Positions 1 through 64,000 of a DNA stretch of 64,000 nucleotides are shown one piece after another; position 1 is the first letter of the stretch; each line of letters starts with the position of its first letter. The notes under the pieces were generated by a model. That model was not told the DNA's origin and searched no databases. It saw nothing but the letters and a program-made list of their open reading frames with translations. The stretch is from NCBI GenBank assembly GCA_037447655.1, contig JBBHKE010000159.1, positions 588,041-652,040 on the forward strand. The letters are read 5' to 3'. Source of the stretch: Zygnema cylindricum. Taxonomy: Eukaryota > Streptophyta > Zygnematophyceae > Zygnematales > Zygnemataceae. The translations under genes and the position numbers were made by a program.

Positions 1-80
1 CGAGGTTGTCCGCTAAACGCAGAGGTTGTCGGTTAAATGTCGAGGTTGTTCGTTAAATGTCGAGGTTGTTCTCGATAGCA
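1..80. repeat. 20-bp tandem repeat at the window edge
   Basis: Three and a half copies of a 20-bp unit resembling cgaggttgttcgttaaatgt run from the first base to about position 75. The copies differ by a few substitutions. The array probably continues to the left of the window. No coding role is visible. Confidence 0.7.
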
Positions 81-1133
81 ACTTTTTATGTTTTTTTATA
101 TTTTTTATATCATGCTCTATGCTGTAAGTCTCCTATGTGCCTTAAGGAAACTTCTACAAACACTGCCAATACTCTATATCCTACTATGAGTTATTTTCTC
201 ATATAGGACTTGTTCTAGATTATTAAAGCATTTACAGCTGTATGAGATTTCTTCATCAATGAGGTTTCTACAATCTCTAGTGTTTGTCATAGCAAGCTTT
301 TGGTTAGTGCTTTTTGTTTGTTAAATACCTGTGTGACTCATAGGTCTTAAACCGATGAAAGGTCAGGAGCACGGCCGAGAAAGCACAAAATGACAGATTG
401 TTAGCTTCGTTTGTTTGCTACCTAACCTTGTTCGTTACTGTAGTTCACAAATCACAACTAGTGTTTTATCTTAATAAATAGTGTCTTTTGTAGTTGCCTT
501 CCCTGTATGAGGGTTTTGTCAACTGAGGTCTTCCTTCAGGCTAAAGGTTCCCTATTGCTGGAGGTTACACAGGCTGAGGAAATCCGCAAGACTGTCACAG
601 AAAGTGACGGCAATATGCGAAAAGACATAGTAGAGCGAGTGTGTTTTTGTTTTTTTAGATAAAAAAATTAAAACTGCTTGTTAGAGTGACCGACTCATTT
701 CACTATCCCTGGTTTGAAACTTATAACTATCTTTAATTTGTGCCTGCAGTGTACCGTTATTTTTCTTTTTGAGACTCTTTTGTGGGCAAGTAGTAGCTTG
801 GGAACTCATCCCACTTTGGATTCGTGGGCTCATTTTGTTTGGCCTCACCATCCGGTTCTATGCCACAGTATGTTGTATCAGTAAAAGTACCATGACGATC
901 ACAAAAATGACTACCATTGAATTTTCAACAATGCTCCGAATGGGAAGTTTGAGGCGAGGATTTGAAGCTTAATCAGAAGGAACCATAAGAAAAAAAGGGC
1001 GAACAGGTTTTGCTTTTGACCCCAAGCAAGAAAGATGCTTTAGTGAAGTATGTGCAAAGTAAGCAAATTGTGGAGGACGCGACTGAGAAAGTAAAGAAAA
1101 TAGCTGAGAAACAGGGAGAGGCGTTTGAAGAGT
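81..1133. other. AT-rich DNA, no gene recognised
   Basis: Two stretches look mildly coding. One, near 540-640, reads as a charged peptide. The other, near 1010-1130, reads as a lysine/glutamate-rich coiled-coil-like peptide. Neither belongs to a family I recognise and neither has a convincing exon structure. They may be exon remnants of a gene lying to the left. Confidence 0.3.
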
Positions 1134-1320
1134 GTAAACTATTGTTCTCCTTCAATATATCATTCTCCTCAATATCTTGTTCTTCTCCAACGTATTGTTT
1201 TCTTCCGTTTTGTCCTCCTCCAATACATTGTTTTCCTCCCATGTATTATTTTTCCTCCCGTCGTTCTTCTCCGATATATTGTTTTCCTCCTATGTATGGT
1301 TCTTCTCCAAAATGCGATTA
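1134..1320. repeat. Degenerate pyrimidine-rich tandem repeat
   Basis: A loose repeat built on tattgttttcctcc motifs, with imperfect units of about 28-32 bp. Open frames over it on both strands follow from the base bias. Confidence 0.5.
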
Positions 1321-2189
1321 AGGAGATTGGCGTTATCTGGAATCAATTTTGAGGCAAATGTTGAGTTTTGTAGGTCGGTGAGTTGTTTTTTTGTCCATGA
1401 GAAGTACATACCAACACGTCTCCACATCTCCTTTCTTCATATGTGGTGCATTTTTTGCAGGTGTCATTAATCGTTCCTTGCGGTCTTGTAAGAATTGACC
1501 CAAAAGGACTCTCAAAACCCTTCAATTCTTAGGGCAACATGGCAATCATGGTTTCTTGGATCGCAAATGGTTTCTGGAATAGTAAACCAAGCACAAATTT
1601 TCATACAAGTTTTCTACAAGATTGGTCACAGTTGTTTTTTATTTTTATTTATCAGAAGAATTTTATGTGATGAACTGAAAGACTCCTTATTTTTGCGATC
1701 TTGGAAGCTGAATTTGTACGAAAAGTTCTACAGTTGCATTGATACGAATTGTTACTTATATCTGTACTAAATCATTTACAATTTTACTTTGTTATTAGAG
1801 TTGATAAATTATTAGTGCTGAACTTCATGACAGTTAATTACAATAAATCATAAATGTCAACGTGGCTCATTGTGGGTCACCTTATATTAAAAGTTCATTT
1901 TTAAACATATTAAGAATACATGACACTTCAACAAGCGAAAAATGATGACATTGTAACTCGTAAAAACTATGACATTGCAGGTCCAATTTTGGAATTGTAG
2001 AAGAAAATTCTTTTATTCTTTTGTTAGATTTTTTTTTTTTGTTTTTTTTTTTTTTAGAAGAAAAGTGTTGAACAGTGGAAACCGGTTCAATATTATGGGT
2101 ATAGCATCATTTAAAAGACGGGCTTTTGAAAATGAAAGGAAATGCTCGGCACGGATCAAACATGTGTAAATGTGGACTCTGCGGTCTTT
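1321..2189. other. AT-rich DNA, nothing recognised
   Basis: There are no long open frames and no recognisable RNA gene. A T-rich run lies near 2028-2056. Nothing else can be supported. Confidence 0.4.
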
Positions 2190-2315
2190 AGGAGACGAAT
2201 CTGGCCGTACATTCCTAGGAGACTAATCTGGCCGTACATTCCTAGGAGACGAATCTGGCCGTACATTCCTAGGAGACGAATCTTGACGTACATTCCTAGG
2301 AGACGATTCAGGCCT
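2190..2315. repeat. 27-bp tandem minisatellite, about 4.6 copies
   Basis: The unit begins aggagacgaatctggccg and repeats at 2190, 2217, 2244, 2271 and 2298 with one or two changes per copy. Because 27 is divisible by three, it stays open on both strands and gives a repeated nine-residue peptide. I treat those frames as artefacts. Copies are directly abutted with no spacers. Confidence 0.85.
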
Positions 2316-3261
2316 TGCACCAGAGATAGTGACGTAAGAAACTCCTCACTTCCTCCAACAATGTACAAGCGGCTATTGCAGCTCGCCACACTATATCCGG
2401 TAAACAACTTCTTAGCAAGTAATGTACGGATCAGCACTTATACATAGTTGATTTCTTGTAGGGAGACAGTGACTTGTGTAGCAAATCACCTCCCAATGAA
2501 AAAGTGAGAAGAAAAATGTGTTGAGAAGGTAGTTGAGTGGGTACATATGGAAGGTTGAGAAGGTGGTTTCCATTCTGTCCTCAGTTTTGATTGGCCACAC
2601 CAATAGCAAACTTTGAGTTTGGAACATTTTAAAGATTTCCAGTGTGGATTTCTGCACTTTTTGGTGTTGAGATATGTTTTCAAAACAGTTTTTATTCATG
2701 TATGACGTGTTACAAAATACTGCAAATTTTTTACTGCTAAACGATCCGTTAGCCTATAGACTCTGTGAAGAAAGGTGCGAAACAAACAAAACTAAGGAAG
2801 CTTAGAAATAAAAACGGAAACCGAGATGCTTTCTATGCAAACTTAACATCAAACGGAAACCGAGATGCTTTCTATGTGAAAACAACCATAGTCAAAGAAG
2901 GTGACCAAGTCATAGCAATTGAGGAGAATTCGACAAGCTGTATGATGAGGCTCACGAGGTTTATGTTGAGAAATGTTGTAACTGGTTTAAATATCCATTG
3001 TAATATAGAATATGGAGACTGTTCAACCATAAAAAACCGGTGGAATTAATAAAAACGTGACCTTCAACTATACAAGCCCAAGCTTGTACCTTAATCCCAA
3101 ACAGATGTAAACTCTTTTTTGTCAACAATGCAAACGCATTTTTAGAAGCAATTAAAAGGCACCAAACTGGTTTAAGCACATAAACAATAACTTGGTTTCA
3201 GTTGCCATGTTACAACTAAAATAATTGCTAAATTCACATTATACATTGCAGTTATGGATAT
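2316..3261. other. Intergenic DNA with a weak coding-like stretch
   Basis: An open stretch at 2765-3049 holds an imperfect direct repeat (acggaaaccgagatgctttc near 2815 and 2855). It is basic and has no recognisable domain. It may be a decayed transposon fragment. The rest is featureless AT-rich sequence. Confidence 0.3.
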
Positions 3262-4179
3262 TGTTGGATATTATCTGAGTCATCGGAATTTGTCATTCAT
3301 ATGACCTAATGGATAGTCATTATCAATGTTGATACAATGCTGTATTAATTTAACATTAATACAAGCTACATAACTTCATCACAAAAGAAATAACTAATAA
3401 AGTACTGGTGAGTTAAACAATAATCTGGAGCCCCCCTTGTTAAATTACTTAAAACGAAATTCATCGTCGAATGACAGACATTGACGGATACCCAAACGTG
3501 GAATAAATGTTTCAAGAAAGTGAAAGGATTGAGACTCAATCGGATTGCGCAAAAAATTGACAAATTACACAACGCGGAAGCGAATATAACTTAAATCAAT
3601 TATCAACTAGCTCACATACATTAAATTCTCATGAACATAGATAGAGACATTACACAATTCAGAAGAGGAAATTCACATTAATTCTCATACATTAACTCTA
3701 CAATAATTTCTCATTAATTGTTCCTTCGATATTACCTACAATAATTTCTCCTTAATTGTTCCTTAGATATTACCTAATCCCTCACTGGCTGACATTTAAA
3801 CTTAGTCACTAGATTACAACTTAGTCACTAGATTACATCCAGAAATCTAATTCTAGAAGCGTCACATGTACTTGGACGCAAAATAGAGTACGACGCAAAC
3901 TGAAACTACTCGAAACGAAAAGTCTAGAAGTTTTATACTTAAAGTACAACTTAACCTACGCGAAACGAAACTGCTAGAAGTACTACGCACTAACCGAAAG
4001 TACTAGAAGTCCCAGAAGTCCTGTACACAAACTAAATAGACCAAGCCGTTCACACTTAATCAAACGAAACTGAAAATTACTAATGAATCGAAATATAATG
4101 TGCGACGTGACGCGCGACAAAATCGACTCACACTAAAAACAAACTAACATCGATAAAATCCCACATTGCAATCTTAACA
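3262..4179 (-). repeat. Probable 3' LTR of copia element 1
   Basis: The right edge is well supported. In minus orientation a polypurine tract (positions 4192-4180, core AAAGGGGGAA) is followed directly by TGTTAAGATTGC, a canonical LTR start. The left edge is a guess, placed at a TGTT on the plus strand that would give an LTR end in AACA. No second LTR exists to fix it, because the 5' half of this element is missing. Short direct repeats near 3660-3840 lie inside. Confidence 0.5.
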
Positions 4180-5118
4180 TTCCCCCTTTAATGTGAGGAT
4201 TTATACTAACTACTGAACAAACTCAAATTAACCCTAATTTAGGTCTCCCCCTAACAAATACATTATGCATTGCAGCTTTAGTTAACATATCTGCTGCCTC
4301 CTCTAAAGTAGGACCAAATATGAATTCTAACTCTTTATCCTTCACTAAATCTCTCACAAAATGCTACTGAATTTTAATATGTTTTGTCTTTTTATAAAAC
4401 ACTGGATTCTTCACTAAAGCAATACTACACATACTGTCAGAATAAATCCTCATGCACTTCACAAAAATTCCCAATTCACTCAACATGTCCTTAATCCAAA
4501 TTGAAGCTTTCGCCGCATGACAAGCCGCCTTGTACTCCGCTTCATTGAATTTAAAGCCACTATACTCCGCTTCATTGAATTTAAAGCCACCGTAGGCTGT
4601 AATCTAGAGCCTCATGAGATTGTTGCTCCACTTAATACAAAAACATAACCATGAGATTGCTGCTCCACTTAATACAAAAACATAACCAGAGGTGGACTTT
4701 CCCGTGTCAAAGTCTCCTCCCCAGTCAGCATCGCAATATCCGAAGAAATCTTACTCGTCTCCACTTCGATAAACCAATCCAATGTTAAATGTTCCTGCAA
4801 AATACCTGAAAATTTGTTTGACCGATTCCCAATGTTGCTTCTTTGGAGCTTGACTGTACCTGCTTAAATTGAAACAGCTGTAGAAATATCTGGTCTTGTC
4901 CCTACACTCAAATACATTAGGCATCCAATTGCCTCTCCAAAAGGGACATTATTAATTTCCTTATCATCAAATTTGCTAAGCTGTAATTCCGGGTCTAGAG
5001 GTGTGCTAAGGGGCTTAGAACCTAACATAGAAAACCGAGTAAGAACTTCTTTACAATATTATTCTTGACTCAATTTAATACATCCGGATTTACTCCTAAT
5101 CACCTCAAAGCCCAATAT

Positions 5119-5574
5119 TTAGTTTGCTTCACCTAAATATGTCACCTTAAAATGCTTCTTCAAATAAGACTTCAATTCTTTAATTTTCTCTAAACTATCT
5201 GACACCATAATGAAATCATCCACATAGACACTAAAAATAATTCGATCCACTCCATTTCCTTTCACATATACACCAGAATCTGAAATTGTTCTTACATATC
5301 CAAAATCAATCAAAACCTTATGTAAGCGTAAATACCATGTCCTCTGTGCTTGCTTCAACCTATACAAGGATTTCTTTTGTCTCCACACTAAACCAGGTTT
5401 AGATGGTACTCCTTCCGGAATCTTCATATAAACCTCCTCCTCGAGATCTCCATTGAGGAAAGTGGTCTCCACGTACATTTGATGGACGTGCTTCTTTCTG
5501 GCTGCCGCCAATGCGATGATCATCCTCAAAGAATCAAACTTAACCACGGGAGCATAGGTCTCCGTATAATCCAC
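5119..5574 (-). pseudogene. Copia 1 reverse transcriptase domain fragment
   Basis: A 151-residue open stretch carries the copia reverse transcriptase core. It opens with the conserved TYAPVVKFDSLR segment, followed by a FLNGDLEEEVYM motif, SLYRLKQA and the catalytic YVDD. The domain would copy element RNA to DNA in a cytoplasmic particle. It lies between an upstream reverse transcriptase part (5605-5856) and frameshifted RNase H sequence at about 4200-5110. It has no start context of its own and is part of a broken polyprotein. Confidence 0.85.
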
Positions 5575-5604
5575 TCCCTCTTTTTGCTGAAATCCGTTAC
5601 AAAC

Positions 5605-5856
5605 TTATCTTGCTTTATAGTTAATCAATTCGCTAGAAACACTAGTTTTTGTCTTAAGTACCCACTTAGAATATATGGCCTTCTTTCCCTCAAGCAATTC
5701 TACTTCCTCAAAAGTCTCATTCTCAACAATAGATTTATATTCCTTGTTAAATGCATCTTCCCACTTAGACTCCCAACCACCCGAATTTCTAGCTTCCGTA
5801 TAAGATTTTGGGTCACCACTTACTCTCTTGCAGTAATTGCTATAAAAGGAATTCAT
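5605..5856 (-). pseudogene. Copia 1, N-terminal part of reverse transcriptase
   Basis: An 83-residue stretch resembling the region before the reverse transcriptase palm in copia polyproteins (W-x3-AFNKEYKSI, then KAIYSKWVLKTK). A frame break separates it from the palm at 5574. It is part of the same dead polyprotein. Confidence 0.75.
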
Positions 5857-5944
5857 TTAACTTAGCCTCTGAAATAAAATTATGAGATTTATCACTAGCT
5901 TTAATTTGAAGACTTAATCGCTCTGGTGCCTTTCCCTTATTCTC

Positions 5945-6370
5945 TCAATTACTTCTCTTAACAATCACTTCTTTTTCCATTATATTCTTTTCACTCTTTT
6001 CAAAAATTGACGGCACACTCTTTTCACTATTTTGACTTTTCAAAGATAATTTTGAACTCTCAGACTTATCATCACTCAAATAGGATTCCAAATCAAAATT
6101 GTCAGAATTTGAAACTTTACCAAATTTCGGTTTCCGTTTTGGAGTCTCACAATGATCGTCTTCCTCGTCCGACGAATCCGCCACTTCGAACTCCTCCAAA
6201 CTGTTTTCTTCTTCAAAATCCAAACTTCCCTCCTTGCCATTCGAATATTCCATGACCGCCTTTAAATTCTCGTGGAAGTCAACATTCCGTGACTCCACTA
6301 CGTTTCGCGTCACAAGATTGAAGATTCGGTACTGATTCGAATTCGCACTATATCCGACAAAAAAACCCAT
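5945..6370 (-). pseudogene. Copia 1, integrase C-terminal segment and acidic linker
   Basis: It begins with the copia motif FVGYSANSNQYRIFN and VESRNVDF, which follows the integrase core. A serine- and acid-rich linker of about 90 residues comes next. Decayed integrase sequence continues to 6631, ending in a motif resembling TLQEMVRAMLHS. There the element is cut by the neighbouring miniature LTR element. Confidence 0.75.
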
Positions 6371-6631
6371 TCCAACTTCGTGGACTAAACTTGCCGGTTC
6401 GTTTGTTTAAGTCAATATATACGATCGCCCGGCAACCCCAAATTCTTAAATGTCGTACGGACGAAACCCGTCCAATCCAAAGTTCTTAAGGCATCTTTTC
6501 GCCCGAAATTGAAGTCAATCTTCGATTACAACCGTAGTTTGCTGTTACAATGGCTTCTCCCCAAAGCGAAGCATTGTGCTTCGTGCTATGAAGCATCGCA
6601 CGCACCATTTCCTGCAACGTCATGTTTTTTT

Positions 6632-6860
6632 TGTTGGATTGGCACGTGAAGCTGGTCCAATACGGGGTAGAATATGGAAATATCCATACTCGAGCCGCCT
6701 GTAATAAATGGGTACGGACCCGCCAGTCTCAACATCGAGCTGGTGGCACAGTGGTAGTGCGTTCGCAGCTGAAGTGAAAGTTCCCAGGTTCGAACCCTGG
6801 CCGGCTCAATTTTCCCAAGTGTGGGACATGCCGAATCCCGGATTTCTAGGAAATCTAACA
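6632..6860 (+). repeat. 5' LTR of the miniature element
   Basis: A 229-bp repeat with TG...CA ends. It contains an A-box/B-box pair inside the tRNA-like region and a perfect inverted motif tatggaaatatccata near 6674-6689. Its copy at 6918-7146 has the same length. Confidence 0.88.
6737..6807 (+). tRNA. tRNA-like cloverleaf inside the 5' LTR
   Basis: These 71 nt fold by inspection into a complete cloverleaf. The acceptor stem has 7 pairs (GAGCTGG with CCGGCTC, one G-T). The D stem GCAC/GTGC has the loop AGTGGTA. The anticodon stem TTCGC/GTGAA has a 7-nt loop, the variable loop is AGTTC, and the T stem CCAGG/CCTGG has the loop TTCGAAC. A box: 6744-6754 (TGGCACAGTGG). B box: 6787-6797 (GGTTCGAACCC). 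The nominal anticodon would be CTG, but position 33 is G here and A in the other copy instead of T. A working decoding tRNA is therefore unlikely. A Pol III promoter role is more plausible. Confidence 0.75.
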
Positions 6861-6873
6861 TGGTATCGAAGCC
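6861..6873 (+). other. Primer binding site of the miniature element
   Basis: TGGTATCGAAGCC lies directly after the 5' LTR. It matches the initiator methionine tRNA 3' end except for an AG/GA swap. Confidence 0.7.
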
Positions 6874-6917
6874 AGCGGGATTGCGGATGGTTTGACCGGC
6901 TTTCCCGTGAGGGGGGG

Positions 6918-7146
6918 TGTTGGATTGGCACGTGAAGCCGGTCCAATACGGGGTAGAATATGGAAATATCCATACTCGAGCAGCCCGTAATAAATGGGTA
7001 CGGACCCGCCTGTCTCAACATCGAGCTGGTGGCACAGTGGTAGTGCGTTCGCAACTGAAGTGAAAGGTCCCAGGTTCGAACCCTGGCCGGCTCAATTTTC
7101 CCAAGTGTGGGACATGCCGAATCCCGGATTTCTAGGAAATCTAACA
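6918..7146 (+). repeat. 3' LTR of the miniature element
   Basis: A 229-bp copy of 6632-6860 with six substitutions. It is followed by RNase H sequence of copia element 2, not by the sequence that precedes the 5' LTR. Confidence 0.88.
7023..7093 (+). tRNA. tRNA-like cloverleaf inside the 3' LTR
   Basis: Same fold as at 6737-6807, with all four stems kept. A box is at 7030-7040 and B box at 7073-7083. Two of the six LTR differences lie here, one in the anticodon loop and one in the variable loop. Neither breaks a pair. Confidence 0.75.
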
Positions 7147-7314
7147 GCAAGCACCTTCCCCCACATACAAAGCATATCCAGATGTGCATCTTCTCATACG
7201 TGCATCCCCATAACTAGCATCACTCCAAGTGGTGATATCAGTGTGCTCCCTTCCCAAATGTAACCATAATTCTTTGGTTCCAACCAGATATCTCATGACT
7301 CTTTTGGCTGCCTT

Positions 7315-7560
7315 TCAATCTCTCTTCCTAGGATCATTAAGACTCCTACTGAGTACTCCAACTGCTGTCGCTATGTCTGGCCTGGTAGAGTTCATAAAAT
7401 AGATTAAACTTCCTACGACCTGTCTATAAGGGATAGACTTCATGAACTCTCTCTCCTCTGGACTCATCTGATCGTCTAAGATCATCGGTCCTCCTTCTCC
7501 ACTCCCATCACTTACTTTTTTCAAGTCCATGGGAGTGGTACAACTGTTAGCATTTTCCAT
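7315..7560 (-). pseudogene. Copia 2, segment between reverse transcriptase and RNase H
   Basis: An 81-residue stretch with the copia connection motif: CTTPMDL, then YRQVVGSLIYF and TRPDIATAVGVLSR. RNase H-like sequence continues to 7147 in broken frame and is then cut off. Confidence 0.8.
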
Positions 7561-7596
7561 TTGGAATTTCTCAAGTATATTACCTATTGCTTCTCT

Positions 7597-8838
7597 CTAA
7601 TTAAGTCTAATAATCTTCTTTCCCCTATCTCTCTCCATTTGGATCCCCAAAATATATTTTGCCTCCCCTAAATCCTTCATGTCAAATCTGCCCCTAAGAT
7701 CTTTCTTTAGCTTATTGATCTTCTCCAAAGACTTAGTTAACACAAGCAGATCATCCACATAAATTGCAATAAAAATGACACCATTCTCATCTTCAAACAT
7801 ATTGATAGAATGGTCAGAGCTGATACGGATATATCCCAGATCGGTGAGAAACTCATCTAGTTTCTTCTTCCACTGTCGGGGAGCCTGCTTCAGTCTATAT
7901 AAAGACTTTATGAGCCTGCAGACTTTGCTCTCTTCTCCTTCTTCCACAAACCCCTCGGGTTGCCTTATGAAAATTTCTTCCTCTAACTCACCATTTAGAA
8001 AAGCAATTTTAAACTGATCTAGTTTCTTATTCCACTGTCGGGGAGCCTGCTTCAATCTATATAAGGACTTTATGAGCCTGCAAACTTTGCTCTCTTCTCC
8101 TTCTTCCACGAACCCCTCGGGTTGCCTAATGAAAATTTCATCCTCTAACTCACCGTTAAGAAAAGCAGTTTTAATGTCCATCAGGTGTATTTCTATGTCT
8201 TTCGCTGCTGCCAGACTGATGAGAATCCTTACTGATGGGAACCGAACAACTGGAGCAAAGGTCTCCTCATAGTCAATCCCCTCCTTTTGGGTGAACCCTT
8301 TCGCTACCAATCGAGCCTTATATCTCTCAATGGTATAATCTGGGTTCAGTTTTAGTTTAAATACCAATTTACACCTTATAGGTTTTATGTCTGGAGGACA
8401 ATCCGCTAGTTCCCAAGTATTTGCTTCCATGATAGAAGTCATCTCATCATTTATGGCTCTAATCCATCTTTCTTTCTCTGGACTATTCACTGCCTCCAAG
8501 TAAGACTGAGGCTCATCTAGGTGAGATAGCTTAGTTACCTTATGAGCGACCTGTTTTTCTTGTATCCTTTTGGTGCTCCTCCTTCCTCCCTCAAACTCCG
8601 AAGCTGGAATGGATGGAAGTCTTGGGTTTCTTCTCACTGTCTCATCGGCTCCCCTGTTCATGGAAGTCGGTTCTGGTCCCGCTTCTTCTATGTCCTCGAA
8701 ATCCATAGGAGTATGTGAGGTTTCCGGTGAGTCTCCTGTATCTCGGATCTCCCCTAAATCTGCAATCACGGTTTCACTTATGTCCCTTTCGGGAACGACC
8801 GAGTTCTCTTCACTGTCGGACTCAAATCTGATTCTCAT
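7597..8838 (-). pseudogene. Copia 2 reverse transcriptase with an in-frame 54-residue duplication
   Basis: 413 open codons. An acidic linker of about 100 residues is followed by the reverse transcriptase domain: YEETFAPVVRF, FLNGELEDEIF, SLYRLKQAPRQW and YVDDLLVL. The segment from FLNGELE to RQW-KKLD occurs twice in a row, with a 162-bp period (about 7843-8004 and 8005-8166) and a few differences. The second copy joins the rest of the domain normally. The extra copy keeps the frame but would disrupt the palm fold, so I infer an inactive enzyme. No start codon choice is meaningful here. Confidence 0.85.
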
Positions 8839-8920
8839 CTTCTTTGTATATTTGAAGGGGTAAATGACTTCCTTTCATCCATGACAACTAAGTGTTTGAC
8901 CAGAATTATATCTTTCTTTG

Positions 8921-9487
8921 CTAAGTCATAGACTTTATATCCCTTAACATCCTTATCATATCCCACAAAGTACTAGGTTTTCCCTTAGCATCTAGTTTGT
9001 AGTTTTTCCTATCCGTGTCAAGACTGTAAACTTGGCTACTGAATACTTTAAGTTGTGAGATATCTGGTTTCCTTCCAACCCATCTCTCATAAGGTGTCAC
9101 TCCCTTTACAGCTGAGGTAAGGACTCTATTCTTAATGTAGTTGGCACAGTTCATTGCTTCTGCCCAAAATCTCTTTCCTATTTTCTTGTCTGCCAACATA
9201 CTGCATACACTATCTCCTAGTGTTCGATTCAACCTCTCAGCTACCCCATTTTGTTCCGGGTTATATGGTACAGTTTTCTGGTGCTGCACTCCCTCATCTC
9301 TCAAATATTCCTCAAACTGGTTAGAGGTATATTCCCCCCCATTATCACTCCTTATCCTCTTAATGGGGGTTTCATGCAACTTCTCACTCCAAGCTTTATA
9401 TTCTTTGAAGTAAGTTGATGCTTCAGACTTTGTTTTCAAAAAGTAGACTCTAGAGTATCTAGACCAGTCATCAGTTATTGTCATCAT
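8921..9487 (-). pseudogene. Copia 2 integrase core
   Basis: 188 open codons with the integrase triad in view: D in TDDWSRY, D in IRSDNGGEY, and E in NPEQNGVAERLNRTL. The spacing is normal for a copia integrase. The N-terminal zinc region (GAG-pre-integrase) should lie at about 9500-9950 but is broken. The frame ends in a scrambled C terminus at 8921. Confidence 0.85.
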
Positions 9488-10093
9488 AAACCTCTTTCCT
9501 CCAACCGAAGGTACTTTTGCAGGTCCCTAAATATCTATGTGGACCAAATCTAACACTTTCTCACCTCCATATGTGGCGGCTTTGGGAAAGGGAAGCCTGT
9601 GAGCCTTACCTTGAGCACAACCACTTCTATCATCCATCATTTCATTATCCCCAAACTGAATGCCTTCTACTACCCTATGCTTTTTTCATTTCCTTCAACC
9701 TATCAAAATGTACATGCCCCAACCGCTTATGCCAAATCATCAACTTAGGAACACCAACATACAAGCATTCTTCTTTTCATTACTCAGGTTAAGCCTAAAC
9801 ATTCCTTGGCTACCGTTATCTGCGCTGAAGTAAACTTCATCCCCATACTTAGTTGGTCAGAGTTTTTGTCTGCCAGGGTGGCAGTTATATTTGCTTAAAC
9901 ACAAAGGGGTCAGGATTATCCTAGAGGCTTCTTGGAAGCTGTCCACTCTGAGGACTTATGGAGGTCTCAGAGTTTCAGTCTTACCCTCCACTAAGACTTT
10001 CAGATCTACTGATCCCACTAGATTTGTAGTAACCACTCTCCCATCCCAATACTCTATCTCTATAGTAGGGATTTTCCTTAGCTTAGTGAAAAG

Positions 10094-10288
10094 TTATTTA
10101 TCACGACACATATGCATGGATACACCTAAGTCGATAATCCATCTTTCTTGTGGAGCTTCCCGAATTGCTTCAAGGGCACACTTCTGTCTCCAAGGGATCT
10201 CGTTCTCCTCCAGACTTTCGTCAACAAGAAGCTCCCCATCCTCCTCAGAAGACTCATACTCGGTTTCTCCTGTCACTTTTGTAACCAC
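10094..10288 (-). pseudogene. Copia 2 aspartic protease N-terminal part
   Basis: An acidic stretch ends in WIIDLGVSMHMCRDK. Copia proteases have DSGAS at this place, so the serine after the catalytic aspartate has become leucine and the alanine valine. The copy is dead by its active site as well as its frame. Confidence 0.75.
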
Positions 10289-10348
10289 AAGTGCCTTTTT
10301 CTTCCCTCCGAAAGAACCCCCTCCACGGTTCTCTTAGAGCCTTTGCTC

Positions 10349-10567
10349 TTACAGCTTAACACAATCTGCGATGAAGTGTCTTGGCTTTTTGCAAAAATGA
10401 CAAAGACCCTTTGGGGGCCTCGGTCCTCCAAAATGATCTCTTTCCCCTTTGTACGTTTTCTTCGGGTCCTTCCCCCATCGGTCCCCTTCTGCTGCTAGAG
10501 CTTGAATGCTCTTTCCTCCTCTCCTAATCTCCATTGTGTTTTCCTGCACAAGTATCATTCTGACCAC
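10349..10567 (-). pseudogene. Copia 2 gag zinc knuckle
   Basis: It contains CHFCKKPRHFIADC, a C-x2-C-x4-H-x4-C knuckle of the gag nucleocapsid, with a basic glycine-rich stretch in front. It lies between gag capsid sequence and the protease, as in intact copia polyproteins. Confidence 0.8.
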
Positions 10568-10600
10568 TGTATTCTATTTCCATTAACTATCAGCCATTTC

Positions 10601-11273
10601 CTATACTCCGTACACTATGTTCTCGTACTCATATGGTAACTTCATGATGAGGGTGTGAACTTTCATTTTCATTATACCTGTCCACCGGACACTTTCCATC
10701 TCTATATACAAACAAGAAAGTTCATTACAGTAATCTAACATCCTTCCTCCTTTGTAAGTGTAACTCACTAGCTTTTGCTCAGCCAACTGGAGCTCTTGAA
10801 TAGTTCCAACTCTATAAATCTCCACCAAACTCACCCACAACTCCTCGGCCTTGTAAATGTGAAGATGAGAAGTGGCAAAAGCTTGAGTGAGAAGCTCAGA
10901 ATGAAGTTCTTCGTAGCCATGTTTACATCCTCCCACATTTGTGTATCGTTCTCCACGGTCTTCACGGTTTCCGCTTCGAGACTGTGGCAATACGAGTGAG
11001 GGGTGTCTCCTTCCCTTTCCCCTTTTCGGACACAGTGTTGTCCCCATCATCTTCCTCCTCCGCTGAGGCAGCAGTTGCTACAGGAAACCTTACTCCTCCA
11101 AATCTTGGAGGAGTTCCAGAAGATGGACGTTTCACTTGTTCACTGACGATACCCCAGTATCGTTTTTTGCACAAAGCTCCCATCATCATGGCTTCCCAAT
11201 AGATGAACCCAGATCCATTGAAGGTGGGCACCCTAGAGGGTGGGCCCATAACTTGCAATTCTGTGTCCTCCAT
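10601..11273 (-). pseudogene. Copia 2 gag, two overlapping frames
   Basis: The N-terminal part (10962-11273) starts MEDTELQVMG and has the gag motif VPTFNGSGFIYWEAMM. The middle part (10601-11050) has the capsid stretch around AEELWVSLVEIYR and YKGGRMLDYCNELSCLY. The two parts are in different frames and overlap, so a frameshift separates them. The ATG at 11273 fits the usual position of a copia gag start. Confidence 0.8.
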
Positions 11274-11470
11274 TGGACTACAAAATACAGGAAGCCTCTA
11301 AATAGTTATTAACTAACCCACTTTCAATAAAAACTACTGCTACCGAAGCAGACAATCTAACTGCACCCCTGTGCAGCCTCGACTCCCTTGAGTCCGTAGG
11401 AAAAAGAATCACTAAAAACGGCCAACCAGCCAATAAGTTATGAGGCAGTAAAAATGCCAATTTGTACAAA

Positions 11471-13157
11471 CTCTCAAAGGGAGAGGTGCCTACCTACCAA
11501 AATTTTCTAAGTCCTAATTCCCTCTAATAACTTCTATATACTGGAGTACAAACCAATCAGATTACTGTACCGTACCAAAAAGTACTACTGCCGGTGTACT
11601 TTTTGTATGGCCTATGTACGACAAGGCTATTAAGCGGACGCGTGTCTGCTTTTCACTCGTCTGTACATTCCTCGGAATTCCCATGACCGAATGTCATCTC
11701 TCCACGTGGCTCCAAGTCATGCCACGTCACAAAACGCCAAAATGACTACTCCGGGATTTTTGGGATGATGTGCGGCGTTGGATTTGCAGTGAGACGCAAT
11801 CTTAGCCGTTATAAATACTTGCGCGATATTTGTTTTGTTGTCAAAAAAATGCGTGGTATCCGTTTTGAAATAGAATCATACTTCGTACTTTCATAAAACT
11901 GTATTCATGCATGCCCTATACAGCTTTAGTTAAATGGATTTGTTCTTCCCTATATATATATATATATATATATCTATCACATACTATAGCATTTAGCATT
12001 GGTCCTAGTCCAACAGGATAAAGCAAACCGGTATTGGCCAACTTGACAAACCGAAGGTACCGGGATCAAATCCCGGGTCCGTCAGGTATATTTTTAATAA
12101 CCTACTAAAAATAACTGCCTGTTGAACTAAGGCAGCCATGGATCAACTACCCTTTTTTTTTCTTCAGTGACTACAACAAGTATGGGGGCTAGAGAGAGGA
12201 GGTGGAGGCAGGCTGCCCGTCCTTTTCTTTTCTTTTTATACTAACATATTTAAACCTAGAAAATACTCTAGAAATCTATTAATTTCAACATTCCATTTTT
12301 CTCAAACGACTTGTTGTAGGGTGGTTTGAAATTTCAAATCAATTCCTAAAATCCCTTCACCCTTGAGAGAAAAATATACCTTCATATATCGCCCTGACCA
12401 TTATCTAGCCTCTCGTATGCTTGGGGCAATCCACCCTAAACCCTCTACTTGTGGCTTGAAGGTAAAAGGTTTCGAAATCCATGGTTGAAGTATACTTTTG
12501 AAAACGTGTAATTTCCCCATATCAACCTCAACTTGCCAAGTCTAATGGCCTGAAATCGGCCAAGACCTAAAAATTCCGAAAATAAGTCGAGTACGACGTC
12601 TCTATGACCCACCTCCTCAAGCACTAGACGTGGAAACCGTTTGACTTTCTTAGTGTTGCAAACTATTCCATGGTGAGATAAAGATGGTATAGGCCGACAC
12701 AGTTGGTTAATCCATCCACGAAGGTGTAATGTGCGCTCATGAGATGTGTGTTAGGTTGTATTGTTGAATTACGATACGTGATGCTTCGGCGAACCACAAT
12801 GTATATGGTGTTCGTGTACGAAGCGCTCCACTTAGACTCGAGTAAATGTTTTTTGAGCGGTTTTTTTCAAGTGGAATTTATTTAAAGATCCAATGACATG
12901 TACCCCCTCTATACATGGAAAGCTCCCATTTAGTCGTTGTTGTCGAGTGGTTCTCTTGGCCACTCAACCTTGAATTGGTCGCCTAGTGCTACGTATTGTA
13001 GCTCTTAATATCGCGTGTGGAAAATGATTTTATCGGTTATAACTTATAAAACAAAAGCCATAATGTTGAACCTTTGAGCGTCTTCCGTTGCATGTGTGAA
13101 CCACCCACAAAAATAGCCCCTTGGATCCCTAGGATGCATCCCGTACGCTAATGACCC
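11471..13157. other. Intergenic DNA, possible copia 2 LTR remnant, one tRNA-related stretch
   Basis: No gene is recognised. A TATA-like ttataaatac lies at about 11808-11817. A (TA)n run is at 11953-11972. The tRNA-related segment at about 12007-12082 is listed separately. T-rich runs follow near 12152. Part of 11471-11900 could be the 5' LTR of copia 2 (minus strand), but it cannot be delimited. Confidence 0.35.
12007..12085 (+). repeat. tRNA-related (SINE-like) sequence with A- and B-box motifs
   Basis: An A-box-like TAGTCCAACAG and a B-box-like GGATCAAATCC lie about 55 bp apart. The B box sits in a perfect T-arm (CCGGG, 7-nt loop, CCCGG). The rest does not fold into a cloverleaf: the acceptor and anticodon stems do not pair. 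It is most likely a tRNA-derived SINE head or a decayed tRNA. Confidence 0.4.
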
Positions 13158-13345
13158 ATGTACCATACTGTGTTGCACTACACCGCCCATTGTTATTAAC
13201 GTTAATAACACTAATTCAGTCACCATTTTTTTTACCAGAATTTACAAAATAGTGTTAACAACATTATTTAAGTTTGTGGGCCACAATATGCCACGTCTTG
13301 TTGCACTAAACTACACCGTGCATGGCTATTAGAGTAAAAAAATAA
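13158..13345. repeat. Fragments of the CTACACCG MITE family
   Basis: Two like-oriented end sequences (ctacaccgcccattgttatt near 13179 and ctacaccgtgcatggctatt near 13311) flank AT-rich DNA with a gccacgtcttgttgcact motif. The same motif occurs inside the composite element at 15517-16087. Confidence 0.5.
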
Positions 13346-15221
13346 TAAGTGTTAAGAAACAATTACTGTTATCAACTCTATTTTGGGTTGAAGGACTTAT
13401 CGACAACAAAAATTAACAATAATTTATACACCAAACACTAATTTGGATACACGATTCCCATATTGTAGCCGCGATAGTCTGTGTTCACATATTTGACGCT
13501 TGAACACGTGAGAACAGGTTCTCGTCATTTTCCCTCGTGTTTATGATTGGGGATCAAATCTAATTGCGCATTTCCATGGCGACGCAATCAATTTCACGTG
13601 TCGACGCCCTTATCCGACACTTATTTTGTACGCCTATACGAAATAATCAGCAGTTTTACTACGAAATGGCACATTTCGTACATTACAAGTTTACAACTGT
13701 TTAAAAATAGTCGAAACTCGAGTGATTAACGCTAATTAAACAATCTTATATTAACATTAAGAAAAGGGAATAGAACATGACAGTCACTTACGTCATTTAG
13801 TCGAAAATTGTACGTTTGAAGTACATATTGGTACAAATAAAGTCCCGTTGAGTACAAATTTGACGGTCAATCGGTTCGACAACTTTGACTTTCAAAATAT
13901 TGTTTCAATCGCTTAAAATTTTGTTGCGCTTGCGGACGTCGACCGTCATAATAAAATTAGCAATTCACACGGCCGGCAAACGTTTACGGTAACAAAATTG
14001 TGGCAACCACATGTAAATAAAAGTGTTGCAAACAATCACTTTTTGTCTTTACGTGAGCCCCACGGTAAGAGCACTTAGCCGCAAAATTGAAATTTAATCG
14101 TCTAAGGGTGCGTCTCCATGTGCCTAAGTAAGGGTTTTTTTTCTGTCATTTTCTTGTAAAACTTAGATCTGTACCGCGTAAGTTTTCGTGTTCACAAAAA
14201 AAAATAAAGGAAAGTACATTTCGCGTCATCATTGAATTCATAATGTACTACATGTTGTCGTTTTGTGTTCTTCGACCCACGGCCACGCCAAAAACGTCAT
14301 CTTCAAACTTTTCTTTAAAAAACAGGGACGATGTGTTTTAAAACAAAGTATGTTCGAAAAGCAAATAGGAACACGTATTAGCACGTGTAAAAAAAATTAC
14401 AAAAATTTCAAACGAATTCAACCGACGGCGAAAGGTACATTATTCGTTATATTTTGTCCGTTTGGGTTCAGGTTTGATGAGGCAAAGTACACAATTTGTT
14501 AAGTTTTGTCCGTTTGCGCCGGGTACAGATTTTATTTCACCAAGGGTCTCAAGATTCCGATGCCATTTCACGTCGAGCGAAGAAGCGACGCAAAGGCAAA
14601 ATGCATCTTCTTCAACCGTGAAAGGGCACAAGCTGGAATGCAATACGTCTACAATGTCATGAAAACTCATGCGACGTCACAAGCTGCTACAAAAAATAAC
14701 GTGCGTTATCACAGATTGTAGACGTTGACAGTCGTCACGGTCATTGTCAGCGTATACAATCGTCACACGCTTAAGTAACCATGTCGTTGTTACACATAGG
14801 GACACCCGAAATCCGGGTCCGCTGGATCTACGTTAAAAAACAAAGTTTTTTCTCTAAGTTTCAAGGACATGGAGACGCACACTAAGCGTTACATTGAACT
14901 TAGATGCAAAGTGAAACGAATCCGCTTTAAACTAAAGTACTATAAATCTTGTACGGAAATTTTAAAACGCACGAAACGAAATAAACAAGGAACACTATAA
15001 TAAAACGAACCGGCGTAAAAATATTAATTGAAATTAAGTAAAAAACATGCGCGTCGTCACGCGTGACGAACTCAAGCCACACTATCTACGAATCAACATT
15101 CTTACATTGACAACAAGATTTCGTTTCGTGCGTTTTAATATTTTTGTACAAAAAATACAGTAGTTCAGTTTAATTGAAAGGGTTTTCGAGTCAATTTGCG
15201 TTAAGTTCAATGTAACGCTTA

Positions 15222-16525
15222 GGGTGGCGTTCCATCAAGAAATTCTGTAATCGTACGAACAACATTACAGAATGGTACACTTTGAACGATGTTCTCTCGC
15301 GCAGAGTCTGTAATCCACGTGCTCACAAATGAGTGGTACCACATAAGATAAGATCGTATATTGAAAATCGTCAAATACTTTTTAGACCGACCAACTTCAA
15401 CTCGAAATCGTCATTTGCATACCATGTACGTGAGGACCAGGGCATCGTACCACACACATTTTGTACTCTTTGCAAACGCTTGTTAGATGCCAGCTCGTTA
15501 TTTTTAGGGTTTCTGCTAATGTTGGGTATCGAGTAAATTCATATCGCGATAATTTCGATATTCGATATATTGAATATCGATCGAGCATATTCCTCGATAT
15601 ATCGTAACGGGACCAACATAAATTATCGCGATATATATATCGCAAAAATTGGTGTCCGTACAGTCCTAGTACGGAAATTCGTACGGATATCACTAAGGCG
15701 CGGAGTTGAAAAAAAAAATGAAAATTTTCATTTTTTTTAATGCCTCGATATATCAGTGATACGTTATATCGGCAATATATCGCGATGATTTGGTTTTCGA
15801 TATATTGAAGCGATATATCGATTATCGGGTACCTGAAATTCGATATGTATCGAATATCGTCAAAGGGTCCTTGATACCCAACACTACACCGTGGATCGTT
15901 ATTAGCCTTATGTACGCTATATCGGCACCCCAGAATTTTGACATTGATACCTTAAATAAAATAAATTACACTATTTAAGGACGTGGACCATAATCTGCCA
16001 CGTCTCCTGGCACTAAATTAGAATGAATGACGCTAATTTTTTCTTTACACTAATAATATCTATACGTTAATAACGATTCAAGGTGTAGTTTCTGCTTTTT
16101 TTTCGCGTGACGAATGAGCGCTTCCACAAATAGTGTGATGAAGGGCTGGTAACAAAAACAGGGCGACGAAAGCTCGTTACGAGATCACTTTCGTGATTTC
16201 CGTTTAATTTTTGATTGCATATATCATCATCGAAATTTTTCGATTTCAGTTGGTTTGCCGTCGTGACACGTACATTCATTATCCAACGCGTCGCGACTCA
16301 ATTTTTTCTGTACATCACCACATCACCATTTACAGAAACGTTTGAAGCGAATGCTTCGCGAAAAAAATCCAACGGTCATTATTACCTCCCAGAACTTTGG
16401 AGAATATTGGCAAGATTCTCTGTAATGTTGTTCGCTTATAAAAACAAAATAAATGGTACGGCTTAGTACGGATAGGTCCGGATTTGTGTAAACAACCTCA
16501 CTTTTCGTCTGATGGAACGCCACCC
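15222..16525. mobile_element. PIF/Harbinger-like non-autonomous element
   Basis: Perfect 16-bp terminal inverted repeats (GGGTGGCGTTCCATCA at the left, its complement at the right), flanked by TTA on both sides (15219-15221, 16526-16528). A TTA duplication is the PIF/Harbinger signature. It lies inside the right arm of the foldback element, and removing it restores pairing of the arms. No transposase is visible. A related right end occurs at about 58120-58186. Confidence 0.8.
15517..16087. mobile_element. hAT-like composite MITE, copy 1
   Basis: A 571-bp unit with perfect 8-bp flanking duplications GTTTCTGC (15509-15516 and 16088-16095). It starts TAATGTTGGGTATCG and ends AAGGTGTA. Its left two thirds (to about 15886) is itself bounded by GTTGGGTATCG and CGATACCCAAC-like ends and is full of cgatatatcg motifs. 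Its right third has the ends of the CTACACCG family. The same two parts joined at the same junction recur at 57245-57828. Confidence 0.8.
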
Positions 16526-16619
16526 TTAGGGTGCGTCTCTATGTACTTCAAACTTAGAGATTTTTTTTTGTTTTTTAGCGCAGATTCGGCGGACGCGGAT
16601 TTCGGGTGTCCCTATGTGT

Positions 16620-17421
16620 CAGAGGTCGCAAACGGTCAACCGAAACTGTGACCGACTGCTACGCGCCGGATCCGAAACGGATTCGGTTGCGAAATTTTGG
16701 GGGTCGGGCGGTTACGGTCGGTTGATTCACCAGGAACAAAAAAACGGTCGGTTACGGTCGGTCAACCAAAAAACCAAAAAAAATGAAAAATTTGTACTGT
16801 CCCTATAATCCAACATTCTTGTACTTTGTACTCTTTGGCATCGTGGAAGTACGTGACATCGTGATTAGCGTCGCAAATCTGACACGGTACTGTAGTAAGC
16901 AATTTATTTCGCAAATCAAAGGGAACGCGACAAAGCGTCGCAAATTTGACACGGTAGTACACTATTCATTTCGAAAATCTTAGGGAACGTGACAAAGCGT
17001 CACAAATTTGACACGGTAGTACAATATTTATTTCACAAATCTTAGGCAATGCGACAAGCGTCGCAAATCTGACACAGTAGTACTATTCATTTCACAAATC
17101 TTAGGGGACACGACAAAGCGTCGCAAATCTGACACGGTAGTAACACTATTCATTTCGCAAATCTTAGGGAACGCGACAAATCGTAATTATTGGCTTATTC
17201 CGTCGTACATTGATTAATTTTGTACATTTTCAGTTACGGGAGGGCACGGTTAGTCGCGAAAATTCAAGATTCGGTAATTTTTTTTTTTTCGTTAACGACG
17301 GTCGGTTAATGGTTAACAATTTTGGAGCGTGACAAAACTCGGTCGGGCGTCGGTTACTCAGATTTTGAAAAAAAGAAAGGTCGGTTTCCGGTATGAAATT
17401 TTCTGACTTTTGCGACCTCTG
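16620..17421. mobile_element. hAT-like non-autonomous element with internal satellite
   Basis: 802 bp, with 13-bp terminal inverted repeats CAGAGGTCGCAAA and perfect 8-bp duplications CTATGTGT (16612-16619, 17422-17429). The ends fit the hAT rule (C-A-G-A-G start, 8-bp duplication). About five direct copies of a 60-66-bp unit fill 16870-17180. No transposase is visible. It sits in the right arm of the foldback element. Confidence 0.88.
16870..17180. repeat. Tandem repeat of 60-66 bp, five copies
   Basis: The unit starts cgtcgcaaatctgacacggt and ends with a variant of gggaacgcgacaaa. Copies begin near 16870, 16936, 16998, 17059 and 17118. The cgcaaat part resembles the element's own terminal repeat, which may be a transposase-binding motif. 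Confidence 0.75.
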
Positions 17422-18476
17422 CTATGTGTACCAAACGAAATTGTCACTTAAGGGCGTGACGATTGTATACGTCGACAATGCCAGTGACGGCTGTCAACGT
17501 CTACAATCTGTGATGACGCACGTTATTTTTCGTAACTGCTTGTGACGTCGCGTGACTTTTCGTGACATTGTAGACCTACCGCCCTCCAGCCTATGCTGTT
17601 TCACGGTTGAAGAAGATGCGTTTTGCCTTTGGGTCTATTGTCGGCTCGACGTGAAATGGCATTGGAACCTTGAGACCCCTATAAAAAAAATACGTACCGG
17701 ATGGAAACGGACAAAACAAAACAAACTGTGTACTTCTCTTTGTCGTATTAAACAAAAACGGACAAAACATAGCGAATCGTGTACACTTCCACGTCGCTTG
17801 AAATCGTTTGAAAATTTTCAAAAAATACCGCACGTGCGAATATATGTTCCAATTTGTTTATAAAAAAGCCCTAATTTTAAAACACATCGCGCATGTGTTT
17901 TAAACATATGGTTGAAGATGACGTTTTATGTCGTCGAAGTGGGTCGAAAAGCACAAGACGACAACATGTAGTACATCTTAAATTCGATGATGACGCAAAA
18001 TGTACTTCTCTTTTTCTCTATTTTTTGTACGGTTGAAACTTACGCGGTACGACTCTAAGTTTTACAGGAAAACGACAGAAAAAAATCCTTACTTAAGCAC
18101 ACAGAGACGCACCCTTATACGATTAAATTTCAATTTTGCGGCTAAGTGCTCTCACCGTGGAGCTCACGTAAAGACAAAAAGTGACTGTCTGCAACACTTT
18201 TATTTACATGTAGTTGCCGCAGTTTTGTTACCGTAAACGTTCGCCGGCCGTGTGAATTGCTAATTTTATTATGACGGTCGACGTCCGCAAGCGCAGCAAA
18301 ATTTTAAGCGGTTGAAACAATATTTTGAAAGTCAAAGTTGTCCAACCGATTGACCGTCAAATTTGTACTCAACGGAACTTTATTTGTACCAATATGTACT
18401 TCAAACGTACATTTTTTGACAAAATGACGTAAGTGACTGTGCGCAACCAAAACAGTCACTGTAATGATCAATTCCC

Positions 18477-19680
18477 TAAAAAAATAGAGTTCATTTTAAT
18501 ATTTATTTTATTTTAGGTTCAAGGGTCAAAATTTTGGAGCGCCGAATAACGTTTTGCCGTTTTTAACGCTAATAGCGGATTCACGGTGTAGTTTTATGTA
18601 TTATGATTTCGAGTTAACATTATTAAATCCTTAACGCTCATAACAATGGGCGATGTAACCACAGTTGAGTGGACAGGAGTCCACTACGGTACGGAAGTCA
18701 ATGTTACCGTCCTAGAGATTTACTGTCACATCCGATCGGCTTCCTTTGATAGTACGGTTGTCGACAGCATGTTACGATCAGATCGGTAAGGATTTGCCGA
18801 TAACCGATATGGGCCTTTTTTCGGGGATCCGATAATCGATATATTGGTACGATATATCGCCATCGGTCTTATCGCCGATAAGTAGCCAATAATATCGGCT
18901 ACTTATCGGCAATAATGCCGATAACGATAACTATCGGCGATAACTGTACGAGCCGTACAGATAACTGTACGGCATGTACACTCAACTGTACGTCTTATTC
19001 CCCCGACGCGCCCTACTCACAACCCCTGAGGTACCTACCAATCAGATCATTTGTACAAGCCGAAAGTACAGTAGCCGGCATAAGATGTGTACGACTTTAG
19101 TACGGCTCCAGTTAAAACGATGTACCTTTCACATCCGACGCCGTGGCTTTGTCCCTTTATTTTTGGGGATCCACTGGAAACCTGCCACGTGTCAATCCGT
19201 TGGCTTTTTTGGCAAAAGCCGCCAAAAAAGCCATTCCGAGATGCCGGCGCTCACGCTGACCGTCCGCTTTTATTTTCTCATTGAATGTCGTCCGTTTGAT
19301 TCCAGCGGCGCGCATAATGTTATTTTGCATCCGTTGTACTTTGTGTCCGCCGTCTTTTTACCGTTCCATGATAATCAGTTTATCGGTACAATTCCGTACG
19401 TTCCCGTAAAATTTATGTTCAGTTAACCGCCCAAAAAGTACTACAAAGTGCAACGTATTTTTTCGTCAAATTCCGTACACTTCCCGTAAAAAACCGTACA
19501 TTTCTCGTAAATTTACCGTTCAGTTTACCGGACAGAAAGCACTCCGGACAGAAAGTTCAGAAAGTACAAATATATCGGGACCGCTGACTGTTCGATAACC
19601 GATAACTATCGGTATTGGTGCTATCGCGATTGTTTTTTTACCGATACACAACACTAAAGTTTTGACATACCATACGAATC
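18477..19680. other. MITE-like, palindrome-rich DNA
   Basis: A CTACACCG-family end lies at about 18565-18592. Around 18780-19660, cgataaccgat motifs occur at both ends in opposite orientation. A perfect 14-bp hairpin (18874-18887 with 18897-18910, 9-nt loop) lies inside, and a 12-bp hairpin (ggcttttttggc) lies near 19201. This looks like another MITE, but its exact limits and duplications could not be fixed. Confidence 0.45.
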
Positions 19681-21763
19681 ATACCTAGTGTCGGGTAATG
19701 TTCGTCGAATCGTACGGCTACTGTATGTTCTGCAACTAATGGAACGGACTGTCTAGATGCTGTGGGAGATCAGCCGCCCATTGCTGCACAAGAATTTGGA
19801 TACGGAAATTGGGAGCTCTCCCCCTGCGCCTGGAGAACGACAGCCTCGTACACATCTCAATCGTCCGTGTTTGTGTACAGGTGGATGGTGGATGTGAAAT
19901 CGACGGTTTTAAGGATTTTATTCCAAACGTTTTGGAGAAAACTAAAAGCCCATAAACTGCAGCATAGATAACGTAGATTCTTCGTAGGTAATTTGCTTTA
20001 ACTTAACATGTAGTTTCATACCTTTATTGAAATAGGTATGGAAAGTACTAGAAAAGTACGCAAATTGTATTTTTATGTACTGATCTATGTCCTTTATTTG
20101 GATGTCCGGTTTTCTGTGCCATGAGGCTTCACCATTCAAACAGATTGATGACACATCTGCCCTCTTTCTCACTTCCGCTTTGTGGAAGGTCCGCTTGTGA
20201 CTTCTTGTCACACCAAGAGCCCTGAGTGAGTGAGTGAACTTCTCACGCTTCCTTCAGCAGTTGCTGAAAATACATACAGAATTTGACAAGCTTCCACAGA
20301 TATAAACGGGTTTGCTCAGTTATTTTGCAATTTCGTTCAGCAATTATCCCACTGTTTTGATGGAATAAGTACAAGCTATTTTGTTTTTTGCGTATTTATG
20401 GTTGCGCCCTTTTGACAAGGTATGTACGAGACTCCTGGTGGTGTAATTGCAGGTTTATTTCGTTCACTTAGGTTTACAAGAAAGAGAATGAGCTTGTGAA
20501 TTTGCAAATCCTGTCAAATTGTTCATGCTCCCGCATAGGAATTAATACTGGGCGAAGGTGAGCTCTATGGTATATGCGGTTCCAAGGAAAGGTTGTATTG
20601 CTGGTGGAGTTCTATCTTTTTGTTTTCTTCCGTTACAGAAAAGTTACAACAGCTTCTTGGAAATGAAAATTGAAGTATCCCTGAGCTACTAGTTTTGCAG
20701 GAAATTGTGCCATTATACATCATTTAAGGTATATGTTAACTTAAGGTTCAGTGTTCAGGGTCAGTATTCAGTGTTCTTAAGGTGTTTTGTCTTGTGCTTC
20801 AGGTTCAGGTTCTGTCTTTTGTTACCGTGATTTGAAGAACACTTAAATTCTATTTTTGATATAATTGAATTCACATTTCTCCGTCAGCACTATGTTTGTG
20901 AAACACTGTGCGTCTTTATGTCGTCTTCGTCTTCTTCTTCCATAGCTATTGTGAACATCCATCCTTACACAGCTATTTTATCTCCTTTTTTCCTTCTCTT
21001 CCACTGCTTGCTTTGTCAATTTTAAGTAGTAGCTCCTGGTTCATTTGCTAAAATTATGGTACATTTTTTGTCTTCTAGGGACTATCTTCTTCCCTTGACA
21101 GTTTGGTGAGCGACATGCTCTTTGGAGATCATAAAGCAAGCCTATACAGCCTGTTTCCCAGTTCAGAACAGTGAGTGGTGTTTCTCATGCTTGTTTCTTC
21201 GTTTGAACAGGTATTTCGTGCATGTTGTTAGTTTCCTGAAATCTACAAACACGCAGAGCAAATGTGAATATGTGAATGTTCCTTTGTTTATCAAAGTATA
21301 TGTATCAACGGGAACAGTATTGTTTGTCCACTTTTTTAGCCATGTTTTTGATGTTTTGCAAAGCTCCATAATATACTTGTTCATCAAAGTATACGTATCA
21401 CCGGGAACGGTAGTGTTTGTGCAGTTTTTTAGCAATTTTTGCGATGTTTTTCAAGTTAAACGGCTTTGTGGTTCAAATTGCTGTGGAGAAGATTGTTTAG
21501 TCAGCCGTTGCCCTATGTTGCAGTTAGTAGCCAATTTAATGATAGGTTCCTTTCTGTCCATTTTCTGATGGGAAAAAGTGCCAATTTGTGGGGCATGCTT
21601 ATCCCATTCTTCTTGTTTCCCTGCTTTAAGTTTAGGACTCTTAGTTCATGAACTCCTCTCATACGCAACAGACTTGTCTGAGTAAATTACTTGATTTTCT
21701 TCTCTAATTTTTGTTGTACAGGAGTAAGGGTCCAGGAGACCTTTCTAGTTGTGAACCATTATT
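19681..21763 (+). other. Probable promoter and 5' untranslated region of ATG9
   Basis: No protein-coding feature is supported. A good splice acceptor (ttttgttgtacag, ending at 21720) precedes the ATG9 start codon by 43 bp. The gene therefore probably has at least one untranslated leader exon upstream, ending at an unknown donor. Similar 60-bp stretches with tttatcaaagtatatgtatc-like sequence occur twice at about 21285-21420. Confidence 0.4.
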
Positions 21764-29198
<7,435 letters not shown>

Positions 29199-31735
29199 CT
29201 CTCGAAATGACATTCATTCTTAAGTTGAGAAGATCACACTCAACATCTGTCTATATTGTTGGTACTTTTGTAATTTGATAGGAGTAAGCCTTACTTCTCA
29301 TAACCTTCCAGTCTGTACAGGGGATATTTCTTCCACTTGGGCAATAATTTAGGAAAGGGAGAGAGGGGAATCCTTGAGTTTCAACATTTGAGGATTGTTA
29401 GTGGAGTTTGGGAAAACCGTGTCGACGAATAGATTCTCGATTCAGTTCCAATCTATCATTTATGGATTAGTGGGTGCAAATTTTGAAGCATATGCTGCCT
29501 CGCTGACAGCTGTGTCCAATCCAATAATTTCACCCTGGTAGAGGCTACGTTCATTTAATGTAAATAAAGAAAGTAAATACCGTTTTTTATAGGCTCGCAA
29601 AACAAGGCCAAGGTATGACATTTGTAGAATAAATAGAAGCAGCGGTTGCTCTGATGAGCATTATTTTTTTTGCTTGGCTTTGTTTGCTTTCTTAATAGGG
29701 TTTTTTTTTTTAATTTTGTATGTATTTTTCGCTTGTTTGATTGCTGTTCATGTGTTTGTTTTAGTGACATTGTCGGGCTTTTCGGACATTGAGCAGCCTT
29801 ACTTGGCAATGTTTAATGTTGTGGAATGCTTGTGAAACTTGTTTTCTTAGAATATTTATGGTTACATTGGTGTGGAAGCAAAATAACATTATTTTAAATG
29901 TTTGGTTTTTGGGTTTCGGACCGGTGACGATTAAATGTGGGACCTATTTAATTGACTAAGGCTGTATGCCCATGAACTGTAACTTAGCAAAGTAACTTTG
30001 TTAGTAGTGAAGGTTTTTCGGTTTTCGACTATTTTTTATGTGTTCCAATGTCCGATAAAAAAAACTTTGCTTAATTCTGTTGTAAACGCTACTTAATTTT
30101 TGAAGATTCAATATTGTAGCATCAATTTTTTTGTGACATTGTAGATGTTTAGGCTTTTGTGACATTGTGATGTCATCCTTACTTGTGACGGCATTGACGT
30201 CACTTAACTTATACTCTACGCAATGGCTTCTCAATTCTGTTTTTTGTTTTTTCTCACTCGAACTGTCACCAGACTATGCCTGAAAATAGCCAAAAAACTA
30301 TTTTTTAGGGCCTGGTCATTTCATGCCAATTTTGTTGTGTTTGACGTGTCATATGTGAAGATTTTCTTTTCCAATAAACATGTGTTTAAACGTGTACGTT
30401 ACAGTTTTAGTAAATTGATATTGTTACATCAAACTTGGTGTTATTAACACTAACAACGATTATCGGTGTACACTAACAATGAAGGCAAGTTAAGGCATGA
30501 ATTGGACGGCCAACAAAAAAAGTTTGCCACCCAAAAAGTAAATTAGTAAAGTGACCAGCCAGGAAAAGTTTGTCGGCACAGCCTTTAAATCCGTTCAACC
30601 AACTATAAACGTTTTGAAACAGTCGGGCCATCTATTAACATAATATCGCGTTGAAAATAGGACAGTAACAAACATGAGTGTTGGAAATAATCACACACTT
30701 TTTAGAGTGGACTCCATTAGTGAAAAAGTAGGGTTATCTACTGGATAAGTTACGTTTTCGTACCATTCCGTACATTTTTTTTTTTTTTAATAAAACATGT
30801 TTACTAGAGATATGAGAAAGTCGCTTGCATCAATGGACGGTAGAAATCGCTCAATCGAATAAGTTTGTTTGATCCAGCGAGGTGTGTGTCATCTCGATAA
30901 TGTTGCAATGTCTGTGAGTTGAGAGCATCGAATCCATTAGGCGGTGCCAATAATTTAACGACGTTTTTTGGTGGTAATGGTTTACGCAATCCTCCATTTG
31001 GTCATGCTACTTAATAGCCTCCCCACTCGTGATTACTTTGGTTGACACCACGTAGGCTAGAGTTTATATGTTGAAAATTGTCCAAAATTATTCAAGCGCA
31101 AAATATGAATGTAGTATTTGTACGAGCAAGCGAAAATGAAAATTTGTAAAAGCAAAGTAGAATGTCATGTGTACGTCGTATATCATTGTACGGATTGTGT
31201 TGTAATGTTTACAACCCAAAATACGTTGAAGAGAGGTCAATGGATGACAAAAGGGGAACTTCAGAAAAATCCTCTGGTGAAGATTTTCTCTTCGCTTTTG
31301 GCAGATATGTGTGCAAACGTCAATATCGTCTACAATATGGGAATGTGTATCCAAATAGTCTTAGATGTGTAAATTAGCGATAATTTTGTGGGAGGTAGGC
31401 CATAAATCCCAAAATAGAATTAATAACATTATTTATTTATTTACTCCAATAATCTCTTTACATTAAAGGTAATATTTAATCAACTGAATAGTGAGGCTGT
31501 TTACTGAAAGCCGTACGTTCTTGAAACCAACTCGTATTTTTTTTTTGTTACTAAACATGTTTACTAAAGATATACCAAATCTGCAATCTTATGAACGACA
31601 ACTTTAACCTCTGATTTTTTGACATTTCACATCCGCAATGCAATCGCTCATTATCCAATTTTTGGCTAGTGTCATTAAAAACACTAGCCACAAACTGGAC
31701 GTATACTATTGGTACACTTGAAAAAAAGCAGATAT
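29199..31735. other. ATG9 3' region and AT-rich intergenic DNA
   Basis: The 3' untranslated region of ATG9 probably ends near 29560-29600 (aataaagaaagtaaatacc). Beyond it no gene is recognised. A CTACACCG-family end occurs at about 30440-30475. A short direct repeat, aacatgtttacta, occurs near 30796 and 31554 beside T-runs. Scattered open frames have no domain content. Confidence 0.4.
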
Positions 31736-31737
31736 GA

Positions 31738-31990
31738 TGTCGAGCGTGCTTGGGAAACAGAGGAGAAGGGCCCACCACCAGAAATAGAGTGCATTGGGGT
31801 CTTGGAAACCAGGAGGTTTAGGGGAGATGTCCGAGAAGGTGTGCATAGAAGACCTGCAATCCACCCCAAATGCTGATGCGGTTCCGGATGCATGACCATG
31901 CCCTTCTCTGTCCCTCTCTTCCCCAGGGATATGCATGGGTAATAATAAGGGAGCAAGTGAAAAGAGGAAAAAGTACCCCGTACCCCCCCA
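31738..31990. repeat. Repeat A, left copy (about 255 bp)
   Basis: It starts TGTCGAGCGTGC and ends in a C-run (gtaccccccca). A second copy lies at 33178-33435. Together they bracket the LTR-like block 32001-33175 in direct orientation. Confidence 0.75.
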
Positions 31991-32000
31991 AATTTTGTGA

Positions 32001-33175
32001 TGATCCACCGGAAGCCCACTAAATGCTACACTCCTAAATACTATCCCAAGGATGGAAAGGGAATGTTGGTCATCTAATGCGGCCCACAAGAACTCCGGAC
32101 AGAAACCAAGGACGACCACAACAATGCGCAAATAACTCCCACGCATAAATATATAAACAATAAATATCGGCTCTTTAGATTAAACAATATCACCTTGCCC
32201 CAGAAAATAGAAATAAAGATAGAAATCAATGAAAATGGTGAAGCAAGCTCACATACCCCGGAGTGCAACGAAAACAAAGCTTAGAAGAAGAAACCTCTCC
32301 AAATTGCCCCGAAGACTGATATGATTCTCCCTCAACCCTCGGTTCCGCTGTACGGATCCGACCAGACCTTCTAAGTTTCAAATAGCGAAAGTCGAAACCG
32401 CCCAAAGAGAGGATAGTGCCAACCACCCACTCGAGCTACGATTTCCACAAAAGACAATCCAAAACAAAGATGGCAATAGAGTCCACGACACAATGCAACA
32501 TTTCTCAAAAAAAAATGATTGAATTCTCTGGGGGTTTTCTCAAGAGACAGTACTGAAAAAGCAACCTGTCTCCTTCGGCCCTAAGTGCCTTATACCAGCA
32601 AAGTTTGTCCTACTGCAAGTGCCAAAGTCAAAGCATTATCGTACGAACATAAGACAAAACAGGCTTTACTATTCTTAGGGCAAAAAGTTAGGCGACTAGC
32701 TCCGGGTGGATTTGAAGCCAAATGTCCTCTTATGATACACTCATGAGCCACAAAGTCCTGAATTGACGTGAAACGCCTAACTTTGACCCAAAGTAATAAA
32801 TGCTCTGCCCGTCTGGTGGACCTGAACTAACATCCTACTGACACCCAACAACAAAATCTCATCCTACTGACACCCAACAACAAAATCTACAGGTCTATCC
32901 CAAAAGTTACGTGGCGTTCCATAATGTACCCCCTCCAGGGACAGGTGGAAACTGGTCGTATGTAACAGAATCGAAATCTTTGATGCGAAATAAATCCGTC
33001 GTCCGACCTCCGTTATGCGCGAAATAAAGTGCGTTCCGCTCAATTTGGTAAATTGAAGGATTTTGTCCAACGGGGTGCACTCACTCATCCATACTTTGAG
33101 GACCGTACCGGTTTAAAAGGGTTCGGAAATCCTTGGTGATATAAAGGTGTGCCGGAAACGCACACGAGCCTGATA
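32001..33175 (-). repeat. Left (3') LTR-like block of the minus-strand gypsy composite
   Basis: About 1.18 kb, nearly collinear with 51019-52200. In minus orientation the right copy starts TGTCAGGC and ends GCGGATCA; this copy starts TATCAGGC, one change from the TG rule. A 30-bp tandem duplication is at about 32828-32887. Confidence 0.75.
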
Positions 33176-33177
33176 GC

Positions 33178-33435
33178 TGTCGAGCGTGCCTGGGAAACAT
33201 AAGAGAAGGGCCCACCGCCATAAGTAGAGTACATTGAGGTCTTGGTAACCAAGAGGTTTAGGGGAGATGTCTGAGAAGGTGTGCATAGAAGACCTTCAAT
33301 CCACCCCAAATGCTAATGCGGTTCCGGATGCGTGACCATACCCTTCTCTGTCCCTCTGTTTCCCGAGGATATGCATGGGTAATAATAAGGGAACGAGTGA
33401 AAAGAGGAAAAAGTACCCAGTACCCCCCGAAATTC
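33178..33435. repeat. Repeat A, right copy
   Basis: A direct copy of 31738-31990, lying between the end of pol and the LTR-like block. In minus orientation a purine-rich tract (AGAGCGAGGGGGAATTT) comes immediately before it. Confidence 0.75.
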
Positions 33436-33507
33436 CCCCTCGCTCTTAGTCCCGTGTGACTGAGAGGTTAAGACAAATTTGTCGTCGAAATTGTAGTCCC
33501 CACATAA

Positions 33508-33822
33508 CTACGAATTTGCGGTTAGAGAGCGGGACTCCCAAATCGGCGGCAGGCAGAATTCATGCCACCGTTGATGACAGCGATCACACATTGACAAGAA
33601 GCCGTGCAAAGAAGACACATTGCAGGCACATGAACAGAAGGGTGGATCTACAAAGTAAGTGAGGTGGAAAGTGGGTTCGTCCTCTAGCCATTGTAGATGG
33701 CAAGGAGCCACATTGATCTGGTTCTCTTTAATTTTGCGGCCTTCCTTTCCTTCCAAGTTCAAAACCCCTTTGTTAGAGACCTCCACTGCTTTTAGAATCA
33801 CCCGTCCTGCCGAAATGTCCAA
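33508..33822 (-). pseudogene. Gypsy pol C-terminal segment with PHD-finger-like motif
   Basis: After a basic segment ending NVAPCHLQWLEDE, the sequence runs FCSCAC, about a dozen residues, then MCDRCHQRWHEFCLPP. The second half fits the PHD pattern C-x2-C-x4-H-x2-C. The last cysteine pair of a full PHD finger is not seen before the stop. PHD fingers bind histone H3 tails. In this position the domain would stand where chromoviruses carry a chromodomain and might guide integration. It lies downstream of the integrase on the same strand, with frame breaks between. Confidence 0.6.
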
Positions 33823-34346
33823 AGTGTCCTTCTACTGTTGCATGCGATACACGAAATCCCCAGGCATGAATCGCCGTTGCCGAGGGACATAATTGCCGCT
33901 CCTGCGTTGGGAATACCAAAGCTGATCCATGTGCTGAGCAGCTTGTTAATTGCCCATAACCAGAGGCATTTCCCGGTGAAATACCTTGGCCCTGTCGGCA
34001 ATCAGCTTGCTTCTCCACAGTCCCCCGGTTGTCCATCTCCGGAAGTATAACCCAACTCCAGGAAGGATGGGATGTCGGCCGAAGAGAATGAAGTAAGGGC
34101 TATAGGAATGGAGGGAGGACTGCCTACTGAATCTGTATCCCATTGCAATCCAATGCACCCGTTTGTCCCATTCCCCTAAATCCTCTTCACTGCATATTTT
34201 CGTCGTTCAGCCGAAGAGAATGAAGTAAGGGCTATAGGAATGGAGGGAGGCCTGCCTACTGAATATGTATCCCATGGCAATCGAAGGCACCCGTTTATCC
34301 CATTGCCCTAAATCCTCTTCCACTGCATATTTCCGTAGTGACCGCT

Positions 34347-34901
34347 TCACTGTTTGTACGCACCTTTCACCAAACCGTCGGCTTGGGGGTGGTCTAGACT
34401 GGTCAACCGGTGGTCAATGAGGCACTTCTCCAAAAGGTTAGAAATTTCTCTGGCAAACTCGGACCGCTGATCAGTCAGAACTTCGGCCGGTGCTCCAAAT
34501 TGGGACAGCACCCTCAACAAGAAGTCGTCCGCGATTGCTTTCGATTCCTTCCAAAGGAGAACCACTAGTTCGATCCATTTGGAGAAGTGTTCAATCATTA
34601 CCAATACAAAACAGTTTCCCCTTCGGCTAGTGGTAAGTGGTCCCAATAGATCTAATGACTATCTGTAAAACATCCCCTGGATGTGGAGGGAGTGAAGTTC
34701 AGTTCCACCCTTTTTGTCAAAAGCAGTTTTCACCCGGTCACAAGAAAGACACGTCTGTACCACACGATTAACCTGGGCCCGCAACCCATGCCACCAATAC
34801 AACCCTGTGACCAGTGAGGTGGGCCGTTTCTGTCCGAAATGCTCGCATTGCTGGTGAAGATGAACAATGAGGGTTTCACGATCTGCCAGACGAGGAACCA
34901 C
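34347..34901 (-). pseudogene. Gypsy composite integrase (zinc region and core)
   Basis: The zinc-binding N-terminal part (34659-34901) shows HLHQQCEH then CLSCDR. The core (34347-34646) shows IEHFSKWIE, TDQRSEF and HPQADGLVK. The usual gypsy integrase triad is D,D,E; the second aspartate is present (TDQ), and the position of the expected glutamate reads as lysine. Further C-terminal integrase sequence lies at 33946-34158. A 132-bp tandem duplication at about 34081-34344 breaks the region. Confidence 0.8.
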
Positions 34902-35303
34902 TTTCTTCGTACCATCGGCCCATTTTTAGAGAAGAATGCCTCGGTCCCATTCATACGCCGCCATCTAGGAATGAACCCGGCACAAGTGAATTCCGACCAG
35001 GTGGTGAAGAGGGGAACCTTTCTCGATAGACCTAAGGGAATCGTGGTCATTCCAAATATCCTTGCGGCAGGCTCCAAAGGGAGCCTGCCCCTCCACGTCT
35101 GCAGCAAAAGTTGACAGTTCCTTTTCAGCTCGAGCGTGCCAAATAAAGGCAAAGGAAGCCTTGATAAGTCCCAGGCTGAGCTCGGGGTCTTCATCGTGGC
35201 GCGCCCTTCTAGAGTCCCTGGTGGAAGGGTCTGGATTTCTGTTGAGTTTGTCTGCATTCCCATGGATCTCCAGGTCTCGGTGGATAATGCTGAAGTCGTA
35301 TTC

Positions 35304-35654
35304 CTACAAGATGAGAACCCATCTGGCCAGCTTGCCGGTCAACTTACAGTTCTCCATTATCCATTTGAGGGGCTGGTGATCCGTAATAAAGGTGAAGTGT
35401 ACTCCATAGAGGTAAGGTCTGAAATGCTCGATGGCCCATACCGCCGCAAGTAATTCTTCATGGTAACTGCTGTAATTCCCCTCGGCGCTGTTGTTACTCC
35501 GGCTTGCGTAGGTCACTACGTAGTTAGCCCCTACATTGTCCAATTGAGCCAAAATTGCTCCCAATCCGAACCTGCTCCAATCAGTATAAAGGGAGAAAGG
35601 CCGCTGGTGATCTGGCATCCGAAGCACAAGATGCTGCTTCAGGGAATCTTTCAA
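35304..35654 (-). pseudogene. Gypsy composite RNase H
   Basis: 116 codons with the Ty3/gypsy RNase H landmarks: FSLYTDWSRFGLGAIL, YVVTYASRS, YHEELLAAVWAIEHFRPYLYG and FITDHQPLKWIM. It would degrade the RNA strand during reverse transcription. It is separated from the reverse transcriptase by frame breaks and a duplication of about 50 bp near 35815-35910. Confidence 0.85.
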
Positions 35655-35840
35655 GAATTGAAAAGCAGTCTACTGTTCTTCCGCCCACTGCCACTCCTGG
35701 TCCTTTTGCAATAATTAGTTCAATGGCTGGGCGTGGCTATTGAATTCGGGAATAAACCTCCGAAATTAGTTGGCTAGTCCCACGAAAGTGGGAAGGGCTT
35801 AAATATCTTGCGGGGGTGGAAGGCCGTCAAGCGCTGCACC

Positions 35841-36974
35841 TTAACTATGTGGGGACCCACTGCGGAGGTGGAAGGGCGTCAAGGGCTGCACCTTAACCAT
35901 GTGGGGACCCATTATCTTAGGAGTCACCTCATGACCTTGATAAATGATTTTCTGCACCCCAAAAATGCCTTTCCCCGGGTGACACTTCAAGCCCGCTGCT
36001 AAGAGAGCCCGTAAAACGATCTGTATATGCTTTGAGTGTTCCTCGAATGTCTTGAAGAAAATAATCACATCGTCGATGTAACACCGTGCGCAATCGATTC
36101 CCCGGAGGGCCTCGTCCATGGCCCGTTGAAATTTGGCATGTGCATTTTTAAGACCAAATGGCATGTACAACCATTCATACAACCTGGATCCGGCCAAAAA
36201 AGCGGTCCACTCTCGGTGCTTCGGTTCCATTCCAATCTGGTGGAACCCATTCTTCATATCCAACGTAGATTAAATGTTGGCCCGAGCAAAAGAAATAAAG
36301 ATCTCTTCCGGGGTTGGCATGGGATAACGGTAGGAGACAGTTGCATCGTTGAGCATCCGATAGTTTCCACACATCCGAAAATCTACCGTTTTCTCAGATG
36401 AGTCTTTCTTTGGAGGGAGCTCTGTTGGAGAGCCAAACCCATGTAACCCTGTACTTTCGTGCACCAGCCCCACGTCCACCAAAGTCTGCACCTTTGCGGT
36501 GATAAACTCCTTCTCTTTGAAGCTGAGAGGGTATTGTTTCTTCAAAACAGTTGCCGTCTCGTCGGTCAGGTCAATGCGAAAAGGGGTTCCCTTATAGATC
36601 TCTACATCTGTGTTAGACCAAGAGAACACATGCTTGTTCTCCTCTAACAGCTTGGAGAGCCGCGCCTTTTGTTGTGGGTCTAGCTGTTCCCCTAAAGTCC
36701 AGTCTATCTTCCTGGGTTCAACTATCGCCAAGGCTTCCGGTGGTCGACACCAAAGTGAGATGTGGAATTCCAGTTCTACCTGTGGATCTGTCCCTTGCTC
36801 AGCTGCTAAAACGCTACTACAGACAACTTCCCCTAAGCTGCCCTGTTCTGAGCCACCGCTCCCCCCCACAGAGAAAACTCCTGGATTCAGTGTTCTCTTT
36901 GAATGTAATATGCTGATTTTTTCCCTTCTTGCCTCTCTCCCCCTCAAGCTGTGACTTACTTGCATAGCCAACAA
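35841..36974 (-). pseudogene. Gypsy composite reverse transcriptase, two frames
   Basis: The N-terminal part (36270-36974) contains FRIDLTDETATVLKKQYPLS, KKDSSEKTVDFRMCGNYRMLN and YPMPTPEE. The palm (35841-36263) contains MDMKNGFHQIGM, FGLKNAHAKFQRAMDEALRG and the catalytic YIDDVIIF. The break falls between motifs. The order reverse transcriptase, RNase H, integrase identifies Ty3/gypsy. Confidence 0.88.
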
Positions 36975-38498
36975 CTGTGGAGCTTGAAGGTATGTTGCCC
37001 GTGACTATGAAGACTAGAGGCTAGAGAATGCCAGAGAATGTTGCAGCACCCATGAAATTGCATTCAAATCGATACTTTGCCTGATTAAGATGCACCTATA
37101 TGGGCCGAGACCCCTGGTGATGCTGTGGTTGCCAGTCGAAATCCCATTGTTTGTTCCTGTTCCTCAATACGTGGTGCCGTCCAAGTAGCGGTCGTTTAGT
37201 CAAAGATCATTCATGGTGCACATTTCCGGTAAGCGTGGGTGTTAGGGAAAGATACCAGGGTTGGTAGGGCCTTTCGTGGATTCCCAGGTTTATTACAACC
37301 GAAAAAGGGTGTTCGATCGGCTGTGGCCATTCGCCCTGGTCCGAGAATTTGTTGAACTGTGATGTTGGGATCCGGAACTTGTATTTTCAAAAGTTGTTGG
37401 AGGACGGGAAGTGTAGCCAAGTTGGTCCAATAAGCCCGAACTCGGTGGGCTTTGGATCCGACATGAGCTGCATCAAACACTATGGGAGTCCTTAGAACCT
37501 TGGTCACTTTGTTCATGCTGTTGACTCCCTGTTTCCTTTTATCATTTGTGGGGTGAACATTTTCCAAGACGTACCCCACTGGTGTGTCTTGGCGTTCTTG
37601 TAACCCTGTTATTAGTCGTGTCATTTGAAAAAAATGTTTTGCTACGGACATTCGGTGTCCTCTGCTTTGTCCCGCTAACGAATACCCCTAGCAAGGCCAT
37701 CCAGCGATTACTTAGTCTACCCTTCCAAGCTTCTCCAAATGTAAATTTGTGATGTTGTCTACATTTTGTGGAAGCGTACAGTAAGAGTTAGAAATGGCGG
37801 GCACTGGGAGTTACTGTGGATAAAGTTCGTGTAGCTGTTCCAGTCGATACTCACTGACTGCACGGGCGTCCGGGTCAATCTCGACTGCCGAGTACGTTTC
37901 TACTGGGTATAATGCCAGAAATTAGCGAGAGAATCCGGAGTCAGGACGGCTTCTAGGTCGGAACTAATGTCGAAAAATAACGAGATAATCCGGAGTCTTG
38001 AGGGCGGGATCTCCAATGACACCAATTGTAGGTTGAATTCCTTCCTAGGTTAGGAACAGTTGGGAAATCGGGCCGGATGAACCTTGTTGTCCCAGATGAT
38101 ATGGCGGCAAAGCTCATGTCCACTCCCCGCCGAAGGGTGGCCATTTGTACCAATCTGCTTTGATACTCTCTTTCCCACCGCTTGGAAATGGGGAATTGCT
38201 AGATGGAATTCCCGATATCGGTGGAATCTTTGAACAACTCTAAAGGTGTGGATGCAGAGTACACCGGATAGCATCTAGCCACAAAAACAGTCGTTTTCCC
38301 TGGGTTCTATAAATCCAAGGGGACCACCACTTTGGTGCCCTCGGGATCTTCCGGGTCTGAAATTGTAACTTGTTCTTTCTAGATGCTCAACTCCATGTTC
38401 AACCTTGTCCACGTAGCCATACCCAACAGAATTTCAAATTGCTTACCTTCCACCACGAGGAATGGGAGTTAAAGGAAGAGGGGTTAAATTTGTACGTG

Positions 38499-39170
38499 TT
38501 AACCTGCGTCATCTGGGAATTTAGTTTCCATAGCTTTAATGATGCCATATACTGGTTGGCTCCCACAGCTGACCGTACTCAGGCATATTTCACTGGGACT
38601 GATTTTTGGCTTGATTTCCTCGAGCATTTTCTGTAATGTTGAGGTGGTTATGACGTTAGGGAGGGCTCGGGTATCCACCACTGTATCTAGATACCCGCTC
38701 TATTCTTTAATTTTAAAATTACCTGTCCTGTTAAGAATAAGCGCCACCGACAAGGCATTATAATCTCTATTCGCAATAGAAGTTTTCGGTTCTGCCGACA
38801 TGAAGAATATCTTAGGTGGTTCAGCCAACGGAACCGTTTCCCTCTGGGTGTGAATCTGTTCCCCTATTGCTTGAATGAGAATCTCTTTGGGCAAATTGTA
38901 GGAGGAAGCTAGCGTTTTGGCGTAGGTAAAGGCGTAGGGCATCTGGTGTCGTACTAACTTAAATGCCGGTTTGGAAGGAGAAGGGTAAGTTTTGGGCGAT
39001 GAAATGGGTGAGTCCTCGTCTGCCAATTTCTCATGTTTTCCCCCCCTTGCTTTCTTCATCTTTTGCGTCAGATTTCCCTGTTGGATGTGTAATTGGTGGA
39101 TCTGTTGTTGGTCTTTTAGACAAGTATCAGTCGAACCATTCCTGACCTGTTTCAATGGTTGAAACATCAT
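38499..39170 (-). pseudogene. Gypsy composite protease-like region and upstream linker
   Basis: A stretch reading VVDTRALPNVITTSTLQ resembles the D-T/S-G-A active-site region of retroelement proteases, with the glycine replaced. An upstream basic/serine-rich linker with a YNLPKEIL-like segment is at 38700-39170. Assignment rests mainly on position between gag and reverse transcriptase. Confidence 0.5.
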
Positions 39171-39272
39171 TTTCTGGCTGGGGTTTCTTCTAAACCTAGA
39201 AACCGGGAGGAAGTTTCTTTAGAGCCGGAGGAGGCGGATGGGTCGGTTTTAGGCCCAGCCCAATGTCACTAT

Positions 39273-39683
39273 TCAGCAAGACAGCTCGCGGTGTGAAGGA
39301 TAAAAACCGGTGGCTTTGCAGCTGTGGTCCTTTAGTTCCATCGACTGTTTGTCCTTTCTCTGTGAAGACGTGGTAGAGCGGAGTTGCCTGCGATTGTCCC
39401 TCATTTCAACGTTCCAGGTTCCAGACAGAAATGTCTGAGCATGATGAGCCTTTGGAGGCTCCATGTCCCAACCCATGAGGTCATCATCATCTCCACCCAC
39501 ATAGGTCTGCTGTTCCAGTTCCACTAGTTTTTGTAGCACTTCTTGTTTTTGTTTATGCAGTTTGTGAGCGTGCGTTAGAGGTGGAGGTGTGCATGCCTTT
39601 GATCCCAAGCAGAGAGCGGCCAATTTTGCTGCCATGGCGGCCAATTGAGTGCTTAGATGCTGAATGATGTCTTCCGGTGTCAT
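39273..39683 (-). pseudogene. Gypsy composite gag-like N terminus
   Basis: 136 codons starting MTPEDIIQHLSTQLAAMAAKLAAL, a helical start of a kind common in gypsy gag or gag-associated coiled coils. A charged segment with four aspartates follows. No zinc knuckle follows it. It is preceded by a leader containing a short open frame that starts MEDTEL, the same six residues that start the copia 2 gag. Confidence 0.55.
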
Positions 39684-39753
39684 GTTAGTTGGTCATGGTT
39701 CATCTGGAGAACGACGTTCCCAAGGATACAAAAGTTGCAATGGCAGAGGATTA

Positions 39754-39889
39754 TGCAATTCTGTGTCCTCCATTGGACCACAGAATACAGGAAGCCTCTA
39801 GATAGTATTTAACTAACCCACTTTAAGCCACAACCACTGCTGCCCAAGAAGGCAAACTGACAATTTGACTGCACCCCTCAGTGGTTTAC
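39754..39889 (-). repeat. Leader sequence shared with copia 2
   Basis: It matches 11254-11372 over about 120-135 bp (tgcaattctgtgtcctccat at the left edge, then aatacaggaagcctcta and aactaacccactt). It sits in the same place relative to the first start codon in both elements, although they belong to different superfamilies. Confidence 0.75.
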
Positions 39890-40028
39890 TTCCCTCTTAA
39901 CTAATTAGAGATCTGAGCATTATCAAATTTAGGAGGTCTGACTTGTCTTAACTGGGATTGAGAAATTTTAGGGGTTTCGGAGCGGGGAGTAGGTTTTATA
40001 AGTTTCTTTTGTGATCGGCGTGCGGTCT

Positions 40029-40985
40029 TGTAACAGTAATAGCGGATCGAACTTGGTTATAAAAGGGTATTTAGGTGTTATGATTATAGAGTACTAAATT
40101 TGGTAGACGTCCGCGAAAGAATCACGCTATTTGGAGTTATATTTTAAAAGTTACAGGGATGGGTGTATTTAGGTGACAGCGTGGGGTCTAAATAACAAGT
40201 GGGTATCATTGAAACGGGTTGAGGGTCAAATCAGTACCGAAATAACGCGTGTACGTTTCATAAAGTTATAATGAAACGTTTAGTATGCACGGTGGTTCGT
40301 TTCTTACAAATTTTAGTACGAACATCACTTTCACTTAAGGGAATTTCGTAGGAAGTTTCGCGTGCAAAATTTGTTACGCACGATCGTGCGAAGTCGCGTT
40401 TTGTTTGGCGCGCACTTTTGCACGTAAAAGTTACGTAGTGAAACGTAACGTTTGATTGGTTAGTAAAGTGCTAATTAGTTAGTAAGAGATTTCACACGTT
40501 TTTGCATTGGTAAGTCTGAGTCCTTGCTGATCAATGATTAGCCCACGTAAAAGCTTGTTAAAACGGCCTGGCGAGTCCAGGGTGATGATGGATAAATAGT
40601 GAAATGTAAGAGGAGAGTAGACATCTTTTTCTTTGGAAAAGTTTGTGGAAATTCCGGTTGATCTTGGTGCTGAGCGATTAATACCAAATTGGAGAAAAGG
40701 CATTTTTGAATTGAAATCTCTTCCTAACTAATTAGTGTTTTAGTAGTTAGGAGATAGAATTATTAAGAGTGGAGAGTAGTGGAAAACACTTTAATAAGAA
40801 GGGTGAAGCCATGAGGGCAAGAGACCAAGCTAATGTTATGTGGACAGAAGCTTCTTCTAATTTAAAGTTTATCCTTATGTGAGTGTGGTCCAATGCGGAT
40901 GTGTATTTTCCAATGTGTGGAATGTGTGGTTGGGATTGTTTGTAGTAATGGGAGTTTTTTCTGAGAAAAAGGAGATCCTGTTAGA
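40029..40985 (+). repeat. 5' LTR of the nested gypsy element
   Basis: 957 bp, homologous to 46807-47773. It is followed two bases later by a primer binding site similar to that for initiator methionine tRNA. Confidence 0.9.
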
Positions 40986-42029
40986 TATGGTATCGGAGCT
41001 TTGGTTAGAAACCAGGGAGAAGTTTGCTCACTCGAATATCGACTGCCGCGACCGGTGAGGGTGCTCTAATATGTGTTAGTAGAACCACAATGTGAAGTGG
41101 TAGGGGATTGGAGGGAAACCGAGTGATCACACTGCCAACGGGCGCTGGTTAGATGTGGGGCGTGCTCAGATCTTAAAGACTATGGCGGGGTGGGCAGTGT
41201 AGCCACCGCTGAAACTCACTCTAACTACCTAGAGGCCAAACAAACTTGCCTTCTCCTAGCAATGATTCATGTGTAGAGGGAGGGCTTGAAGTCATGAAAG
41301 GTGAGGATGTGAGAATTAAAGAGTAAAAGATCTTGATGTAGTGGGAAGTGGGAAGTGGGAAATTTGCTAATGGAGGAGAAAGAAAGTGGAGTACTTCACT
41401 TTTTCAAGAGCAAAGGAGTCCAGGAATGTCTCAAAACATTTCAAACCCTATATTGTTACCTTTGATTGCTTTCAATCTTGCTGTTGCAATATTTGTGGTT
41501 AAATATTACCTTTGAGAGCTTTCAATTTTGCTGTTTCAAAATTTGTGGGGAAATTCTTACCTTTTGTTTCAATGTTGGGAAATTGAAGTTTGAATTTGCA
41601 CTAAATTACTGTCAATGTTTTTTTTATTTCTCAAATTTTGACATTTTCAAAGGATTCGTTAAGGAGAATAAGTCTTAGATTGGAACAATCTTAGGACTTC
41701 AAATCTGCAGCAAATTTTTTTGGGAAATTATATTTTTTCTTTTCTTTTGCTTGATTTCATTGTGTGTTAATGACAAATTTTGCATGGAAACGTGAAATGG
41801 AGAATGCTTAGAATGTGTTGAAGAAGTTTACTATGAAATTGGTCAAATGATTTAATAATCATGCTGCCGCTGAAGATGAAACCATTTCCGAATTGAAAAG
41901 TGAATTGAAAGTTGTTAAAGAAAATGGAAATGTTTCAAATGAGAAATTAGATGTACTTATTAACTTATTTCAGACCAAAATGATATTAATGACCAAAAGG
42001 GTGAAAGTAGTAAAAGGAATGTCAGTTTT

Positions 42030-43007
42030 ACGGAGGATGATCATGATAGACCTAAGAAGATAAGAGATCTGAAATTGTCTATTAGTGAGGCACCATCGTT
42101 TTATGGTAAGAAGATTGATCAGTTGGATGCTTGGATTTTTCATATGGAGTATTAGTTGGAATATAGAAATTGTGATCGTGATGATTACACTTCTTTTGCT
42201 GTTAGCTGTTTGAAAGGCGATGCTCAGATTTGGTATTACACTCAAAGAATGTCTAAATTGATTCCTGATTATGCTAATTGGGAAAATTTTAAAACCGCGA
42301 TCAAATCGCGATTCTTGTCTATCACTTTTAAATCCAGAATGGAAGAAAAGTGGTTGAACTGTATGCAGACTTGATCTGTGAAGGATTACATTGTGGAATT
42401 TGACTCATCTAGCATTCACGTCATAGATTTGACTGATGAAATGGCTAAGTTGCATTTCTTAAATTATCTAAACCCTATACTCAAATCAGAATTGAAACAT
42501 CAAAAATTTAATAATTTGAAAGAATTACAAGATAAAGCATTGGAATTAGAGGATCATTTGGGGTGTAATCGGAAAACTAGATGACTTATGAGTAATTTGA
42601 ATGAAGTATCAGAGTGGGATGAGGGGGAATTTGTGGCTGAGGGTCTGAATGCTAGTTTGGTCAGTAGGCAAAATATTTTCAGGGGAAATCAGAAGGGTGG
42701 ACAGAGTGTTAATGCAGGAAACAAATTTAACAATAGAGGGGGATACATTAAAATTCATAAACCAAGCATTAATGCTCAGAAGCCTAACCTTATCATCCCC
42801 ACATGCACTATTTGTCAGAAAAAGGGTCATAGAGCATTTGAGTGTGCACAACTGAAAAAGATTAACTGTTATAACTGTGGAGAGGAGGGACATTTTAGTA
42901 GAGAGTGCACAAAACCCAAAAAGAAAGTCACTTGTTTCAAATGCGGAGGTCCAGATCATTACACTAAAAACTGTACAGATAAAGGTTCTCTTAAACAATC
43001 GATGTAA
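42030..43007 (+). pseudogene. Nested gypsy gag with three CCHC zinc knuckles
   Basis: Capsid-like sequence (SCLKGDAQIWYY, then WENFKTAIKSRF) is followed by three knuckles: CTICQKKGHRAFEC, CYNCGEEGHFSREC and CFKCGGPDHYTKNC. All three fit C-x2-C-x4-H-x4-C. The knuckles would bind element RNA. One knuckle is the common number in plant gypsy gag, so three is unusual. In-frame stops lie at about 42153, 42373 and 42582. Confidence 0.85.
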
Positions 43008-43097
43008 ATGAAGGTCTCCAAGAGGATATTGCATATACCTAGTTGAGCAAGAAGCCCAAGAGGTGGGAAACGGAAAGGACTAACTGAAAGTCCTCAG

Positions 43098-43600
43098 TTG
43101 AGTCAACCGGATCCAGAAGTTAAAGAGTTAACTCAGGAGGGCAAATTAATGAATGGAAAAGTTAAGATAACTGAATTTATTATGATTCTCGATACACTGC
43201 ATAGTTTAAAGAATCCTTCTGATAAAATTCTCAACAACAAACCTATGTTAGGACAGTTAAGTAATGATGACACCAGACACAATTTGATTAGATTCGAGTC
43301 ATTAGTGGAAAGAAAACCGTTGAGAGTAATGGTATATTCAGGTGCCACACATAGTTTTATTTCACATAGTTTGTAGAGGAAAATAAAATTCCTACTATCA
43401 TAATGGGAAAGCCTTAACATGTTCAAGTGGTAAATGGTAATAAGTCCACATTAGACTTACAAACTGACACGATAGAAGTTGATATCCAGGGTCATAAAAT
43501 GAAAGTTGTGTGTGGAATAATGAATTTAGGAAGTGAAGAACTAATTTTGGGAAAGCATTGGTTAATTGAACACAATCCTTAAATTAATTAGGAAATTAAC
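43098..43600 (+). pseudogene. Nested gypsy aspartic protease region
   Basis: The active-site stretch reads VMVYSGATHSFI. The family has D-S-G-A here, so the catalytic aspartate is replaced by tyrosine (GAT to TAT). Downstream, a stretch resembling EELILGKHWL is the usual second protease motif. Frame breaks lie between the parts. Confidence 0.7.
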
Positions 43601-43938
43601 ACCTTGAAAGTGAAGTCTGATAACGGTTGGAAGGTTTTGCAAGCATTATCTCCTAACAAATTGCATAGGAATCATATAAATAACATAACCGGATTGGGAG
43701 TGGGAGGTATGATATGTGCTAAACAATTTAAAAAGCACCTAAATGATAAAACAAATCATGCTTTCTTGTTATTAGTAACTGAGGCAGTTACTAATGAAAA
43801 GGGGGGAGAAAACATTAACATTGATGTCATCCCTAAATCAGACACCACTAAAACTCTCGAAGAACTAAAATCTGATTTTGAAACTGACATTAAAACATCT
43901 GATGTTGCTGTTAAAGATTTGATTTTTGAAATTTCAAG

Positions 43939-45081
43939 ATGTTTTTCCAAGTAATTTACCCTCAGAAAAGGCCACCTTCCCGAGATGTGGAACATATTAT
44001 TAACCTTGAACCAGGATGCAACCCTTCCGTCACAAGAATTTATAAGCACAGTTTATTTGAGCAAGAGAAATTAAAGAAACACATCAAAGAACTCCTACAG
44101 AAAAGACATATTAAGTCCAGCAAATCACCGTACAGAGCACCAGTTCTCTTCGTCAAAAAGAAGGACGGAACGTTGAGAATGTGTGTCGATTATCGTAGTC
44201 TGAAAAATATTACAGTGAAGGATAAGTATCCGTTACTTTTAATTTCTGATATGATAGATCATTTAAAAGGTGCTAAAGTATTTTTGTTGATTGACCTGCG
44301 TAGTGGCTTTAATCAGGTGCCAATTAGAATTGAAGATGTTGATAAAACTGCTTTCAAGACTAGGGTGGGTCATTTCGAATAGATAGTGATGCCATTCGGC
44401 TTAACGAATGCACCGCCTACTTACCAAAGATTAATGAACCAAACCTTTTCAGATTACATAGATGAGTTTGTCCAAGTGTTTATAGATGATATTTTAGTTT
44501 TCAGTGAATCTAAAGAACAACATGTAATTCATTTAAGAAGAGTGTTAGAAAGGTTAAGAGAAAGAAAATTACATGGAAAATTGTCAAAATCCACCTTTCT
44601 TAAAAGTGAACAATTATTTTTGGGACATATAGTTAGTGGGGAAGGTGTTAAAACAGATCCATCCAAAATTTTAGCAATCCAAAATTGGAAACAACCTACT
44701 AATGTCACAGAAGTTAGATCGTTTTTGGGATTGGCCATTTATTACACGAAATTTATCAAGAACCTCCGAATGATCGTTGCACCTTTGACGGATTTACTTC
44801 GGGAGAGGGAGACGTTTGTGTGGGGAGCTGATCATGAGAGAGCATTCGAGGAACTAAAAGGGAAGTTGACCTCTGCCCCTACACCGGTGTATCCTGACCT
44901 TGCTGGGGAATTTGAAGTTTTGATCACTACAGATGCATCTGATAAAGGTCTAGGTGCAGTTATAAGTCAAAAAGTCGGCAAACACGCTCATCCTATGCTT
45001 TTGAGTCCAAAAAATTCAATGATGGTGAAAACAACTATACAGCACAGGTGCATTGGTGAAATGGCGTTGTTATATGCATAA
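43939..45081 (+). pseudogene. Nested gypsy reverse transcriptase and start of RNase H
   Basis: Motifs in order: [65 protein letters not shown] and the catalytic FIDDILVFS. After these come FLGLAIYYTKFIKN and the RNase H start TDASDKGLGAVIS. A TAG codon at about 44380 interrupts the domain where the family has tryptophan (before VMPFG). A frameshift follows near 45060. Confidence 0.9.
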
Positions 45082-45514
45082 TAAAGAATTTACAGTTCAC
45101 TGTGATAATAAAACACTCTTTTATTTACAAAGATTAAGTGATGCACAGATTATGACTGGCAGACAGGTTAGGTGGATGCAAAAATTAGCATATTTCAAAT
45201 TTAATGTCAAACATATTCCTGGGAAGACAAATGTAGTCGCAGATCGTATAAGTAGATATTTTGAAATAAGTGTTATGGTTCAGGATGAATTGTTTTTAGA
45301 TACTGTTAGAAATGGTTATGATAAAGATCATTATTTTGCTGTGATTTGCATGAATATTTCGAGAGGGAATTCTGAACCATTGAATGAGAGGCATGTCAAA
45401 AACTTTAGACTAAAGGATGGTTTACTGTATTTGCAGATTGGGGATAGATTATGCATTCCTGAAATGGGAGACTTAAGAAAACAAATTTTATGGGAAGCTC
45501 ATGAGCATTTATGA
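45053..45514 (+). pseudogene. Nested gypsy RNase H C-terminal part and integrase zinc region
   Basis: It contains FTVHCDNKTLFYLQ, RWMQKLAYFKFNVKHIPGK and VVADRISR, the usual end of gypsy RNase H. Next comes the integrase zinc region start LRKQILWEAHEHL, which is cut by a TGA. It is in a different frame from the preceding segment. Confidence 0.85.
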
Positions 45515-45571
45515 CATCTAGGTCGAGGTAAAACTCTTAGTCGATTGCAAAGTAGATAATTTTAGCCTGGG

Positions 45572-46519
45572 ATGGCAAACGAGGTGTCAAAACATGTGGA
45601 AAGTTGTGTCTTTTGCCAACAAAGTAAACCTAGTACCCAAAAACCTAAAGGTCTCTTAAAACCTTTGGATATCTCTGAAAGACCGTGGGAATCTATCAAT
45701 ATGGATTTTATTGTCAAGTTGCTTGCTACATCTAAAAGGAATGACAATATCATGGTCGTAGTCGATAGGTTCACTAAAATGGCAATCTTTATCCCTTACA
45801 AAACCACTCATTCAGTTATAGATATTGCAAAGTTATATTTTGACAACGTGGTCAGACATCAGGAAGTCCCTCTATCTATAGTCAGTGATAGAGATTCTAA
45901 ATTTACGTATACTTTTTGGAAAGAATTACAACAAAATTTAGGCTTTGAATTGAAAATGAGTACCGCTTATCATCATCTGACAGATGGACAGACAGAAAGG
46001 ATGAACCGTACACTAGAGGAAATGCTTAGGACTGTTTGTAGTGGAATTCAGAACACATGGGAATCTAAACTGCCATTAATGGAATTTGCATACAATTCAT
46101 GTAAACACGCTAGTACAGGATTCTCACCATTTAAAGTTGCATACAGATACCAACCTAGAGAATCATTAGACTTAATAACAGGGGTCACTCAAGAGAATAT
46201 AGGTTATGGAATAGAGTTTTGGGAATATGTTCAAACAATTTGGAAAACTGTCCGAGATGCATTAGTGGAGGCACAAAGGAGGCAAGAATTAAATGCTAAC
46301 CGCAAACGAGGTGATTGGGTGTTACGCACAGGTGACAAGGTTTGGCTTTCTAAAACTCATTACAGGTGCAAGATTGAGGGACAATTGGATCCTACGGGGA
46401 AATTTGCTCCTAAGTACATTGGACCATTTACTGTAATCGAGATGATATTGTTAGTTGTTGCAAATTGGACTTTCCGCCTTCAACAAAAATTAATCCAGGG
46501 ATACACATCAGCCAATTGA
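45572..46519 (+). pseudogene. Nested gypsy integrase core
   Basis: 315 open codons. The zinc cysteines CVFCQQSK come first. The core has D in NMDFIV, D in SDRDSKF and E in DGQTERMNRTLEE, so the catalytic triad is intact. The C-terminal GPF-like motif appears as KYIGPFTVIE. A stop (TAG) lies just upstream at about 45559, where the family has W in the WPGM motif. Confidence 0.9.
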
Positions 46520-46579
46520 AACCAACGAAGCTTCGACCAACTGAAGGAGAATTGGAATTGGATCCCTCAATAAATATAG

Positions 46580-46740
46580 GACCTGAAGTCCACAAATGGG
46601 TAATAGATTAGGTTGGTCAACGATTCAAAGTCGGCGATACTATATTCTGGCAAATGCATTATCTAGGAAGGCCTGAGGATGAGTTGACTTTAGAGGATAA
46701 AAATTTTGAGTTTTTACAAGGTATTGGAGGGATAATAATA
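46580..46740 (+). pseudogene. Chromodomain-like tail of the nested gypsy element
   Basis: In another frame than the integrase, the sequence reads VGQRFKVGDTIFWQ, then HYLGRPEDELTLED. This resembles the strand-strand-acidic end of a chromodomain. Such a domain marks chromoviruses and binds modified histones. The frame has a stop near its start. Confidence 0.5.
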
Positions 46741-46806
46741 TAGAAGTCTCGTCTTGAGAATTAAAGGTGTTTTAACTGAGGTCAATTAAAAATAAGGAGG
46801 GGATGA

Positions 46807-47773
46807 TGTAACATTAATAGCGGATCGAACTTGTTTATTAAAGGGTATTTAGGTGTTAAGATTATAGAGTACTAAAATTGGTAGACGTCCGCGAAAGAAT
46901 CACGCTATTTGGAGTTATATTTTAAAAGTTATAGCGATGGGTGTATTTAGGTGACAGCGTGGAGTCTAAATAACAAGTGGGTATCATTGAAACGGGTTAA
47001 GGGTCAAATCAGTACCGAAATTACGCGTGTACGTTTCATAAAGTTCTAACGAAACGTTTAGTATGCACGGTGGTTCGTTTCGTACAAATTTTAGAATGAA
47101 ACGTCACTTTTACTTGAGTGAATTTCGTGGGAAGTTTCGCGTGCGAAATTTGTTACGCACGATCGTGCGAAGTCGCGTTTTTTTTGGCGAGCACTTTTGC
47201 ACGTAAATATTACGTAGTGAAACGTAATGTTTGATTGGTTAGTAAAATGCTAAGTAGTTAGTAAGAGATTTCGCACGTTTTTGCATTGGACATTGTGAGT
47301 CCTTGCTGATCAATGACTGGCCTAGGTAAAAGCCTGTTGAAGCGGATCGTTGAATCAGGTCTGGCGAGTCAGGGCGATGATGGATAAATAGTTAAGTGTA
47401 ACAAGAGAGTAGACATCTTTTCATTTGGAAAAGTTTGTGGAAATTTCGTCTGATCTTGGTCCTAAGCGATTAATACCAAATTGGAGAAAAGGCATTTTTG
47501 CATTGAAATCTCTTATTAACTAAATATTGTTTTGGTAGTAAGGAGATAGAATTATTAAGAGTGGAGAGTAGTGTAAAACACTTTAATAAAAGGGTTGAGC
47601 CACGAGGGCAAGAGACCAAGCTAATGTTACGTGGACAGAAGCTTCTTCTAATTTAAAGTTTATCCTTATATGAGTGTGGTCCAATGTGGATGTGTATTTT
47701 CCAATGCATGGAGTGTGTGGTTGGGATTTTTTGTAGTAATGAGATTTTCTGAGAAGAAGGAGATCCTGTTACA
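46807..47773 (+). repeat. 3' LTR of the nested gypsy element
   Basis: 967 bp, TGTAAC...GTTACA. Homologous to 40029-40985 and directly preceded by the polypurine tract. Confidence 0.9.
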
Positions 47774-48863
47774 GGTCCCCTCCCCCTTCTCGTTCCTTGC
47801 GTTTCAGCTGCTTCCGTGTTCTTTCGGCACATTCTTTCTCAAACTCCTTTTGCTTGATAGCGAGTTCCGCGTTGATCTTCCGGGGCATCGTTTCCAACCG
47901 TGACCGGTTTGGTTGCAGTTCACGCAGTTGTACATGTATACTTTTTCAACCGCAGCTATTGCATGTTGCAATCTCGTCTCAACTTCTTGTTTCCCCTTAT
48001 TATTCCGCAAAACCTAGAGTTCTGTTTGTTCCTCTTGGTTATAAGAGGATTCCCCCGTGAATCCTGCGAAGTTGGCTCGCACTTTGCTGGTAACAATTTT
48101 TTTTTTGGCCTCGCTGTTTACAAATAATCATATAACTTCATTGCAGCCAATGAAATATCTTGCGCCGTGTGATTCCTGTCGTGGATTGCATGACTCGCAC
48201 TCTTATTGTCAAGAGCTGCCTGTCTTGTTGGTCCGAACGAATTTCGAACAACGGCATAATATTTCATGGCCATGGCTGGTGTGTCAATGGTAGACAACTT
48301 GGTCTTATGACAAAGGCTCGGGAGGCGCTAGAACAACGTATGCGGGGTTTCATTTTTCAAACATCAGAACTCCGTCAATTCCTTAATTGCACTTTCGTTC
48401 TTATTGGTACAAAGGAGGCTCCAGGCGTCTAGCTGAGTGGTGCAAAGAGTTGGGTTGGCCACCATCCGGGTAGCTGCCTCAGCGTCCTGTACAACCTGCA
48501 GATGGTTAACAAAGGCTTTTTCTTGGGCTTGGAGTTTCATGTCCATAGTGAAAGTGGCGGTAACGAGACTGCTGCGGCGGCAGCCAAGTCGGTGGCTGCG
48601 TCAAGGGCTTCGGCGTCAAGCGCCGAATTTGAGATTTTGATGTTAAGAGCCATCAAAGAGGGTAGACGCTCCTTATAGTCGGCCAAAGCTCCTCCAGCTA
48701 GATAGTTTGCCATCATAGGAAAAAGAGTGGTCTCACAATCCCCTAGGATGGCCCCTCCCCTGTATTTGTTAATTTCGGACTGCGTGAAGGATTTCCACAA
48801 CATTTCAAAATTTGAAAAAACGATCTCCGAGCTTTCTCCCGTAAAGATCGTTATATCCCCCAT
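47774..48863 (-). pseudogene. Gypsy composite gag with zinc knuckle
   Basis: The capsid-like part (48537-48863) starts MGDITIFTGESSEIVFSNF and contains FTQSEINKYRGGAILG. A helical part is at 48364-48546. The zinc knuckle (47804-48010) reads CVNCNQTGHGWKRC, fitting C-x2-C-x4-H-x4-C. A 28-bp tandem duplication lies at about 48900-48955. The nested element cuts the sequence just after the knuckle. Confidence 0.7.
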
Positions 48864-48989
48864 TACTTTCTCCTCCCCAGCAAGGTTGGTGAACTATGGA
48901 AAGGTTGGTTTGGTGGGGCTGACAAACTGAGGTTGGTTTGGTGGGGCTGACAAACTGAGCCAGTGAAATTGCTTCGGGATCTCCCCCTT

Positions 48990-50563
48990 CTATATCCAAA
49001 CCTTTTTCTCCTCCGGGTGTAACAGCTGGGATCCTCCCCCCCCCATTGATGATGGTTTTGCTGTCAAAGGAGGTGTGGAATTTCTTGCTCCTCTATATTC
49101 ATGAGTGTATTGTTCCTCTCTTAGAACTGTCTCTACCGATGGGATGTGGAGACGAGGATTGTTCAAAGGCCTTTGTGGAACAGACGGTGGCGGAGACGGA
49201 GACGTAGACTGTTGGGGCTCGGTAGGATGAGGAGTCTGTCTCCTGGTTCGCCTCTTGGATGTCTCAAGAGGTAAAGTTCCTGAGATGGTACAAGGAGAAC
49301 GCCGGTGAGGAGGAGAATAGGCAAAGACATCGTATTTGTAGGGCAAAACAAGCGAGTCCGTTGACCCACGGATTGCCGCAGCAGGAGAAATAGATGGTGA
49401 AGGAGAAGAGGTAAGAGCACGGGATTGTGGAGATTGTCCAGCTGGAGAAAAGGGAGGAGTGAATGCCTTTAAGGGAATGTGAGCCCTTTCGTCCGGTCAT
49501 AATTCCACCAAGGCTTCTACTGCGAAAGCGTCTTCCACCGAAACAACAGTTGACACTCCTAGAAAAGAAGCAGCAATGTCGGAAGTATATCTACACCCAA
49601 ACCCTTCCCATTAGGTCTTCTGGTTCCACCCCCTTCAGGTTGAAGATGGGTATCTTGGTTAGTCTCCGAAGGAGGCATCCCTAGTGGCGTTTATGAGATA
49701 GATGTGGGTTTCTGAACCGGTGTTCTGGGGTATGATCTTGTCCAAGGAGAAGTGAGCCTTTACACGGTGAGAAGTCCACCGGACCTACGCCTCGCTTCCT
49801 GTATAAAGTTCAACGCTTTTTTCCATAAAGCCCGTCTTCCCTTTTCTAAAGCCTCCCAATCCACCCTAACTAGTCCACCCCCCGTTGGCGCCGGATCCTG
49901 TGCTTTCACTATTTCCACCAACTCTTGAGTCGTGCTAACCACCTTAGTCAGATCTGCAATCCCCATGCCTAGAACTTCCGGATCTTTTTCCCTGATACTC
50001 CACAATTCTCTCGGAGGTCGAACGATTGAGGCAAGTGGAGGAGGTTTCATTGGTGCGGTTGGCCAAGTAGGAGGTAACGTTTCTTCCTTAACTACCGGTG
50101 TGAACCTGCCTTTAGTGTCACGGTGGTCGAACCGGTGCACTCTCTTGGGATCTGGTGACCCCCGCTTGCTGGTTCCTTCTCTGGCCCGGGCGCGAGATGT
50201 CGCCCTGCCCCTCGACAGTCTACTGGTTGCAGTGTCTTGAGATCGGGTGGGCTGCTGGTGTGAAGTCGATGACCTCCCCTGTTGCTCCAGGATTGAGGTT
50301 GAAGAGTCACTCTTTGATGAACTACTCAATATTTCTACTACACCTCCCACTGGGCGTACGATCCTGGCTCGATCAGACCTGGCTACCCGCTGCACCAACT
50401 CCTTCTTAACCTTCAACTCATGGAGATTGTGGAGGGTTAAGATTTCTTTGCGACTTGGCCGGTTAGGACCCGCCAAAATTTTGGGATCCATGTATATCTC
50501 AGCTATCAAAGCCTTAGATCTCGTATGGCGTCCTACTTCGAAGGGTGACGGGGGACCGCTCAC
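48990..50563 (-). pseudogene. Gypsy composite N-terminal region, proline- and arginine-rich
   Basis: The longest frame (49760-50563, 267 codons) starts MSGPPSPFEVGRHTRSKALI and holds basic RS/RA-rich stretches and a tryptophan-containing helical tail (VDWEALEKGRRALWKKALNF). A second, proline-rich frame lies at 48990-49346. I recognise no domain. The position between the 5' LTR-like block and the capsid suggests an extra leader protein or a long gag N terminus. Confidence 0.5.
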
Positions 50564-51018
50564 TTATGTGCCAAGCCCTTCCTACGTGATTTAGGGGATA
50601 ATGTAGGTCTCTCCACCTTCCCCGCGGCCCTAGATCTGGCATCCTCGCACAAAGTTGGGAAATTCTTAGGAGAAAAGACAAGTAGAGATGGAGGAGAGGG
50701 TTGCCTCACTGGCTATTTTGGAGGAGTCTCAACGGTAACAGCCTCTGGCATTATTCCCTGAAAAAATTGCTCTATGTTTCAAGTTGAGGCAAAGGGAACT
50801 GATGCCTCGGGCATGTGGGACTCTTCCTCGTGTGCTACTGCTTCTTGCCTCTCTTGCTTTTCCGGTCTGACACGTGAAAGATCCCGATCCGTATCCTGAA
50901 CTTCTCCTCCTCCCATAGCTGACAGGAACAGAGGAGCTAAATCCCTTTATGAAAGTACTCTGCCCTAACACCTATCCTCTTTAACCTAAAGAGATAGGTT
51001 GCTTTTTCAATACTGTGC

Positions 51019-52200
51019 TGATCCGCCGCAAGCCCACTAAATGCTACACTCTTTAATACTATCCCAAAGATGGAAAGGGAATGTTGGTCGTCAAATTCGA
51101 CCCACAAGAACTCCGGACAGAAACGAAGGACGACCACAACAGTGCGCAAATAACTCCCACGCAGAAATATAGAAACAATAAATATCGGCTTTTTCAGATT
51201 AAACAATATCACCCTTCCCGTGAAAATAGAAATAAAGATATAAATCAATGAAAATGGTGAAGCAAGCTCACATACCCTAGAGTGCAAGGAAGACAAAAAT
51301 TAGAAGAAGAAACCTCTCCAAATTGCCTTGAAGACTGATATGATTCTCCTTCAACCCTCGGTTTCGCTGTACGGATCCAATTAGACTCTTCTAAGTTTCA
51401 AATAGCGAAAGTCCAAACCGCCCAAAGAGAGGATAGTGCCAACCACCCACCCGAGCTACGATTTCCACAAAAGACAATCCAAAACAAAGATGGCAATAGA
51501 GTCCAGGACACAATGCAACAGTTCTCCAACAGAAAGATTGATTGAATTCTCTGGGGGTTTTCTCAGGAGACATTACTGAAAAAACAACCTGTATCGTTCG
51601 ACCAAAAGTGCCTTAAACCAGCAAAGTTTGTCCTACTACAAGTGCCAAAGTCAAGCAATACCAGAAGCCAATCAGCGGCCAGAAATTGTTATCGTACAGA
51701 CATAAGATAAAACAGGTTGTACTACACTTAGGGCAAAAAGCTAGGCGACTAGCTCCGGGTGGATTTGAAGCCAAATGTCCTCCTATGATACACTCATGAG
51801 CCACAAAGTCCTGAATTAACGTGAAACGCCTAACTTTGATCCAAAGTAATAAATGCTTTGCCCGTCTGGTGGACCTGAACTAACATCCTACTGTCACCGA
51901 ACAGCAAAATCTATAGGTCTATCCCAAAAGTTACGTGGCGTTCCACAATGTACCCCCCACAAAGACAGGTGGAAACTGGTCGCATGTAGCAGAATGGAAA
52001 TCTTTGAAGCGAAATAACTCCGTCTTCCGACCTCCGTTAGGGGCGAAATAAAGTGCGTTCCGCTCAGTTTGGTAAATAAAAGATTTTTTTTCCGGTAGGG
52101 TGCACTCACTCCTCCGTACTTTGAGGACCGTACCGGTTCAAAAGGGTTCGGAAATCCTTGGTGATATAAATGTGTGCCGGAAACGCACACGAGCCTGACA
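51019..52200 (-). repeat. Right (5') LTR-like block of the gypsy composite
   Basis: 1182 bp, TGTCAGGC...GCGGATCA in minus orientation, matching 32001-33175. No recognisable primer binding site follows it on the minus strand (GCACAGTATTG), and no repeat A lies beside it. Confidence 0.78.
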
Positions 52201-53300
52201 ATGATCCAAAATAGACGGATATAACAACCTCACATGTGGCATAGGCGATGGGCCATTGGACAAAGTGGAATAAGTCCACCGAAAACCATCAAAATCTTTG
52301 TTAAATAATATCCTATCAGATCTGCTTTATTGTCCATTGACATTCATAGTCTCCCGCGCTTTTCATTTTTTAAATTGTAATTTGTAACCAATTATTATGA
52401 CTATTAAAAAATTACAAATATTTATTTCAACTACTGCCATTTTTAAAATTCAATGCCTATAATCACACGCATATAAAAATAGAGAACACTATAAAAGAAA
52501 ACAAGTTAGGTTTTTTTTTAATGTGCGACTATCAAGTAGTCGTCTGCTTTGTCTTCATTTTTTACAATTGGATGTCTTTTTAACAAGTTTAGCTTTAACC
52601 CCTTCGCTTTATTCGGAGATTGTTACCTCATCCTATGTCTTTTAGTTTTGCGAATATAGTTTATTTGTCAAAAAATGACATCAATACTATAATCAGCCTA
52701 CTCCACCCTTTAAGACATTGAGGACCACACATAATGTTGTAAACTATTAATGTGTTTGTCGAAAAAAAGCGAGCAAAACAATGACCATTTTACACTCTTG
52801 AAAAGAAGAGGCTTCGGTGGCAACAATATACCTGAAACAAATGTCGTCTTTTCCTGGATACTAAAGAATATGATGTAAAGATTGCACTGAAAAGATAAGT
52901 CGAGTCAAAATGCACAATACTTAAAATTAAAAACTGTATTTAACTTATGATTAACAATTGCACATTGTCACCATGAACTATATATTTCCATTGTGAAAGA
53001 AACTTCAAGCAACAAAATAATAAGTTAAACCAGATACAAACCCTAAACTACCAACCTTTAATAATTACACAACGTGAATCCTCACCAATGACGAAACAAA
53101 GAATGTAAAAAATAATCTAGAACTAAGGGTAACCTGTTTTTCAAACTAAAAGTAAGAAAGAAACTTCAAGTTTTTTAATATAACAAAGCTACCACTACTA
53201 AAAAACTTCATAGAATTGATTATTTAAGTTGAAAAACAACATTTTCTACTCTAAGAGAAATTATGAACAACAAAATAAATGTTAAACTAAATAAACACCT
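52201..53300. other. AT-rich DNA, nothing recognised
   Basis: No open frame of note, no clear repeat, no RNA gene. A T-run lies at about 52511-52519. Confidence 0.4.
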
Positions 53301-54027
53301 TAATTTGCTTACCGACACGAGGTGGACATTTGAAACAGTCCCTTCCAACAAAAAATAAACGAGTATAATTAGTGGTCAAAAAGTGATAAAAACGGGAAGA
53401 AAGAAAAAAAAGCCAATAAAAAAAAAGCAAAAAACGAAAAATGAAGAGTTTGACGATATTGGTGTAAGCTCTCAATCCACAAATGACAAATGGACCGAAA
53501 GCGAGGCATTGATGCTGATTTCTTCTAAAGTGGATGAGATGTAAAAGGAAAAGATGAATGGGTTGCAAACCACGCATCGCTCCGCGGAATAAGTGAAGAT
53601 TATTAAGTCTTCAATTGGAAAGAGTTAATGTGTTGAAAACTTATAAAGAATGTAGACAAAAGTAAGAGAATGTTCCAAAAGACTACAAAAAGGTAAAAGA
53701 TTGGCTGACAAAAATCGCAAGTTGGAATAAAGATTATTAGGTAATAACTAAGTATAATAGGACAGATAGAAAATTGCCCGGTAGTTTTGGGGGACGATTG
53801 TAACCACCAATAGATGAAACAATAGGTGGTAATGAAAATATTACACCAACACATGTATGAGATACATTCATGCTTAACTTAGACTGGTCATACACGGTTG
53901 AAGAAAATAACGGTGCAATGACAAATAACTCTTTCTATGAGACACCAACTAATAGTCCTTTGCTCGAAAACAACTACAATAACAGTAGCAGGAAAAAACG
54001 AAAATTGAAAACAACGAGTTTTTAGAA
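53300..54027 (+). pseudogene. Dead trihelix/Myb-like DNA-binding protein gene
   Basis: Plus-strand reading shows a lysine-rich NLS-like segment, then DKWTESEALMLISSK, the first helix of a trihelix (SANT-like) domain. Further on come LKTYKECRQK, ENVPKDYKKVKDWLTKI and an acidic, asparagine-rich C terminus ending in a KKRKLK motif. Stops lie inside. At least three (TGA near 53599, TAA near 53662 and TAG near 53738) stand where the trihelix pattern expects tryptophan. There is also one frameshift, near 53590. It could be a host transcription factor copy or the Myb-like partner protein of a PIF/Harbinger transposon. Confidence 0.6.
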
Positions 54028-55420
54028 AAATGTTTTCTCTTGTAAATATTTTTGTTAAAATCATAAAAGAATAAACGAATTGTTATCGCTAACATTTAAT
54101 TGTTTACTAGTATTAGTTTGCCCACGATATCAAAAGTGGACGTAATATAAATAATCTTGACAACACAGAAAAAAAAAATAGAAAAACTTTGATTAGGCCT
54201 CAATAATCAGAAATCTAACATAAAATAAAGAAAAAAAGAAAAAAACCTAGTGAATAAAAAAAAAAAACAACAATGAGTTTTAAGTACTTTTAAAATTTTA
54301 GGTTTTATCGGAAAAAAAAACTGAAGCCTTCATTCGCGCAAACATACACACGGCATTAATTAAACATTTTTTTTTCAGTCTTTATCCATACGTCGATCAA
54401 TCTTTTCCAATTTATTATGAAAAATATTCTGATCTGGTTGAGCGGTCAAAAGTGTTTCGTGCTTGCACCCATGTTTTCCCAACATTCATTTCATGGATTT
54501 CCATGGCTATTTTTCGAAAGTAATCGTGATCAAATAGTCATACTGTGTTTGAATATATTTCATGTAGTTGTTGCTTTGTTTTTTTTACCTGTTTTTGACC
54601 CACCAAGTGTTGATTTTATATGCGATTATGGGCAATATCAGGTACTGCTGATTTTGTGTGACCGCCGTCACATCGTGGAACAGTACCATATATACTGATG
54701 GACGTCAGGATTTGGACGACGTGGAGTTATATCATTATTACAATCATGCAGTTGTACATATTCAGGTTCAAACGAACAAGCATGCGAAGGCATCTTTTCA
54801 TTGGACCACATTAGAGAGTGTTTTATTCAGGTAGACAGCATTGGAATACAAAAGGCACTCAGAAGAGACAAGAAGCATAACCTTCATCCATTAATGTCAG
54901 AGCAAGCAGTACAGACATAGTTAAGTAGACAAAAATAGAGTTTGGCTTTATTAGAAAGTCATTTGTAATACTTTGTCCTGACATAGTCAAGTAGACAAGA
55001 ATAGAGTTCGGCTTTATTAGAAAGTCATTTGTAACACTTTGTCTTGAGAGGACCATTTATTAAAGCTACGGCTTTCCTACAATTCTACTTTGTCTATTTG
55101 TCTACTTTATCTGTTTGCTACAAATATCTTTCCGTACTCTTGCCTATCTTTTATGTCTAACTATTTCTTGTGACTCCCCAAGCCCCTCTGCATGTTTTGA
55201 CCTGTGGCCGGTGTGGCCGGTCCAAGCTGTCTGTGGCTACGGAAAACTCTTCTTGCTACCTCAGATGACCGACCAGCGCAACACCAAGGTTAAACATAAA
55301 TGCGTCTTGTATATTCGTTGGTATAATATTTTTTATTACCACCTATTTTTTCATCTATTGTTGCATAGAAACGTTCCGCAAAACTACCATCAATTTTTTT
55401 CTCTAACTTATTAAACATAG
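54028..55420. other. AT-rich DNA with a small tandem duplication
   Basis: The open frame at 54417-54698 has no recognisable domain. A 65-bp unit (gacatagttaagtagacaa at its start) occurs twice at about 54914-55042. Nothing else is supported. Confidence 0.4.
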
Positions 55421-55965
55421 ACATCACCCAATAATTTTTATTCCCGTATGAGATTTTTACCTACCAATCCTCTACTTTTTAGTAGGTTTTTACAACGTTT
55501 TTTCACTTTTACCAACATTTTAAATGTGAAACACACCGTTTTTTTTTAAATGAAAACTTATCATTTTTTTCTTTTTTTCTACGGGATGGTACGTTGCCAT
55601 TTATCTTCTCTCACGAATCTCATACACTTTACAAAAAAATGCCTCTGTTTTGTCATATGTAGATGGAGAGTTTACACGAATATCGTCTCGTTTTCATTCT
55701 TTTTTTCCTTTTTTGGTCCTTTTTCATTTTCTCTTCCCCACTTTTCACCACCAATTAGATTCGTTTATTTCTTGGCTAAAGGCATATGATAGAGAGCTTA
55801 CACCAATATTTTCTCCATTTTTCTTTTCAAATCATATCTTTTTGTATTTCTATCTCGTTTTTTTTTTTCCCTTCTTCTCCACTCTTTGACCACCAATTGG
55901 ACTCGTTTGTTTTTAGGCTAAAGCGGACTGTTTCGAATATCCACTTCCTTCCTTCATTCGAGCGA
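55421..55965 (-). pseudogene. Second, inverted and more decayed copy of the trihelix-like gene
   Basis: Read on the minus strand, 55965-55640 matches the 5' part of 53300-53480. The shared landmarks are caaacgagtccaattggtgg and ggtgtaagctctc. The matching part is itself tandemly duplicated (about 55790-55965 and 55640-55790). The match continues weakly over the first trihelix helix at about 55580-55640. Confidence 0.5.
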
Positions 55966-56082
55966 CCACTTTGTTTTGAATGGCCACCTTTTGTCCTTGT
56001 AGTTTCTTCAAGAAGAACTCATCGACCTATAAAAAACACATATTTGTTGGAACACAATTATTAGCATAAAGTTGGCAGACAC

Positions 56083-57130
56083 TGGTAGACTAGGTTTTGT
56101 CTTTAGTTTCGCATTCATTTTGATATTTTTAGTTTCTTTTAAAGTAAAAATTATTGTTTTTCACTACTAATTATCAATTCTACAAAACTTTTAGCTAGTT
56201 TTAACTTTGTCACATTAAAAAACCTAAATTTATTATGCTTTTAGTTTGATAGATAGATTATCTTTACATTCTTTACTTCGTCTTAAGTGAGGATTTATAG
56301 TTTGTAATCAGAAAAGGTCGGTAGATAAATGTTTGTATTTAGTTTAACGTTTATTTCGATTGTATTAATTTAATATTTATTTTGCTGTTCAAAGTTTATG
56401 GAAATTACTGTTTTTCACAATGAATAATCAATTCTATGAAGTTTTAACTTTGTTACATTATTTTTTTTTGTTACTTTCAATTTAATAGACACATTACCTT
56501 TAGTTTTAAAATTTTTCCAACATTTTTTACTTCTTTATACGTGTGGATTTATAGTTTTCAATTAGTAAAAGTCGGTAGATTAGGGTTTGTATTTAGTTTC
56601 ACATTCATTTTGTTGATCATAGTTTCTTGTAGAGTGGAAATTGGTATTTTCCACCATTAATAATCAATTCTATGAAATTTTTAGCTAGGTTATACCTTTG
56701 TTAAAATAAAAATTTTTAAATTCATTCCCATTTTTATTTGATAGACAGATTAACTTTAGTTTTAGATTTTTTTTTACATACTTCGTCATAAGTGAGGATT
56801 TAATGTTTGTAATTAGTGGAGGTTGGTAGATTAGGGTTTGTATTTAATTTAACATTACTTTTTCTGTTCATAATTACTTTTAAAGTGGAAAATGTTGTTT
56901 TTCACTTTTAATAATCAATTTTATGAAGTTTGTAACGGTTTTACCGTGTCATATTAAACAATCTGAAATTCACTACTATTTTTAGTTCGATAGACGGATT
57001 ACCTTTTGTTTAAATTATTTTTTACATTTTTTACTTCGTCATAGGTGAGGATTTAATGTTGTGTTATTAGTACAGGTTGGTAGATTAGGGTTTGTATTTA
57101 GTTTACCTTATTATTTGTTGTTTATAGTTT
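56083..57130. repeat. Tandem array, period about 250 bp
   Basis: A landmark ggtagattagggtttgtattt recurs at about 56094, 56320, 56574, 56825 and 57079. Between landmarks the units share tttttcac, aatcaattctatgaa and a cttcgtcataagtgaggatt segment. There are four full copies and a partial one, well diverged. It is a short satellite-like array with no coding capacity. Confidence 0.75.
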
Positions 57131-57244
57131 TTTTCCATTGAAACAACTTACAATTCAATAACTTAACCAAAACTTGGGTAAAAAAAGGGCGTCAAACATT
57201 GAAAATTACTGTGGTGGATGGTGAAGTAGGCGTAAAGAGATTAT

Positions 57245-57828
57245 TAATGTTGGGTATCGGGTAAATTCATATCGCGATAATTGCGATATTCGATATATTG
57301 AATATCGATCGAGCAGATTCCTCGATATATCGTACCGGGACCAACATAAATCATCGCGATATATATCGCAAAAAAATGGGTTTCCGTACAGTCATAGTAC
57401 GGAAAATCGTACGGAAATTTACCTTGGGGGGGGGGGGGGTTGAAAAAAAAAATGAAAATTTTCATTTTTTTTATGGTTCGATATATCGGCGATACGATAT
57501 CGGCAATATATTGCCAATATATCGCGACGATTTTGTTTTCGTTATATCGAAGAAATATATCGAATATCGGTACCTGAAATTCGATATATATTGAATATCG
57601 GCAAAGGGTCCTCGATACCCAACACTACACCGTGAATCGCTATTAGCGTACATGACGCTAATTGGGGTACCCCTTTTTTTGGGGCAAATTCTCAAATAGA
57701 ATTTACAAATTAGAGTACATGATAAATTAGCATCATGGTGTACCCGAAAAAACACAATTTACCGTAAAGTACGCTAATTGTTTCATTACGCTATATTTTT
57801 TATTACGCTAATAGCGATTCACGGTGTA
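57245..57828. mobile_element. hAT-like composite MITE, copy 2
   Basis: 584 bp, flanked by perfect 8-bp duplications GAGATTAT (57237-57244, 57829-57836). It has the same two-part structure as 15517-16087: TAATGTTGGGTATCG at the left, an internal junction CGATACCCAACACTACACCG at about 57615-57634, and CACGGTGTA at the right. The right part has a perfect 24-bp inverted repeat starting CTACACCGTGAATCGC. A 13-bp G-run is at 57427-57439. Confidence 0.82.
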
Positions 57829-58119
57829 GAGATTATCCTTTAATGGTTCGGAGATTTTTTTTTTGTCGTGGCTATCGGTGGATTTAAATACACCCTATCT
57901 CTAAAAGGCACATGACCCACGCCACGTGTAAGGTTTTTATTTACCGTCCATCGCGAATCGTATCTAACTTTTCCAAAGGACCAATGGTACACGTCCACTT
58001 CATAGAATGAGCGATTGCGTCGTGGATTTGAAAAATAATAATATCGGACGGGCAAAGTTGTCACACGTAAGCTTGGAGAATCTCTGCATACTTTAGTAAG
58101 CATGTTTGATTAAATAAAA

Positions 58120-58186
58120 TAATAATAGTACGGATTAAAATAAAAGAGTACGGATTTTGGTAAACAACCTCACTTTTCGGCTGATG
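58120..58186. repeat. End fragment related to the PIF-like element
   Basis: It shares ggtaaacaacctcactttt and a cggctgatgg end with the right end of 15222-16525. Only about 65 bp is recognisable. Confidence 0.5.
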
Positions 58187-58191
58187 GTATA

Positions 58192-58742
58192 TTACTGTAC
58201 ACCGCCAATCGTTATTAGCGTTGTGTACACTAATTCCGTCCCGCTTTTTTTTTTTTTATTCTCCATTAGTGTAGTTCATTCTATTTTTTTCTTTATTCTA
58301 TTTAGAGTTATTTTCAGTAAGTTGTCTCTTAAATAGAGCTGTGTACGGTCAGTGTCAGACCGTACATAAATGTACCTTTTTAAGTTAAAAATTACAATAA
58401 ATTAGTTTTAGTAACCGCAGACGCATGAGAATGTGCGTTCTAAAAAGGAAAAAAAACCAGGTCGTAAAAAATCCCGTTCCCACATATTCGTCCGACAGCC
58501 GCGTTTCGACCGTGTGAATGTACAATTTGTGTACGATTTGTCAAATTTTGTACGGAGACCTATATTAGTGTAAGCATGTTTGCGACCGACATTTTTTTTT
58601 TCAAAGATCCAAATTACCATAATCAAACAATTAGAATGTATGATTTTTTCCAAAATTTTCAAATTGTTAAATAGCGTACACCACTGTAATTATTATTATA
58701 CGCTAATCAAACTCCCACGCTAATAACGATTGGCGGTGTAGT
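58192..58742. mobile_element. CTACACCG-family MITE
   Basis: About 545 bp, bounded by inverted repeats TACACCGCCAATCGTTATTA (58195 onward) and its complement ending at about 58739. The flanks hold gtatatta on the left and gtatattg on the right, a possible 8-bp duplication with one change that lies three bases from the left end. No coding capacity. Confidence 0.65.
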
Positions 58743-59316
58743 ATATTGCAGTACCTTAATAACGATTCCGGGTGTACTGTACTTTTAGTACTCAAATTTA
58801 AACTTTGATTTAAATTTCGTGCGGCAATAAACCCCTCATTCTTAATTCAATAATTTCATTAATTTGATAACAATGTAAAAAGTTAAAAACGTATTGATAC
58901 TTTACACGAGTGTACGGATGTACTTTTGACCTGTCGAGTCTCTCAATGACCTAATCTTATTTCGGGAAGTGTCACGGCTTTATTTTATGAGTACTGTACG
59001 GACTGTACGGACTGTACGGAACATCCAAGATCTTGGAATTGAACCAGTATCTGCTAAAGCTTTTCCCAAACGAAGTTTCTGAGAAGCTGCGGTTCACAAG
59101 GAGAAAGTTACTCCGAAAGAGTTTAAGAAAACCTAAAAAACCTAAATGAATAGGACAAAAAGAGTGGATATGTGAATTGTGAAGGATTATATTTTAATTT
59201 CTTGAAAACTAGCAGTTTTTTTTTTTTTTTTTTTTCGAAGTAGATAAGTAGAAACAAGCGCCAGTAGACAAAAAAGTTTAAGGTTTCGAGTAAGGTTTTT
59301 TAGGGTTAAGGGTATT

Positions 59317-59356
<40 letters not shown>

Positions 59357-59359
59357 AGT
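58743..59359. promoter_or_regulatory. Upstream region of the CS-ankyrin gene
   Basis: It holds a (ctgtacggac)n stretch at about 58995-59020, a T-run of about 17 at 59216 and another of about 30 at 59322-59351, just before the start codon. No TATA box can be chosen with confidence. A CTACACCG-family end is at about 58755-58775. Confidence 0.35.
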
Positions 59360-62300
59360 ATGGCAGAAAAGATGTTTGAAGATTCGGAAGGAGAAGTGGA
59401 GGTCCGTTTGTCGCTTCCGGAAAATATTTTAGTTTCAGAGGCAATTCAAAACCTGATTGTGGAGTGTCATCCGACTTCTTTGAAGGTGAGAGGGAGGGGA
59501 GGGAGAGGAAGGGGAGGGAGAGGAAGGGGAGGGAGAGGAAGGGGAGGGAGAGGAAGGGGAGGGAGAGGGAGGGGAGGGAGAGGAAGGGGAGGGAGAGGGA
59601 GAGGGAGAGGGAGGGAGAGGGAGAGGGAGGGGAGGGAGAGGGAGAGGGAGGGGAGGGAGAGGGAGAGGGAGGGGAGGGAGAGGGAGAGGGGGAGGGGGGG
59701 GGAGGGGAGGGAGAGGGAGGGAAGGGGGAGGGAGAGGGAGGGGAGGGAGAGGGAGGGAGAGGGAGGGAGAGGGAGGGAGAGGGAGGGAGAGGGAGGGAGA
59801 GGGAGGGGAGGGAGAGGGAGGGGAGGGAGAGGGAAGGGAGGGAGAGGGAGGGGAGGGAGAGGGAGGGGAGGGAGAGGGAGGGGAGGGAGAGGGAGGGGAG
59901 GGAGAGGGAGGGGATGGAGAGGGAGGGGATGGAGAGGGAGGGGATGGAGGGGGAGGGGGAGGGGGAGGGGGAGGGGGAGGGGGAGGGGGAGGGGGAGGGG
60001 GAGGGGGAGGGGGAGGGGGAGGGGGAGGGGGAGGGGGAGGGGGAGGGGGAGGGGGAGGGGGAGGGGGAGGGGGAGGGGGAGGGGGAGGGGGAGGGGGAGG
60101 GGGAGGGGGGGGAGGGGGAGGGGGAGGGGGAGGGGGGGGGGGGGAGGGGGAGGGGGAGGGGGAGGGGGAGGGGGAGGGGGAGGGGGAGGGGGAGGGGGAG
60201 GGGGAGGGGGAGGGGGAGGGGGAGGGGGAGGGGGAGGGGGAGGGGGAGGGGGAGGGGGAGGGGGAGGGGGAGGGGGAGGGGGAGGGGGAGGGGGAGGGGG
60301 AGGGGGAGGGGGAGGGGGAGGGGGAGGGGGAAGGGGAGGGAGAGAAAGGGAAGTGGGGGGTGGAGAGGAGGAGAGTGAGCGGAAGGGGAAAGAGGTTTCC
60401 AGAAAATGTTTCCGTTTCAGTTTCCATTCAAATTTTGATTGTAGAATGTCCTCCTACTTCGTTAAAGTAGAGGGAGGGGAGGAGAAGCGGAGGTGGAGGG
60501 GGGAAGAGGGGACAGGAGCGAGGGAAAGAGTGAGAGAGGGATAGAGTGAGAGAGGGATAGAGGCAAGAAGTTTTGGGGTTTACCTGTTTTATTAAATTGA
60601 CATGTCTCTTTATTTACACCAAAATGACGTTTGTTTCTGCTCAAAAATTACAATTTTTATTTCAAATTTTCTGTTTTATGTGGATGTTCACATTTTGTTT
60701 TGTCCTACATGTTCCATGTGTCTTATTTTTATTTCTGTTTGCTGATCACTGTTTCATAAAGTAACTGAAAATATTAACTGGTATTGGAGTTGATAGAACC
60801 AGTACGGAGGATATAGAGGATATTTATTTATTTTTAGTATCGTTTTATCTGCAAGACTCTGACGAATTATTCTATGAGGTGAAAAAAATGGACTGAAATA
60901 GTGTTTTTTAAAAAATAATTGCAATCAACGGTGTATTTTTTGTTTTGAATGTTATCCCATTTTACTTTCTTTGTATTGCAGCCAATAGTTTTTTTTTTTG
61001 GAGAAATGCCAAATTCTGCTTCTTTACAAGTCTTAACTTTTTTATTTTATTTTCTTTTGATTGGTTGAAAGCAGAATACGCCTATATTTTGAATCTGTTT
61101 CTTAATCTATTTTTGTTAACTTAATTGGTTCGCACAAATGATGTTATTCGGGTGCCAGGAATGGAAGTCATTCAAAGTCCTTTAGTATGTTTTATTTTTT
61201 TTCACGGATGTTAATGTCGATCATTTTAGCGGCAATCTCTTTTTTTTGTGTTTGGATAAGACTCGTCTGATTGGTCCATGAAAGCCTGATTGGATTAATG
61301 TTATGTGACTCTGTAAATTTTTTATAAAACTTGTAAAATTTATGAAATCCTGTCAGAAAATTTTCTCACAACTCGCGCAAAACTTGTTACCCGGTTGTAT
61401 TTAGAAATTTATAAATTTCTTATCATTTCACATTTTTTTGGGTAAAATGCCCCACATTGTGTGCTGACTTATGTTTTTGCAAATTTTACATAAAAAAAGT
61501 TGTCTATATAGACTCGAGGCAACAATGTCTTGACTAATTTTTGCTGTTTAGCCTTCTAGACAAAGGTTGTATTTGGACTCGGATTGTTCGCATAATAAAT
61601 AATCTATTCCCCGATTTTATATAGATTTTGAATATGACCCCAAATATAATATAGATTTTGAATTTGACCCCGAATATAATATAGATTTGGAGAATTTGAA
61701 TGTTTTTGTTTGCAGGTGATGTGGAAAAGTGGAGGACTTCCACTTTTGGATGCGTCTCCTTTATACGAAAAAGTACGGTCAGCCGACATGGCATGGTATG
61801 TAGAGGACAGACAGGTGGTTATCACTTTGCAAAAATTAGTTAATCGGAAATGGCCTGCTTTGACTGACAAAGAAGCCCTGGAAAAGCGGTTTGGACCCTT
61901 TAATCTCCCACCGATAAAAAAGAAACCGGCCGCGAAAGATGGGGCAGGAGCCATGGAGGCGAGAAGTAAAGTTGATCGGTTTCTTAAAGCGGCTCAAAGT
62001 GGGGATTTAGAAGGTTTTAAAGAGGCAGCGAAATCGTTAAGTGAAGGAAAAACCTTAAGTGGAGGAGAAGCGGTAGAGAAAGGAAAAGCGTTTGAAGATG
62101 GAAAAGAAGAGGAGAGGGAGATAGCAGAGTGTGTGTCAGAGGTAAAGGATGGACATGGGAGAGGAGCTCTCCATTTTGCCGCTCATAAAGGACGATTAAA
62201 TATCGTCAAATATATACTTGATACGCTGAAATTGCCGGCGGACCCACGAGATGAAGAAGGAGAGACTCCGTTGATGTTAGCGGCGAGAGAAGGAAATTTA

Positions 62301-63995
62301 GAAATTTCTGAAAGTCTTTTGGAAAGTGGGGCGGATCCGAATGCTGTGGTGGAAGCAACCGGAGCCCAAGCGATTCATCACGCGGCTGGTCACGGTGAGA
62401 CTTTTTTTCGTTTTTTTTTTTTTTTATGTGTGTTGATCGAATTTTCCATTTTTCCCTCGGAAATTTGATTTTCATTTGAAACATGATTTCCATTTTCTCT
62501 CGGAATCTGATTTACCTTAGTCTCTGAAGCACAGTTCAGTGTACGTTTCGTGTGTGGTTTTTTTTCGATGGGACTATTTTGGCGAGATAAATTTGAGGGA
62601 GATAATTTTGAGGAAGATAAATTTGAGGGAGATAAATTTGAAGGAGATCAATTTGAGGGAGATAATTTTGAGGGAGAAAATTCGAGGGAGATGAATTAAA
62701 TTTGCGGGAGATAAATTTGAGGGAGATAAATTCGAGGAAGATAAATTCGAGGGAGATAAATTCGAGGGAGATAAATTTGAGGGAGATAAATTTGAGGGAG
62801 ATGAATATGAGGGAGATAAATTCAAGGGAGATAAATTTGAAGGAGATAAATTTGAGGTAGATAAATTTGAGATTAAATCGAGGGATATAAATTTGAGGGA
62901 GATAATTTCTAGGGAGATAAATTTGAAGGAGATAAATTTGCGGGAGATAAATTCGAGGGGTATGAATTTGAGGGAGATAAGTTTGAGAGAGATGAATTAA
63001 ATTTGAGGGAGATAAAATTCATGGGAGATTAATTTGAGGGAGATAAATATGGGGGAGATGAATTTGAGGGAGGTGAATTTGAGGGAGATAAATTTCAGGG
63101 TGATAAATTTGAGGGAGATAAATTCGAGGGAGATAAATTTGAGGGAGATAAATTCGAGGGAGATAAATTCGAGGGAGAAAATTCGAGGGAGATAATTTCG
63201 AGGGAGAAAAATTTGAGAGAGATAAATTGGAGAGAGATTAAATGCCCAGGAGCTGTGGAGTGGGTGAATGGTTTAACAAGAGGGAGAGGTTTTCTTATTT
63301 GCTCTGTCTTTTTTTACAAAGCTTTCACATAGCCTGGCGTCATTTTGGTGCTATGGGTATTTGAGTAGTTATTTCATCAAAACGGATAGAAACTGCTGTC
63401 GAGTATTAAGTAAAAGGCTTTGTCGGAATCAATGCTATTATAGATTTTACAATTACGGTATAAAACGACAAAGCATTTTTGGTCCAACCGGCCTTTCTTT
63501 TCCTTTTGATGGTAAAATGTTGTCCTAGTGGAATTGGAGAGAAATATACTGTCCCAGAGCTGTGGAGTTGGTGAAACCGTTGGTATAAAAACGAGCTAAT
63601 AGTGTTTTTGTTTTTTTACTTTTGTCGATGGTAAAATGTTGTTTAAGTGAAATTTGGTTGGTATGTAAACAAGCAAATAACTTTTTTTTTACACTTTTTT
63701 CGATTTTAAAATGTCGTTCAAGTAGAAGTTGGTGGATATAACTGAATTCAATGGATAAAATTGTGCAGGAGCGGTGGAGTTGGTGAAACTGTTGGTTAAA
63801 AAAGGAGCAGACGTGAACGCGCAAAGTGATGCTGGTCCTCCTCTTCTTTGGGCTTGTGGCCATGGCCGAAAAGATGTCGTTAATGCGCTTCTAACTTTTG
63901 GGGCTGATCCTAGCATGGCAAATGAAGATGGTGTGACGTCACTCCTCACAGCAGCAGCTGCGAAAGAAACGGACATCATGGAAATTCTCGTCAAG
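59360..63995 (+). CDS. CS-domain ankyrin-repeat protein, 3' end outside the window
   Basis: Three exons are visible: 59360-59485, 61716-62394 and 63769-63995, with a donor GTAAC at 63996. Frame is kept at both junctions. The CS (p23/NudC-like) domain is split by intron 1: VEVRLSLPENILVSEAIQNL in exon 1, then VMWKSGGLPLLD and DMAWYVEDRQVVITLQKL in exon 2. A basic linker and ankyrin repeats follow: GALHFAAHKGRLNIVKYIL, TPLMLAAREGNLEISESLLE, AIHHAAGHGAVELVKLLVKK and PLLWACGHGRKDVVNALL. The ankyrin part resembles plant ankyrin-TPR proteins, which would place TPRs further on. CS domains bind Hsp90 clients or partners, so a cytosolic co-chaperone-like adaptor is inferred. The ATG follows a long T-run. 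Confidence 0.88.
59486..60346. repeat. G-rich hexanucleotide array at the start of intron 1
   Basis: It begins within the 5' splice site (GTGAGAGGGAGGGG). 59486-59940 mixes gggaga and ggggag units; 59941-60340 is almost pure GGGGGA, about 65 copies with two G-run interruptions near 60106 and 60134. All G-runs lie on the transcribed gene's sense strand, so the RNA could form G-quadruplexes. All six frames stay open, which explains the long artefactual reading frames here. Confidence 0.95.
60347..61715 (+). other. Remainder of intron 1
   Basis: AT-rich sequence follows the G-rich array. A segment near 60395-60470 (gtttccagaaaatgtttccg, then aattttgattgtagaatgtc) resembles the exon 1 end (59415-59470: cttccggaaaatattttag, then cctgattgtggagtgtc). 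It looks like a decayed copy of exon 1. A 34-bp tandem repeat (ccccgaatataatatagat) lies at 61617-61690 just before the acceptor. Confidence 0.6.
62578..63235. repeat. 15-bp minisatellite in intron 2
   Basis: The unit gagggagataaattt (variants with ttc for ttt, and some shortened copies) is repeated about 40 times over roughly 650 bp. Open frames on the minus strand reading as serine-proline-asparagine-leucine repeats are artefacts. Confidence 0.9.
63240..63768 (+). repeat. Duplicated copies of the exon 3 border within intron 2
   Basis: The exon 3 start (gagcggtggagttggtgaaa at 63769) is preceded by two decayed copies: gagctgtggagtgggtgaat at about 63250 and agctgtggagttggtgaaac at about 63553. 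The intron segment with gatggtaaaatgttgt also repeats at about 63509, 63627 and 63703. So short intron-exon stretches were duplicated in tandem and only the last copy keeps a good acceptor (ttgtgcag). Confidence 0.65.
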
Positions 63996-64000
63996 GTAAC

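Follow-up and report, generated by a model that had tools for sequence, protein, structure and literature searches.

Structure of the Element and Its Flanks

The window, which is the whole 64-kb stretch of Zygnema cylindricum DNA that was analyzed, contained a 515-bp element without coding capacity, in which two 229-nt direct repeats with TG...CA ends and six substitutions between them enclosed a short interior. The LTR coordinates, the TG...CA ends, and the 57-bp interior given in the first-pass annotation were borne out by direct-repeat analysis. The features of the element and its flanks are as follows.

6489-6631, reverse strand: left flank, integrase part of Copia element A (KNMTLQEMVRAMLHS...), integrase recognized by eye
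6632-6860, forward strand: 5' LTR, 229 bp, TGTTG...CTAACA
6702-6709, forward strand: TATA-like TAATAAAT, 35 nt upstream of the 5' end of the tRNA-like segment; repeated at 6988-6995
6730-6736, forward strand: CAACATC, with CAA at -7 of the tRNA-like segment; repeated at 7016-7022
6737-6808, forward strand: tRNA-like segment of the 5' LTR (LTR positions 106-177), by ARAGORN and Rfam
6744-6754, forward strand: A box TGGCACAGTGG in the 5' LTR; repeated at 7030-7040
6787-6797, forward strand: B box GGTTCGAACCC in the 5' LTR; repeated at 7073-7083
6810-6813, forward strand: T4 run just 3' of the tRNA-like segment, the sole T4 in each LTR of the window; repeated at 7096-7099
6861-6917, forward strand: interior, 57 bp, below protein-coding size
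6861-6875, forward strand: primer binding site (PBS) TGGTATCGAAGCCAG, at the start of the interior
6909-6917, forward strand: polypurine tract (PPT) GAGGGGGGG, adjoining the 3' LTR
6918-7146, forward strand: 3' LTR, 229 bp, 97.4% identical to the 5' LTR
7023-7094, forward strand: tRNA-like segment of the 3' LTR, by ARAGORN and Rfam
7147-8874, reverse strand: right flank, part of another Copia element (B), with RNase H recognized by eye and RT by Pfam

An antisense open frame across the element had no match in the protein collection. Because there is no room for genes, the element would have to move with the proteins of another LTR retrotransposon. The PBS and the purine tract that had been noticed in the interior were both recovered, and the interiors of the family carry both.

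No target-site duplication was found at the window copy, which is preceded by TTTTT and followed by GCAAG. Further left of the integrase part, the SH3 and RT frames of Copia element A are Pfam matches, and the RTs of elements A and B share 36% identity over their aligned part. Since the flanks derive from two Copia elements, the window copy is probably a recombinant between two insertions; with both outer LTR ends complete, such recombination would be the simplest reading.

Elsewhere in the window, two tandem repeat blocks (59482-60390 and 62576-63241) are open in several frames. An ankyrin-repeat frame at 61680-62465 had short unnamed sequences as its best relatives (up to 52% identity) and, at lower identity, oak proteins. 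An exon-like frame at 22690-23082 matched the autophagy protein ATG9. PDB searches with the ATG9-like frame and a Copia frame gave no match.

A tRNA-like Segment in Each LTR

The only tRNA calls made by ARAGORN in the 64-kb window were 6737-6808 and 7023-7094, both as 'Gln(CTG)'. In a 601-base Rfam search, the two segments matched RF00005 at 52.1 and 54.2 bits (E 2.5e-10 and 6.4e-11), against a gathering score of 29 bits, and the whole-window Rfam search at the gathering threshold reported only the segment of the 3' LTR (7023-7094). These scores uphold the tRNA-like segment that had been proposed for each LTR, with its length corrected from 71 to 72 nt. Position 33 of the anticodon loop, described earlier as not T, is occupied by G in the segment of the 5' LTR and by A in that of the 3' LTR. 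The folding energy of the segments was unexceptional (z -0.98 and -0.94). No 5S rRNA-derived sequence was detected in 6600-7200, where Rfam at E up to 0.1 gave only tRNA, and the exact 22-nt 3' end of the tRNA-like segment was not found in viral contigs. Comparison of the tRNA-like part with the PBS, as for self-priming, gave matches at 9 of 15 positions.

Copies in the Host Genome

The genome searched comprised 352,776,454 bases in 2,689 contigs. Searching it with the whole LTR gave at least 83 LTR matches, which is a lower bound because 40 of the 991 first-look candidates were scored. The set read for this family, subfamily A, consisted of 40 loci after removal of overlaps, forming 42 blocks, six of which lacked a complete outer end. 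Further copies with 5-bp duplications, which the first-pass annotation had proposed to seek with the LTR, were indeed present: an exact 5-bp duplication flanked 20 of the 25 single LTR-interior-LTR elements with complete outer ends. Three of the four arrays with complete ends (3, 5, and 3 LTRs) each lay within one duplication, and the outer flanks of the fourth (L036) are equal, though the script divided this array in the duplication count. Complete solo LTR blocks had duplications in two of seven cases, one of the seven being a piece of L036; by eye, solo LTRs with duplications numbered 4/7 in the loci of a U3-half search and 3/5 in those of a tRNA-part search. The two LTRs were identical in 9 of the 26 loci that hold exactly two full LTRs.

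The U3-half-only search gave 40 matches, 25 in loci already collected and 15 in 14 new stretches. By BLAST, 17 of the 18 LTRs in the new stretches run through the tRNA-like segment, and ARAGORN called a tRNA in 15 of the 18; L065 ends at LTR position 125, and L059 carries a deletion. The reading as a TRIM with a tRNA-like part in each LTR is supported, and LTR copies generally lacking that part did not emerge among the loci examined. The tRNA-part-only search likewise gave 40 matches, and its 14 further stretches all belonged to the same LTR family, L072 and L076 being fragments.

The first-pass annotation had also considered a tandemly amplified SINE with no PBS or purine tract between its units. 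Arrays with a 286-bp period do exist, such as one at L045:1198-2569 with five LTRs, four interiors, and one 5-bp duplication, in which three units have the PBS type GG and the last unit AG (types are defined below). However, a PBS and a PPT lie between the units, the 5-bp duplications stand outside whole arrays, and solo LTRs with duplications occur. The reading of the element as an amplified tRNA-derived SINE is thus refuted by its anatomy of LTRs, PBS, and PPT, and we regard it as hardly credible.

Two loci showed further rearrangements. At L071:1-1801, a fold-back inverted duplication of the LTR start and its flank adjoins a copy whose 5' LTR starts at the 5' end of the tRNA-like segment. 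L077:478-1840 is an LTR array with 17-bp spacers, one interior, and one 5'-truncated LTR, in which an inverted LTR is joined head to head.

A genome-wide pattern search gave 10 matches, namely two of the truncated copies discussed below, two apparent full LTRs with indels, and six members of a second subfamily, B, which was first met in this way. Subfamily B has another U3 and another downstream part but resembles A in its tRNA-like core, its ends, its PBS, and its PPT. The LTR measures 229 bp in subfamily A and about 223 bp in B, and the interior 57 and 66 bp, respectively. A whole-LTR search with one B copy gave at least 79 matches (825 candidates, 40 scored). The 23 B loci read were 20 from this search together with L082, L084, and L087; 19 had complete outer ends, and 14 of these carried an exact 5-bp duplication and four more a partial one. 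The B LTR of L083 shows a tandem expansion of a piece of roughly 53 bp downstream of the tRNA-like part.

When 45 B LTRs were compared with the 3' LTR of the window, the median identity was 92% (81-94) for the tRNA-like part, 56% (49-60) for LTR positions 1-82, 71% (49-79) for positions 83-105, and 61% (57-64) for positions 178-229. The tRNA-like part was the best conserved large LTR part in 45/45, and the medians were unchanged in the 41 B LTRs left without the three pattern-found loci. The isotype called by ARAGORN was Gln in 72/77 subfamily A LTRs, whereas the first B loci were assigned to Lys, Thr, or 'Pyl'.

Promoter Anatomy and Transcription

Signals of a Pol III gene are nearly constant in subfamily A. 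The A box (TRGYnnAnnnG) occurred in 77/77 LTRs, the B box GGTTCGAACCC in 74/77, the upstream TAATAAAT in 74/77, CAACATCGAG in 69/77, and a T4 right after the acceptor stem in 75/77. When the rest of the LTR was taken as the basis of a simple Markov model, a T4 had a probability of 0.009 of occurring by chance in 10 nt, an AT-box one of 0.029 within 20 nt, and CAA one of 0.16 in 10 nt. Of 45 full subfamily B LTRs, 39 contained TATATAAA and 42 the A box, only 30 retained GWTCRANNC and 34 AACATC, and only four contained any T4. The start signals are common to A and B and the terminator is not; with T4 in 4/45 B LTRs, the termination side of a Pol III model lacks conservation, and the idea that T4 is generally required as a terminator was rejected. 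In plant tRNA genes, upstream TATA and CAA and downstream poly(T) are each reported in only some genes, according to the part of the account consulted (PMC11700998).

Pol III transcription of the element appears likely from this anatomy. As an internal promoter for Pol III, the tRNA-like segment would place the RNA start in the 5' LTR, at the CAA or at its own 5' end. Transcripts would stop inside the corresponding segment of the 3' LTR or past it, and the segment could thereby provide the R repeat that strand transfer requires. Under this model, the T4 of the 5' LTR in subfamily A would need read-through. The earlier suggestion that genomic RNA might be made by Pol III fits the promoter anatomy, although the T4 terminator is absent from most of subfamily B.

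Alternatively, the upstream TATA could be a Pol II signal, and the element could be a Pol II TRIM in which a captured tRNA or SINE head is a passenger. The retention of TATATAAA in 39/45 B LTRs with T4 in so few would suit such a passenger, as would the variability among copies, in which the tRNA-like part is no less variable than its surroundings (within A, 0.0103 per site vs. 0.0062 and 0.0052 elsewhere; within B, 0.040 vs. 0.024 in the downstream part). The latter is, however, expected if inserted copies drift, so that only the comparison between subfamilies would speak for constraint, and there no other large part of the LTR is as well conserved as the tRNA-like one. Upstream TATA and CAA also belong to plant tRNA genes, at least in the portion of PMC11700998 that was available.

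Truncated copies bear on the same question. The 5' truncations lie at LTR position 99 in L072, 105 in L076, 106 in L071, and within 99-107 in L077, where the junction is ambiguous; they sit near the predicted RNA start, in loci found by the tRNA-only query, and other truncated copies start at LTR positions 8, 85, and 167. The truncations at 99-107 are a weak hint of an RNA start there and, to the same slight degree, speak against the tRNA head as a passenger of a Pol II element, an explanation that we consider possible but doubtful.

Primer Binding Site and Host Initiator tRNA

The interior starts with TGGTATCnnAGCCAG. Interior positions 8 and 9 showed minor states in 11/42 and 6/42 interiors, vs. 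at most 2/42 at each of the other 55 positions, CpGs included; no LTR column had a minor count above 6/77. The genome was searched for initiator-tRNA genes with a 72-nt query, presumably the Arabidopsis initiator tRNA, which matched two host genes exactly. Like the plant-like hits obtained with Copia and gene frames, this exact match points to a green plant as the host. This search gave 12 matches, the best eight of which were examined. Two of these genes read ATCAGAG...CTCTGATA, one reads ATCAAAG...CTTTGATA, and two read ATCGGAG...CTCCGATA; the other three of the eight are more divergent, L093 still being called tRNA-Met by ARAGORN.

With CCA added, the five best-matching genes have complements that agree exactly, over 15 nt, with the three PBS types that are common in the family. 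Named by interior positions 8 and 9, the types among 55 subfamily A interiors were GG (34), AG (10), AA (6), and five others found once each, and the types predicted from the three divergent genes occurred in 0/55. The PBS of the window copy belongs to one of the types found once (GA) and equals no host type exactly, matching the complements of initiator-tRNA-Met types GG and AA at 14/15 positions and that of AG at 13/15. In subfamily B, 13 of 26 PBSs were exact and of the same three types (AA 7, GG 4, AG 2); of the remaining 13, one is the complement of the divergent gene L094, one is a misplaced stretch, and the rest are further changed. At positions 8-9 alone, AA, GG, or AG was present in 23/26. 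Positions 16-18 are CGG in 42/42, where the tRNA would give GTT or similar; being unpaired with the initiator tRNA, they limit what can be copied to at most 15 nt.

The host initiator tRNA thus probably primes the copying of the element, judging from this complementarity. A PBS of the same kind occurs in another element of the window:

40988-40999, forward strand: Gypsy PBS TGGTATCGGAGC, equal to the majority TRIM-family PBS (GG type) over 12 nt

The Gypsy-type element concerned (40029-47771) has LTRs at 40029-40983 and 46807-47771 that are 90% identical, an integrase frame recognized by Pfam, and an RT frame recognized by eye. Mobilization by an autonomous Copia or Gypsy element belongs to the picture of Helenus, the kind of TRIM discussed below, and the 12 PBS nucleotides shared with this Gypsy element are what was observed in that regard.

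Retroviruses copy the primer tRNA, whereas Ty1 and Ty3 are described as inheriting the PBS strictly in the part consulted of an endogenous retrovirus review (PMC7472051), and a Ty3 review, likewise consulted in part, states that the Ty3 PBS is not perpetuated via tRNA copying (PMC5371799). In the present family, 33 of the 55 copies could be typed, having a 229-nt 5' LTR and an exact PBS type, and among them 54 pairs, which are not independent, combine identical 5' LTRs with different PBS types. This suggests that the PBS is rewritten from the primer tRNA. On the LTR tree, PBS type required eight changes vs. a shuffled mean of 8.7 (n = 33), indicating no linkage; the tree holds little signal, with two of six tested LTR polymorphisms clustering, and the frequency contrast and the match to host genes consequently weigh more.

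The PBS variants might instead be inherited sub-lineages or products of CpG decay, with no rewriting by primer tRNA. The LTRs, too, change most often from G to A, the lack of linkage on a tree so low in signal is weak evidence, recombination could unlink the PBS from the LTR, and reports on Ty1 and Ty3 state that the tRNA sequence is not inherited there (PMC5371799 and PMC7472051, in the parts consulted). On the other hand, decay or inheritance would have to account for the near invariance of the other 55 interior positions and of the LTR columns, for the coincidence of the three common variants with the five best-matching host genes while the fourth combination, GA, occurs in 1/55, and for the same three types in subfamily B. 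We therefore consider inherited or decayed variants rather unlikely.

As read from the genomic copies, the data favor a retroviral way of PBS renewal in this plant element, involving at most 15 nt. In its full form, the proposal is that the PBS is rewritten in each cycle from the type of initiator-tRNA-Met that primes it, so that every genomic copy would record its primer, in a retrovirus-like manner contrary to yeast Ty1 and Ty3, with the genomic RNA defined by the tRNA-like Pol III unit; this proposal may equally well hold or fail. By title and start of abstract, no plant case of a link between isodecoders and the PBS, or of tRNA inheritance, was found among the literature matches listed.

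Relation to Helenus, Cassandra, and Retroviruses

TRIMs with tRNA-like LTRs were named Helenus by Kojima (2024; PMC10886601), who proposed the class TRIMp3. In the portion of that paper available to us, the only plant host given is Selaginella moellendorffii (LTR 120 bp, interior 85 bp), isotype disagreement by tRNAscan-SE is noted in many families, and Cassandra is the only validated TRIMp3. The present element resembles Helenus, as described there, in being a TRIM with a PBS and a PPT whose LTRs each hold a tRNA-like sequence containing A and B boxes; in its 5-bp duplications, as in the plants and fungi of that account; in its length, 515 bp falling within 311-1263 bp; in its tandem arrays, noted there for LTR-11_DR; and in a tRNA-like part that is not complementary to the PBS (here 9/15 vs. 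15/15 for the initiator tRNA). It differs from the Selaginella Helenus reported there in its larger LTRs, its shorter interior, its two subfamilies, and a PBS that varies with host initiator-tRNA types.

Cassandra is likewise a plant TRIM that forms tandem arrays and whose LTRs include a sequence resembling a Pol III gene, but these LTRs are described as carrying 5S rRNA-derived sequence with promoters and terminators (PMC7215508 and PMC10853983, each consulted in part). The parallel to Cassandra on a tRNA basis that the first-pass annotation drew is right, and the arrangement, which it had not recognized, is not unknown, because it is already in print as Helenus. Among the literature matches listed, no further plant TRIMs with tRNA-like LTRs were found, and work on Helenus or TRIMp3 beyond Kojima (2024) amounted to a citing meeting report and a butterfly genome. 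The word 'tRNA' was not found in the accessible text of a plant TRIM survey (PMC4717578). In retroviruses, PBS variants likewise reflect the use of different primer tRNAs, since the tRNA itself is copied into DNA, although the examples in the part consulted of PMC7472051 are mouse endogenous retroviruses, HIV-1, and MLV.

Taken as a non-autonomous LTR retrotransposon of the Helenus (TRIMp3) kind as outlined by Kojima, with a tRNA-like Pol III promoter and initiator-tRNA PBS variants, the element is explained in a manner that we hold with good, though not full, confidence. By its sequence features, the family is a young lineage of Helenus in the sense of that account. The element is filed here as a new Helenus member, and the PBS pattern as a new observation with respect to the literature consulted.

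The family extends Helenus in green plants beyond the single species in the available part of the 2024 listing; its insertions are very young, and a single genome offers hundreds of first-look candidates (991 and 825, mostly unscored). LTRs of this kind, being called tRNA-Gln by ARAGORN in 72/77 cases, could inflate tRNA counts. The literature seen on PBS inheritance concerns yeast and retroviruses; in this plant, the naturally occurring variety of initiator-tRNA types allows both the choice of primer and the inheritance of the PBS in a retroelement to be read from its genomic copies.
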